From assembly GCF_023586525.1 (NCBI RefSeq), contig NZ_CP097763.1, forward strand, positions 186,001 through 250,000: DNA of 64,000 nucleotides. The letters run 5' to 3'. The stretch comes from Candidatus Blochmannia vicinus (GTDB lineage: Bacteria; Pseudomonadota; Gammaproteobacteria; Enterobacterales; Enterobacteriaceae). This document shows positions 1 through 64,000 of this stretch, piece after piece. Positions within the stretch are counted from its first letter, which is position 1. The number at the start of each line of letters is the position of its first letter. The notes beneath the pieces were generated by a model that searched no databases, had not been told where the DNA came from, and saw only the letters and a list, made by a program, of their open reading frames with translations. The position numbers were made by a program, and so were the translations under genes.

Positions 1-176
1 AATCCATTCCAACCTACTCGATTAGGACCATAGCGATTTTGAAATAATGCTAACAGTCTGCGCTCTAAAAAACTCATATACGCGCCACAAGCAACTATCG
101 CTAACAAAATAATTATGGCACGAAGAATAGCAGAACACCAATGTAGTGTAATAATTTCTGACGAACAACAAATCAT
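1..176 (-). CDS. nuoH: NADH dehydrogenase I subunit H, 5' part (window edge)
   Basis: This is the first 58 codons of the membrane subunit NuoH, which forms part of the quinone site of complex I. The minus-strand translation begins [13 protein letters not shown] and contains [20 protein letters not shown], matching the strongly conserved N-terminal region of E. coli NuoH after its first membrane helix. The ATG at 176-174 overlaps the TGA stop of nuoG (175-173), and a GGAG lies just upstream within the nuoG end, so the two are probably translationally coupled. The rest of the gene lies beyond the window edge. Confidence 0.93.
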
Positions 177-2932
177 GATAATACTCCTTGAACATCGTGC
201 GCGTACATACCAGATAAAAATACAGGAATACCTGGAAAACCTAAAGGTAATCCAATATGTCCTTTAGGCAAATTAATGCTAAATTTTATTGGTAAACATA
301 AAATTTGTTCAGCACACGTAAATTTAAGCAACATATTTTTTTTTATGTTCAATTGCAACGCATCTAATTGATTAATCATGACATAAGGATTAGGCATATA
401 ATCTTGAATACATTTAGCTCGTTGAGAAGTTTCTTCGCTTCCAAATAAATGCCAATAAGGTACTATTAACCATCGATCAAAATTTTTCATGATTTTAAAA
501 GATTTAGGAATCATGTCAAACCAACTTAATATCGAACTATTATTAGTATGTAGTACACGTACTCCTGGATCTCCAGAATATAAATGACCACCTACCTTAT
601 CTTGAAATTTATTCCAAGCTTGTGGAGAATTCCATCCTGGAGCCCATGCAAATGCCACTTGTTTATGAATAGATCGAACATTATGACTGCCTTCCATAGA
701 AAAAGAAAACATCGTATCATCATCTTTTTCTATACAGGGTTCATGTACATCAACATTAGTATGTATAGCTGTACGTCCACTATAACGATGTGGAGCTCGA
801 GCTAACTTTTGCCCATGAATACGAAAAGTTGCATCTGGAGATGTTTGTTTAATTCCGATTAATTTTGGAAAACAATAAACAACCGCATCTATAACCTGAT
901 CAATATTCAGGTCCTTTTTCCTAGTATAGTCAATATAACAATCACGTATTGAATATAACCATCTCCAACTTTCTAAAACAACTACATTTCTCTCATACAC
1001 CTGTTTCTTATATAAACTAAAAAATCTCTGTGCTCGTCCCTCATAATTAATCACGGTTCCATCGCTTTCAGCGAAGCTAGAAACCGACAAAACTAAATTT
1101 GCTTTTTCTTGAATCAAATTATATTGATGATCCAATACAATTAAATAATTAATTTTATTTAAAGCAGCATTGACTTGAGTTGCCTTTGCATGACGATATA
1201 AATCGTTTTCTAATACAATTAAACCAATAGATGAAGTATCACCGCTACAAATATCGATAAGAGCTGAATCCAAATCTTTTTTACCTAACATTACCAAACC
1301 CATACTATTCACTTCGCTCACAATAAAAGTAATGCCAACATCACTTCCACGATTTTTTAAAGCACGAGCGACATTTGCTGCAGAAGCAATTAATTCTTTA
1401 CTACCTGCATTACTTCCTGAGATAATTAATGGTTTACGTGCTTCCATTAATTTTTGTACAGCTATATCTAATTTATCATTCAGTTTAGAGTCAAAATCTT
1501 TAACTGAAGGAGCAGTATTATCTAATGCGTGAGCAATAGCAAAACCGAAACGTGCTTGATTTTGTACTGAATCATAATATGTTAATATAGCAATATCATC
1601 TAATTTTGTTTTATCAACACTAGTAATTAATATAGGGTTTCTAACATTTTGAGAATTATTTATAATGGCTGCAGATTGCCAATCAAAAATTCCCTGAGCT
1701 TCCGCTTCTTTACGAGATTTTTCTTTAGAAGCTTGACGTACTGACAACGCTAGGCGTGCTCCAGTTTGAGTTAAATCCTCCCCCAATATTAATATCGTAT
1801 CGTAACTTTCTATTTCGCGTAATGACGGAACATAAATTCCACTATTACACAATATTTCAGCTATTAATAATAATCGTTCTTGTTCGCAACTATTAATACC
1901 AGTATAAAAATTATCTGCTCCTACTAATTTTAATAAAGCAAAATTACTTTCCACACTAGCACGAGAAGATCCAATACCAATGATTTTATTACAATTATTT
2001 TTCAGTGTACTAGCAGCTTCTTGTATCGCTTGTTCTTTACTAAGCACAACCCAATCATCACCTTTCTTATGTAATGGGTTCTTAGGTCTATTATCAATAT
2101 TGACATAATCGCAACCAAATCGACCACGATCACACAAAAAATAAGTATTAATGTTACCATTATAACGATTTTCAACACGACATAATTTTCCGTAACGTTC
2201 CCCTACAATAATATTGCATCCAATACTGCATTGTTGACAAATGCTAGGAGAAAAAATCATGTCCCACTTACGAGTATAATATTTTAATTGTGTTTTATCA
2301 GTAAACACCCCAGTAGGACACACTTCTACTAAATTACCAGAAAACTCACTTTGTAATGCGCCATCCTCAGTTCGTCCAAAATAAATATTATCATGTGCTC
2401 CAAATACACCTAAATCATCCCCGCCAGCATAATCTCTATAATAACGTACACAACGATAACAACTAATACATCTATTCATTTCATGAGAAATAAATGGCCC
2501 TAAGTATTGATTATAATGTGTTCGCTTAGTAAATCTATAACGACGGTATGTTTGCCCCACCATTACTGTCATATCTTGAAGATGACAATTCCCTCCCTCT
2601 TCACATATAGGACAATCATGAGGATGATTAATCATTAATAACTCTAATATATTCTTTCTAAATTCTTCTACTTCATCATCAAAAATAGTGATCACACTGC
2701 CATCTGATGCCGGTGTCATACAAGCCATCACTAAATAACCTTCCATATCATTTATCTTATTATTATTACGGTATGTTTTAACCGCACATTGTCTACAAGC
2801 TCCAATACTACCTAAGGCAGGATGCCAACAAAAATAAGGAATGTCGAATCCAAGAGATAAACATATTTCTAGTATATTTTTTGAATCTTCCACTATATAT
2901 TTTTTACCTTCTATGTAAATAGAAACCATCAT
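173..2932 (-). CDS. nuoG: NADH dehydrogenase I subunit G (75 kDa-type iron-sulfur subunit)
   Basis: NuoG is the large iron-sulfur subunit of the peripheral arm of complex I and passes electrons from NADH towards quinone. The 919-residue product is close to the E. coli length (about 908). An N-terminal 2Fe-2S ferredoxin domain is visible (C35, C46, C49, then MACMTPAS), followed by [17 protein letters not shown] and the CISCYRC...CPTG cluster motifs. The extra enterobacterial cluster motif CQQCSIGC...CDRG is present, then a molybdopterin-oxidoreductase-like fold that is no longer catalytic. Two ATGs (2932 and 2929) could start it. It follows nuoF by 116 nt and overlaps nuoH. No key cysteine appears lost. 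Confidence 0.97.
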
Positions 2933-3048
2933 TTTTAATATACCAATTTTATTTTTTATTTAGCATCTCAAAAGTTAAATCAATTAATATACCCGTTTAT
3001 TTTAATTAAGTTGATTACGTACAATTAATTTATATATTTAACTAAAAA

Positions 3049-4380
3049 CTAATGTATTTGCACACAACGAATATAATTCGTTTCCTGTTGATAAAATTTA
3101 TAAATACCCGATTCAAATTCATTCCTAAAATATCTTAAAGCACTTTTCAAAGGTTCTATAGCACCTGGAGCATGCGCACAAAAAGTTCTTCCAGGCCCAA
3201 GTGTACGACACAATTTATCTAATAATTCTATATCCCCAGGCCTACCATCTTTATTTTCTAAAGAAATTAATAACTTTACTATCCATGGTAACCCATCTCT
3301 ACATGGAGTACACCAACCACAAGATTCCCGTGAAAAAAATTCTTCTAAATTACGTACTAAAGAAACCATATTTACAGTATTGTCTATCGCTATCGCCATA
3401 CCAGTTCCAAATCGACTACCAGAAGCTGCAATATTTTCAAAATCCATGGGTACATCTAAATGATCTTGAGTTAAAAAATCTGTACTTGCTCCCCCAGGTT
3501 GCCATGCCTTTAAAGTAAATCCAGTGCACATACCTTGAGCATAATCTTCTAAAATTTCTCTAGCAGTTGTTCCAAAAGGCAACTCCCATACTCCTGGATT
3601 TTTTACTTTCCCGGAAAATCCCATTAATTTAGTACCTGAATCATTACTTTTTTTAGCAGAAATATTCTTGTACCAAGTCACTCCATGCTCTATAATTCCT
3701 GGAATATTACATAATGTTTCAACATTATTAACACAGGTAGGTTTTCCCCATAATCCTACATGACTAGGGAATGGTGGTTTAAACCGCGGTACTGCCCGAC
3801 GGCCTTCTAAAGCATTAATCAATGCCGTTTCTTCCCCACAAATATATCTTCCCGCTCCTGTATGTAAGAATAACTCAAAATCAAACTCACTATTAAAAAT
3901 GTTTTTACCAATCAAACCGATTGATTTAATCTCACTAATAGCACGATTTAAATACTCAGCTACAAGCATATATTCATATCTCAAAAAAATATATGCTCGT
4001 GATACTCCTAAAGCATAACTTGCAATTAACATACCTTCTAATAATAAATGAGGTAATCGTTCCATTAAAAATCTATCTTTGTAAGTCCCTGGTTCCATTT
4101 CATCTGCATTACATACTAGATAACGAGAACAACTGAGTTTATTTTTCCACATCATAGACCATTTTATTCCAGTAAAAAACCCGCCACCACCACGACCTCT
4201 TAAACCAGAATTGCTAACTAACTCAACAATCTCTTTTGGAGACATGCAAGTAATGGCTTTATGTGCAGCCTTATACCCATTTTTATCTTGATATTCACGT
4301 AGCCATACTGGCTTTTTATCACGACGCATCCTCCACATAAGTGGATTATTTTCTACATTAAGATTATAAATATTACTCAT
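3049..4380 (-). CDS. nuoF: NADH dehydrogenase I subunit F (NADH-binding, FMN)
   Basis: NuoF oxidises NADH at the FMN site and feeds electrons into the iron-sulfur chain of complex I. The 443-residue protein matches the usual length of about 445. The glycine-rich NADH/FMN loop [10 protein letters not shown] lies at residues 61-71, the flavin segment [14 protein letters not shown] near 90-105, and the 4Fe-4S ligands are in [12 protein letters not shown] (about residue 350) with the fourth cysteine in [11 protein letters not shown]. Its ATG overlaps the stop of nuoE by four bases, a sign of tight coupling. All catalytic elements are intact. Confidence 0.97.
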
Positions 4381-4901
4381 AGATACTGCCCCAATAATTT
4401 TGTAATTATTTCTGGAACCACATCAAGATAAATATCTTTGTTTATCATGATTACCGGGGCTTTATGACAAACACCTAAACAACAAGTAGGCAATAATGTA
4501 AAACGATTATCTGAAGTGGTCCCGCCTACCTTAATGTTTAACACATATGTTAATTTTTTTTTAATATTTTCATATCCAACTAAATAACATACTACACTGT
4601 CACAATACCTAATAATATTACGACCTACCGGTTGACGAAAAATTTGATTATAAAATGTAGCTACTCCTTCTACATCAGCAACAGAAATACTTAACATTTT
4701 AGCAATCAATATAATTGCTTCATCTGGTACCCAGCCACGATTTTTTTGAATAATTTTTAACGCTTCAATAGAAGCAGCGCGCATATCTTCATAGTGCGTA
4801 CACTCTTCTTGAATGGCGCTATTTTCTGATTGACTCAATTTAAACCCACACTCACCATTATTTAAACTAACAGATACATCATTAATTTTATTTATAACCA
4901 T
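4377..4901 (-). CDS. nuoE: NADH dehydrogenase I subunit E (24 kDa-type)
   Basis: NuoE carries a 2Fe-2S cluster (N1a) and partners NuoF in the NADH-dehydrogenase module. The 174-residue product is slightly longer than the E. coli protein (166) because of a divergent N-terminus. The conserved core starts at [17 protein letters not shown]. All four cluster cysteines are visible: CDSVVC and, later, CCLGVC. A GAGG sits four bases before the ATG at 4901. It is separated by 13 nt from nuoCD upstream and overlaps nuoF downstream. Confidence 0.96.
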
Positions 4902-4914
4902 ACTGCCTCATTCA

Positions 4915-6690
4915 TTAACGGTCCACATCAGACATAACAAAATCAATACTGCCTAAATATACAATTAAATCAGATACTAAATGACCACGAATAACATATG
5001 GAATTTGTTGTAAATGAGGAAAACTAGGAGTACGAATTCGCGTGCGATAACTCATAGTATTTCCGTCACTAATTAAATAATAACTATTAATACCTTTGGT
5101 AGCTTCCACCATCTGAAAAGATTCATTCGCCGGTATAACAGGACCCCAAGACATTTGAAGAAAATGAGTAATAAGCGTCTCTATGTGCTGTAAGGAATAT
5201 TCCTTCATCGGTGGAGTAGTTAAAGGGTGGTCTGCTTTAAACGACCCCATTGGCATATTTTGTAAGCACTGCTCCAAAATTCGTACACTTTGATATATTT
5301 CTTCTACTTTTAACATCACTCTACTATAAGAATCACTAATGCCGTTCCCTATTGGTATGTCGAAATCAAAATTTTCATAACCAGAATAAGGACGCGCTTT
5401 ACGTATATCAAAGTCAATACCAGTAGCACGCAAACCTGCACCAGTTACTCCCCAATCTAATGCCTCCTTAGCATTATATGCCCCAATACCACAAGCCCTT
5501 TTTTTCAATATACTATTTTCTAATGCTGACTTAACATAAAAAGAAACACGATTCGGTATCCAATCAAGACATTTTTTCAATAAAGAATCCCAACCTTTAG
5601 GCAAATCGTGAGCGACCCCACCAATTCGAAACCATGCTGGATGCATGCGAGATCCAGTAATTAATTCAACTACATCATAAATTTTTTGCCTATCAGTAAA
5701 TGCTAAAAAAACTGGAGTCATAACTCCCACATCTTGCAAATAAGTGCTGATATACAATAAATGACTATTGATTCTAAATAATTCAGATAACATAACCCGA
5801 ATTACTTTTACTCTATCTGATACTGTAATTTTAGCAAGTTTTTCAACGGCTAAAATATAAGGCATTTCATTTATACATCCTCCCAAATACTCAATACGAT
5901 CAGTATAAGGAATATAACTATGCCAAGTTTGTCGTTCTCCCATTTTCTCAGCGCCACGATGATGATAACCAATATCCGGAACACAATCTACAATTTCTTC
6001 TCCATCTAATTGTAAAATAATACGAAATACTCCATGTACTGAAGGATGATTAGGTCCTAAATTAAGAAACATAAAATTTTCATGTTTTGTATGTTTCTGC
6101 ATACCCCATTCTTCTGGTTTAAACAATAATTCTTCCATTGCTAAACTTTCTTTTTGTTTTGTAAGAGTAAAATAATTAAATTCCGTAGCTCGGGCTGGAT
6201 ATTCTTTTCGCAACGGATATCCGTTCCAATTCTTTGGCATAATTATACGCCTCAAATTAGGATGGTTATTAAAATGTATTCCAAACATCTCCCAAGTTTC
6301 TCGTTCATACCAATTTGCATTTATAAACAAAGAAACTATTGTTGGCAAATATAAAGACTGTTCTAACAAAGGAACTTTTATAAGTATGTCATCGTTACGT
6401 AATATGGAAACTAAATGATAAAACACCGTAAAATCTGATTTTGGTAACCCCTCTCTATGTATACGTAGCCTTTCATCTATACCATGCAAATCATATAACA
6501 TAATATATGGTTTTGATGTTGTTTTCAAAAATGTCAATACTGGAATCAAGATCTCACGTTTTATCCAAATTATTAAAGTGCCAGTATAAGAAGATTGTAA
6601 TACGAAAGCATTAGAACTAAATACAGAAAATAAATCAGCCAATATTGAAGTATCATTTGTACCAAACTTACTTGTAAGGTTATTATACAT
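4915..6690 (-). CDS. nuoCD: NADH dehydrogenase I fused subunit CD
   Basis: This fused 30 kDa/49 kDa subunit of complex I has the NuoC part at about residues 1-180 and the NuoD part from about 200 to the end. NuoD helps form the quinone-binding pocket with NuoB. The C-D fusion is typical of enterobacteria, and the length (591) agrees with E. coli (about 596). Conserved blocks include [12 protein letters not shown] and [10 protein letters not shown] in the C part, and [36 protein letters not shown] and the C-terminal [12 protein letters not shown] in the D part. The gene lies 81 nt after nuoB, the longest spacer among nuoA to nuoF. Confidence 0.97.
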
Positions 6691-6771
6691 AATATCATCA
6701 ACTAATGATAACCATCGAATAACTCATCTTTAATATTTATCACATTGCTTCATTTTATTTCAAATAAAAAA

Positions 6772-7452
6772 TCAAATCTCATCATCTGGAGAAGAGAAGA
6801 CAGTTTCTGCAATACGAGTATTACCTTTACGTTTCCGTTCTGATTGCATATTTTTTCTATATATTCCTTTGTCTCCCAATATCCAAGAAAGCGGACGTCG
6901 TTCTTCATTAATAGATTTCTTCAATAATAATAATGCCTGAATATACGCTTCGGGTCTAGGTGGACAACCAGGAATATAAATATCTACCGGAAGAAATTTA
7001 TCTACTCCTTGTACTACAGAATAAATATCGTACATCCCGCCAGAATTAGCACAAGCCCCCATAGAAATTACCCATTTAGGTTCTAACATTTGATCATATA
7101 ATCGTTGTATCACTGGAACCATTTTAATAAATGGCGTGCCGGCTATAACCATAAAATCTGCTTGCCGAGGAGATGCACGTAACACTTCTGAACCAAACCG
7201 AGCAACATCATGTATTGCAGTAAATGCAGTAGTCATTTCAACATAACAACATGATAATCCAAAATTATAAGGCCATAAAGAATTACTGCGTCCCCAATTA
7301 ACAATTTTATGCAATAAAACACTCAGTTTTCCAAAAAACACATTCCGTTTAATAATTTTTTCTAACGGATCTGATATGATCTTTTTTTCTTGAAGAGGAT
7401 ATCGATCATCTTCGTTATGATTTGTTTTAGCTGTCGTTAAAGTATATTTCAT
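6772..7452 (-). CDS. nuoB: NADH dehydrogenase I subunit B (N2 cluster)
   Basis: NuoB holds cluster N2, the last iron-sulfur centre before quinone. The 226-residue product is close to the usual 220. The cluster cysteines are conserved: the adjacent pair in GLSCCYVEM, then [13 protein letters not shown] and [10 protein letters not shown]. The family-typical [15 protein letters not shown] is also present. The C-terminal basic tail ([11 protein letters not shown]) resembles the enterobacterial form. The start is 2 nt after the nuoA stop, so both are read from one transcript. Confidence 0.97.
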
Positions 7453-7454
7453 AC

Positions 7455-7895
7455 TTATTTCCTTCTGCTATTTTTTAATCGTTTTACAGTATCAATGTCA
7501 AAATGATCTACATAATTACCATGTCGCATTGATTGGTTTGTCCAATCAAACACACCAATTCTTACTAAATATATTAAACTAGCCAACAAAACAAAAATAA
7601 AGATAAAAACCTCACTAAATCCAATCCAACCTACATCTCGTATAGATACAGCCCAAACATACAAATATATCCCCTCTATATCAAAAATTACAAATACCAT
7701 CGCGATCAAATAAAATTTAACAGAGAATCTTATTCTAGCATTCCCTACGGATTCAATACCTGATTCAAATGGTGTATTTTTAATACGTAAATCAGAGCGT
7801 CCTCCCAGAAAATATCCACACAACAACATAAAAACACATATAACCAAAATACCAAGTATGAATGTTATCACACCTAAATAACGAGTATCACACAA
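7455..7895 (-). CDS. nuoA: NADH dehydrogenase I subunit A
   Basis: NuoA is a small membrane subunit of complex I with three hydrophobic helices, visible near residues 8-30, 62-85 and 92-115 of this 146-residue protein (E. coli 147). The conserved loop [25 protein letters not shown] and [15 protein letters not shown] identify it. It is the first gene of the nuo run here; the upstream spacer contains no recognisable regulator gene such as lrhA. The nuo promoter should lie just right of 7895. Confidence 0.95.
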
Positions 7896-8410
7896 ATTAT
7901 ATACCTTTTATTTTATTATTAGCTACTTAAATCAATACCAAATTATGCGCTCTTATAAACAAATAATTCAAATATTTTTAGTTTTAATATTATATTAAAG
8001 ATCGATGCATAACTATTTATTGAATGATCTATTTAATATAATAATAAAAATTATTTTATATAACTATATTAATCTTATATTAAATAAAACTAATAATTAT
8101 ATAAACTCTAATCATGTATTACATCTATTATTAAAGTATGATTATTTTATGCTATACAAAATCAACATATTAATATTTAATGAAATATTCTTATAAATAT
8201 TTTTATTTGCGTTACAAAATAATATAATCACAACTATTCAATTTATATCAATCAACTAAAGTATAAGAATTAAATTTGTTCTTACTCTCTTCTCCCAAAG
8301 AAAAATATTTCAAAAAATAAACATAAAAATTATATACAAAATTTATCTAAGTTTATTTAATTACTAGTATGGCAATAAGCTTACCAAAACATACACATTT
8401 ACAAAAAATT
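7896..8410. other. Spacer upstream of nuoA, no gene seen
   Basis: About 500 bp of very AT-rich DNA between the nuo operon and the folC terminator. The only open frame (8005-8196, plus strand) is a low-complexity Ile/Asn/Leu/Tyr string with no family resemblance, so it is not called. The nuo promoter is expected here, but no convincing -35/-10 pair stands out. Confidence 0.6.
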
Positions 8411-8468
8411 ATATCATCTTAGTAACTAAAAATTAATGACTAATAATTTTTAGTTACTAAGATGATAT
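8411..8468 (-). terminator. folC transcription terminator (25-bp perfect hairpin)
   Basis: Positions 8411-8435 and 8444-8468 are perfect reverse complements (25 bp) with an 8-nt loop. Read on the minus strand, the hairpin begins 48 nt after the folC stop and is followed by a TTTTTT run, the classic form of an intrinsic terminator. The stem is much longer than a terminator needs; see the finding on long palindromes. Confidence 0.8.
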
Positions 8469-8515
8469 CATGTACTGACATTGGCTTACTAGTTGTACCA
8501 AAAACTATAAATCAA

Positions 8516-9799
8516 CTAACAACTACTTATTATTTTTCTCATAATTGGACTTACAGCATGAAATGACCCAAATGCTATAACACAATCATCAAATGTAGCA
8601 TCAGACATTGCTTGATTCCAAGCCTCTAATATATTACTAAATTGATGAACATTATCAGAATTAACCAAAAAAGCAGATAGTTCCTCAGAACTCGCAGAAA
8701 ATGGTGTATCTAAATTAGAACAATACCAAACATTAATCAAATGATTTAAACAACATATGGTACCATGAATATCTTTAGTTTTTAACATTCCTATAACTAT
8801 CCTTACACTACCTGTCCTGTCTAACAGGATTGCAGCTAATCGTTTAGCCAAATAATTAGCAGCATGAGGATTATGGCCCACATCCAAAATCACAAGCGGG
8901 CTATTAGTAATGATCTGGAAACGCCCTGGTAAATTAGCAGCCCGCAACCCATGACATATAGCCGTTTTTACAACTAAAAAAGGTAACCAACACAACACAC
9001 TTAATGCAGTAGCAGCGTTTTCTAACGGAATGAGAGGTAATGGTAAATCATATAAAAAACCATTGTGACTAGAATACCTCCACCACATCCATTTATTTTC
9101 ATAAACATGAAACCCCCAATCACGTCCGCGTGTGAACAGTATTGCCCCATAATATTTAGCCATTTTACTTATAGTTGTTGGAAGACAACTATCACCAATT
9201 ACTACTGGTTTGTTAAAACGAAAAATACCAGATTTTTCTTTTGCAATCATATCACGACTTGTTCCTAAAAACTCAGTATGATCTATTGCAATATTAGTTA
9301 TTACAGAAATATCAGGATCGACAATATTAGTAGCATCTAATCTGCCACCTAATCCAACCTCTAAGATGACCAAATCTAATTTTTCCTGCTTAAACATATA
9401 TAAAGCAGATAAAGTAATAAATTCAAAATAAGTCAGCGCAATCTTATTACGAGCATCTTCTATCACAGACATTGCTGTAATATGAGCGCAATCCGGTAGC
9501 TCTTTGCCACAAATACGAATCCGTTCATTGTAAGAAAGTAAATGAGGTGAAGTATACAAACCAACCGTATTATTATTATTTAATAAAATCGCCTCCAATA
9601 CACTACACGTCGTTCCTTTACCATTCGTCCCTCCTACCAGGATAACATATTCCGCAGGATGTATCAAATCAAGGTCAATCGCTATTTTTCGTATCCTATC
9701 CAGACTTAAGTCAATTGACACACAACTTAAACGTTCAATATAATATAACCATTCTGTCAATGACGATTGTTCGGTAGGAATAGATAAAATTTTACTCAT
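8516..9799 (-). CDS. folC: Bifunctional dihydrofolate/folylpolyglutamate synthase
   Basis: FolC adds glutamate to dihydropteroate and to folates in one-carbon cofactor synthesis, using ATP. The 427-residue protein is near the E. coli length (422). The P-loop GGTNGKGTTCSVLEAIL lies at residues 57-73, and SPHLLSYNERIRI, the EVGLGGRLDATNIVDPD block, ITNIAIDHTEFLG and the C-terminal domain motif VILDVGHNPHAANYL follow. Its neighbour accD starts the same way in E. coli (accD-folC), so order is conserved although the genes between them and the next E. coli loci are gone. The 93-nt gap to accD allows co-transcription. Confidence 0.97.
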   Translation of the reverse strand: MSKILSIPTEQSSLTEWLYYIERLSCVSIDLSLDRIRKIAIDLDLIHPAEYVILVGGTNGKGTTCSVLEAILLNNNNTVGLYTSPHLLSYNERIRICGKELPDCAHITAMSVIEDARNKIALTYFEFITLSALYMFKQEKLDLVILEVGLGGRLDATNIVDPDISVITNIAIDHTEFLGTSRDMIAKEKSGIFRFNKPVVIGDSCLPTTISKMAKYYGAILFTRGRDWGFHVYENKWMWWRYSSHNGFLYDLPLPLIPLENAATALSVLCWLPFLVVKTAICHGLRAANLPGRFQIITNSPLVILDVGHNPHAANYLAKRLAAILLDRTGSVRIVIGMLKTKDIHGTICCLNHLINVWYCSNLDTPFSASSEELSAFLVNSDNVHQFSNILEAWNQAMSDATFDDCVIAFGSFHAVSPIMRKIISSC

Positions 9800-9891
9800 A
9801 TCTTGTACACTATTTCCACTATATAGTTATATGAATCTAAAACCTGAATATTAACAATAACATAAATGTTTATTTAAATAAATTGTAATAA

Positions 9892-10755
9892 TCAACTTTG
9901 AGGTATTGATTTATGCATTAATTTTGCTAATAACCCTGCTACTTTAATTCGTAAATCTGGTCTACGAACAATCAAATCAATTGATCCCTTCTCTAATAAA
10001 AATTCACTACGTTGAAATCCTAATGGTAATTTTTCCCGAACTGTTTGCTCAATAACCCTAGGACCAGCAAATCCTATAAGAGCTTTTGGTTCAGCAATAT
10101 TTAAATCTCCTAACATGGCTAAGCTAGCAGATACCCCCCCCATAGTAGGATTAGTTAAAACAGAAATGTATGGTAAACATTGTGCACGTAAATTGGCCAA
10201 TGCAGCACTAGTCCTAGCCATCTGCATCAAAGACATCAACGCTTCCTGCATACGAGCACCGCCGCTCGCAGAAAAACAAACTAATGGACACCTAATTTTT
10301 AAGGCTTGATTTACCGCATACACAAAACGAGCTCCCACTACAGAAGACATTGATCCACCAATAAAAGCAAATTCGAAAGAAGCAGCGATGATCTCCATGC
10401 CATATAAAGTACCTTGCATAACTATTAATGCATCCTTTTCTTTCGTCATTTTTTGCGCTGAAAGCAGACGATCTTTATATCGTTTTACATCTTTAAACTT
10501 TAAAACATCTTTAGGTTCCAATTCGCTTCCTAATTCAAATGTACTATCTTGATCTAAAAAAGAAAGTAAACGTACTCGAGCCGAAATTATCATATGATGA
10601 TCACATTTAGGGCATACTTCCAAATTGCGTTCTAATTCTTTTTTATACAATAATTGCCCACAATTATTGCACTTAGTCCATATACCTTCTGGAACATTTA
10701 TTTTTCGGGTTGGAATAATGGCGTTTTTGTTAATAATTCGTTCAATCCAACTCAT
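9892..10755 (-). CDS. accD: Acetyl-CoA carboxylase carboxyltransferase beta subunit
   Basis: AccD, with AccA, transfers carboxyl groups from carboxybiotin to acetyl-CoA to make malonyl-CoA for fatty acid synthesis. The 287-residue product is slightly shorter than E. coli AccD (304), trimmed at the C-terminus. The N-terminal zinc ribbon has all four cysteines (CNNCGQ near residue 30 and CPKCDHHM near 50). The carboxyltransferase core shows [12 protein letters not shown] and [12 protein letters not shown], then [11 protein letters not shown]. The ATG at 10755 is preceded by an AAAGGT-like site. FabB, later in the pathway, is also in this window. Confidence 0.96.
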
Positions 10756-11112
10756 TTTTAACCTTTAATTTCTAAATTATTTTTAAAAAAATCATATTTG
10801 CTTAATAGTATTCATATACTTGAATAATTATACATATCATATTATTCGAAAATCTTTGACAGGAGAAATACATTACTCTCACAAAATAACTTAACAAAAT
10901 CATAATATTATTTGTAGTAGCGTAACGATGTTATGCTAACATTATATCTTTATTTTTTACATGACACATTTTTTATAAAAATCTAATAACAGTACTCTAT
11001 TCTAGTAAGTACTGTTTATAAAAAACTATAATTATTTTATAATTTATTTCTTGTTAAAACATAAATATATAGTATATTCACAAAAAATAATAAAATACGA
11101 ATATAAATATGT
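10756..11112. other. Spacer accD-truA, no gene seen
   Basis: This 357-bp AT-rich stretch occupies the position of dedA in E. coli. No open frame or DedA-like membrane sequence was found, so the gene appears fully erased. The promoter of accD-folC is presumably near the left end. Confidence 0.55.
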
Positions 11113-11898
11113 TTACACACGCCATAATTCTTCTCTAAAAGAAGAAGGAATAGAAAAATATGAAGGATATTTAACTTCTACTAGATACAAACCACTAGCT
11201 GGAGCAGTCGAACCAGCTAACGATCTATCACAATTACTTAACAACTCTAAAACCCATGTTGTTGGTTTTTCTCCACAGCCGACTTTTACTAAACTCCCTA
11301 CAATATTTCGTACCATATGATGCATAAAAGAATTTGCTTTGATATCTATCACAATACACTGACCTGTACGTACAATACGTATATGGTGTAATTTTCTTTG
11401 CTTTGAAGATGATTGACACCCTACCGCACAAAATGAAGTAAAGTCATTCTCTCCTAACAAGCAATGAGCAGCGTCACACATCTTGTTGATATCTAAATGT
11501 TTTTTATAGTGCCACGTGTTTCTAAACAATAAAGCAGATCTAATGTAGCCATTATAAATTACATAAAAATAACGACGAGAAATTGCGCTAAAGCGAGCAT
11601 GAAAATCCTTATTTACCAATTTAACCCAACGCACGCAAATTTTAGATGGTAAATAATGATTGATACCTAGTGTCCAAGCAGATTTTGAACGCATAGAACA
11701 AGTTTCAAAATGAACAACTTGTCCTAACGCATGTACTCCAGAATCAGTACGTCCCGCACAAAATATAGTTACTTGCTCCGTTGTTATTTTTTTTATAGCA
11801 TATTCTATACAACTTTGAATACTAGGCACATCTTTCTGTCTTTGCCAACCACAATATGAAGAGCCATCATATTCAATACCTAAGGCCAATTTTTGCAT
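11113..11898 (-). CDS. truA: tRNA pseudouridine(38-40) synthase
   Basis: TruA converts uridines 38-40 in the anticodon arm of several tRNAs to pseudouridine. The protein is about 261 residues (E. coli 270). The catalytic aspartate is in CAGRTDSGVHALGQVVHFET (about residue 52). GIEYDGSSYCGWQRQ at the start and NSFMHHMVRNIVGSLVKVG near the end are family signatures. An in-frame GTG at 11901 directly precedes the ATG at 11898; the ATG is chosen, but there is no clear ribosome-binding site for either. Confidence 0.95.
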   Translation of the reverse strand: MQKLALGIEYDGSSYCGWQRQKDVPSIQSCIEYAIKKITTEQVTIFCAGRTDSGVHALGQVVHFETCSMRSKSAWTLGINHYLPSKICVRWVKLVNKDFHARFSAISRRYFYVIYNGYIRSALLFRNTWHYKKHLDINKMCDAAHCLLGENDFTSFCAVGCQSSSKQRKLHHIRIVRTGQCIVIDIKANSFMHHMVRNIVGSLVKVGCGEKPTTWVLELLSNCDRSLAGSTAPASGLYLVEVKYPSYFSIPSSFREELWRV

Positions 11899-12396
11899 CA
11901 CATTACAATTTTTATCATATTATATATAGTAACACATTTACATTAAACAATTAATAATGTTCTATCAACTCCGATTTAAAACAATAATACTTAATTAATA
12001 CTTTAAACCCATAAATAATAGTATATACAACCAAAATTAATTTAACCTTGATCAATAGATATAAATCACAAACATACTAAATTTAAACACAATATTAGTC
12101 TCAATAATTATTATAAATTAATATATAATTCAATCGATGAATTCAAAAATATCTCATGTTAAAACAATTTCCTCAATAAAAATTATTTATTGTATTTTGT
12201 ATTTAAAAACTACTACTCTATAACACAAACACATAGAAAAATTACATCGGAATAGACAAAATAATCTTTTAAAAAATGTCTTTTATTATAAGTCTTTCAT
12301 CACTGCAAAAACCGTAACTATAATAAATAACATATATCACATAATAAAAAATAGTATTTTAAATAACATTTAACTATATTTATATATATATAATTA
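11899..12396. other. Spacer truA-pdxB, no gene seen
   Basis: About 500 bp of AT-rich DNA where E. coli has usg (an asd-like gene). No conserved protein segment or tRNA-like fold was recognised on either strand. Confidence 0.55.
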
Positions 12397-13530
12397 TCAT
12401 GTACAACATGTGTTCATACCCAAATTAGCTAATATTTCATTATTATAATCTATATCAGTTTCTACGCACAATGAAGACCACTCTCTACGATCTAAATAAC
12501 GTCTACGTATCTTATCAAATCCTCCTTGTACTGCAGCAAATTGCCTTAATAACAAATCATCACAATGAATATTGTATACAAATTTAATCAATTTATTTAA
12601 CAACATTTCATCTATTTTTCTTTGTAATTTCAAATAACAAATAACAGAAGGCTCTAACTCAGACAAATTAACCGTATCAAAAATATTAAAAAATTTACAG
12701 TACTCATTATATATTTGAGTAATGCTTCGTGTTTTACTTTCAAGAGTATATCCAGCAATATGAGCAGTTCCTATGTCTACATAAGACAACAGGGGTAAAG
12801 ATAACTCTGGCTCTGTTTCCCATACGTCTAGTACTACTTTCAATTTTTTACCATGCTCTAACACTTTTAGTAACGCATGATTATCTATTACAGAACCTCG
12901 AGAAGTATTAATTAAAATACAATTAGTAGGTAATGCTTCTAAAACATCAATATCAACCATGTGCCATGTAGGATAATTTCCGTTATAAATTAAAGGAGTA
13001 TGAAAAGTTAAAATATCTGCTTCAGAAACTAATTTTTCAAAAGACTTCCAAGAGTGTTTACGTTTACTTATATTTTTTTTTGCTAATGGAGGATCACATA
13101 ACAAGGTATGTATACCAAAACTATGTAATCTTTCATACAACAAATTACCAACATGTCCTACACCAACAATGCCGATAATTTTATCACGTAAAAAAAATCT
13201 ATCACGCTCTGCTAACCAAAATAATGCTGCAAAAACATATTCCACTACTGCCGCAGCGTTATTTCCTGGAGCATAAACAAAATTAATTCCATACTTTTTT
13301 AAATAATCTTGATCAATATGATCAACTCCAGAAGTTGCGGTGCCTACAAATTTTATAGAATCATCATCTAACAATTTCCGATTAACTTTTGTTACTGAAC
13401 GCACTATCAAAGTATCTATGTTTCTTATATCTTTAGCAGAAATAGCACGTCCTGCACATACGACAATTTTATTATGTAAACCAAATAATTTATGGATATA
13501 AGGTATATCTTTATCAACCAAAATTCTCAA
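12397..13530 (-). CDS. pdxB: Erythronate-4-phosphate dehydrogenase
   Basis: PdxB oxidises 4-phosphoerythronate in the DXP-dependent route to pyridoxal phosphate. The protein is a D-2-hydroxyacid dehydrogenase fold with the NAD-binding loop [14 protein letters not shown] (about residues 112-125), the arginine motif [11 protein letters not shown], and DVWETEPEL and [10 protein letters not shown] further on; the C-terminal PdxB dimerisation domain ends with RREWSSL. The frame is open to 13548, but the TTG at 13530-13528 is the likely start: a GGAG lies seven bases before it (13541-13538), and the product then begins [11 protein letters not shown], which aligns residue for residue with E. coli PdxB (MKILVDENMPY). 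Confidence 0.94.
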
Positions 13531-13931
13531 ATTAATTCTCCAAACCAACTAGTGTACATAAATTAAAGTAGTCACTTTTTACAATCTTATGCAATTTAAA
13601 ATTAAAGACAATATGAATATAAAATCTTCTAAATCTACTTTCATAAATTTCTTATATTTTAATTTTTACGCAACATGGATCTGTGCATTAAAACCGACAA
13701 CAATATATATCTAAATCAACAAATTCACATTAAGCTTCATTATAATCCACATGTACTAAAACGTTGACACTATAAATATTAATTACTAAAATATTATTCG
13801 TAATGCACAAATATAATTAATAAAAATATCGCTAATTAAACATTAGTTTTTCACTAGCAGTGAAACAACACATACACAAGATAAAAATTTATAATACTGA
13901 ACAGTAACCAATAATTTTTTAAAACAATATT
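13531..13931. other. Spacer fabB-pdxB, no gene seen
   Basis: This 400-bp AT-rich spacer lies downstream of fabB and upstream of pdxB on the minus strand. No gene or strong hairpin was recognised. Confidence 0.5.
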
Positions 13932-15146
13932 TTAGGAATATTTACTCATAACTAATGTAGCATTTGTTCCTCCAAAACCAAAACTATTGGTCATAGCTGT
14001 TGTTAATTTACGGTAAATGGGCTTATTAATAACAATGTTCATGTTCTTTATATATGGATCTAAATGATCAATATTAATGCTTGGAGCAATAAAATTGTAT
14101 TTTAACATTAATAAAGTAAAAATAATCTCATGAACTCCAGCAGCGCCTAACGAATGCCCGGTCATTGATTTAGTAGAAGAAAAAGTAGGATGTTGATCTC
14201 CAAAAATTTCACGAATTGCCCAAAGTTCTTTAATATCACCTATTTGGGTTGATGTACCATGCGTGTTGATATAATCTATTGGGCCAACAACATCTCTTAA
14301 TGCCATTTTCATACATCGAACTGCTCCTTCTCCAGAAGGAGCAACCATATCACAGCCATCAGATGTAGCTCCATATCCAATAATCTCTGCGTAAATATGT
14401 GCATCACGATTTAATGCATGCGTTAATTCTTCTATTACAACTATTCCTCCTCCTCCTGCAATCACAAATCCGTCTCGATGAATATCGTAAGGACGAGACG
14501 CTTTTTCCGGCGTCATATTATACTTTGTAGATAGCGCTCCCATAGCGTCAAATTCACAAGCCATTTCCCAACATAACTCTTCTCCTCCTCCAGCAAAAAT
14601 AATAGATTGTTTTCCTGATTGAATTAATTCAAGCGCATTTCCAATACAATGTGCAGATGTAGAACAAGCAGAGCTGATAGAATAACTAACTCCACGAATT
14701 TTAAAAGAAGTAGCCAAACATGCTGATACGCCCGAAGCCATAGATTTAGTAACCATATAAGGACCTACTCCCCTTAAACCACGTGAAAGCATCCCATTGG
14801 ATCCAGATACTTGATTACGTGGCGAACCTCCTCCGGACCCAACAATCAATCCTGTTTGATCATTAGTAACCATACTTGTAGGTAATTCAGAATCTATTAT
14901 GGCCTGCTCCATAGATAAATAAGTATAAATAGATGCATCGCTCATGAATCGAGAAATCTTGCGATCAATTAACCCTGATGTATTGATTTTAATACCACCC
15001 CAAATATGACTACGCATACCTGATTCTTCTAACTCTTTAGAAAAAGTAACTCCAGACCTACCATTTTTTAAAGAAGTTAAAACTTCGTTCTGATTATTTC
15101 CAATGCTTGATATAATCCCCAAACCAGTTATAACAGCACGTTTCAT
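13932..15146 (-). CDS. fabB: 3-oxoacyl-ACP synthase I (KAS I)
   Basis: FabB condenses malonyl-ACP with acyl-ACP during fatty acid elongation and is needed for unsaturated fatty acids. The 404-residue product matches E. coli (406). The catalytic cysteine is in [16 protein letters not shown] (about residue 163), the two histidines are in [11 protein letters not shown] and [15 protein letters not shown], and the C-terminal [11 protein letters not shown] is conserved. AccD, upstream in the same pathway, is nearby. The ATG at 15146 is preceded by GAGGTG at a good distance. Confidence 0.97.
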
Positions 15147-15969
15147 ATTTAATACACCTCATGATAATAATATTTTGTAACATCAAAACTATACTAAATC
15201 TTAAAGATATCTACTTAAAATGTTAATCTTATAGAAGCAATTATTAATATAAGAAATAAATCAATCATTTGACACTAATTATGTATTACATAAAAAATCA
15301 AAAAATATTTTTCCTATATTTGAAATACTGTTCCTTCAATTAAAATACAACATATAAGCATATTACTTGTAACTAACATTTATACTGTTATAATACCAAC
15401 TAGCATTAATCATATTGCTAATTAAATTAATTGTATTTAATAGGCAATATATAACTAATAATTAACTTAACCATCAAGATATAGTATTTATTAAAATAAT
15501 AGCGCTGCATCCTATAGATTCAAAAGTCGTAACACAGTCATAAAAACACAATAACGATAATTATAGTTTATCAACAATGCATAAATATTTATCTATAACC
15601 TGATAACTAATCTTTTAAATTAAGAACACTATGCCAACAAAGAATATATTAACAATCTTTATTAATGTTATACATATTATTAATAACTTTATTTATTTAT
15701 ATGTTGACATATACTATAATAACGCTGAGAATCAGTGTATATAAGTTTTTGTAAAATAATACACACAAATTAACAACACCATGTGCTAAAACATGGAATG
15801 TAAAAACCTGTCTCTTATCGTCCTCCAACTATTACACTAAGATTCCTACTTAAAACATATTATTATGAAATAAAGATATAATCATTTTAATACTCTCCTT
15901 AAAACACATTATATTCTCAAATACAATCACTTTAACACACATTAATATCATCATAGGAGCTATAGATCT
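15147..15969. other. Spacer fabB-prmB (divergent), no gene seen
   Basis: About 820 bp between the divergently read fabB and prmB. E. coli carries mnmC, yfcL, epmC, yfcA and mepA in this interval. No remnant with protein similarity was recognised, and no open frame longer than about 60 codons is present. Promoters for both flanking genes are expected here. Confidence 0.55.
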
Positions 15970-16890
15970 ATGAACAACACAACGAAAAAAATATTAACAG
16001 AAATGCATACTATACTAGATATGTTACGCTGGGGCAGCAGTCAATTTAATGCTAATCCAATTTTTTATGGTCACGGTACTAATAATTTCTGGGATGAAAC
16101 ATTACATCTAATATTGCCTAGTTTAAACTTGCCTATAAATATTCCAACAGAAATATACCAAGCCCGTCTAACTAAGAAAGAACGCGCAAATATAATCAAA
16201 CTAGTTTACCATCGTATTGACAAGCGTATACCAGTGCCTTATTTAACTCATAAAGCATGGTTTTGCGGTCTAGAATTTTACGTAGATAAACGAGTATTTA
16301 TCCCCCGTTCTCCAATTGGAGAACTAATCACGTCATATTTTCATAATCTATTGCCCCAGTACCCATATCGCATTCTTGATATAGGCACGGGTAGCGGATG
16401 CATTGCTATCGCAACCGCTATAATCTATCCAAAATCTGAAGTAGATGCAGTAGATATTTCTATAGATGCATTGAAGGTAGCTGAACATAATATTAAATTA
16501 TATAATTTAGAAAATCGTGTTGTTCCTATTTATTCAGATTTATTTAAAAATTTAGAAAAAATAAAATATGATCTAATAATAACTAATCCTCCTTATGTAA
16601 ACAATTCATATATATATAAATTACCAAGAGAATTTCGTTACGAACCTGTGATATCCTTATCTGCAGGTAATAACGGATTAAAAATAATTCAAAAAATACT
16701 GATGAACGTTGTGCATCATTTAAACACAAATGGAATTTTTATATGCGAAGTAGGTAGAGCTAAAATGGCATTAATAAAATGTTTTCCAAATATACCTTTT
16801 CGTTGGTTACAACTTTATCACGGAGGAGAAGGTGTATTTATGTTGACTTATAAACAATTATTATCTTTTAACAACAATTGTATAATTTGA
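15970..16890 (+). CDS. prmB: Ribosomal protein L3 glutamine methyltransferase
   Basis: PrmB methylates a glutamine of ribosomal protein L3 using S-adenosylmethionine. The 306-residue product is close to E. coli PrmB (310). The SAM-binding motif ILDIGTGSGCIAIA (about residues 136-149) and the catalytic NPPYVN (about 209-214) are intact. PrmC is related, but the next gene is aroC, as in E. coli prmB-aroC, which favours PrmB. An AGGAG lies ten bases before the ATG. AroC starts 19 nt downstream, so the pair is likely one transcript. Confidence 0.93.
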   Translation: MNNTTKKILTEMHTILDMLRWGSSQFNANPIFYGHGTNNFWDETLHLILPSLNLPINIPTEIYQARLTKKERANIIKLVYHRIDKRIPVPYLTHKAWFCGLEFYVDKRVFIPRSPIGELITSYFHNLLPQYPYRILDIGTGSGCIAIATAIIYPKSEVDAVDISIDALKVAEHNIKLYNLENRVVPIYSDLFKNLEKIKYDLIITNPPYVNNSYIYKLPREFRYEPVISLSAGNNGLKIIQKILMNVVHHLNTNGIFICEVGRAKMALIKCFPNIPFRWLQLYHGGEGVFMLTYKQLLSFNNNCII

Positions 16891-16909
16891 TAACTAAGGA
16901 AAAATTATA

Positions 16910-17974
16910 ATGGCTGGAAATAGTATTGGACAATTTTTTAGAGTTACAACATTTGGAGAATCTCATGGATCTGCAATAGGTGGTATTATTGACGGAGTAC
17001 CTCCAGGCCTTCCTTTAACAACACAAGATCTACAAAATGATCTAAATCGTAGACGTCCGGGATCTTCTCGTTATACTAGTCAACGATCAGAATTAGATCT
17101 AGTAGAAATTTTATCTGGTGTTTTTAATGGAAAAACAACGGGTACCAGTATAGGCTTATTTATAAAAAATACTGATCAACGATCTCAAGATTATGAAAAA
17201 ATAAAAGATTTATATCGGCCTGGGCATGCTGATTATACTTATGAAAAAAAATATGGCTTTAGGGATTACCGTGGTGGAGGACGTTCTTCAGCGCGTGAAA
17301 CAGCGGTACGAGTGGCAGCAGGAGCTATTGCTAAAAAATATCTGTTTAACATAAAAAAAATAAAAATTCGAGGATTTTTAGCGCAAATGGGTAATATTCA
17401 TTGCAATTTTAAAGATTGGGAGAAGGTCAATGATAATCCATTTTTTTGTTCTGATACTGAGCAATTAAGCGCATTAGATAGATTAGTAAATGATTTAATA
17501 AAATCTGGAGATTCTATTGGTGCAAAAATAACAATAATAGCGAGCAATATACCGATTGGTTTAGGAGAACCTGTATTTGATAGACTTGATGCTGATTTAG
17601 CTCATGCACTGATGAGTATTAATGCAGTAAAAGGTATAGAAATTGGCGATGGATTTTCAGCTATTACAAAACACGGTAGTGAACATCGAGATGAAATGAC
17701 ATCAAATGGATTTCAAAGTAATAATGCTGGAGGAATTTTAGGAGGGATTAGCAATGGACAACCAATAATTGCACATATAGCCGTTAAACCGACTTCAAGT
17801 ATAACAGTTCCAGGCAATACCATTACATCTAAAAATGAAGAAACACAAGTAATTACTACAGGACGTCACGATCCATGTATTGGTCTAAGAGTAGTTCCCA
17901 TAGCAGAAGCCATGATAGCTATCGTTTTAATGGATCACCTGCTCAGACAACGCGCACAATGTGGAAACCCATAA
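16910..17974 (+). CDS. aroC: Chorismate synthase
   Basis: AroC makes chorismate from EPSP, the last common step towards aromatic amino acids, with reduced FMN as cofactor. The 354-residue protein has the family signatures [14 protein letters not shown] at the N-terminus, the FMN/phosphate-binding [20 protein letters not shown] and RSSARETA segments, and the C-terminal [18 protein letters not shown]. An AAGGA precedes the ATG. Retention fits a symbiont that supplies aromatic amino acids to its host. Confidence 0.97.
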
Positions 17975-18094
17975 CAAGACATTTTTTAAGTTAAAATTAT
18001 AACACTTAATGACTAAAATAGCTATATATATAAACTTATTTGAGATTAATTATGAATAAATTGTACTTACGGCGTTCTATTGCATTAATAAATT

Positions 18095-18136
18095 ATTTAT
18101 TTATAAAAAATCATATTCATTTTTTTATAAATAAAT
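18095..18136 (+). terminator. Probable aroC terminator hairpin
   Basis: Positions 18095-18110 and 18121-18136 form a perfect 16-bp stem with a 10-nt loop, 120 nt after the aroC stop. The stem is entirely A/T and has no separate downstream U-run, so it is a weaker candidate than the folC or cysK hairpins. Confidence 0.4.
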
Positions 18137-18243
18137 CCTCAACTTTAAAATATAACGTTTATCTATAATTTTTAAAGCACCTAAAACAATACATGATAAT
18201 TACATATAGAATAAAATAAAAATTAACAAATTTATAATAACAA

Positions 18244-18315
18244 GTCTTCGTAGTTAAACGGATATAACGCACCTCTCCTAAGGGTTAATTGCAGGTTCGA
18301 TTCCTGTCGAAGACG
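18244..18315 (+). tRNA. argW: tRNA-Arg (anticodon CCT)
   Basis: A full cloverleaf can be drawn. The acceptor stem GTCTTCG pairs with CGAAGAC; the anticodon loop CTCCTAA carries CCT at 18277-18279; the T arm is GCAGG-TTCGATT-CCTGT. It closely resembles E. coli argW, which lies in the same chromosomal neighbourhood (before mntH/nupC). The first anticodon-stem pair is mismatched. It reads the rare AGG codon. CCA is not encoded. Confidence 0.93.
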
Positions 18316-18699
18316 CAATTATAGTTATTATTATACATATTATCCAAATTCTAGATTTACTAAATCATTATTTATATACTACTAGTAACAAATGTTCAAT
18401 CATTACCTAAAGTATCATGATACTTTAGGTAATGATTGAACATTAAACATATAATATAGATTATTTATATAGAACACAAAAGATACACTACAAATTAAAT
18501 TAATTGCTTTATATTTTAATAAAATTATAAAACTACTTGACTAAACACTAAAATGGACCCACTGAACATGGGTATAAAAAATTTATGAATTTAACTAAAA
18601 TATGTTTTATATCAATAAAATATATCTATGAAATGAATTTTTCTATAAAAACTAAAAATTTTTAAAGAAATAGCTTTCTATATTGATTCATTTAATATA
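18316..18699. other. Spacer tRNA-Arg to mntH 3' end
   Basis: This convergent spacer of about 380 bp contains the 54-bp palindrome listed separately and otherwise AT-rich DNA with no recognised gene. Confidence 0.55.
18391..18444. repeat. 54-bp perfect palindrome
   Basis: The two 27-bp halves (18391-18417 and 18418-18444) are exact reverse complements with no spacer. It lies between tRNA-Arg (plus) and the 3' side of mntH (minus), so it could act as a two-way terminator, but no U-run follows on either strand. It can also form a DNA cruciform. Confidence 0.85.
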
Positions 18700-19962
<1,263 letters not shown>

Positions 19963-20052
19963 TTATTCAATTAACTTTATATACTTAAACAAAAAATAAT
20001 TATACTATAATGGAAATAATAATTATTACATGATCAAATTTAAAGATATAAC

Positions 20053-20067
20053 CTCACCATAGGTGAG
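20053..20067. repeat. Small inverted repeat in mntH-nupC promoter region
   Basis: CTCACC-ATA-GGTGAG, a perfect 6-bp inverted repeat with a 3-nt spacer, lies 115 bp before the mntH start and next to the MntR-like site. Its role is unknown. Confidence 0.4.
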
Positions 20068-20084
20068 ATTGTATTTTATATTAT

Positions 20085-20114
20085 TAATAAGTATAGCATA
20101 GGCTATACTTATTA
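20085..20114. promoter_or_regulatory. Putative MntR operator upstream of mntH
   Basis: A perfect 13-bp inverted repeat with a 4-nt centre contains ATAGC-ATA-GGCTAT. From memory, the E. coli MntR box at the mntH promoter has ATAGC-AAA-GGCTAT within a longer inverted repeat; the half-sites and spacing agree. The location, between the divergent mntH and nupC genes, is also the same. Whether this genome still encodes MntR cannot be seen here. Confidence 0.65.
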
Positions 20115-20276
20115 AATTATATTTTTTAGACTCATTAATAATCTTTTAATCATTATGGGTTTATATACAAAAATTAAATCTAATTAAATTGTTTACATAT
20201 AACTAATTTTTATTGCTGTTTTTTGCTATATAAAATAATACAAATTTTTTTGTATTACATTAGTGGAGTAAAAATT

Positions 20277-21464
20277 GTGTCTCGTATCTTACATTTTATT
20301 CTAGGATTCACTGCAATAGTAATTCTATCACTGCTTGTCAGTAGTAATCCAAAAAATATTCGTATACGTTTTATTTTTCAGATATTAATCATAGAAATTT
20401 TATTGGGATACTTTATTTTACATTCCCAATTAGGATCAGATTCTGTACAAAGATTATGTACTTTATTTAATGCACTATCAATTTTTGCATTAGAAGGGAC
20501 TAATTTTGTTTTTGGAGGAATGCACACACAAGGATTAGCTACTTTTTTTTTAAACATACTTTGCCCAATTATTTTTATTTCCGCTCTAATTGGTATTCTA
20601 CGGTACACTGGAATATTAACGTTCACTATTCAAATAATTGGCACTATTTTATCTAAAATTAACGGAATGGGAAAATTAGAATCTTTCAATGCTGTTAGTT
20701 CACTGATTTTAGGGCAATCTGAAAATTTTATAGTTTATAAAGATATTATTAAAAATATATCTGAGCCTCGAATGTATACTATGGCAGCAACTTCTATGTC
20801 TACAGTATCTATCTCTATAATGGGAACATATATGACCATGCTATCTCCAAAATATGTTGTAGCTGCATTAATATTGAATATATTTAGCGCCTTTCTTATA
20901 CTATCACTACTTAATCCTTATGTAATAAACAAAGAGAAAGACTTACATATAGCCTATTTATATACTAATAATCAAAATATCTTTGAAATTATAAGCGAAT
21001 ATATTTTAATTGGGTTTAAAATAGCTATTACTGTTGCTGCAATGTTAATAGGGTTTATTGCTCTCATCTCTGCTCTTAATGCAATATTTCAAGTGTTACT
21101 GCATATATCTTTGCAAGAAATTTTAAGTTATGTTTTCTTTCCATTCGCTTGGATTATAGGGATACCTACCGATGAAATATTACAAGCAAGTAGTATCATG
21201 GCAATTAAGTTAGTTTCTAATGAATTTATTGCCATTATAAATTTACAGAAAAATTCTGACATTCTATCATCTCAAACTGTAGGAATAGTATCAGTTTTTT
21301 TAGTTTCATTTTCTAATTTTTCATCTATTGGTATTATTATAGGCGCTATTAAAGGATTGAATAAGACACAAGGAAGTATGATATCGCATTACGGATTTAA
21401 ACTAATATATAGCTCTACACTAATTAACATGTTATCAGCCACAATAACTGGTTTAGTAATGTAA
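20277..21464 (+). CDS. nupC: Nucleoside/proton symporter
   Basis: NupC imports nucleosides (not guanosine in E. coli) with protons. The protein has many membrane helices and the concentrative-transporter signatures [42 protein letters not shown] and [18 protein letters not shown]. The open frame begins at 20223, but GTG at 20277 is the likely start: GGAG lies eight bases before it, and the product then starts [11 protein letters not shown], matching E. coli MDRVLHFVLAL, with about 395 residues (E. coli 400). It could provide the symbiont with host nucleosides. Confidence 0.95.
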
Positions 21465-21837
21465 TTTTTACTAATAAATAAAATGTTTTCTATATTTAGC
21501 TATGAAATTAGTACTCATCTGAGAATAAATACTGAGTAATATCACATTGATGTAATTAAAAATTAAATAATTCTTAAAACGGTAAAAATAATCACAATAA
21601 AACAAGATATATTATACGATATACAGGATAATATTTTTAAAAATTACATGAAAACCAAAGCAGACTCTACCTAGATTACGCCAAATTCTTGAAATACCAC
21701 ACTTGAAAGAGGAGGTATCCTCAACTAACAACCAACTATAGTCCTAAAATTTATTATAAAAAATAATAACCTCTGTTATCTGTCATATATTTAATAGTCT
21801 CGATTATATATTTGAATTAAAAGTTTGATGATAATAA
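21465..21837. other. Spacer between convergent nupC and gltX
   Basis: This 373-bp AT-rich convergent spacer holds only a small 5-bp hairpin (21709-21722, GGTA loop) that might serve as a terminator. No gene was recognised. Confidence 0.5.
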
Positions 21838-23271
21838 TTATTTACTTGTATACTGAATACAGCGCGTTGAAATATAACGTACAGCTTGATTAATACGCTC
21901 TAATACACGAGATTTTCCAATAGCATGTATAATACGACTAAGAGTTGGAGATCGATCTGTTCCAGTTAATGCTACGCGAAGTGGCATCCCTATTTGATCC
22001 ATACTGACGTTTAATTCATTAACAGCTTCAATAATAACTGATTTAATGGTTTCTGGTGTCCAATGGACTATATTACTGAATTTTATTTTTAAATATTTTA
22101 ATGGCATTATTGCTATAGGCTTCAAGTAATCTTTAGCTACCTTATTTTCAAATATATTAAAATCTATATAAAAATAATGACAATTATCTGCAATTTCTTT
22201 TAATGTTCGCGAACGTTTCGAAAATAATTTTATTATATCAGTTAACTGCGGACCATTTTTCGTGCTGATTCTTTGTTGACGCATGTGCCACGACAAATGT
22301 GAAGCTACATAATCTATTGGCAAATGATTAATATAATAATGATTTAACCAAAGCAATTTTTCAAAATTAAAAATACTAGGAGATTTACTAATTCCACTAA
22401 AATCAAAATATTTTTTCATCTGCTCAATGCTAAAAATTTCTTGATTCCCATAAGACCATCCTAATTTTACTAAATAATTAAGTATAGCTTCAGGAAGAAA
22501 TCCATCGTCACGGTATTTCATAATTCCTAACGCTTCACGACGTTTTGATAATTTTTTACGTTCATGATCTAAAATCATTGACACATGAGCATATGTTGGT
22601 ATTGGAGCTTTTAATGCTTTTAAAATATTTATTTGACGCGGGGTGTTGTTAATATGTTCCTCTCCTCGTATCACGTGAGTAATTTGCATATCCATATCAT
22701 CTACAACAACGCAAAAATTATACGTTGGAGACCCATCAGAACGACGAATAATTAAATCATCTAGTTCTTTATTACTGAACGTAATTGTGCCTCTAATCTG
22801 ATCGTGGAAAATCACCACACCTTTCTGAGGATTACAAAAACGAACGACATAAGAATTAACACACGAATTATAATTTATAGCTGTAGATTTGAAACGACAA
22901 TAACCATCATATTTAGGTTTTTCTCCTTTTTTTATTTGATTTAACCGTAATAATTCCAATCTTTCTGATGAACAATAGCATTTATAGGCCATATTATGTT
23001 GAATCATATAATTTATTACACTATTATAACGAGCAAACCTATCAGTTTGAAAATAAGGACCTTCATCCCAATCTAAACTGAGCCAATTCATTCCCGAAAC
23101 AACAAATTTAACAGCATCATGTACAGAACGTTGTAAATTAGAATCTTCTATACGCAACAAAAATTTTCCGCCTTGCTTACGAGCAAATAACCAAGAATAT
23201 AAAGCGGTACGAATGTTTCCAATATGTATAGAGCCTGTAGGACTAGGAGCAAATCGAGTTTTAATATTCAT
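21838..23271 (-). CDS. gltX: Glutamyl-tRNA synthetase
   Basis: GltX charges tRNA-Glu. This is a class I synthetase with an HIGH-type motif at [14 protein letters not shown] and KLSKR conserved near residue 240. The frame is open to 23310, but the ATG at 23271 gives [13 protein letters not shown], which aligns with E. coli [13 protein letters not shown], and 477 residues (E. coli 471). The zinc-binding insert keeps CYC and a following cysteine in YDGYCRF, but the histidine that is the fourth ligand in E. coli (C-R-H) is replaced by phenylalanine. The tRNA-Val/tRNA-Lys pair upstream is at the same place as in E. coli. Confidence 0.96.
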
Positions 23272-23441
23272 AAAGATTAAATACCTAATTATACAAAATA
23301 TACAAATCACTTATCTAAGTTAATACTATATTAAATAGAATTACTACATGTAATAAATAACAACTAAAAATCTATATTTTTATAAAAATCCATTGACTCA
23401 TATCAATATGAATCCATATAATTCAATCCAAACAATAAAAA

Positions 23442-23514
23442 AGGTGATTAGCTCAGATGGCAGAGCATCTCCCTTACAAGGAGAGGGTCGGCGGTTCAAA
23501 TCCGCCATCACCTA
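23442..23514 (+). tRNA. tRNA-Val (anticodon TAC)
   Basis: The acceptor stem AGGTGAT pairs with ATCACCT. The D arm contains GCTCAGATGGCAGAGC, the anticodon loop CTTACAA carries TAC at 23475-23477, and the T arm is GGCGG-TTCAAAT-CCGCC. It corresponds to the E. coli valU/X/Y group next to gltX; only one copy remains. CCA is not encoded. Confidence 0.96.
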
Positions 23515-23537
23515 TTTTATTTGTCTTAATAAACTTA

Positions 23538-23610
23538 GGGTCGTTAGCTCAGAAGGTAGAGCAGTTGACTTTTAATCAATTGGTCGCAGGTTCGAATCCT
23601 GCACGACCCA
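23538..23610 (+). tRNA. lysV: tRNA-Lys (anticodon TTT)
   Basis: The acceptor stem GGGTCGT pairs with ACGACCC. The anticodon loop CTTTTAA carries TTT at 23571-23573, and the T arm is GCAGG-TTCGAAT-CCTGC. It follows tRNA-Val by 23 nt, as lysV follows the val genes in E. coli, so both are likely cut from one transcript. CCA is not encoded. Confidence 0.96.
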
Positions 23611-23910
23611 AGGAATTAATCGCTTTAATCATGCTAATAAAAATATGTACATAATTGATGTAATAAAAAATTAAATCACGACTGTTATGTTACTAATACT
23701 CATTAATAAAAAGAAACACTGCTCTTTACTAAGGTTTAAAAATTAAAATATATATGCTAATTTTAGACTTAAATAAGAAAACTTCGTTAATATAAACTAA
23801 ATATTTACTAATAAACTTAAATTCACAATCCTTTATTTTTATCTAAATTATTCTAACAATAAACTCCATTGTAGCATTCCTATAATTTTTAATCTTTTAA
23901 AATTTTTGCT
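23611..23910. other. Spacer tRNA-Lys to ligA 3' end
   Basis: A 300-bp AT-rich convergent spacer. I looked here on the minus strand for a BRCT remnant of ligA and saw none. Confidence 0.5.
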
Positions 23911-26071
<2,161 letters not shown>

Positions 26072-27019
26072 ATGCATAAAATTTATCAAGACAATTCTTA
26101 TACTATCGGTCACACCCCATTAGTCCGTCTTAATAAAATTGGAAATGGACGCATTATGGTCAAAATAGAATCTAGAAATCCTAGCTTTAGTGTTAAATGT
26201 CGTATTGGCGCTAATATGATTTGGGATGCAGAAAAGAGAAACCTATTAAGATCAGACACAAAATTGATAGAAGCAACAAGCGGCAATACTGGTATTGCTT
26301 TAGCTTACGTAGCAGCTGCACGTCACTACAAATTAACTTTGACCATGCCAGAAACAATGAGCATTGAACGCCGTAAATTAATTAAAGCCTTAGGAGCTGA
26401 AATTATATTAACAGAAGGAAGTGATGGAATGAAAGGAGCTATTGCCAAAGCAAAAAAAATTGCTTCTTCTGATCCTAAACGTTATCTATTATTACAACAA
26501 TTTAGTAATCCTGCAAACCCAGAAATTCATGAAAAAACAACAGGACCTGAAATTTGGAATGACTCTAATGGGCAAATAGATGTACTTGTAGCTGGCGTTG
26601 GAACAGGAGGAACTATCACCGGAATTGGAAGGTTTTTCAAACGTATAAAAAAAAGTAAAAAAATAATTATCGTAGCAGTAGAACCAGAAGACTCTCCAAT
26701 CATTACTCAAACACTATCTGGGCAAAAAATAAATCCAGCGCCACATAAAATTCAGGGTATTGGCGCTGGATTTATTCCAAAAAATCTTGACTTAACTTTA
26801 ATTGATCACGTAGAAACTGTAAGCATAGACGCAGCTATTAGCTATGCCAAACATTTAATGGAAAAAGAAGGAATTTTAGCTGGAATTTCTTCAGGTGCTG
26901 CATTGGCAGCTGCTATACAACTACAAGCAGACAAAATCTATGAGACCAAAAATATAGTAGTTATACTACCATCATCTAGTGAACGATATTTAAGTACTAT
27001 ATTATTTTCAAACTTATAA
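26072..27019 (+). CDS. cysK: Cysteine synthase A (O-acetylserine sulfhydrylase)
   Basis: CysK makes cysteine from O-acetylserine and sulfide with pyridoxal phosphate. The 315-residue product is nearly identical in layout to E. coli CysK (323) but lacks the last eight or so residues. The PLP lysine is in [17 protein letters not shown] (about residue 42), the phosphate and substrate loops are [14 protein letters not shown] and [10 protein letters not shown], and the C-terminal [10 protein letters not shown] is present. A GAGGA precedes the ATG. The importer cysPTWA, which supplies sulfate or thiosulfate, is a few kilobases downstream. Confidence 0.97.
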
Positions 27020-27057
27020 AAATTATTATTTTTATATTAATACTAATACTAAACAAA

Positions 27058-27089
27058 ATAGAAAACACTCGCCAACGAGTGTTTTCTAT
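27058..27089 (+). terminator. cysK terminator
   Basis: A 14-bp perfect stem (27058-27071 with 27076-27089) and CCAA loop lie 38 nt after the cysK stop. The descending arm ends in T-rich DNA and is followed by TTATATTTTT. It includes a GC-rich core (CTCG/CGAG), and is the most conventional terminator in this window. Confidence 0.8.
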
Positions 27090-27399
27090 TTATATTTTTC
27101 ATAAACAAATGCTATGCACTTTTATTCGTTGAAGAATTTATAAAAACATTGAATTAATTACATTATATAAATAGAATACTATATTTTCTGATATATTATA
27201 AAAATCTTAAAAGGATTAACGAAACATATCTTTAGTTCATATTCTATTTTGAATGTGATATACATGAAAGATAAAAAAACAATAAATTATTTATATAACA
27301 AATTTTGTTCCTCTATATTCATAAACAAAAGTAATTTAATTTAATAAACTTGAAAAAAACATTATTTTCATCATATTATTTAATCAAATGGAGATAAAA
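27090..27399. other. Spacer upstream of ptsH
   Basis: About 310 bp of AT-rich DNA between the cysK terminator and ptsH. The pts promoter is expected here; no clear CRP-type site or gene was recognised. Confidence 0.45.
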
Positions 27400-27657
27400 A
27401 TGTATCAAAAAGAAATTGTAATTACCGCTTCCAATGGTTTACATACTCGCCCAGCTACTCAATTTGTGAAAGAAGCAAAAAACTTTAATTCTGAAATTAC
27501 AGTAATCTCTAATGAAAAAAAAGCAAGTGCTAAAAGTTTATTTAAACTGCAAACACTAGGGTTAAGTAAAGGTTCTGTAATTATTATTTCTGCTAACGGT
27601 ATAGATGAAGAACAAGCAGTGCAGCATTTAATTAAATTCATTGCTGAACTTAAATAA
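27400..27657 (+). CDS. ptsH: Phosphocarrier protein HPr
   Basis: HPr passes phosphate from enzyme I to sugar-specific enzymes II. With the ATG at 27400 the product is 85 residues, exactly the E. coli length; an upstream in-frame ATG at 27388 would place the GGAG ribosome-binding site (27390-27393) inside the gene, so it is rejected. The phosphorylated histidine is H15 in [12 protein letters not shown], and the region around serine 46 ([16 protein letters not shown]) is conserved. PtsI follows after 68 nt. Confidence 0.97.
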
Positions 27658-27725
27658 ATAAAAAATAACATAATTAATCAATGTGTAGATAATACACGCT
27701 CCATAACCCTAATGAAGGTAGAATT

Positions 27726-29441
27726 ATGATTTCAGGAACTTCAGTATCACCTGGCATCGCCTTCGGAAAAGCGTTGCTATTAGAAGAAAAAAAAATTCTC
27801 ATTAATTCAGAAAAAATTGCTACTAGTTCTATTAAACAAGAAATAAATCGATTTATTTCTGGACGCACTGAAACTTCTAGACAATTAAAAGAAATCAAAA
27901 ATAAAATTAAAAAACAATTAGATTCAAAAAAAGAAGCTATCTTTGAAGGCCATATCATATTACTAGAAGATGAAGAACTTGAACAAGATATCATCACTCT
28001 TATCAAAGAAGAACTATTTAGCGCAGATGCTGCTGTATATTCAGTGATCGAAACTCAAGCAAAAGCCTTAGAAAAACTAGAAGATGAATATTTGAAGGAA
28101 CGTGCCACCGACGTAAGAGATATCGGCAATCGTTTATTAAAAAATATTTTAGGGATCCCAATTATCGATTTAAACACAATTACTGAAGAAGTAATAATCA
28201 TTGCTGTAGATCTTAGCCCATCAGAAACGGCTCAATTAAATTTAAAAAAAGTTTTAGGCTTTATTACTGATGTTGGAGGGAAAACCTCACACACTTCCAT
28301 CATGGCTCGTTCTTTAGAATTACCAGCTATTGTAGGAACTGGTGTTATTACAAAAAAAGTTTCTAATGGAGACTTTATAATACTTGATGCCTTAAATAAT
28401 AAAATTTACATTAATCCAACCCCAAAAATCATTAAAAATATCAATATATTAAAAGAAAAATATATTTCTGAAAAATATGAGTTAACTAAGTTCACACATC
28501 TTCCAGCAATTACTCTCGACGCGCATCAAGTACGAGTATGCGCCAACATCGGTGATACAATACACGATATCATTAGAGCCAAAGAAAACGGAGCTGAAGG
28601 CATAGGGTTATATAGAACCGAATTTTTATTCATGAACCGTAATGCATTGCCTACAGAAGAAGAACAATTTCAAGCTTATAAAAAGGCAGCTGAATCAATG
28701 ATTAATCAAGCTGTAATCATACGTATTATGGATATTGGAGGTGACAAAAATTTGCCTTATATGCACCTTCCAAACGAAGAAAATCCATTTCTTGGATGGC
28801 GCGCAATTCGCATAATGTTAGATAGAAAAGATATACTACATACCCAATTACGTGCTATCTTGCGCGCTTCTTTTTTTGGTAAATTACGTATAATGTATCC
28901 TATGATTATTTCTGTAGAAGAAATAAAAACCTTAAATATAGAACTAAATTTATTAAAAAAACAATTACGTAAAGAAGGAAAAAAATTCGACGAAAATATT
29001 AAAGTAGGAATTATGATCGAAACTCCTGCTTCTGCCATTATCGCTCATCATTTGATTAAAGAAGTAGATTTTTTTAGTATCGGAACCAATGATTTGACAC
29101 AATATACTCTTGCAGTAGATCGTGGCAACAAATTAATATCTCATTTGTATAACCCTATATCTCCATCTATTTTAATATTAATTAAACAAGTAATCGAAGC
29201 TGCACATTCTGAAGGCAAATGGGTAGCTATGTGTGGAGAAATGGCAGGAGATGAACGTACTACTTTACTATTATTAGGAATGGGGTTGGATGAGTTTAGT
29301 ATGAACTCCGTATCTATTCCACGAATTAAAAAAATAATCCGTAATTCATATTATCATGATGCAAAGAAAATCGCTGAAAAAGCATTAAATTATCCAACTA
29401 CAGAATCAATAATGCACTTACTTATGCAGAATAAACAATAA
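27726..29441 (+). CDS. ptsI: PTS enzyme I (phosphoenolpyruvate-protein phosphotransferase)
   Basis: Enzyme I takes phosphate from phosphoenolpyruvate and gives it to HPr. The 571-residue protein matches E. coli (575). The N-terminal domain has the active histidine in [19 protein letters not shown] (about residue 189). The C-terminal PEP-binding domain shows [46 protein letters not shown] and the cysteine motif MCGEMAGDE (about 500). In E. coli the next gene is crr; here nothing similar follows. Confidence 0.97.
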
Positions 29442-29926
29442 TACATTCGTATCAAAACAAACCTAAATCATAATGTTAATCTTTAATTAAAACACAATCT
29501 ACCATGAAAATATAACCTAAAAAATAATAACTTCATAAGTCTATCAGACTAGATAATCTATAAAAAATTTATCTATATTAATACACGTATTTATAAATAA
29601 AAACAACGTAAAAATATATAGACTATAAATTTACCTTATCGAGTATATATTTCTATACAAAATATTTTATTACTTACTCTATATAATTTTCATAATATCC
29701 TTTATTAGCTTGTTTACTCAACTATTTTGAAAATCTTATAATTCACACACGAATCAAAACCAAGTCTTTTCATGTACAGCACTTAAATCTAAGAGAATCA
29801 TGAAATTATTTATACATCCATTTGCCACAACATGGCCACACAAATAAAACTAACGTCAATTATTACTTACATTCTATCTTTAATATCATTAAATCATCTC
29901 CAAAAACAAATAATTATTACTTACAC
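29442..29926. other. Spacer where crr would be; no gene seen
   Basis: This 485-bp AT-rich stretch between ptsI and the end of cysA has no frame resembling EIIA-Glc (crr), nor cysM beyond cysA. Both E. coli genes appear lost from this place. Confidence 0.6.
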
Positions 29927-30994
29927 TTATAATGCCATTTCTCCTGAAAATAATCGTGCATTACGACCGCTTAAATAACAACATGATCCACATTCTGGAA
30001 TACCAAAAATATCCCTAATCCCTAAAATTATAGTCAATAAATCTCGATGCCATCCCAAAGGTTCTACACTTAATTGCCAATAAAATCCATGCAAACTAAC
30101 ATTAACAATCTTAGCTGGTAATGGATGCAATACATTAAATTCTTTACTAATATCCATTTCCCAAGGACGAAAAAATACTTCTACTTTTCCTTGTAAAGCA
30201 GGCACATATGGTAAAGACCAATGATAAGAACCAATAGATAGTTCTGAGCCACATACTATGCCTTGTAGACAATTAACTTCACTTAAAAACTCTAAAACAA
30301 AACGAGTAGCTGGAACATACCAAATATCTTTAGGTGTACCTATTTGTTCAATAATTCCTCGATTCATCACCACTATCCTATTAGCAACTTCCATCGCTTC
30401 TTCTTGGTCATGTGTAACAAAAACACTAGTGAATTTAAATTCACTATGCAATCTACGAAGCCAACGACGTAATTCTTTTCTAACTTGAGTATCCAATGCC
30501 CCGAAAGGTTCGTCTAGTAGCAAGATTTCTGGTTCAATTGCTAAAGAACGCGCTAAAGCAACACGTTGTTTCTGCCCTCCAGAAAGTTGAGCGGGATATC
30601 TATTACCTAAACCTTCTAATTGAACCATAGTTAACAACTGCATAACTTTTTTATTAATTGCATGAGAACTTGGACGTTTATGACGTGGTAACATTCTTAT
30701 ACCAAAAGAAATATTATCCGATACTGTCATATGACGAAATAAAGCATAATTTTGAAAAACAAAACCAACATGACGATCACGTGCACTAAGCTGACTTACG
30801 TCTTTACCTCTAAAACGCAAACAACCACTATTATGTTGTTCTAATCCAGCAATAACACGTAGTAATGTTGTTTTACCAGAACCAGACGGGCCCAATAATG
30901 CTATAATTTCTCCAGATGCAATATGTAAAGAAATATTAGTTAATACTTTGTCATGACCAAAAAATTTAGTGATCCCATCTATTTCAATACTCAT
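29927..30994 (-). CDS. cysA: Sulfate/thiosulfate importer ATP-binding subunit
   Basis: CysA powers the CysPTWA ABC importer. The 355-residue product (E. coli 365) has the Walker A motif GPSGSGKTTLLR (residues 35-46), Q-loop FQNYALF, signature LSGGQKQRVALAR, Walker B LLLDEPFGALD and switch FVTHDQEEAMEVA. A C-terminal TOBE-type regulatory part follows (VEVFFRPWEMDI). It starts 22 nt after cysW and ends the operon; cysM, which follows in E. coli, is absent. Confidence 0.97.
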   Translation of the reverse strand: MSIEIDGITKFFGHDKVLTNISLHIASGEIIALLGPSGSGKTTLLRVIAGLEQHNSGCLRFRGKDVSQLSARDRHVGFVFQNYALFRHMTVSDNISFGIRMLPRHKRPSSHAINKKVMQLLTMVQLEGLGNRYPAQLSGGQKQRVALARSLAIEPEILLLDEPFGALDTQVRKELRRWLRRLHSEFKFTSVFVTHDQEEAMEVANRIVVMNRGIIEQIGTPKDIWYVPATRFVLEFLSEVNCLQGIVCGSELSIGSYHWSLPYVPALQGKVEVFFRPWEMDISKEFNVLHPLPAKIVNVSLHGFYWQLSVEPLGWHRDLLTIILGIRDIFGIPECGSCCYLSGRNARLFSGEMAL

Positions 30995-31016
30995 TTCTTA
31001 TCCCTGGTCACAAATA

Positions 31017-31871
31017 TTAATTCATACGTTTCAAACGACTTTGTAAATAATTCTTCATAAACAACATAATAATTGAAATAGAAGCTAATAATGATGCGGC
31101 AACAAATGCGCCAACAGTATTATAATCTTGGTATAATAACTCTACATATAGTGATAAAGTATATGTTTCACCACGTATCAACCCTGAGACTATGGATACT
31201 GCTCCAAACTCACCAATAGCACGAGCATTAGTTAAGATGGCGCCATATAATAAAGCCCAACGGATATTTGGAAAAGTAACATAACGAAACATCATCCAAC
31301 CAGAAGCCCCAAGCAGTACTGCTGCCTCATCTTCCTGTCTTCCTCTATTTGCCATCACCGGAACAAGCTCATGTACTACAAAAGGACAAGTGACAAAAAT
31401 AGTAACTAATACTACTCCCAACCACGTAAATATTATTTGTATGTTATACAAATCCAGCCAATTTGCGATTACATTATTGTTTGTATAAAGTAACAGATAT
31501 AATAATCCAGCAATTACTGGAGAAACAGCAATAGGTATATTTAAAAAAACTAATAAAAGTTGTCTTCCATAAAATTTAAAACGAGTTACTAACCAAGCCA
31601 TTAACACTCCAAAAAATATATTGATAGGTACAGTAAATAACGCTACAACAACCGTTAAAAAAATTGCATGCATCATATCTTTATCAATCAAATTTATTCT
31701 GACTACTTTTAATCCTTCTGAAAAAGCAGATACAAAGATCATAATTAAAGGAACCAACAATAACACTGTTGATATAAACATAGTTAAACTAATTAGAACC
31801 CATTGGCTCAATGTAATACGACCAATACAATTATTATTTCTATTTACATAATTATTAAATATGTTTATCAC
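31017..31871 (-). CDS. cysW: Sulfate/thiosulfate importer permease CysW
   Basis: CysW is one of two membrane subunits of the importer. Six hydrophobic helices are visible, with the ATPase-coupling EAA loop at EDEAAVLLGASGWMMFRYVTFPNIRWALLYG and the following NARAIGEFGAVSIVSG. The start is a GTG at 31871 that shares one base with the cysT stop (TAGTG); AAGGA lies five bases before it. At 284 residues it is close to E. coli CysW (291). Confidence 0.95.
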   Translation of the reverse strand: MINIFNNYVNRNNNCIGRITLSQWVLISLTMFISTVLLLVPLIMIFVSAFSEGLKVVRINLIDKDMMHAIFLTVVVALFTVPINIFFGVLMAWLVTRFKFYGRQLLLVFLNIPIAVSPVIAGLLYLLLYTNNNVIANWLDLYNIQIIFTWLGVVLVTIFVTCPFVVHELVPVMANRGRQEDEAAVLLGASGWMMFRYVTFPNIRWALLYGAILTNARAIGEFGAVSIVSGLIRGETYTLSLYVELLYQDYNTVGAFVAASLLASISIIMLFMKNYLQSRLKRMN

Positions 31872-32704
31872 TAAAATCCTTTAAACCTCCGATTTATTCG
31901 TAATTGAAACATGTTAGTAAACAATAATAATAATAAAGAAATCATCAAAATTACAGAAGCAATAGCACTAGCTGCTGGGTAATCAAATTCTTGTAAACGA
32001 ATAAAAATAATTAAAGATATCACCTCATTCTTCCATGCAATATTTCCAGCAATGAAAATGACTGCTCCAAATTCACCTAAGCTTCGGATAAAAGATAACA
32101 CCACACCAGATAACCAAGCTGGCGCCAATTCCGGAAAAATTATATTATAAAAGATTTGCCAATAATCAGCGCCAAGAGTCTTTGCTACTTCTTCATATTC
32201 TTCGGAAAACTCTTCTAATACTGGCTGTACCGTACGTACTACAAATGGAATACTTGTAAAAATCATAGCAATAGATATGCCTATCCACGTATATGATACT
32301 GTAATACCTACTCGAGATAACCAACTGCCATACCAACCTGATGTTGAAAATAATGTTGCTAAAGTCAATCCTGCTACTGCAGTAGGTAAAGCAAAAGGTA
32401 AATCTATTAATGCATCTAATAATTTCTTACCAGGAAATCTGTATCTAGTTATTACCCACGATACCAGCATACCAAATACAGCGTTAAATAATGTTGCTAA
32501 TCCAGCAGATAATAAGGTAATTTTATAGGAGACTAATAATGCTGGATCTGTAATTATATCCCAATATTGATAAACACTCATTTGAGATAATTGCATTACT
32601 AATGCACTCAAAGGTAATAATAAAATCAAGCAAACAAACAATAAACTGCTGCCAAGAGCTATGCCAAATCCAGGCAACACATATTTAACTGAAAAAAATA
32701 ACAT
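31871..32704 (-). CDS. cysT: Sulfate/thiosulfate importer permease CysT (CysU)
   Basis: CysT pairs with CysW to form the channel. The product from the ATG at 32704 is 277 residues, the same as E. coli CysT; the frame extends one more codon to a TTG, which is not needed. RVLPGF-like KYVLPGFGIALGSSLLFV, LPFALPTAVAGLTLATLFS and the EAA loop EYEEVAKTLGADYWQIF, followed by RSLGEFGAVIFIAGN, identify it. Its ATG overlaps the TGA of cysP (TGATG), so translation is coupled. Confidence 0.95.
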   Translation of the reverse strand: MLFFSVKYVLPGFGIALGSSLLFVCLILLLPLSALVMQLSQMSVYQYWDIITDPALLVSYKITLLSAGLATLFNAVFGMLVSWVITRYRFPGKKLLDALIDLPFALPTAVAGLTLATLFSTSGWYGSWLSRVGITVSYTWIGISIAMIFTSIPFVVRTVQPVLEEFSEEYEEVAKTLGADYWQIFYNIIFPELAPAWLSGVVLSFIRSLGEFGAVIFIAGNIAWKNEVISLIIFIRLQEFDYPAASAIASVILMISLLLLLFTNMFQLRINRRFKGF

Positions 32705-33726
32705 CAACGATGTCCTACTGATAATAATTTATCCAATTCACCTCCACGCCTAAAATGTGTCTCCATAAGAATATTCCAATTACCATACTGATCTTCTATC
32801 CTAAATAATTGATTCTCAACAGATCCATCCTGATACATTGGAATAACATCCATTGTATTTACACGATACCCAAACTTAGTGATAATCTTTTGCGCTGAAG
32901 GAGTATACAGATAATTTAAATAAGCTTGTGCTACATTTTCAGTTCCATTTCGGAGAACATTTCTATCTATCCAAGTCACTGGAAATTCCACCAAAATATT
33001 AGGTTTAGGTATTACAATATCATAGTTATCAGATCCATGTTGCTTCTGTACTAATTTTGCTTCAGATTCAAAATTAATTAATACATCCCCTTGATTTCGA
33101 TCAATAAAAGTAGAAGTAGCGGCACGTCCTCCAGTATCAAATACTACTACATTTTGTAAAAACTTTTGCATCCAAAATCTAGTTTGCTCTATATTTTCAT
33201 TACTGTTTTTAAAAAATACATTCCAAGCAGCTAAATAAGTATAACGGCCATTTCCAGAAGTTTTAGGATTAGGAAATACTATCTTCACCCCCTCATTAGT
33301 TAAATCATGCCAATTATAAATTCCTTTTGGATTGCCTTGTCTTACCAAAAAAACCATAGTTGAATAAAATGGCGAACTACGATTAGGTAATCGATCTTGC
33401 CAGTCTTCAGGAATTAATTTCCCACGATCGTGTAAAATTTGTACATCTATTACCTGATTATAAGTAACTACATCTGCTCGCAATCCTTGTAAGATAGCCA
33501 TAGCTTGCCTGGTAGATCCTGCATGAGACTGCCGAATAATTAATGTGTCTTCGGGGTTTTTATCCTTCCAATATTTAATAAAATTAGAATTAATCTCTAA
33601 AAACAACTCTCTAGACACGTCATACGAACTATTTAATAAAACAGTTCCAAAAACTGAAGCATAAAAAATGCAGTACAACAACACTGTTGCTCTAATTGTT
33701 TTTAAAAAAATACGTGCAATAATCAT
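32704..33726 (-). CDS. cysP: Thiosulfate/sulfate-binding periplasmic protein
   Basis: CysP captures sulfate or thiosulfate in the periplasm for the importer. An N-terminal hydrophobic segment (about residues 9-28) serves as signal peptide, followed by LLNSSYDVSRELF, the start of mature CysP. Ligand-site segments are clear: QSHAGSTRQAMAILQGL, ADVVTYNQVIDVQILHD, FPNPKTSGNGRYTYLAAW and FDTGGRAATSTF. The pattern DVQILHDRGKLIPEDWQ is CysP-like rather than Sbp-like. It is the first gene of cysPTWA. Confidence 0.95.
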   Translation of the reverse strand: MIIARIFLKTIRATVLLYCIFYASVFGTVLLNSSYDVSRELFLEINSNFIKYWKDKNPEDTLIIRQSHAGSTRQAMAILQGLRADVVTYNQVIDVQILHDRGKLIPEDWQDRLPNRSSPFYSTMVFLVRQGNPKGIYNWHDLTNEGVKIVFPNPKTSGNGRYTYLAAWNVFFKNSNENIEQTRFWMQKFLQNVVVFDTGGRAATSTFIDRNQGDVLINFESEAKLVQKQHGSDNYDIVIPKPNILVEFPVTWIDRNVLRNGTENVAQAYLNYLYTPSAQKIITKFGYRVNTMDVIPMYQDGSVENQLFRIEDQYGNWNILMETHFRRGGELDKLLSVGHR

Positions 33727-35615
33727 ATGTATCCAAATATAAACACGATTATTAAAATAAATTTTCTTTTATTCCAGAGAAATATGATATATAATGTATA
33801 CGTTTGTGAAATAGATCGTGTATAAATATATATTTACTTAAAAAATAATTAATCAATTACTAATATACAAACAATATTTTTTAATAAAATAGAATTAATT
33901 TATAATTAATAATTTATTAATTAATAAAAGTTTATATTTTTTATATATTTATAAAAATAAACTACTACAATAATGAAATGATTATTAATGTACAATAAAA
34001 CATAAAATATTTCTATATATTTATTTTTAAAATAAATCAAACAGTCATTTCATAACAGAACCGATAATTAAAATGATTCTACACAAAAACTAAAAATTTT
34101 CTTCATTAATACAATAAAAACTTGAAATAATTATATATACATATATTTATATATAAATAAAAATTATATAATTAAAATTCAAATCAAATACTTTATTTAT
34201 TAGAACAAAATATCTAAGTATTATTATCTCTATATAAAATCCATTATATAATTGGGTTTTTTATATGTATAAATCACTCGTTTTAAACTAAAAATACCTA
34301 TCTTAAATTTAATTAAAAAATTATTTGAGCACTAATGGATGTATTCATTACATAATATTTAAACTATTACTTAAAAAAGTAATTATTGAATATCAAACAT
34401 AAACTGCATCTTTTATTCTACTCATCTCAAATTATCACCTCATTTATTATAACAATATATACACAACCCAATATACTCTTATTCGATCTAAAAAATTAAT
34501 AACTCTTTAATTTAATTCTACAATGCTATTGAACTTTTACTATTTTTATAAATAATATAAATACACACAACTCAAATCATCAATCATACAGGGTCAGGAA
34601 ATCATTATCGCTATCTCACTATGATTGCTCCATACTAAACGGTAATTAATCAATCAAATAATTCAAGATCCCTCCATATAGCTATATAACACATAGCCTA
34701 AACGTAAACAAAAACCTAATATAAAAAATTAACTATCACAATTTACGTAATGCTATTATCGTTCATTCATCTCTTATTTTAAAATCAATGTCTCTCTATC
34801 TATTACATATTACTTAAAGATAATCTATTCTTGCTAAAAAATAAATAATATGTACTTACATAATTAACAAATTAATAATAAATATAAACACTAAAATTTT
34901 TTATAAAATATCTAGATACATATCTACCGACATAAAAAATGACATCATTTACAACAAATAAACAACAATAAAAATATGATAAATTAATTAAAATAAATCA
35001 TAAAAAAACACAGATAAATCGTATATTACTATTAATTATTTGATCTAATTTTCAAAAAGATATTAAAATCACATAAAAATTAAAATAACAATAATATCTA
35101 ATTTCATTGAATGAAATTACTTCCTTTTAATTAAAAAACTGTATATATCAAAATAAAATATATATTTTAATTCATATATTTTTAAATATTATTTACAATG
35201 AATACTATCAATATATTTATCAAATAAAATAATATATTCATAATTATGCCATTATGTGTAAAATAATAAAAATTATTCTTGCTATAAACAATATTACTAT
35301 CATATGATTAATTATCAATGTTAGTTAACTATCATGCAGATAAGCAAACCATAAATACGATTATATATAATTATGTAATTATTTTTCAATAATTACTAAA
35401 ACATTAGTCTTAAATATACAAATTCCTAAATATTTTTATTTTCTCTCGTAGATAAAATATTTAATAAACCTATTTTTATATCATTCGTTTTTAAAATATA
35501 ATATAAATAACATGGCTATATAAAAATTATTCAGTGCACTCGACAATTCTCTATAAAGAGACAATTTATTTTAATAATCCTTTTAATTAAAAATTAAATA
35601 TTAGGAAAACGCTTT
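33727..35615. other. 1.9-kb gene-free stretch between cysP and transketolase
   Basis: This is the longest empty stretch in the window and extremely AT-rich. E. coli has many genes between cysP and tktB (among them ucpA, hemF, maeB and talA). I read both strands for conserved protein segments, tRNA folds and long hairpins and recognised none. It must contain the divergent promoters of cysP and tkt. Confidence 0.6.
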
Positions 35616-37622
35616 ATGTTAACAAATAAAATATTAGCTAATGCTATACGTATACTAAGCATAGATGCTATACAACAGGCTAATTCAGGACACCCTGGTT
35701 GTCCCATGGGTATGGCTGATATTGCAGAAGTATTATGGAGGGATTACATAAATCATAATCCAAGCAACCCAAATTGGATTAATCGAGATAGATTTGTTCT
35801 GTCTAATGGACACGGATCAATGTTATTATATAGCATACTGCATTTAACTGGATACTCCATATCTATAGAAGATCTAAAAAGTTTTAGACAATTAAATTCT
35901 AAAACGCCTGGACATCCAGAATATAGACATACTGATGGAGTAGAAGTTACGACAGGACCATTAGGACAAGGCCTAGCTAATGCTGTAGGATTAGCAATTG
36001 CCGAGCGGACACTAGCGGCTCAATTTAATCGTATACAATTTAATATCATTGATCATTATACTTATGTATTTTTAGGAGACGGATGCATGATGGAAGGTAT
36101 TTCTCATGAAGCTTGCTCGTTAGCTGGAACTATGAAACTAAATAAACTAATTATGTTTTATGATAACAATGGTATTTCTATAGATGGTGATGTAACAGAA
36201 TGGTTCACGGATGATACTGCTATGCGCTTTGAATCCTATGGATGGAATGTAATACGTAATATAAACGGACATAATAGAGATTCTATTAAAATTGCAATTG
36301 ACCAAGCTAAATCCATATTAAATAAACCATCACTATTAATATGTAACACTATTATTGCCTTTGGGTCGCCAAATAAAAGTGGGACACACAGTGCGCATGG
36401 TGCTCCGCTAGGACAAGAAGAGGTAGCTGCTACGCGAAAAATGCTTCATTGGAATGAACCTCCATTTGTTATACCTAAAAAAATATATAAATTGTGGAAT
36501 GCTAAAATAATAGGTCAAGAGAAAGAAGACGCTTGGAAGAAACTATTTTATCAATACACACTAACTTATCCTGATTTAGCAAAAGAATTAATAAGACGAA
36601 TACAGCGAAAACTACCTAATGATTGGCACAAGAAAACACAAAAATTTATTGAAAACTTACAAATGAACCCTCAAAATATTGCTACACGTCAAGCTTCTCA
36701 AATTACAATTGAATCTTTTTCCAAAAAACTACCTGAGCTTTTTGGCGGATCTGCAGATTTAACACCCAGTAATTTAACAACTTGGTCACAATCTTCTTCT
36801 GTCATGAAAAATAATGCTGGTAATTATATTCATTACGGTGTACGAGAATTCGGTATGACTGCAATTGCTAATGGTATTGCTAATTATGGAGCTTTTTTAC
36901 CCTATACTGCTACATTTTTAACATTTGTTGAATACGCGCGTAATGCAGTTCGTATGGCGGCATTAATGAATAGTCATCATATTATGATTTATACTCATGA
37001 TTCTATTGGATTAGGAGAAGATGGTCCGACTCATCAACCTATAGAACAATTATCAAATTTGCGTATGACTCCAAATTTAACAGTATGGCGTCCCTGTGAT
37101 CAAGTAGAAACAGCAGTGGCTTGGAAAGCTGCAATTGAACATCATGGCCCAACTGCATTAGTTTTATCTAGACAAAATCTTATACAACAAGAACGCACAT
37201 CAGCACAAATTAACAATATTGTTCGAGGAGGGTACATTCTTAAAGATTGTCAAGGAGTACCTGAATTAATTATAATTGCTACCGGATCAGAAATAATACT
37301 AGCTATAAATTCATATCGCCACCTAACTAATGAAGGATATAAAGTACGAGTTGTTTCCTTACCTTCTACTAACATATTTGATCGACAAAACACATCATAC
37401 CGTGAACACGTATTGCCGAATACAATAATTAGTAGACTAGCTATTGAAGCTAGTAGTAGTGATTATTGGTACAAATATGTTGGATTACACGGTGAAATAA
37501 TAGGTATGAATACATTTGGAAAATCAGCCCCATCAAATCAACTATTTAAATTTTTTAACTTTACTGTAGATTACATAATTGAAAAATCATATAAATTATT
37601 AAATAAATTTGCTAATAAATAA
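35616..37622 (+). CDS. tktB: Transketolase
   Basis: Transketolase moves two-carbon units in the pentose phosphate pathway with thiamine diphosphate. The 668-residue protein fits the family (E. coli TktB 667, TktA 663). Visible are [36 protein letters not shown], the cofactor segment [19 protein letters not shown]...DNNGISIDG, and in the second half [29 protein letters not shown] and [11 protein letters not shown]. The symbol follows its position before dapE, where E. coli carries tktB; by sequence alone tktA is equally possible. AGGA precedes the ATG. Confidence 0.93.
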
Positions 37623-37685
37623 ATAATCATAAAATTTTTATGCACAAAATATATTAGTACTTTAATTTATATAGCATATGTAATT

Positions 37686-37725
37686 AAACTAATATGTCCA
37701 AATCAATATTTGGACATATTAGTTT
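37686..37725 (+). terminator. Transketolase terminator hairpin
   Basis: An 18-bp perfect stem (37686-37703 with 37708-37725) and CAAT loop lie 64 nt after the tkt stop. It contains GTCC/GGAC; the T-run after the stem is short (TTTATAAT). Confidence 0.65.
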
Positions 37726-37795
37726 ATAATGTCAGATATGTAGTGATTAAACTTAAAATACTTTTAATCTATAACTATAAATAGGACCATACAAT

Positions 37796-38956
37796 ATGAA
37801 TTTTTCTAAGCTAGAAATGTTAGCTCAAAAATTAATTAAACAACCATCAGTATATCCAAGAAACAATAGTTGCCATGAAATAATTATAGATTATTTACAA
37901 AAATTAAACTTTAATATAGAACTCATGCAATTTGATGATACTTTTAATATTTGGGCGTATCATGGCGATAAAAAACAACAACAACAACACACATTATTAT
38001 TTCTTGGGCATACTGATGTGGTAGACCCTGGAAACCTACAATCCTGGAATTATCCCCCATTCTCAGGAATAATACATGATAATGCGTTGCACGGACGAGG
38101 CGCGGTAGATATGAAAGGCGCGTTAGCTGCTATGTTAGTTGCTTCTGATAATTTTATAAACACACATCCTAATTATCAAGGTCGCCTCGCATTTCTTATT
38201 ACCTCTGACGAAGAAGGAACTGGAATCAATGGAACTACAAAAGTTGTAGAATCTTTAACAATACGCAACGAACATATAGATTATTGCATAGTAGGCGAAC
38301 CATCTAGTCAACATCAAATAGGAGATGTTATAAAAAATGGAAGACGTGGGTCACTTATAGGAAAATTAACAATATATGGATCGCAAGGACACGTAGCGTA
38401 TCCTCAATTCTCAAAAAACCCAATACATTTAGTTATTCCAACATTATCAGAGTTCCTAAATACTACATGGGATCAAGATAAAAATATATTCTTTCCTCCT
38501 ACTACTATGCAAATTACCAATATTTACACAAATAACAACGTAAATAATAATATTATACCGCATACAATTACATTAGACTTTAATTTTCGCTTTAATAATA
38601 AATCTTCTATTGAAGATATTAAAAAATGTATAAAAAAAATACTTGAATATCATTCTTTAACTTATAATATTGATTGGAAACTTTCTGCAGAACCTTATTT
38701 TAGCAATCCAGGAAAATTAACTAATGTTGTAGTCAATGCTATTAAATATTATCAAAAACTTGAGCCTTGTTTAGAAACTACAGGAGGCACTTCTGATGGG
38801 CGTTTTATAGCTAAAATGGGAGCAGAAGTTATAGAATTAGGCGCACGTAATCATACTATCCATAAAGTCAACGAATATATTGACTTAGCAGATTTAAAAT
38901 TACTTAGCTCTATATATCAAAAAATAATAGAAGATTTACTTCTATATCGACAATAA
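37796..38956 (+). CDS. dapE: Succinyl-diaminopimelate desuccinylase
   Basis: DapE releases succinate from N-succinyl-LL-diaminopimelate in lysine and cell-wall precursor synthesis. The 386-residue product is near E. coli DapE (375). Zinc-site residues of this M20-type hydrolase are in LGHTDVVDPG, GRGAVDMKGALAAM and TSDEEGTGINGT; CIVGEPS and the C-terminal GGTSDGRF and ELGARNHTIHKVNE are also conserved. AGGA lies nine bases before the ATG. DapA, an earlier enzyme of the same pathway, is just downstream on the other strand. Confidence 0.97.
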   Translation: MNFSKLEMLAQKLIKQPSVYPRNNSCHEIIIDYLQKLNFNIELMQFDDTFNIWAYHGDKKQQQQHTLLFLGHTDVVDPGNLQSWNYPPFSGIIHDNALHGRGAVDMKGALAAMLVASDNFINTHPNYQGRLAFLITSDEEGTGINGTTKVVESLTIRNEHIDYCIVGEPSSQHQIGDVIKNGRRGSLIGKLTIYGSQGHVAYPQFSKNPIHLVIPTLSEFLNTTWDQDKNIFFPPTTMQITNIYTNNNVNNNIIPHTITLDFNFRFNNKSSIEDIKKCIKKILEYHSLTYNIDWKLSAEPYFSNPGKLTNVVVNAIKYYQKLEPCLETTGGTSDGRFIAKMGAEVIELGARNHTIHKVNEYIDLADLKLLSSIYQKIIEDLLLYRQ

Positions 38957-39075
38957 ATATAAAAAATATTATTTGTTATACGTACTTTAATGTAATTTTC
39001 ATAATACCTATATATATTTCTATATACTCAAACATAAATAATATGACAAAAATTTTTTGATGTATTCCAATTTAA

Positions 39076-39396
39076 TCAATCCTCAGCATTAATTAAACAA
39101 GATGTATGCGTTGTTTCTGTAAGAAATACTACAGGAGGAGGGCATATATTTAACTTTTTACCTATTTTTTGAGTATTAGCATCATTAACATTACTAATTT
39201 TTGGAATAACATAATCATCATATGATACAGGCAATAAAATATCTAAATCTTCTGGTAAATTTAATTCTAATAAAGCTACAGTATCTAAATACTCTAAATT
39301 CCCACTAAGTTTACAACGATTTTCCTTATATAATATTTCAGAAGAACAACAAGCCGACAGAAATATCACACATAAAATCTCTAAAAAAGTTAACAT
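39076..39396 (-). CDS. bamC: Outer membrane assembly lipoprotein BamC, N-terminal region only
   Basis: The 106-residue product has a short hydrophobic start and a lipobox, FLSAC with the lipid cysteine at C16. From there it aligns with the first part of mature E. coli BamC: the YK..., SGNLEYLD, LPVSYDDYVIP and ICPPPVV segments match SGDEAYLE, LPVTSGDYAIP and IRPPAQP. E. coli BamC has 344 residues; both folded helix-grip domains are missing. What remains is the extended N-terminal region that in E. coli contacts BamD. Only 119 bp separate it from dapE, so no downstream fragment can exist. It follows dapA by 35 nt, as in E. coli. It may be functional or a slowly decaying gene. Confidence 0.82.
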   Translation of the reverse strand: MLTFLEILCVIFLSACCSSEILYKENRCKLSGNLEYLDTVALLELNLPEDLDILLPVSYDDYVIPKISNVNDANTQKIGKKLNICPPPVVFLTETTHTSCLINAED

Positions 39397-39431
39397 TACA
39401 ACCCTTATATAAATAATTACTTATGACTATA

Positions 39432-40316
39432 TTAAGTATAAAATAATTCTGAATCTATTAAAGCCTTCTTTAACACATGACGATCTACTTTAGATAAATA
39501 AGTCATAGGTAAACGTAAAGTATCACATGAAATTAATCCTAATTCTTTACAAGCCCATTTTACTGGTATAGGATTAGAATCAATAAATAACGCTTGATGC
39601 ACAGGCATCAAGCGTTGATTAATGTGTTGTGCATTTAAAAAATCTTTTTTGTTTGCTAATTTACATAAATCAGCCATTTCTTTTGCAGCAATATTAGCAG
39701 TAACAGAAATTACCCCAACTCCTCCCAGTTTTATAAAATCTAATGCGCTTAAGTCATCTCCACTTAATAAAATAAAATCTTCATGAACCAGCTGTTTTAA
39801 TTGATTAACTCTGTTTAAATTTCCTGTCGCCTCTTTAATCCCAATTATATTTTTTATCTTGGATAAACGAGAAACAGTACTCGGCACCATATCACAGCCA
39901 GTACGCAACGGAACATTATATAATATCTGTGGTAATTCTGTGCTTTCTGAAATAGCTTTAAAATGCTGAAATAACCCTTCTTGATTAGGACGATTATAAT
40001 AGGGTGTTACACTTAAACAAGCCGCTATATCGCTATTATTAAATTTATTAGTTAATAAAACAGCTTCTGCTGTCGAATTTGCGCCCGTACCCGCTATAAT
40101 TGGCAACCTACCATCACTAAACTCTAAAGTTTTCATGACCACGTCAACATGTTCTTCCTGTGTAAGCCCGGACATTTCCCCTGTCGTTCCGACAGAAACA
40201 ATAGCTGATGTACCACTGATTACATGATAATCAACAAGCTTTTTCAAACTTATCCAATCTACGGAACCTTTTAAATCCATTGGGGTTATTAAAGCAACTA
40301 TACTTCCAGTAAACAT
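39432..40316 (-). CDS. dapA: 4-hydroxy-tetrahydrodipicolinate synthase
   Basis: DapA condenses pyruvate with aspartate semialdehyde, the first step specific to lysine and diaminopimelate. The 294-residue protein (E. coli 292) has the Schiff-base lysine in [12 protein letters not shown] (about residue 161), [17 protein letters not shown] near 45, the tyrosine in [16 protein letters not shown], and [23 protein letters not shown]-type purines precede the ATG. It is followed by the shortened bamC. Confidence 0.97.
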
Positions 40317-40757
40317 GAATTATCATCTCCAATAAACTTAATATACAAGGTTTTTTACATTTAATAAGACCTGACTAAACAAGAGCAAACATAAACTTAT
40401 TTAATTTCATTTGAATAGAAAGTAATATTACAATTTTTATAGTTACATATTATAGTTATACTTATTTATGAATATACATATTATTTACCATTGTTTAATA
40501 ATTTTAAATGAATTAAAAATTATTTTCATTATATTTTTGATTATTAAGTAAATTATTATTCGTTAAGGATATATCCAATACTAAATAGTCATTTAAAACA
40601 ATCCTCTGTTATTTTTATGGTAATTTTTTAAATACCATCATATGTAGATATGAAACTCTTTTAAATAATTTAATTATATTATATACAAAATTTTAAAGTA
40701 GTATTAAAGTGTAATCAATTTTAAAAATTTATTAATTATTCAATGGAATATATTACT
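40317..40757. other. Divergent spacer dapA-bcp, no gene seen
   Basis: About 440 bp of AT-rich DNA containing the promoters of both genes. E. coli has gcvR here; no remnant was recognised. Confidence 0.5.
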
Positions 40758-41234
40758 ATGACATTATTGCAACCTGGAGATAAAGCACCTCACTTTATTT
40801 TACCTGATCAAGATGGTATTTTAGTCGATCTTTGTTTTTTTATAGGAAAAAAAGTTCTTATTTACTTTTATCCTAAAGCTATGACACCAGGATGTACCAT
40901 ACAAGCATGTAAATTAAGAGACAATATCGATATATTTAGGAAATTAGACGTAGAAATAATTGGAATTAGCAACGATAAACCAGAAAAACTTTTAAAATTT
41001 CATGAAAAAGAAATGTTACGTTTTACTTTACTTTCTGATGAACACTACAAAGTTACGAAGAAATTTGGAGCATGGGGAGAAAAAAAATTTATGGGGAAAA
41101 TATATAATGGAGTACATCGTGTTAGTTTTATAATAGATGCCACCGGCTCTGTAGAACAAGTATTTGCACATTTTAAACCTGTTGAGCATGACCAAATTAT
41201 ATTACGTTATCTAAATAATCAAATAATAACATAA
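40758..41234 (+). CDS. bcp: Thiol peroxidase of the BCP/PrxQ type
   Basis: Bcp reduces peroxides and helps protect against oxidative stress. The peroxidatic and resolving cysteines are both in MTPGCTIQACKLRD (about residues 45 and 50). LPDQDGILVDL, YFYPKAMTPG and GEKKFMGKIYNGVHRVSFIID are family hallmarks. The ATG at 40758 gives MTLLQPGDKAPHF and 158 residues (E. coli 156); an in-frame ATG at 40743 would add five residues but has no ribosome-binding site. Confidence 0.95.
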   Translation: MTLLQPGDKAPHFILPDQDGILVDLCFFIGKKVLIYFYPKAMTPGCTIQACKLRDNIDIFRKLDVEIIGISNDKPEKLLKFHEKEMLRFTLLSDEHYKVTKKFGAWGEKKFMGKIYNGVHRVSFIIDATGSVEQVFAHFKPVEHDQIILRYLNNQIIT

Positions 41235-41451
41235 AGTAAATAATTTTTCATATAACCCCGATATAAGCTATACCAACAGTACTACTTTAGTATATAAAAA
41301 TCAATACCATTAATATTTAATAATTGTTAATAATATATATACGTTCATAATATAAACATTTGTCATAAATAACATACTGAATTTATTTGTTAATAAAAAT
41401 ATATATATTTATATTAAATAAATAATTTTTAATTACATAAAAAATTATACA

Positions 41452-42078
41452 TTATTTAGTTCCAAATGTTTTATCACCAGCATCTCCAAATCCTGGAATA
41501 ATGTAACCATGTTTGTTAATTTTTTGATCTACAGAAGCTAAATATAATTCAATATCTGGATGTTTTTTTTCCAAGGCTTCAATGCCCTCCGGAGCTGCTA
41601 CTATCGACAAAACTTTTATATTATTACATCCAAATTTTTTTAATAAATCAATAGTAGCAATTATTGATCCACCAGTAGCCAGCATAGGATCTAACACCAT
41701 TGCCATACGTTCATTTATATTAGAAACTAATTTATGAAAATACGGAATCGGCTCAAGAGTAATTTCATTACGATAAATCCCTATTATACTAATACGTGCA
41801 CTTGGAAGATGCTTCAATACACCATTCATCATACCTAGTCCAGCTCTTAAGATTGGCACTACTGTTATTTTTTTGCCTTTAATACGCGCAATTTTTACTA
41901 ATCCACACCATCCTTTAATAGTTACTATTTCTACTTCTAAATCATCAGTAGCTACATAAGTTAATAAACTTCCTAATTCTGCAGATAACTCTCTAAAACG
42001 TTTAGTACTAATATCACAAATACGCATCAGTCCTAATTTGTGTTGAACTAATGGATGCCTAATCTCAACTATTTTCAT
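41452..42078 (-). CDS. upp: Uracil phosphoribosyltransferase
   Basis: Upp salvages uracil to UMP with PRPP. From the ATG at 42078 the protein is 208 residues, as in E. coli, and starts [16 protein letters not shown]. The PRPP-binding motif [17 protein letters not shown] (about residue 130) and the uracil-binding C-terminus [17 protein letters not shown] are intact. An in-frame ATG at 42096 would add six residues; a GGAG 12 bases before the shorter start supports the latter weakly. It fits with nupC as a nucleoside/base salvage set. Confidence 0.95.
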
Positions 42079-42578
42079 ATCAATTTTATTCTCCATGAAA
42101 GTAAATTTTCAAATCTGAAAAGTTGTACTTTCTAATTACCATTTATAATAATATTCATAAATTTATGAAAATAAATATAAAATATTATTTAATTGATATT
42201 TGTAGAATAATAATGATAATATGGGAACCTATACAAAAATTGATTACATCATTTATTTTCTATATATAACATAAATCAAATCTTAATATTTAAGACATAT
42301 AATATAATTTGACTGGATATTATTGACTATTTGAACAAATAATTATCTTAAAAATATAAGAACATCATATCATAAACAATATAAAAATATTGTTTATGAT
42401 ATGATGTTCTTATATTTAATACAACTTTGGTAATAATCACTGATTTATACAACTCCTAAGTTTGTTTAATAAAAATAATTTTATTTAACAAACTATATAT
42501 ATTTACACAAAAATTTATGACAATTATATTAAATTATATTATTTTGTAACTCTTGAAATAAAGATACTAGTTATTTGT
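42079..42578. other. Divergent spacer upp-yfgG with a long hairpin
   Basis: About 500 bp; E. coli carries purM, purN, ppk, ppx and yfgF between upp and yfgG. None is recognisable. The only structured element is the 66-bp hairpin at 42352-42417. Confidence 0.5.
42352..42417. repeat. 31-bp perfect hairpin with AAAA loop
   Basis: Positions 42352-42382 and 42387-42417 are exact reverse complements, 31 bp each, around AAAA. The site is upstream of both flanking genes, so it does not terminate either; it may be a relic of a deleted neighbour's terminator or a cruciform-forming site. Confidence 0.85.
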
Positions 42579-42737
42579 ATGAAAAAAAAGAAAACAAAAG
42601 TACGTATTACTAAATGGGTATTATTCATCAGTTTTATGATATTATTTATCAGGTTAATATATGCTTCTATAAATGCCTGGAATTATAATAAAAACAACGA
42701 TAGGAATTGCTCCATTGTATCAAACAATAAATTATAA
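42579..42737 (+). CDS. yfgG: Small single-helix membrane protein, YfgG-like (DUF2633)
   Basis: A 52-codon gene. A basic N-terminus (MKKKKTKVRITK) is followed by one hydrophobic helix (about residues 13-29) and a polar tail. The segment WVLFISFMILFIRLIYASIN resembles, from memory, the core of E. coli YfgG (TRIVLLISFIFFFGRFIYSS), including the RxIY pattern and a following AW. In E. coli yfgG lies between upp and guaA, exactly as here, which supports orthology. No good ribosome-binding site is visible. The function is not established in the present analysis. Confidence 0.72.
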   Translation: MKKKKTKVRITKWVLFISFMILFIRLIYASINAWNYNKNNDRNCSIVSNNKL

Positions 42738-42853
42738 TTATTTAAATAAAAATACAATATTTACAACTAACCTTTATTAAAATAAAACTAACTAATTTTA
42801 CATTGCCTACCCATAAAAAATTATTATTATTATTTATCAAAACCCTATATAAT

Positions 42854-43480
42854 TTAAATTAACAAAGATAACCGCTTCTCTAAAATAAAATCCACAACAA
42901 ATTGTACCCCATGACCTATTTTTAAATTAGTAAAAGACCATGGCAATCCCTTTCTCATAAAATTAGTATCTCTAGCCATAATTTCTAAAGACGCCCCTAC
43001 GTACGAAGCCAAATCAATTTTATTAATTATTAAAAAATCAGAACGTGTTATACCTGGACCTCCTTTTCGAGGTATTTTATCACCTGCAGCTACGTCAATA
43101 ACATATAAATTTAAATCCGATAATTCAGGACTAAACGTAGCGCTCAAATTATCTCCACCGCTTTCAATAAAAATAATATCTAAATTCTTAAATCTATATG
43201 TTAGTTCTTCTATAGCTAATAAATTAATGGAGGCATCTTCACGAATAGCAGCATGAGGGCATCCTCCAGTTTCTACACCAATAATACGATCAGCCGATAA
43301 AGCGTTTGCATCTATTAAAATACGTTGATCTTCTTTAGTATAGATATCATTGGTTACCACTGCTAATTGATAATTATCTTTCATTTTTTTACATAAGACT
43401 TCAAGTAATGCAGTTTTACCTGTTCCTACTGGACCACCTACACCTATACGAAATGGTTGAGTATATTTTTTACGTAACAA
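42854..43480 (-). CDS. ureG: Urease accessory GTPase UreG
   Basis: UreG is the GTPase that drives nickel delivery into the urease active site. The 208-residue product has the P-loop [13 protein letters not shown] (residues 14-26), the metal-binding CPH motif in [34 protein letters not shown] and the guanine-binding NKIDL. The start is a TTG at 43480, with AAGGGA six bases before it. It is the last gene of the urease cluster and follows ureF by 75 nt. Confidence 0.96.
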
Positions 43481-43505
43481 AACATATCCCTTTAATTAAA
43501 ATTAA

Positions 43506-43539
43506 TAAACATATAGCATATATATATGCTATATGTTTA
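43506..43539. repeat. 34-bp perfect palindrome between ureF and ureG
   Basis: Two 17-bp halves (43506-43522 and 43523-43539) are exact reverse complements without a spacer. It fills nearly half of the 75-bp gap between ureF and ureG and could form a stem in the mRNA that lowers or punctuates ureG expression. No U-run follows, so it is not a standard terminator. Confidence 0.75.
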
Positions 43540-43555
43540 GTCAAATCAAGTATTT

Positions 43556-44242
43556 TTAAGAACGAAATAATCGTGAGTACTGTGTTTCATGACAAGAAGA
43601 CGCTATAGATTGTAATAGAAAACTACTTCCTAATTCATGATCCATGATCATATCCGCCTTATTCCAAGCATTTGGAAAAAATTCCATTAAATATCTTAAC
43701 AACTTTTGAGCAGCTCTTTGTCCAAAAGGTATCAATTTCAATCCTGCCATTATAGAAGATTCTAACATATTATATGCATATCCCAGCGCTAAATCTCTTA
43801 AAGGAATGCCCCACATACATCCTAACCATGCTATAGACGCCAAACCGCTACGCTCTAAAGCTGATAACCAAATATCATCACGAGTAAGTGGGTACCACTG
43901 CAATATTAATTTTGTCATTGCTTGTCCGCGTTGGTTTTCTTCTAACCTAAACTCACGAGTATCACGATATGACAAAATTCTTAATACACATTGAAAAAAC
44001 CTAACTTCGTCTCTAATTTGAGTATAATAATAGCAACGCTTAAGCATAGGCCACTCTAAATAAATTAATGGCCCATCAATCCATTGTTTTTGCCATTCAG
44101 AAAAGGTTTCTACAGAATTTACCCAATTACACTCTACAGCCCACTCTAAACCTCGTGAATAAGCAAATCCTCCTAAAGGAAAATTAGAACTAATCAACTG
44201 CATTAAAGATAATAATGAATTTTCGTTCTGAGTAACACACAT
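43556..44242 (-). CDS. ureF: Urease accessory protein UreF
   Basis: UreF acts with UreD and UreG in the complex that activates apo-urease. The 228-residue all-helical protein shows LMQLISSNFPLGGFAYSRGLEWAVE at the N-terminus and a C-terminal half with IPFGQRAAQKLL, both usual for UreF. It is separated from ureC by 463 bp in which ureE would be expected. The ATG at 44242 is used; no strong ribosome-binding site is visible. Confidence 0.93.
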   Translation of the reverse strand: MCVTQNENSLLSLMQLISSNFPLGGFAYSRGLEWAVECNWVNSVETFSEWQKQWIDGPLIYLEWPMLKRCYYYTQIRDEVRFFQCVLRILSYRDTREFRLEENQRGQAMTKLILQWYPLTRDDIWLSALERSGLASIAWLGCMWGIPLRDLALGYAYNMLESSIMAGLKLIPFGQRAAQKLLRYLMEFFPNAWNKADMIMDHELGSSFLLQSIASSCHETQYSRLFRS

Positions 44243-44705
44243 AATACAATTAGGACAATATATTCATAAATTATTTATATAAATATTTCTTAAATTTTTC
44301 AATGATTATTAAATATAATAATACACATATACACAACTTATTATTATAATGTTATGAATACGTATATTTATCCAGCTACAAGATAAACAAAATATAAAAA
44401 TGTAGCAATTAATGCTTTATTATATAACAACAAGAATCTATCTAAATAAACTTGAAAAATTGTATCTATTACATATCTTGAATCTATAAATTTAATCGTA
44501 GAACACAACCATAAAATATAATTAAATGTAACTAAATATTGTAAACCACGCATATAACTATATATTTTATTACTATAATAATATATAGTAGCTCATAGCA
44601 ATTACTGATACTATCAGAATAAAAAATTAATTTTTAAACAATTAATAAAAATAATATTAAATTTTATGAATATATATATATTCAAGTACATAACGCTATT
44701 GCACA
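44243..44705. other. Gap between ureC and ureF; ureE missing
   Basis: In the Klebsiella-type order ureDABCEFG this is where ureE lies. The only open frame (44368-44553, minus) encodes 61 mostly hydrophobic residues with no histidine-rich tail and no UreE resemblance, so it is not called a gene. The stretch is probably the eroded remains of ureE. Confidence 0.6.
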
Positions 44706-46412
44706 CTAAAATAAAAAATAACGTTGCGACATAGGCAATGAATATGAAGGTTCACAAGTTAATAATTCTCCATTTGCACGTACTTGGTAAGTCTGAGGAT
44801 CTACCTCAATCATTGGTTGCCAGGAATTATTAATCATATGTTTTTTTTGAATATCTCTGCACTTATAAGCTTCGCCAATTAAACTAGTCAACTTTAAACG
44901 ATTTATTAATTCTGAATGATAAGCAACTTTAGACACAAACGTCATTCGTGTCGCATGTCTTGCATTACCATGTGCTCCAAACATTAATCGATAATGTACT
45001 GGTTGTGGAGTGGGTATAGAAGCATTAGGATCTCCCATAGTTGCAGAATTAATCATACCGCCTTTAATTATCATTTCTGGTTTAACTCCAAAAAAAACAG
45101 GAGACCATAACACTAAATCTGCTAATTTTCCTGTTTCAATGGAACCAACCTCATGAGAAATACCATGGGTTATTGCTGGATTAATTGTATATTTAGCAAT
45201 ATACCGTTTTACACGAATATTATCATTATATTTGTCATCACCTGATAATGAACCCCTTTGTAATTTCATCTTATGAGCTGTTTGCCAAGTACGTAGAATA
45301 ACTTCTCCAACTCGCCCCATGGCTTGAGAATCAGAAGAAATCATAGATAAAGCTCCAAGATCATGTAAAATATCTTCAGCAGCGATTGTCTCTTTACGAA
45401 TTCTAGATTCTGAAAACGCCATATCTTCAGGAAGATTAGGATTAAGATTATGACAAACCATCATCATATCTAAATGTTCATCTATTGTATTAATAGTATA
45501 AGGCATAGTAGGATTAGTAGATGATGGTAATACGTTATTAAATCCGCATATTCGTATGATATCTGGTGAATGTCCGCCACCTGCACCTTCAGTATGATAA
45601 GCATGTATTGTTCTTCCTTTAATCGCAGATAACGTATCTTCAACAAATCCTGATTCGTTTAAAGTGTCAGTATGTATAGAAACTTGAACATCAAAATTAT
45701 CGGCTACATTTAAACAACAATCAATAGCTGCAGGTGTTGCCCCCCAATCTTCGTGAATCTTTAAACCAATAGCCCCAGCAATTATTTGCTCTTCTAAAGC
45801 CATAGGTAAAGAGGCGCTACCTTTACCAGTAAGTCCGACATTAACAGGCAAGGAATCTGCTACCTGTAGCATACGAGATAAAAACCAAGGACCTGGGGTA
45901 CAAGTTGTTGCATTACTTCCTGTTGTTGGTCCAGTACCTCCTCCAATAAATGTAGTAATTCCAGAACATAATCCTTCTTCTACTTGTTGAGGACAAATAA
46001 AATGAATGTGAGAGTCAATACCTCCGGCAGTAACTATTTTACCTTCTGCCGATATTACATCTGTACCAGGTCCAATAAATATTGTCACATCTGGCTGTAC
46101 ATCTGGATTTCCCGATTTACCAATACCTGTTATACGACCATTATTTATACCAATATCTGCTTTTACTATCCCCCAATAATCAATAATTATTACATTAGTT
46201 AATACTAAATCAACACAATCTTTACTACTCATTTGCCCTTGACCCATACCATCTCGTATAACTTTACCTCCTCCAAATTTTACTTCTTCTCCATATACAG
46301 TAAAATCTTTTTCTACTTTTATCCACAATTCGGTATCAGCTAATCGCACCGAATCACCTATAGTTGGTCCGAATAAAGAAGCATACTCATGTCTAGATAA
46401 TATACTACTCAT
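44706..46412 (-). CDS. ureC: Urease alpha (catalytic) subunit
   Basis: UreC holds the two-nickel active site that hydrolyses urea to ammonia and carbamate. The 568-residue length equals the Klebsiella subunit (567). All key residues are visible: the nickel histidines in HIHFICPQQ, the carbamylated lysine in GLKIHEDWG, histidines in [11 protein letters not shown] and [13 protein letters not shown], the mobile-flap cysteine and histidine in MMVCHNLNP, and the aspartate in SSDSQAMGR. ureB ends two bases before it. The enzyme is expected to be active provided UreD, F and G suffice without UreE. Confidence 0.98.
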
Positions 46413-46414
46413 AA

Positions 46415-46723
46415 TTAATCCAATTTACCCATAATAGCTTTACAAAATCCATAAATTTTACATACACCTGCATATTTTACAAGATCTACAGTTCTAGACT
46501 GCCCTGGCTCAAAACGAATTGCTGTACCAGACGGAATATTTAAACGAAACCCACGAACAATAACTCTATTAAATTTTAAAGCAGTATTAACTTCATAAAA
46601 ATGAAAATGGGAACCAATCTGTATCGGTCTATCTCCATAATTAACAACAGTTACTAATACCCGCTGTCGTCCAACATTCAATTCTATATCCCCATCAGAA
46701 ATAAATAATTCACCTGGTATCAT
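46415..46723 (-). CDS. ureB: Urease beta subunit
   Basis: UreB is a structural subunit of the urease trimer of trimers. The 102-residue protein starts [16 protein letters not shown] and has [19 protein letters not shown] and [17 protein letters not shown], all typical. It is separated from ureC by 2 nt and from ureA by 26 nt. Separate A and B subunits are the usual enterobacterial arrangement. Confidence 0.97.
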
Positions 46724-46749
46724 GATAAAACATACTCATTTAATTGTTC

Positions 46750-47052
46750 TTAAATTATCGGGTCATGTATTGTAACCAATTTGGTGCCATCAATAAAGGT
46801 AGCTTCTACTTGTACATTAGTAATCATTTCAGGCACTCCCACCATGACTTCGTCTCTGGTTAATATATTCCTGCCTATATCCATTAATTCAGCAACATTT
46901 TTTCCTTCACGCGCTCCTTCTAAAATTACAGAACTAATCAACGCTATTGCTTCTGGATAATTTAATTTTAAACCTCGATTACGACGCCTCTCTGCTAACA
47001 ATGCCGCTGTAAATAATAATAATTTGTCTTTTTCACGGGGTAATAGCTTCAT
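46750..47052 (-). CDS. ureA: Urease gamma subunit
   Basis: UreA is the small subunit of urease. The 100-residue protein (family length 100) begins [23 protein letters not shown] and contains [21 protein letters not shown] and the C-terminal [14 protein letters not shown]. An AGAGAAC purine stretch lies before the ATG. It follows ureD by 15 nt. Confidence 0.97.
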
Positions 47053-47067
47053 TTATAAGTTCTCTAC

Positions 47068-47904
47068 TTATGTCAACCAAATACGAGGTAGCACCATTTT
47101 TCTTCCTATTACAAAAGGACGTATAGTATACCAAATATTACAAAGCAATTTTTTTAAACATTGATTATCATTACCTAATAATCGCACTACAAGAATGTTG
47201 TCTAATAAAGTAGCACCTCCTACTTGAAAATATTTAACCGATGTAATAAGTTTACGCACTATATCTAATATTTTTTCATCTGATGGAATTGCAAAAAGTA
47301 AAGCACTTATTTTAAATCCACCTAATTTCACAATACAATTCGATTCATTAATCTGCAATCTTTCCTGTAAACCAACAGAATTAGACAAACAAATATTTAA
47401 AAAAATATCTACTTCTTCGGGATATACACAAATACCTAATGATGAATTTACAAAACATGACATTTCAAATGATATTATTTTAGATTCTTGTTCTAAGATA
47501 AAAGTAGTATCTATTTTTGCTTTTGTTTTAGGAAAAAAAATACTGCTTTGAGGGACCCATTCCAAAGCAGTATTACGATCTAATGTAAATATATGCTTCT
47601 GAACCGCTCGGATACCATTACTACGATAAAATTTAGAAGAACCAGGTGTCGTTAATAATGCTCTACTTCCTGATTCTAATTTAACATCTAGTATCAATTT
47701 ATCACCTCCAACTAATCCACCAGGAGGATGCAATAAATATACATGTGGGGTATTATCATTTTTTGAATAAAAACTCTTTTTTACATAAAAAGGACCAGTG
47801 TGTTTACATTTAGTAAGCACACTGCGACCCTTCCGCAAAGCAAAATTTAACTCCAACTCTCCTAACCAACCATCAATAAAATTCTGAGATAATTTATTAT
47901 TCAT
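47068..47904 (-). CDS. ureD: Urease accessory protein UreD
   Basis: UreD (UreH) binds apo-urease and provides the nickel path from UreG through UreF. The product from ATG 47904 is 278 residues, close to the Klebsiella protein; the frame extends to 47958 but those extra residues have no counterpart. Conserved pieces are YLLHPPGGLVGGDKL, LLTTPGSSKFYRS, WVPQSSIFFP and the C-terminal VLPRIWLT, which matches Klebsiella. It is the first gene of the urease run. No good ribosome-binding site is visible. Confidence 0.93.
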   Translation of the reverse strand: MNNKLSQNFIDGWLGELELNFALRKGRSVLTKCKHTGPFYVKKSFYSKNDNTPHVYLLHPPGGLVGGDKLILDVKLESGSRALLTTPGSSKFYRSNGIRAVQKHIFTLDRNTALEWVPQSSIFFPKTKAKIDTTFILEQESKIISFEMSCFVNSSLGICVYPEEVDIFLNICLSNSVGLQERLQINESNCIVKLGGFKISALLFAIPSDEKILDIVRKLITSVKYFQVGGATLLDNILVVRLLGNDNQCLKKLLCNIWYTIRPFVIGRKMVLPRIWLT

Positions 47905-48288
47905 TAAAAATTTAATACAAAATACCTGTAACTGTAAAAAGTAAAATAAAAGCCACATATAAAATTACTTTTTTAATAAAACCCCATCTATTTATTATAC
48001 AACATAATGTAAGTATACTTACATATACCTTTTATTTCTCATATGAAAGCTTTATCATAAAACACTAATATACTATAAATTTTATATAAATAAACAATTT
48101 TTAGATACTCATATTTTATAAAAATTTGAATTTTATTAATATTTTGTCAACAATAAATAGATAAAAAAATTATATCTTATTCTTAATCACCGCAAATATA
48201 TACGCATCTCAAACTCTTCAATAGACAGATAGCATAAACCAACAAAAGTTATTAAAAACTTCTTAAATTTTCACAAGAGTACGCATAT
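47905..48288. other. Spacer guaA to ureD, probable urease promoter region
   Basis: About 380 bp on the minus strand between the guaA stop and ureD. It contains an 18-bp perfect palindrome (48007-48024) and a TTGACA at 48150-48145 (minus strand), but no well-spaced -10 partner was found. No gene was recognised. Confidence 0.45.
48007..48024. promoter_or_regulatory. 18-bp palindrome upstream of ureD, possible operator
   Basis: ATGTAAGTATACTTACAT is a perfect palindrome about 100 bp before the ureD start. It could be a binding site of a dimeric regulator or chance in AT-rich DNA. No known E. coli operator comes to mind. Confidence 0.3.
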
Positions 48289-49899
48289 TTATTCCCATTC
48301 AATAGTAGCCGGAGGTTTAGAGGAAATATCATACACTACACGAGAGATTCCCTCAACCTCATTAACAATACGATTGGATACTTTATTCAAAAACTCATAA
48401 GGAAGATAAGCCCAACGTGCCGTCATAAAATCAATGGTTTCTACTGCACGCAAAGAAACTACCCATTCATACTTACGTAGATCTCCTTGTATACCTACTG
48501 AATGTATTGGCAAGAAAACTGCAAAAGCTTGACTAATATTATAATACAAATTATCACGCTTAAGTTCTTCAATAAAAATAAAATCTACCTTACGCAAAAT
48601 ATCACAATATTCTCTCTTTACTTCTCCTAAGATTCTAATTGCCAAACCAGGACCTGGAAATGGATAACGATATACTATACTGCGAGGGATCCCTAATTCT
48701 AATCCAATACTACGAACCTCATCCTTAAACAAGTTTCTTATAGGCTCTAGTAACTTAACATTCATAATTCCTGAAAAACAACCTACATTATGATGCGACT
48801 TAATTACATTTTTAAAATAAGACAAAGACATACCAGATTCAATGATATCTGAATATATAGTACCTTGAACTAACCATTTTATAGGCACTAAATTACGAAT
48901 TTGTTCTTCAAACACTTCTGTAAAAATTTTTCCAATTATCTTTCTTTTTTCCTCTGGATCAATAATCCCAATTAAAGCATCTAAAAACAGTTGTTCTTTT
49001 GACACATAAATTATTTTTAAATCATAATTTTTATCACAAAAATCCTTAATTCGATCAAATTCACGATGTAATAATAACCCATTATCAACAAAAATACAAA
49101 TGAACTGACAACCAACTGCGCGTCGCAACAATAAAGCTGTAACAAGAGAATCAATTCCACCTGAAAATCCTAGTATTACTTTATCATTACCCACCTTCAT
49201 ACGAATATCCATAACAATATTATCAATAATATTAGCTATCTTCCATGAAGATTTGCAAGAACAAATACGCATGACAAAACGTTCTAAGATATTTTTACCT
49301 TTTTTAGTGTGAGTAACTTCCGGATGAAATTGTACACCATATAAACGCCGATCCTCATTAGCCATAACAGCAACTTGCTGATATTTATTAATACCAATAA
49401 CAGTAAAATCTTGAGGAATAGTAGTAACTATATCTCCATGACTCATCCACACATCTAGTACCGAATGACCTGTAATATCATCAACATAATCACACATATC
49501 ACTTGTCAGAATACTTTCAGTAACAAGTGTTATTCGAGTACGACCAAACTCACGTTGAGTTGTTAAATGCTTTACTTCTCCGCCTAACTGTTTTGACATA
49601 ACCTGCATACCATAACAAATGCCAAATATGGGTATACCTAATTGAAATACGAATTCAGGAATAGACGGAAAATGCAGATCAGCAACACTATGGGGGCCCC
49701 CCGAAAGAATAATGCCACTAGGATTAAATGAATATATTTGTGACTCACTAATATTCCAGGAAAAAAGTTCAGAATATACACCTAACTCACGGATTCTTCT
49801 TAACAACAATTGAGTATATTGAGATCCAAAATCTATTACTAAAATACGATGATCACTACATTTTATGTTATGATCTATTTTATTACTTAAAGCAACCAT
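48289..49899 (-). CDS. guaA: GMP synthase (glutamine-hydrolysing)
   Basis: GuaA converts XMP to GMP using glutamine and ATP. The 536-residue protein (E. coli 525) has the class I amidotransferase with the cysteine in FGICYGMQVM and the His-Glu pair in VQFHPEVTHT, then the ATP pyrophosphatase loop LGFSGGIDSLVTALL and the dimerisation domain ending SKPPATIEWE. The few extra residues are at the N-terminus. GuaB lies 98 nt upstream in the same direction, giving the guaBA operon. The ureDABC genes follow downstream. Confidence 0.97.
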   Translation of the reverse strand: MVALSNKIDHNIKCSDHRILVIDFGSQYTQLLLRRIRELGVYSELFSWNISESQIYSFNPSGIILSGGPHSVADLHFPSIPEFVFQLGIPIFGICYGMQVMSKQLGGEVKHLTTQREFGRTRITLVTESILTSDMCDYVDDITGHSVLDVWMSHGDIVTTIPQDFTVIGINKYQQVAVMANEDRRLYGVQFHPEVTHTKKGKNILERFVMRICSCKSSWKIANIIDNIVMDIRMKVGNDKVILGFSGGIDSLVTALLLRRAVGCQFICIFVDNGLLLHREFDRIKDFCDKNYDLKIIYVSKEQLFLDALIGIIDPEEKRKIIGKIFTEVFEEQIRNLVPIKWLVQGTIYSDIIESGMSLSYFKNVIKSHHNVGCFSGIMNVKLLEPIRNLFKDEVRSIGLELGIPRSIVYRYPFPGPGLAIRILGEVKREYCDILRKVDFIFIEELKRDNLYYNISQAFAVFLPIHSVGIQGDLRKYEWVVSLRAVETIDFMTARWAYLPYEFLNKVSNRIVNEVEGISRVVYDISSKPPATIEWE

Positions 49900-49997
49900 T
49901 TATTACCTAATTAAAATAATTAATGATTAATTGATAATACATATTTTTAAATTAAATAAATATTATAACTATTATCATACATGACGCAAATAAATGA

Positions 49998-51470
49998 TTA
50001 TTTTAAACGATAATTGGGGGATTCTTTTGTTATAATTACATCATGCACATGACTTTCCCGTATGCCAGAATAACTCACACGAACAAATTTAGTCTGTGTT
50101 CTTAAATCATGAATAGTCATACAACCTGTTAAACCCATACAGGATCGTAAACCTCCCATTAATTGATGCACAACAGTTTCCAACTTACCTTTATAAGGAA
50201 CACGTCCCTCTATACCTTCCGGTACCAATTTACAAGAAGCAACATCATTTCCTTGTTGTTGAAAATAACGATCAGCAGATCCTTTATTCATAGCTCCTAA
50301 AGAACCCATTCCACGGTAAGTTTTAAAAGACCTACCTTGATAAAATTCTATATCTCCTGGCGATTCTTCTGTTCCCGCCAGTAACGAACCAATCATAACA
50401 CAATGAGCACCTGCAGCTATTGCTTTGGCAATATCTCCGGAAAATCTAATACCCCCATCTGCAATAATCGGAATATCTGTATTTTTTAATGCTTCTGCTA
50501 CATCAGAAATAGCTGTAATTTGAGGAATTCCTACACCAGTAACAATACGGGTCGTACAAATAGAACCAGGTCCAACACCAACTTTCACAGCACTAACGCC
50601 AGATTCTACTAACGCTAAAGCACCATCTTTAGTAACAACATTACCTCCCACAACAGGTAAATCAGGGTATATTTTACGAATCGCTGTAATACATTTCAAA
50701 ACCCCATCTGAATGCCCATGAGAAGAATCAACTAATAACACATCTATCCCGGCATTAACTAGCCCCATAACACGTTCTATGCAATCATTTCCTGTTCCGA
50801 CAGCAGCACCAACACGCAGGCGTCCGTAATCATCTTTGCATGCATATGGTTTTCGTTCTGCTTTTTCAAAATCTTTTGCAGTGATCATACCTTTAAGATT
50901 AAATAAAGAATCAATTAATAAAATTTTTTCTACTCTTTTGTCATGCATTTTTCTTAGTACTATTTTTCGGTTTTCTTTTTCTAATACTGTAACTAAACGC
51001 TCTTTAGGGGTCATAACAGAAGAAACATAATTTGATAAATCACTTGCAAACCTAACATCCCGACCTGTGATTATTCCTACTAGTTTATTCGTATCTATTA
51101 CAACAGGATAACCAGCAAACCCATTACGAGAGGTCAATTCTTTTACTCGTAATAAAGTTGTATCAGGAGCAACACATTGTGGATTAGCCACTATTCCACT
51201 TTCATAACGTTTAACACGACGCACTTCATTAATTTGTTGCTCCAAAGACATATTTTTATGAATAAAACCTATGCCACCTTCTTGCGCTAAAGCAATAGCT
51301 AAACCCGATTCTGTTACCGTATCCATAGCCGAAGACGCAATAGGGATATGCAAAGAAATAGAATTAGTTATCAAACTATCTAGAACCGTCTCCGTAGGAA
51401 GTACTTTCGAATGAGATGGTATAATAAGCACATCGTCAAAAGTCAAAGCTTCTTTATCAAAAGAAACCAT
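49998..51470 (-). CDS. guaB: IMP dehydrogenase
   Basis: GuaB oxidises IMP to XMP, the committed step to guanine nucleotides. The catalytic cysteine is in [16 protein letters not shown] (about residue 305). Two CBS domains occupy about residues 93-205, and [27 protein letters not shown] and [13 protein letters not shown] are conserved. ATG at 51470 gives 490 residues and an N-terminus ([14 protein letters not shown]) the same length as E. coli; the frame also has a GTG one codon earlier. Its upstream region carries the 52-bp palindrome that begins the inverted triplication. Confidence 0.97.
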
Positions 51471-51556
51471 CACGTTAGTTTACACTTATTTTCAAATACA
51501 CACATCAATAGCACCCAAAATTTAGAAAACTAAAATCAATTCACTATAATCTATAG

Positions 51557-51608
51557 TAAGATAATATCACCCTCTACACTATATAGTGTAGAGGGTGATA
51601 TTATCTTA
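51557..51608. repeat. 52-bp perfect palindrome (P1), left edge of inverted triplication
   Basis: Two 26-bp halves meet between 51582 and 51583 and are exact reverse complements without a spacer. The same centre recurs at 53064/53065, where the symmetry continues for hundreds of bases. The left flank of P1 (51550-51556) does not match the inverted right flank, so P1 itself is the original palindrome at which the duplicated unit begins. It lies 87 bp before guaB. Confidence 0.95.
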
Positions 51609-52323
51609 TCTTACGCCCTAGCAGGGTTAGATTTTATCATGAATTATGTAATTAATCAAGTTTAAATATATAAGTTTTTTTAAAAGTTAATGGTTATAAA
51701 TTTTGTTGAAATTATGTATATATTGTTATGTAGTATTGTTGCAGTGGATGCTTTTGTATAGAATATTTATGTGTAAATCTTTGTTGGTTAATGGTAAAAA
51801 ATAGGTTGTATGTTGTGTTTAGTGGTTTTTAAATTTGATTTGGCGTTGGTTTATGTTGTATTTAAAGGTTTGTATATAATTAAATATTAAGATGTGATAT
51901 TATTAAAGTAGTGTTGTTTCGAATGTGTATGTTATTGATGATTTTTATTGTTTTTATTATGGGTATATTGATCATCAGTATATTGATTATGGTGTTGTTA
52001 AGGTAAGGTAGTGTTATTTGAGTGATACAAAATGAGTAATATTGTAGTTGTGAATAATAAACAACATCACTTGGTTAAAATTGAATCTTCTGTGGATGTA
52101 TTGTTGGTTGGTGCTGGTATTATGAGCACTACTTTTGCTATGTTTTTGACAATTCTTGAGCCAACTTGGAAAATTCATATATATGAACGTCTTGATGAGC
52201 CGGCACGAGAAAGTTCTAATGTATGGAACAATGCTGGGACTGGACATGCGGCATTTTGCGAACTTAATTATACTCAATATAATTATAAAGATTGTTCTGT
52301 TGACATTTCAAAAGCTTCATTAA
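51583..52323 (+). repeat. Inverted triplication, copy A (forward, 741 bp)
   Basis: This unit runs from the centre of the palindrome to the centre of the 14-bp stem in mqo. It holds about 450 bp upstream of mqo plus the first 290 bp of the coding sequence. I compared it with copy C at offset +1482 and saw no mismatch up to the stem loop. Its plus strand is very G-rich and C-poor: in 51661-51960 I counted 59 G and 5 C. Confidence 0.95.
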
Positions 52324-52364
52324 CAGCAACAGCTTTTGAAATGTCAACAGAACAATCTTTATAA
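52032..52364 (+). pseudogene. Truncated mqo copy A
   Basis: This open frame of 110 codons is identical to Mqo through residue 95 (…DISKA), including the FAD-binding GAGIMS loop, then continues across the inversion point with an unrelated tail to a stop. It has the same upstream DNA as the real mqo, so it may still be transcribed and translated, but it lacks most of the FAD and substrate domains and cannot be an active enzyme. Confidence 0.9.
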
Positions 52365-52615
52365 TTATATTGAGTATAATTAAGTTCGCAAAATGCCGCA
52401 TGTCCAGTCCCAGCATTGTTCCATACATTAGAACTTTCTCGTGCCGGCTCATCAAGACGTTCATATATATGAATTTTCCAAGTTGGCTCAAGAATTGTCA
52501 AAAACATAGCAAAAGTAGTGCTCATAATACCAGCACCAACCAACAATACATCCACAGAAGATTCAATTTTAACCAAGTGATGTTGTTTATTATTCACAAC
52601 TACAATATTACTCAT
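52283..52615 (-). pseudogene. Truncated mqo copy B (inverted)
   Basis: The mirror-image copy on the minus strand: 110 codons, identical to Mqo through about residue 105 (…AFEMS), one stem further than copy A because here the 16-nt loop has its original orientation relative to the gene. It converges on copy A, and their 3' ends overlap by 82 bp. Not expected to be functional as an oxidoreductase. Confidence 0.9.
52302..52345. repeat. A/B junction at a 14-bp inverted repeat of mqo
   Basis: Stems 52302-52315 and 52332-52345 are reverse complements around a 16-nt loop. The intact mqo has the same stems at 53784-53797 and 53814-53827. The loop at the A/B junction is the reverse complement of the loop in intact mqo read in the same direction, which shows that the switch from copy A to copy B took place within this stem-loop. 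Confidence 0.93.
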
Positions 52616-53064
52616 TTTGTATCACTCAAATAACACTACCTTACCTTAACAACACCATAATCAATATACTGATGATCAATATACCCATAATAAAAACAAT
52701 AAAAATCATCAATAACATACACATTCGAAACAACACTACTTTAATAATATCACATCTTAATATTTAATTATATACAAACCTTTAAATACAACATAAACCA
52801 ACGCCAAATCAAATTTAAAAACCACTAAACACAACATACAACCTATTTTTTACCATTAACCAACAAAGATTTACACATAAATATTCTATACAAAAGCATC
52901 CACTGCAACAATACTACATAACAATATATACATAATTTCAACAAAATTTATAACCATTAACTTTTAAAAAAACTTATATATTTAAACTTGATTAATTACA
53001 TAATTCATGATAAAATCTAACCCTGCTAGGGCGTAAGATAAGATAATATCACCCTCTACACTAT
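52324..53064 (-). repeat. Inverted triplication, copy B (inverted, 741 bp)
   Basis: The reverse complement of copies A and C, centre to centre 741 bp. Together A-B and B-C are two perfect inverted repeats of 1482 bp each that share copy B. On the plus strand it is A/C-rich, as expected for the inverted form of a G/T-rich unit. Confidence 0.95.
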
Positions 53065-53805
53065 ATAGTGTAGAGGGTGATATTATCTTATCTTACGCCC
53101 TAGCAGGGTTAGATTTTATCATGAATTATGTAATTAATCAAGTTTAAATATATAAGTTTTTTTAAAAGTTAATGGTTATAAATTTTGTTGAAATTATGTA
53201 TATATTGTTATGTAGTATTGTTGCAGTGGATGCTTTTGTATAGAATATTTATGTGTAAATCTTTGTTGGTTAATGGTAAAAAATAGGTTGTATGTTGTGT
53301 TTAGTGGTTTTTAAATTTGATTTGGCGTTGGTTTATGTTGTATTTAAAGGTTTGTATATAATTAAATATTAAGATGTGATATTATTAAAGTAGTGTTGTT
53401 TCGAATGTGTATGTTATTGATGATTTTTATTGTTTTTATTATGGGTATATTGATCATCAGTATATTGATTATGGTGTTGTTAAGGTAAGGTAGTGTTATT
53501 TGAGTGATACAAAATGAGTAATATTGTAGTTGTGAATAATAAACAACATCACTTGGTTAAAATTGAATCTTCTGTGGATGTATTGTTGGTTGGTGCTGGT
53601 ATTATGAGCACTACTTTTGCTATGTTTTTGACAATTCTTGAGCCAACTTGGAAAATTCATATATATGAACGTCTTGATGAGCCGGCACGAGAAAGTTCTA
53701 ATGTATGGAACAATGCTGGGACTGGACATGCGGCATTTTGCGAACTTAATTATACTCAATATAATTATAAAGATTGTTCTGTTGACATTTCAAAAGCTGT
53801 TGCTG
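53065..53805 (+). repeat. Inverted triplication, copy C (forward, 741 bp, joined to intact mqo)
   Basis: The copy that continues into the complete mqo gene and so represents the original locus on the right. Together with copy A it forms a 741-bp direct repeat separated by copy B, so homologous recombination between A and C would restore a single copy. Confidence 0.95.
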
Positions 53806-55088
53806 TTAATGAAGCTTTTGAAATGTCGCGTCAGTTTTGGGCGTATTTAGTGCAAACAAAAGCTCTTAATAATCCGAGTTCTTTTATTAACAATGTGCCA
53901 CATATGAGTTTTGTTTGGGGAGAAGAGAATGTTTCCTTTTTAAAGAAACGTTTTCAAGCATTGCAAAGTAGTATTTTGTTTAGTGGTATGATGTATTCTG
54001 AAGATTTTCAGCAAATTCATAAGTGGGTTCCTCTTATTATTAATGGACGTAATGTATCTCAAAAAATAGCGGTTACTCGTATGGAGATGGGTACGGATAT
54101 TAATTTTGGAGCACTTACTCAACAGTTATTGAGTGAGTTGAAAAAAAGTTTAAATTTTAAATTATATTTACAACATGATGTATATCGTATAAAACATAGT
54201 TTTGATAAAACTTGGGATATTCATATTATTGATCGATGCCATAGTCAAAAAAAGTGTGTTCGTTCAAATTATGTATTTATAGGGGCTGGAGGGAAATCAA
54301 TTAGTCTTTTGCAAAGTTCTGGCGTTCCGGAAGTTAGGGGGTATGCTGGATTTCCGGTAGGCGGTCAGTTTTTAGTTACGAGAAATAAGAAGATAGTTGC
54401 ACAACATTTGGCGAAAGTATATGGAAAAGCACCTGTTAATGCTCCCCCAATGTCGGTACCTCATATAGATACTAGAATATTGGATGGCAATAAGATTTTA
54501 TTATTTGGTCCGTTTGCTACTTTTAGTAGTAAATTTTTAAAATATGGATCATGGTTAGATTTATTTCATTCTTTAAATAAACATAATTTAATTCCAATAT
54601 TTCAAGCTGGGATAGATAATTTTGATTTGTTGAGGTATTTAATTAGTCAATTAATTATGTCGGATATGCAACGTATTGATGCGCTTAGAGAATATTATCC
54701 TGAAGTTAACTCATCGGATTGGACTTTAGTTAAAGCAGGACAGCGTGTGCAAATTATTAAAAGGAATAATGAAGAAAGAGGTATATTACAATTTGGAACA
54801 GAGGTGATTAGTTCTAATGATGGAACTTTGTCGGCACTTCTTGGCGCATCTCCGGGAGCATCTACTGTAGTTTCAATAATATTAGAACTTTTAAGAACGA
54901 TGTTTAATAGTAAAATTAATAGTGATTCTTGGAAAAATATAATTATAGACATGATACCATCATATACCAGAAAGTTAGATGGGAATATTGCTTTGTTGAA
55001 TAAAATTAGACGGTATACTTGTAATGTTCTGGAATTAAATTATATGGAAGCAACAGATAGTAAAAATATGGGGAAGAATGGGTATTAA
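53514..55088 (+). CDS. mqo: Malate:quinone oxidoreductase
   Basis: Mqo is a membrane-associated FAD enzyme that oxidises malate to oxaloacetate and reduces quinone, linking the TCA cycle to respiration. The 524-residue protein (E. coli 548) has the FAD loop VGAGIMS (residues 26-32), [70 protein letters not shown] and ALLGASPGASTVVSI. The E. coli signal-like N-terminus is replaced by a short divergent one. A GAG lies nine bases before the ATG. In E. coli mqo is elsewhere on the chromosome, not between guaB and der. Its first 95-105 codons are repeated twice upstream. Confidence 0.96.
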   Translation: MSNIVVVNNKQHHLVKIESSVDVLLVGAGIMSTTFAMFLTILEPTWKIHIYERLDEPARESSNVWNNAGTGHAAFCELNYTQYNYKDCSVDISKAVAVNEAFEMSRQFWAYLVQTKALNNPSSFINNVPHMSFVWGEENVSFLKKRFQALQSSILFSGMMYSEDFQQIHKWVPLIINGRNVSQKIAVTRMEMGTDINFGALTQQLLSELKKSLNFKLYLQHDVYRIKHSFDKTWDIHIIDRCHSQKKCVRSNYVFIGAGGKSISLLQSSGVPEVRGYAGFPVGGQFLVTRNKKIVAQHLAKVYGKAPVNAPPMSVPHIDTRILDGNKILLFGPFATFSSKFLKYGSWLDLFHSLNKHNLIPIFQAGIDNFDLLRYLISQLIMSDMQRIDALREYYPEVNSSDWTLVKAGQRVQIIKRNNEERGILQFGTEVISSNDGTLSALLGASPGASTVVSIILELLRTMFNSKINSDSWKNIIIDMIPSYTRKLDGNIALLNKIRRYTCNVLELNYMEATDSKNMGKNGY

Positions 55089-55165
55089 TTAGTTAGAATG
55101 CTTTTAGAAGAATATCGGTAGATAGACAGATTATATGTATGTTTATGTATTTAAAATATTATTTT

Positions 55166-56590
55166 TTATTTGTTGATGAATGGATTAATGGCATCTTTAA
55201 ATTGTATGTTTAATAAAACGCCTGTAATATTTAACATACGGTAGAAATATTTTTTTAAATATCGTTTGTAACTGTTAGGTAATTTAGTAACATGATTTCC
55301 ATGAATTATTAAAGTTAATGGATTATGTTTGCCAACGTGAATGTATTTGGGTTTTATTTTTTTACCATATAGAAGTGGAGGAGGAAATTTAGAGATGGCT
55401 TTATGTAGAATATTAATCAAACGCGTTGTGCTAATAGTTTTTGTAAAACATGAATGTAGATGCGTTTCTTTGATTGATTGAAATAATGTTTTGATACCCT
55501 CCCCGTGCAGTGCTGAAATAAAGTGTATTTTTCTAAAATTAATAAAATTTATTTTTTTGTATAGAGCTTCTTTGGTTTTATAACGTAGATCTAGGGAAAT
55601 TTTGTCCCATTTATTAAAAATGATTATTAACGCGTTACCATTATTTACAATAAATCGTAATAAGTATAAATCTTGATCAGATATCCCTAGATCTACGTCA
55701 CCCATAAATAACAAGATGTGTGCGGTCTTGATAATTTGGAGTGTTTTAGAAATAGAAATTTTTTCTGCTATATTGTCTATTTTTTTTCTTTTTCGTACTC
55801 CTGCTGTATCAATTAATGTATATTTTTGTTTATTGTATATAATGGGTATATGAATGCAATTTCGAGTAGTTCCTGGTGTATTACAGGTTATCATGCGGTC
55901 TTTTCTTAAAATATAATTAATAAAAGTGGATTTTCCGGAGTTAGGTCGTCCTACAACAGCTAATGTGATGTTAGTAGGATTATTTTTTTTATTATATGAT
56001 GATGAAGTTATGTAGTTTTTATGAATAGTTTCGTTTAAATTAGTTCTAGATATATTATTTTCATAGCTAGATATATTCTTTGAAATTAGCAGAGATATAT
56101 TTTCTAATAAATTATTAATTCCGTTTCCATGAATTGCGGAAATAAAGATAACATTTTTTATACCAAAAGAATAATAATCCCACATAATATTATGTATATG
56201 ATATTCAATATCATCAACTTTATTAATAACCATGAATATGGGTTTTTTTAATTTTTTTAAAAAATTGGCAATATCATAATTTACAGATGTTGCTATAGAT
56301 TGTCTATCCATAAGGAATAATATGATATCGGCTTCTTTTATTGCTGAAATTGTTTGATGAGTTATATAATTTTGAATATCTTCTGTGTTTATGCTATGAT
56401 ACGGCTTATCGATGCTTCCAGTATCAATTAAAATAGATTTAAATTGTTTGCATTGAAAGTAACCATATTGTCGGTCTCGAGTTAATCCTGGATAATTAGA
56501 AATTAAAGCATCGTGTGTATGTGTTAATTTGTTGAATAAAGTAGATTTTCCTACATTTTTTTGTCCAATTAATGTAATAATAGGGAACAT
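55166..56590 (-). CDS. der: Ribosome assembly GTPase Der (EngA)
   Basis: Der helps assemble the 50S subunit and has two GTPase domains in tandem. The first has GQKNVGKS at residues 9-16, NYPGLTRDRQYG and NKVD; the second, from about residue 208, has GRPNSGKST, NTPGTTRNC, DTAGVRKRKK and NKWD. A C-terminal KH-like domain follows. The 474 residues compare with 490 in E. coli. E. coli has xseA between guaB and der; here mqo occupies that interval. Confidence 0.96.
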   Translation of the reverse strand: MFPIITLIGQKNVGKSTLFNKLTHTHDALISNYPGLTRDRQYGYFQCKQFKSILIDTGSIDKPYHSINTEDIQNYITHQTISAIKEADIILFLMDRQSIATSVNYDIANFLKKLKKPIFMVINKVDDIEYHIHNIMWDYYSFGIKNVIFISAIHGNGINNLLENISLLISKNISSYENNISRTNLNETIHKNYITSSSYNKKNNPTNITLAVVGRPNSGKSTFINYILRKDRMITCNTPGTTRNCIHIPIIYNKQKYTLIDTAGVRKRKKIDNIAEKISISKTLQIIKTAHILLFMGDVDLGISDQDLYLLRFIVNNGNALIIIFNKWDKISLDLRYKTKEALYKKINFINFRKIHFISALHGEGIKTLFQSIKETHLHSCFTKTISTTRLINILHKAISKFPPPLLYGKKIKPKYIHVGKHNPLTLIIHGNHVTKLPNSYKRYLKKYFYRMLNITGVLLNIQFKDAINPFINK

Positions 56591-56751
56591 TTTTTAATCC
56601 ACAAAATACATGTATTTATAAATAATAATATTAGTATTAGACGACATAATAAAAATTTTATTAATTCTCTGAGTAATTATATATAATATTACGGTCTGAT
56701 TATAGAATGTTTTTAATAATTTAAACATATTATGATATTGTGTTAACAAAC

Positions 56752-58059
56752 TTAAGTTTGATTTATACATAATATATTTTTTAATCTCTCAACGACTTCA
56801 TCATGTTGTAATATTTCTTGAGTGCCTAATTGTAAATTTTTTAGCATAACTGTTTTTGTAAGATAATTTTTTTCATTTATGATTAATACGGTTCGTGTTT
56901 TATATTTGTTAGCGGTATGAAGTTGTTTTCTTATATTATTTTTTCCATGGTGTACCATTAATCGTATAGATGGCAATATTGAACGAATATGTTCAGATAG
57001 TAATATTGAATATTTTTTAGCATTATCTCCTAAGCTGACTAAATATACATCGATATTAATATATATATTATTTTTATCTAAAAAAGCATTATTAGTTTCT
57101 TGCATTAACAAAATTACACGTTCTAATCCTATGGAGAATCCTACAGCAGGGATTGCATTTCCTCCTAATTCCTGTACTAATTCATCGTAACGGCCGCCAG
57201 CACAGATAGTTTTTTTTACCCCTAATCTATCGGTAACCCATTCAAAAACTGTTTTGTTATAATAATCTAAACCACGTACCAAATATGGATTAATTGTATA
57301 TGGTATTTTTAATAGGTCTAATAATTGGCACAATTCAGAAAAATGAGCACGTGAATCATTATCTAAATAATCACTTAATACGGGAGCATGAAGTAATAAT
57401 TCTTTAGTTTTGCTATTTTTTGTATCTAATATCCGCATGGGATTAGAGTATAAACGACGCAGAGCATTATGATCTAGATTGTTTGAGTGTTTTTCTAAAA
57501 AGGTTATTAATTTTTTTCGATAATTTGACCTAGATGATAATGAACCGATTGAATTTAATTCTAAGGATAAATGATGGTTAATTCCTAATTGTTTCCAGCA
57601 ACGAGCAGTAATTAAAATTAATTCGACATCTATATCGGGTCCTATTTGTCCAAAAGCTTCGGCACTAAACTGATGAAATTGTCTATGACGTCCTTTTTGA
57701 GGACGTTCGTATCGAAACATTGGACCGAGATACCATAGACGTTGTTCTTGTTTATAAAAAAGTCCGTGTTCGATACCTGCTCGAACGCATCCAGATGTTC
57801 CTTCCGGGCGTAAGGTTAAACTATTACCATTACGATCATTAAAACTATACATTTCTTTTTCTATTACATCTGTCATGTTTCCAATTGAACGTTTGAATAA
57901 ATTTGTGTCTTCAACAATAGGAAATCTGATTTCTTTATATCCATAACTATTTAATATACTTGTAAATGTATTTTCTACGTGTTTCCATATAGTTATGTCT
58001 TGTGGTAAATAATCATGCATGCCACGAATAGATTGGATTTTTGTATTATGTTTAATCAT
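56752..58059 (-). CDS. hisS: Histidyl-tRNA synthetase
   Basis: HisS charges tRNA-His. This is a class II synthetase with motif 2 around YLGPMFRYERPQKGRHRQFHQFSAE, histidine-specific RGLDYYNKTVFEW, CAGGRYDELV, and motif 3 VGFSIGLERVILL. At 435 residues it is slightly longer than E. coli (424). The ATG at 58059 gives MIKHNTKIQSIRGMHDYLP, matching E. coli in the IRGM-DYLP region. The bamB and yfgM genes between der and hisS in E. coli are gone. Confidence 0.97.
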   Translation of the reverse strand: MIKHNTKIQSIRGMHDYLPQDITIWKHVENTFTSILNSYGYKEIRFPIVEDTNLFKRSIGNMTDVIEKEMYSFNDRNGNSLTLRPEGTSGCVRAGIEHGLFYKQEQRLWYLGPMFRYERPQKGRHRQFHQFSAEAFGQIGPDIDVELILITARCWKQLGINHHLSLELNSIGSLSSRSNYRKKLITFLEKHSNNLDHNALRRLYSNPMRILDTKNSKTKELLLHAPVLSDYLDNDSRAHFSELCQLLDLLKIPYTINPYLVRGLDYYNKTVFEWVTDRLGVKKTICAGGRYDELVQELGGNAIPAVGFSIGLERVILLMQETNNAFLDKNNIYINIDVYLVSLGDNAKKYSILLSEHIRSILPSIRLMVHHGKNNIRKQLHTANKYKTRTVLIINEKNYLTKTVMLKNLQLGTQEILQHDEVVERLKNILCINQT

Positions 58060-58102
58060 ACATTAATCTTTGATTATTTATTTATTCTGTTTGATTTAAT
58101 AG

Positions 58103-59203
58103 CTAGATTTTTTTATTTATTGATTCAGATTTAGTTCTAATACGTCGTTCTAATTCTTCGACGATTGATATATTATCACACTTTTTTTGTTGTCGTATAC
58201 CATCTTCATATATACCACTTTTATTACGTGCTCCGGCGACACCAATTGTTGACTTCAATGCTTCTCCTGGCCCATTGACTACACATCCAATAATAGATAC
58301 ATCCATAGGTGTTGTAATATCGCTTACTTTTTGTTCTAAAGCATCAACTACATTGATCACATTAAATTCTTGTCGGGCGCATCCTGGACAAGCTATAAAA
58401 TTAATGCCATGAGCACGAATTTTTAAAACTCTCAAAATGTCAAATGCTACTTTAACTTCTTCTATAGGATCTGCGGCTAATGATATACGTATTGTATCTC
58501 CGATTCCTTCGTGCAATAAGAAACCTAATGCTATTGCAGATTTTACTGTGCCATTACGTAAAGCTCCCGATTCAGTAAGACCTACATGTAATGGTTGATC
58601 TATTTTAGATGCTAAGATACGGTATGCTTCTACTGTTATTAGTACGTCAGAAGATTTGACACTGACTTTAAATTGGTGGAAGTTTAATTTGTCTAAAATA
58701 TCTACGTGTCTCATTGCTGACTCTAATAGAACATGCTCTGTTGGATTTCCGTCATATTTTTTTTGTAAATCGCGTTCAAGAGAACCAGAGTTTATACCAA
58801 TACGAATAGGTATATTCTTATCTTGGGCACAATGTACTACAGATCGAATACGTTTGTTATTTCCGATATTACCGGGATTAATACGTAAACAATCTGCGCC
58901 ATATTCAGCTGCTTTTAATGCAATGCGATAATCAAAATGAATGTCTGCTATTAATGGAACGTCAACTATTTGCTGTTTAATCGTTTTAAAGGCTTCAGCT
59001 GCGTCTATGGTAGGTATTGATACCCGAACAATATCCACTCCTGCTTTTTTTAGAGCATTGATTTGTTTAACTGTTTCTGCTATGTTTATAGTACGAGTGT
59101 TGACCATGGATTGCACTGCAATAGGCGCTCCATTTCCAATAGGAATATTACCAATATAAATACGTGTAGATTTTCGGCGAATAATGCTCGCGATATTATT
59201 CAT
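58103..59203 (-). CDS. ispG: HMBPP synthase, iron-sulfur enzyme of the MEP pathway
   Basis: IspG (GcpE) makes HMBPP from MEcPP in isoprenoid precursor synthesis and carries a 4Fe-4S cluster. The 366-residue product (E. coli 372) has the cluster cysteines in [12 protein letters not shown] and [13 protein letters not shown], the TIM-barrel start [19 protein letters not shown], and [17 protein letters not shown]. It is 43 nt from hisS, so a hisS-ispG transcript with ispG first is likely. The rodZ gene that precedes ispG in E. coli is missing. Confidence 0.97.
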
Positions 59204-59477
59204 AATTTCTCCAATGTTTTATATTATAAAACTAATTAGTAATATTTATACATATAATTATTATTCATTGATGTATTTATTGATTATTACTTATATATTA
59301 AATAGTTTTATTTTTTAAGTATATTGATTTTCCTTAATTAAAAGACCTGAATATAAGCAGAAATTATATTACTAACTGTGTTGATATAAAAAAATAAATC
59401 ATTGTTACTATTAAATTTTTTTATGATAATAAATTTCATTTATAGTGAGAATAAATGTCATCTAGGCTATAGGGATT
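59204..59477. other. Spacer rlmN-ispG
   Basis: About 270 bp of AT-rich DNA before the long rlmN hairpin; no rodZ remnant was recognised. The ispG promoter is expected here. Confidence 0.45.
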
Positions 59478-59539
59478 TAAAACCAACAATACCATTCTTG
59501 TTTAAATACATTTAAACAAGAATGGTATTGTTGGTTTTA
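59478..59539 (-). terminator. 30-bp perfect hairpin spanning the rlmN stop codon
   Basis: Positions 59478-59507 and 59510-59539 are exact reverse complements (30 bp) around a 2-nt loop. The right arm contains the last codons of rlmN (KTNNTILV and stop), so the gene end itself is half of the hairpin. It probably ends transcription of rlmN, though no U-run follows. Confidence 0.8.
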
Positions 59540-60630
59540 TGCTGAATTACATTATAATTTAGTCGGTTAATTACTTCTCCTGTTAATTGCCCACAAGCAG
59601 CGTTAATATCCGCGCCTCTTATTTTTCTTACAATAGTTACTATATTATGTTTTAATAAGACTTTAAGAAAAGCGCGAATACGAATATGTGAGCTGCATGT
59701 GTATTGCGAGTTAGGAATTGGATTCCATGGAATTAAATTAATTTTACATGGTATACCTTTAAGTTTTTTAGCTAGTTGGTGGGCGTGTAAAATTTCATCA
59801 TTAACATGATTTAATAATATATATTCTATTGTTACTCGACTGCGGTTAGCTTTAGTTTTTTTTAAATATTTACGCGTTGCTTCTAGTACACTACTAATAT
59901 TATATTTTTTGTTAATCGGCATAATCTTATTTCTGATGAGATCATTTGGAGCATGCAGAGATATAGCGAGTGGTATATCGATCATGGTTTTTAGTTTTGT
60001 TATACCCGGGACAACTCCAGCAGTTGAGATAGTGATATGTCGTTTTGAAAATCCAAAACCAAAATTATCCAACATAATTTTTATTGCTGACACAACATTA
60101 ATAATATTTAATAATGGTTCTCCCATTCCCATAAACACTATGTTAGTGATAGGGGATTTATTTATTGTTTTAATGTGTTTATTTAGAGCAATAAGTTTTG
60201 AAATTCTCCAAATTTGACCAATAATTTCAGATACATCTAGATTTCTGTTAAATCCTTGTTTTGCTGTGCCACAAAAACTACATCCTAAAGGACACCCAAT
60301 TTGAGATGAAATACATAGTGTGGTTCTCATATTTTCAGGAATGTAAACTGTTTCTATTTGTTGTTGATCAACTTTCATAGCCCATTTAATCGTCCCATCT
60401 GAAGATAGTTGTGTTTTTGCAATTATTGGCGCTCGAATTTCTGCTATTTTATTTAATTTTATTTTTAAAGATTTACTTAAATTTGTCATTTGATTGAAAT
60501 CATCACAATAGTCATGGTATATCCATTTCATTATTTGATGAGAACGGAAAGATTGTTCACCTAATTTAGATAAAAAAATTATTAATTCCTTTTTGTTCAT
60601 ATTTAGTAAATTAACTTTTTTTATACACAT
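59512..60630 (-). CDS. rlmN: 23S rRNA/tRNA adenine-C2 methyltransferase
   Basis: RlmN is a radical-SAM enzyme that methylates A2503 of 23S rRNA and A37 of some tRNAs. The 372-residue protein (E. coli 384) has the cluster motif [18 protein letters not shown] (about residue 115-132), the cysteine pair needed for methyl transfer (LCISSQIGC region and AACGQLTGE near 340), GMGEPLLN and [20 protein letters not shown]. The N-terminus ([13 protein letters not shown]) aligns with E. coli. The C-terminus is shortened and lies within a hairpin. Confidence 0.96.
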
Positions 60631-60889
60631 AAAATGTATCTCTAATAATTAATTTTTTATAAAAAATTTATATTGATTATTAATTTAATATTTAATTAGG
60701 ATGGGATCGACATAAGATTAATTAAATTATAATTTATTGGTTTTATATATTTTTAAAGAGTTTATTTTTATTTTTATGTTAATATCATGACTAACAGTAG
60801 ATTTTCAGTGTTTAAAATTGTTCTGTAAATAATTCTATAATTATCTAATTTTTTATTGTAAGCAATACAGTATCTATAAGTCTGTATTT
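60631..60889. other. Spacer ndk-rlmN
   Basis: About 260 bp of AT-rich DNA without a recognised gene or clear terminator. Confidence 0.4.
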
Positions 60890-61300
60890 TCATGTATTAA
60901 AGAAATAATGAATCTCACGTATAGCTGATATTTTAGAATCTGATCCATGAATAGCATTTTTGGTACAATCATAACCATAATCAGATCTAATAGTTCCTGC
61001 TAATGCATGTTTTGGATTAGTAGCTCCCATGATTTCTCTGTTCCGTTGTATTGAATTATTACCTGCTAGTATTTGTATAAATATTGGCCCAGAAATTATA
61101 AAGTTTATTAAACTTTCAAAAAAAGATTTTTTTTGATGTTCGGAATAAAACTCAGAAGCTTGTATATATGTTAGTTTTAGCATCTTAGCTTCTATAACAG
61201 AAAGACCAGATGTCTCAAACCTATTAATTATAGATCCAATTATGTTTTTAGCAACTGCATCAGGTTTTATAATTGATAGTGTATGTTCTTTAAAAAGCAT
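60890..61300 (-). CDS. ndk: Nucleoside diphosphate kinase
   Basis: Ndk balances nucleoside triphosphates by phosphate exchange through a phosphohistidine. The 136-residue product (E. coli 143) has the active histidine in NAIHGSDS (about residue 115), TLSIIKPDAVAKN at the start and the MGATNPKHALAGTIRSDYG block. An ideal ribosome-binding site, AGGAGG four bases before the ATG, is one of the strongest in the window, which suggests high expression. Confidence 0.97.
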   Translation of the reverse strand: MLFKEHTLSIIKPDAVAKNIIGSIINRFETSGLSVIEAKMLKLTYIQASEFYSEHQKKSFFESLINFIISGPIFIQILAGNNSIQRNREIMGATNPKHALAGTIRSDYGYDCTKNAIHGSDSKISAIREIHYFFNT

Positions 61301-61759
61301 AAAACCTCCTGTCAGTTTTTTATTTTAATGTTATACAAGCATGAGTATACAAAAAATTCAGTATAAACGTATATTGGTAGAAAATCTATATAGTTAATAA
61401 TAGCATGAAAGATTAAATTTTAAAGTAAATGCATCTTAGTTTCTATATTATAGAATGCATAATGTTTTTATAAAATTTTTTATTGATCTAATTATATAAC
61501 TAAGATCCTTATATTAGTAATGATTATTATTTATAACTAATTTTCATGAGACATTTATAATTTATATTAAATAATAATGCAAATAGTAATACTTAAATTA
61601 ATCATTAGTTGTTTGAAATATTTAATAATAAAATATATAAAAATAGAAATCTTAAGGTACAGAAGATGTAATTTGAAAATTATTTGTTATTTATATATAG
61701 ATAGCATTAATAAAATTTCTAATTTTATATATGTTGCTTATTTCAATAATTGTGTTTTT
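61301..61759. other. Spacer iscS-ndk; isc and neighbouring genes absent
   Basis: About 460 bp. In E. coli iscU, iscA, hscB, hscA, fdx, iscX, pepB and others lie between iscS and ndk. Nothing similar is visible. An open frame at 61577-61786 (plus) is low-complexity and runs into the iscS hairpin, so it is not called. Confidence 0.55.
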
Positions 61760-61815
61760 AATGATAAACGTGTTATAATCTTATAATATTACAAGATTAT
61801 AACACGTTTATCATT
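61760..61815 (-). terminator. 23-bp perfect hairpin spanning the iscS stop codon
   Basis: Positions 61760-61782 and 61793-61815 are exact reverse complements (23 bp) with a 10-nt loop. The right arm holds the last codons and stop of iscS. The arrangement is the same as at rlmN. It could end iscS transcription; downstream on the minus strand a TAAAAACA follows, not a U-run. Confidence 0.75.
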
Positions 61816-62966
61816 GCATTTAATTTTACAACAGTAGCGACAATATGATGAATAGCATATTCTATTTCTTCTTCAGTTGTAAATCGTCCTAAAGAAAATC
61901 TAATTGAATTATATGCTAGTTCATTATTTCTTCCTAAAGCTTGTAACACGTGTGATGGATTTAAAGTACCAGAGGCGCAAGCAGAACCAGAGGATAATGC
62001 AAAATCTTTTAATGCTATCATTAGTGTTTCGCCATCGATATGACTAAAACTAATGTTTAATAACGTACCTATACTGTGATTTAAATCACCATTAATTAAC
62101 ACCCCTTCAATTTGTTGTAACCCTTTCCATAAACGGTTTCTCATTTTTTTTAAATAAATCATTTCTGTTGTCATAGTTTCTTTAGCTAAACGATATGCTT
62201 CGGCCATTCCGATAATTTGATGTACTGGTAATGTTCCAGAACGTATACCAAACTCATGTCCTCCGCCATGCATTTGAGTGATAATATTAATTTTTGGATT
62301 TCTATCTCGTCGCACATATAAGCCACCGATACCTTTTGGCCCGTATAGTTTATGTCCATTGAAAGACATTAAATCTACCGGTAATACAGATAGATCAATG
62401 TGTAATTTACCAACGCTTTGTGTTGCATCTACATGAAAAATTATGTCGTTCAGACGACATAATTTACCAATTTTTGTAATATCTTGAATGATACCAATCT
62501 CATTATTTACATGCATAATAGATAATAAGATTGTCTCATCACGTAGAGCATTACTAATTTGATTAAAATTAATCAATCCGTTAGGTTGTGGAATCACGCG
62601 GGTAATTTTAAATCCTTTATTTTCAAGATATTGACAGGTATCTAAGACTGATTTGTGTTCTGTCATACTTGTAATGATGTGGTTTCCTTTTTTATGATAA
62701 GCTTGAGCTATGCCTTTAATAGCTAAATTTACTGATTCGGTAGCTCCTGAAGTAAAAATTATTTCATTTGATTCAGCTCCTATTAATCGAGCAATTTGTT
62801 TACGAGCTATATCTACGGCTTCTTCAGCTTTCCATCCATAATAATGAGAACGCGAAGATGGGTTACCAAATATACCGTCTAGGGTAAGATATTGTGTCAT
62901 TTTTTCTACTACTCTTGGGTCTACTGGAGTAGTAGCGGCATAATCAAAATATATTGGTAACTTCAT
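61797..62966 (-). CDS. iscS: Cysteine desulfurase IscS, shortened C-terminus
   Basis: IscS takes sulfur from cysteine for iron-sulfur clusters and tRNA thiolation. The PLP lysine is in [16 protein letters not shown] (about residue 206), the active cysteine in [17 protein letters not shown] (about 328), and the N-terminus [19 protein letters not shown] is like E. coli. At 389 residues it lacks roughly the last 15-19 residues of the E. coli protein (404), the tail involved in IscU binding. iscR, iscU and the rest of the isc cluster are not next to it. It may now serve mainly tRNA modification, with clusters built by another system. Confidence 0.96.
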
Positions 62967-63775
62967 CTAATAATGCTCCAAAAGTAAAAATTTGTTTTGA
63001 TGCAGAAAATAAAATTATGGCAATTATTGCTACGTATATGCCGGATTAGTTAGATATTGCAAATATATATTCATTTTTAGTTGGATGTATATTTTGTGTT
63101 AGAGCGTTATTCTATATGAAATCATTATTTATTACTACATAAAGGAATAAAACTTGTTTTTATTTTTATTTTGTACATGACTAGTTTAAATCTATATGAA
63201 TAAGTATTTAATTATTTAATTTGTAATAGATGTATATTATGTTGTGTTAATACTATTAATTATTTAAATTAATCGATTTCAGAGATGCTATTTTAAATAA
63301 AATATAACAAAATCTTATGCTTAAATATTTAGAAAAAATTTATATAAAAATAAATGTTTCAGGTATTTATTGTTTAAAATAATAGTAAAAATTAATTTTT
63401 TAAAAACTAACACTGTTGGTGAAAATGACAAGTCATTTTTTAATGATAAAAGTATAAATGGTTATGTATCAATATATATATTATATGTATTATTTTGTTA
63501 TTGTTTATTTTTATATCACTTTGTGATTTTCATAAAAATAAGCCTTATAATAATTAAGGCTATATATAAACTATATATTTAAAATTGAAATAAATATTCT
63601 TACTTATAAATTTTAAAGATTTTTAGTGATTATATATTTAAAATGCATTATGTAATGAGTATTACAATAATATTTATGTTGTTTAAAAAACGTAGTTCAA
63701 TAGATACATAATGTAGTATAATGTGCATTATATTTTATTTTAATTTTTTACGATGAATTACTGGATGAATGATTT
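62967..63775. other. Divergent spacer iscS-suhB, no gene seen
   Basis: About 800 bp; E. coli has iscR and trmJ here. An open frame at 63370-63582 (plus) encodes low-complexity hydrophobic residues without family resemblance. A TATAAT at 63717-63722 upstream of suhB could be a -10 element with a weak TTCAAT -35. No riboswitch or tRNA was recognised. Confidence 0.5.
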
Positions 63776-64000
63776 ATGCATCCGATGATGAATATCGCTA
63801 TTCAAGCGATAAGAAAAGCGGGAGATTTTGTTGTTAAGCAATATGAATTTTTCGATAAAAATAGTATATGTTCAAATCATATCAACGATTTGATTTATAA
63901 AATAAATGAAAAATCATCTAATATTATAGCGACAATTATTCGAAAATTTTATCCATTACATACTATTGTAACTACATGGCAAGATCATAATATTAACGAT
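63776..64000 (+). CDS. suhB: SuhB (inositol monophosphatase family), 5' part; metal-site residues changed
   Basis: The first 75 codons are in the window. The start MHPMMNIAIQAIRKAGDFVVKQYE aligns with E. coli SuhB without gaps, as does IIRKFYPLHTIVT up to residue 66. E. coli then has E67-E68, where E67 is a metal ligand of the phosphatase; here residues 67-68 are T-W, and E. coli D44 is N. The protein is thus probably not a normal inositol phosphatase. E. coli SuhB also works in rRNA transcription antitermination independently of catalysis. The gene order iscS-suhB is as in E. coli. Confidence 0.88.
   Translation, partial: MHPMMNIAIQAIRKAGDFVVKQYEFFDKNSICSNHINDLIYKINEKSSNIIATIIRKFYPLHTIVTTWQDHNIND

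Follow-up and report, generated by a model that had tools for sequence, protein, structure and literature searches.

Inverted triplications of the symmetrical kind are generally regarded as transient forerunners of amplification, and in bacteria they are rarely caught intact. The tandem inversion duplications (also called embedded inverted duplications) of Salmonella and Escherichia coli are, like the structure described here, bacterial and built around an inverted middle copy, and they have been read as the outcome of two inverted template switches at homologies of 3–30 bp (PMC3161906). Small inverted triplications, attributed to faulty maturation of Okazaki fragments on loss of FEN1/Rad27 and known from yeast rad27 mutants and from cancers, share with the present locus a DUP/INV/DUP order with spacers and reverse-complementary junctions (PMC13334657). 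Origin-dependent inverted-repeat amplification (ODIRA) requires, in both of its published versions, an origin within the amplicon and recombination between an intermediate and the chromosome, and a repeat span of 40–80 bp is reported to be favoured at inverted junctions in yeast (PMC4689423, PMC10766183).

The 64,000-nucleotide stretch of a Blochmannia chromosome analysed here (the window) carries, between guaB and mqo, three tandem copies of a 741-bp unit, identical outside the A/B spacer, in forward–inverted–forward order, designated A, B and C. The features of the region are as follows, with a strand given where one applies.

49998–51473, minus strand: guaB, IMP dehydrogenase, the divergent neighbour, outside the triplication
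51557–51608: left inverted repeat, a perfect 52-bp palindrome (26 + 26, without spacer) in the guaB–mqo interval at the left edge of copy A
51583–52316, plus strand: copy A, the mqo upstream region and first part of mqo, over its identity to C
52032–52364, plus strand: truncated mqo ORF of copy A, 110 aa, entering the junction; Pfam Mqo, profile positions 2–87 of 489
52283–52615, minus strand: truncated mqo ORF of copy B, 110 aa
52302–52345: A/B junction, 15-bp arms, with the 14-nt spacer 52317–52330 inverted relative to C and to relatives
52331–53064, minus strand: copy B, the inverted copy of the unit
53039–53090: B/C junction, the second copy of the 52-bp palindrome
53065–53798, plus strand: copy C, joined to the intact mqo
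53514–55088, plus strand: intact mqo, malate:quinone oxidoreductase, 524 aa
53784–53827: right inverted repeat in mqo, GACATTTCAAAAGCT-14 nt-AGCTTTTGAAATGTC, with the spacer in ancestral orientation; also present in relatives G009 and G011

An inverted-repeat search resolves the region into mirror arms at 52302–53064 and 53065–53827 (I1; 763 nt, 100% identity, no gap), mirror arms at 51557–52316 and 52331–53090 (I2; 760 nt, 100% identity, 14-nt gap) and the palindrome at 51557–51608 (I3; 52 bp). Among the inverted repeats found in the 778,501-bp genome, scanned as stretches of up to 20 kb and the window, I1 and I2 rank first and second in length; the next has 66-bp arms, and the size of I1 and I2 is far beyond chance. 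The preliminary description had reported three matching 741-bp copies; the structure is present as described, but direct identity of A and C covers 51557–52316 (760 nt) and does not continue to 52323. The 741-bp comparison of 51583–52323 with C is unequal because the spacer at A/B (52317–52330, TCATTAACAGCAAC) and that in C (53799–53812, GTTGCTGTTAATGA) are reverse complements of each other. The spacer in C agrees in orientation with the single-copy relatives and that at A/B is reversed, a point missed in the preliminary description. Both junctions lie at short inverted repeats. The right one, formerly given as a 14-bp inverted repeat, is interrupted (15-bp arms, 14-nt spacer), and the left palindrome is uninterrupted, lacks a spacer and, as had been recognized, occurs both at the B/C junction and at the left edge, where it extends 26 bp into unique flank. 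The flanks of the triplication are unchanged: guaB to the left and mqo to the right are both intact.

Comparison of the guaB–mqo interval across the genus, which the preliminary description had proposed, finds a single copy in all 13 other genomes. Each has one match to mqo, and the gap between the two genes is 392–682 bp in these relatives versus 2041 bp here, or 559 bp after subtraction of 1482. The right repeat, with arms of 15–16 bp and a 14-nt spacer, is already present in the two closest single-copy relatives, G009 and G011 (2/13), and an 11-bp version of its outer arms occurs in three more. At the left place, palindromes lie nearby in four of the 13 relatives, with sequences that differ from the 52-bp palindrome; its prior sequence was not found among the 13, which counts against the explanation preferred below. 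The suggestion that templates were switched at two inverted repeats draws support from the right repeat of the single-copy relatives and from the inverted spacer; at the left, the palindromes of four relatives would fit, although they are other sequences.

We consider it probable that the triplication is real and recent and arose by two template switches. A nascent strand would have copied the unit rightward up to the 15-bp repeat in mqo, where its 3′ end would have annealed to the corresponding arm of the other template strand; leftward copying back through the spacer and the unit would then have produced the inverted spacer and copy B. A second switch at the left 52-bp palindrome, presumably in place beforehand, would have led to forward copying of the unit once more as copy C, which would have rejoined the original path with no sequence lost and mqo intact. 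This order of switches, and their occurrence in a single event, is what we infer from the anatomy. In support, both junctions coincide with inverted repeats; of 2,000,000 segments of 741 bp drawn at random, 177 had each end within an inverted repeat, the triplication itself being excluded from the test. The repeat spans are 44 bp (right) and 52 bp (left).

Retention of the product may be explained by the lineage itself, which appears to lack both SbcCD and RecA. SbcCD attacks long palindromes. RecA was undetected in all 14 genomes, as were SbcC and SbcD, with E. coli positive in each control set; the known removers of long palindromes therefore seem to be absent. RecB scored above its cut-off in 14/14 genomes. 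A Rep-like helicase ORF (675 aa) is still present, below the curated cut-off, and counts against the preferred explanation; loss of rep in E. coli likewise stabilizes such structures. In E. coli, small inverted triplications carried on plasmids are reported to have lasted until day 15 when sbcC or sbcD was missing (PMC13334657, section 2.6).

The purB locus suggests that palindromes in this lineage are growing: at the purB stop codon there is no inverted repeat of at least 8 bp in G006, while the arms measure 20 bp in G009 and 66 bp here. A contrast genome, G029, has a lower palindrome density and is a weak control because its G+C content differs strongly (0.586 versus 0.289). Tentatively, the loss of SbcCD and RecA might have led this Blochmannia lineage to generate inverted copies and retain them: switches between strands at short inverted repeats would keep lengthening palindromes and would occasionally complete a symmetrical inverted triplication. 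The full triplication might then, equally tentatively, be a precursor that is normally destroyed in free-living bacteria.

The most serious alternative, somewhat unlikely but far from negligible, is an assembly artefact, a caveat of the preliminary description that stands. The chromosome would hold one unit, with foldback chimeras at the 15-bp repeat (from library making or amplification) and folding of a de Bruijn graph at the 52-bp palindrome leading an assembler or curator to walk the unit three times. The source genome is probably a short-read graph assembly, and short reads cannot span the 741-bp unit; three perfectly identical copies are also what one graph node walked thrice would yield. 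Relative to a local single-copy model, the B/C junction contains zero novel k-mers at k ≤ 53, so that only the A/B junction needs supporting reads: 35 novel k-mers are needed at k = 51, all of them at A/B, and at k = 61 there are 45 at A/B and eight at B/C. In the aphid samples of the MinYS paper, contigs were built at k = 61 and gaps were filled at k = 51, at minimal abundances of 10 and 5 (PMC7671366); the settings may differ for this genome. Inter-strand chimeras would be expected to invert the spacer as well, and PCR-derived inverted junctions are described as a recognized nuisance (PMC10766183). Against an artefact, the A/B junction cannot be derived at k ≥ 17 from local single-copy sequence alone, so junction molecules must exist, and coverage-based merging would be expected to drop a rare path. 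Moreover, the genome has 140 other inverted repeats (arms of at least 13 bp, spacer of at most 30 nt), yet no other repeat of such size is found. Pure graph ambiguity without junction reads is ruled out for k ≥ 17 against the local single-copy model. Missed adapters in long reads were also considered and seem unlikely, junctions at existing repeats being unexpected under that error. We infer that the assembled chromosome mirrors the real one.

It is improbable that the triplication is a minority structure, present in some symbiont chromosomes of the sample while the rest carry one unit. On E. coli plasmids, small inverted triplications are reported to occur alongside the normal locus and to turn back into it (PMC13334657), and two such states would be inseparable in a short-read consensus; the apparent loss of SbcCD would, however, slow reversion. 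The mechanism would overlap that of two template switches, and because of this overlap with other readings the probabilities that we attach to the explanations sum to slightly more than one.

Snap-back, in which the growing 3′ end would pair with its own strand at the mqo repeat and be extended backwards, is very improbable. The 14-nt spacer would ease self-pairing, and leading-strand hairpins are expected at repeats less than 40 bp apart (PMC10766183), but snap-back would leave the A/B spacer in its original orientation and would need an extra, later flip to give the inverted spacer observed. With the A/B spacer inverted and the C spacer ancestral, a switch between strands fits and a hairpin is disfavoured.

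Least probable of all is strict ODIRA, in which two forks diverging from an origin within the unit would be closed at the repeats and give rise to an inverted extrachromosomal intermediate, which would then recombine into the chromosome. The final anatomy would be identical, the global cumulative GC-skew minimum falls at the guaB–mqo locus both in the genome described here (G000, at 239 kb) and in G009 (at 51 kb), and each unit has one DnaA-box-like TTATNCACA site; yet near-equal skew minima occur at 290 kb (G000) and 102 kb (G009), the minimum in G006 adjoins mnmG with merely a local dip at mqo, and DnaA was undetected in the triplication-bearing genome, as was RecA throughout the set. As a sign of an origin, DnaA boxes were rejected: the window has six TTATNCACA matches versus 6.14 expected, three of them falling in A, B and C because the unit carries one site. 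ODIRA, the model named in the preliminary description, is not adopted because no origin is demonstrated inside the unit and RecA is undetected.

An intact triplication with a preserved spacer is a readable record of the strand used. Endosymbionts in which SbcCD and RecA are undetected would be natural laboratories for the formation and persistence of such errors. Inverted repeats may equally mislead short-read assemblies of symbionts. Literature searches, judged largely from listings, found no account of an inverted triplication in Blochmannia, and in a named-genome contig search the genus was absent among the 80 listed of 593 confirmed loci, none of the 80 entering the analysis; another such search, which matched 10 stretches, retained no relative from them.

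The triplication would be a small case of an error type already known from DNA copying. ODIRA matches its anatomy and its junctions at short inverted repeats, and the two repeats, spanning 44 and 52 bp, are inside the range favoured in yeast; their arms, at 15 and 26 bp, exceed the 2–14 bp reported there, and ODIRA amplicons carry an origin and derive from an intermediate that recombines into the chromosome (PMC4689423, PMC10766183). Small inverted triplications, stabilized in E. coli by loss of sbcC or sbcD, have reported medians of 148/160/148 bp, with junctions of 6 bp and spacers of 30 bp, whereas the unit here is 741 bp long, its repeat arms measure 15 and 26 bp and the spacers 14 and 0 nt; their flanking duplications range from 7 bp to more than 10 kb, so that the present unit is within range and far above the median (PMC13334657). 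The closer bacterial parallel is the inverted triplication of E. coli and Salmonella. The tandem inversion duplications described in E. coli span 5.2–42.6 kb, were selected for lac amplification and are read as further amplified by unequal crossing over (PMC3161906), whereas the Blochmannia case is 741 bp, symmetrical and unamplified, in a lineage without detectable RecA.

The genome is assembled as a single contig of 778,501 bp, positions 186001-250000 of which make up the window. Repeat searching and gene calls place three copies of the unit between guaB and mqo, with A forward, B inverted and C forward:

49998-51473, minus strand, guaB (Pfam and NCBIfam)
51583-52316, plus strand, copy A
52331-53064, minus strand, copy B
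53065-53798, plus strand, copy C
53514-55088, plus strand, mqo (Pfam and NCBIfam), intact (524 aa) and continuous with copy C

The inverted arms around the B/C palindrome extend over 763 nt with a gap of 0 and those around the A/B junction over 760 nt with a gap of 14 nt, both being 100% complementary, which bears out the identical forward-inverted-forward triplicate before mqo reported in the preliminary description. The inverted repeat that it placed within mqo at A/B is also present, with arms of 15 bp rather than 14 bp. Copies A and B each terminate in a 110-aa Mqo fragment (profile positions 2-87 of 489).

Comparison of the guaB-mqo interval with the 13 other genomes of the genus sets a single mqo match in every one of them against three here. 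guaB and mqo lie 392-682 bp apart in all 13 and 2041 bp apart here, or 559 bp once the extra 1482 bp are subtracted. Arms of 15-16 bp with a 14-nt spacer occupy the place of the right repeat in two of the 13, G009 and G011, which are the closest relatives (Mqo identity 90-91%); an 11-bp outer-arm form occurs in three, and no inverted repeat of at least 10 bp (spacer of at most 30) was found there in eight. The presence of the right repeat in single-copy relatives indicates that it is older than the triplication event. Palindromes with arms of at least 12 bp lie ∼400-510 bp upstream of mqo in four of the 13, with differing sequences, and we infer that the left palindrome also predates the event. 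Switching at two short inverted repeats, as previously proposed, is thus supported by comparison at the right repeat but depends on this inference at the left.

In copy C the right repeat consists of two 15-bp arms separated by GTTGCTGTTAATGA. Identical arms occur at A/B, but there the spacer is the exact reverse complement of this sequence; single-copy G009 and G011 have the spacer oriented as in C, with a one-base change in G011. A 3' end that annealed to the far arm of the opposite template would copy the spacer in reverse, and one folding on itself would leave its orientation unchanged. Judged from the sequence, the A/B junction therefore fits inter-strand switching. The left palindrome is spacer-free and hence uninformative on this point.

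The assembly was probably produced from Illumina data via MinYS and Bandage, with a unit too long for any read. The k-mers of the triplication were counted against a local single-copy model to define what the reads must contain. No novel k-mers arise at k ≤ 16; A/B accounts for all of the 15 that appear at k = 31 and the 35 at k = 51, and novel B/C k-mers appear only above k = 53 (none at 53, eight at 61). Graph ambiguity alone therefore cannot produce A/B, but chimeric molecules at one repeat could, after which the left palindrome would close the path at no further cost. An artefact thus stays a serious alternative, although it is judged less likely than a real triplication.

Chance coincidence of both ends of the unit with inverted repeats would be rare: outside the triplication, those with arms of at least 13 bp occupy 0.8% of the genome, and a random 741-bp segment had its two ends inside them in 177 of 2,000,000 draws, unchanged under stricter cut-offs. 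At the mean rate published for genes in PMC9251289 (section 3.3), 5.474e-8 per site per year, zero differences over three copies of 734 sites bound the age at ∼25,000 years (∼11,000-94,000 over the range published there), presuming that genuine copy differences would outlast assembly.

Inverted repeats (arms of at least 13 bp, spacer of at most 30) number 144 in this genome including those of the triplication, 125 in G009 and 93 in another relative, G006, some of which will be transcription terminators, for which the counts are unsorted. One first-order Markov resampling per genome gave 2, 4 and 5, respectively. The SbcD-positive relative G029 has 14 in 400,000 bases, but twice the G+C content. 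Of 26 repeats in this genome with arms of at least 25 bp (left palindrome included, long arms of the triplication excluded), 24 could be compared with G009, which has arms of at least 18 bp at 16 and not at eight. Perfect palindromes with arms of at least 30 bp (spacer of at most 30) number 16 in this genome, two of them from the triplication, against nine in G009 and four in G006. By eye and uncounted, both arms of several palindromes appear to have altered together between relatives. In this genome (G000) a perfect 132-bp palindrome (L137:8662-8793; G000:C1:68662-68793) is centred on the purB stop codon, one half being the final 66 coding bases of the gene and the other an inverted copy of them; at this stop codon the arms measure 20 bp in G009, and G006 shows no inverted repeat of at least 8 bp. 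This series, of three genomes at one locus, suggests, without proving, recurrent inverted copying in the lineage.

Cumulative GC skew reaches a global minimum at guaB-mqo (window 51557-53827) both here (239 kb, with a near-equal minimum at 290 kb) and in G009 (51 kb, with near-equal minima at 102 kb and the contig end); in G006 the minimum adjoins mnmG, with only a local dip at mqo. Given the breadth of the plateau and the change of gene orientation there, this was not taken to mark an origin. Separately, a direct repeat of 90-bp period lies right at the contig end (G000:C1:778212-778499, in L170), which may mark the point where the circle was opened or joined.

Profile searches detected RecA, SbcD and SbcC in none of the 14 genus genomes, and RecB above cut-off in all 14. 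E. coli was positive in every control set; the SbcC model exceeded its own cut-off in only one of 14 control genomes, so its absence was judged on E-value. DnaA matched in two of the 14, above cut-off in one, and was undetected in this genome. A 675-aa Rep-like ORF is present here, its score falling short of the curated cut-off, which none of the 14 genomes reaches. This Rep/UvrD-like helicase ORF (G000:C1:304181-306097) is long and open in five of the 14 (G000, G002, G005, G009 and G011) and fragmented by stops in several others. In E. coli plasmids, small inverted triplications were still present at day 15 on loss of sbcC, sbcD or rep (PMC13334657, section 2.6).

Two inter-strand template switches at two short inverted repeats would be the simplest route to the triplication, which may have been retained owing to the apparent absence of SbcCD and RecA. 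We moderately favour this reading as a whole, that is, a real and recent inverted triplication formed and persisting in this way. The triplication is a structure of an already known kind.
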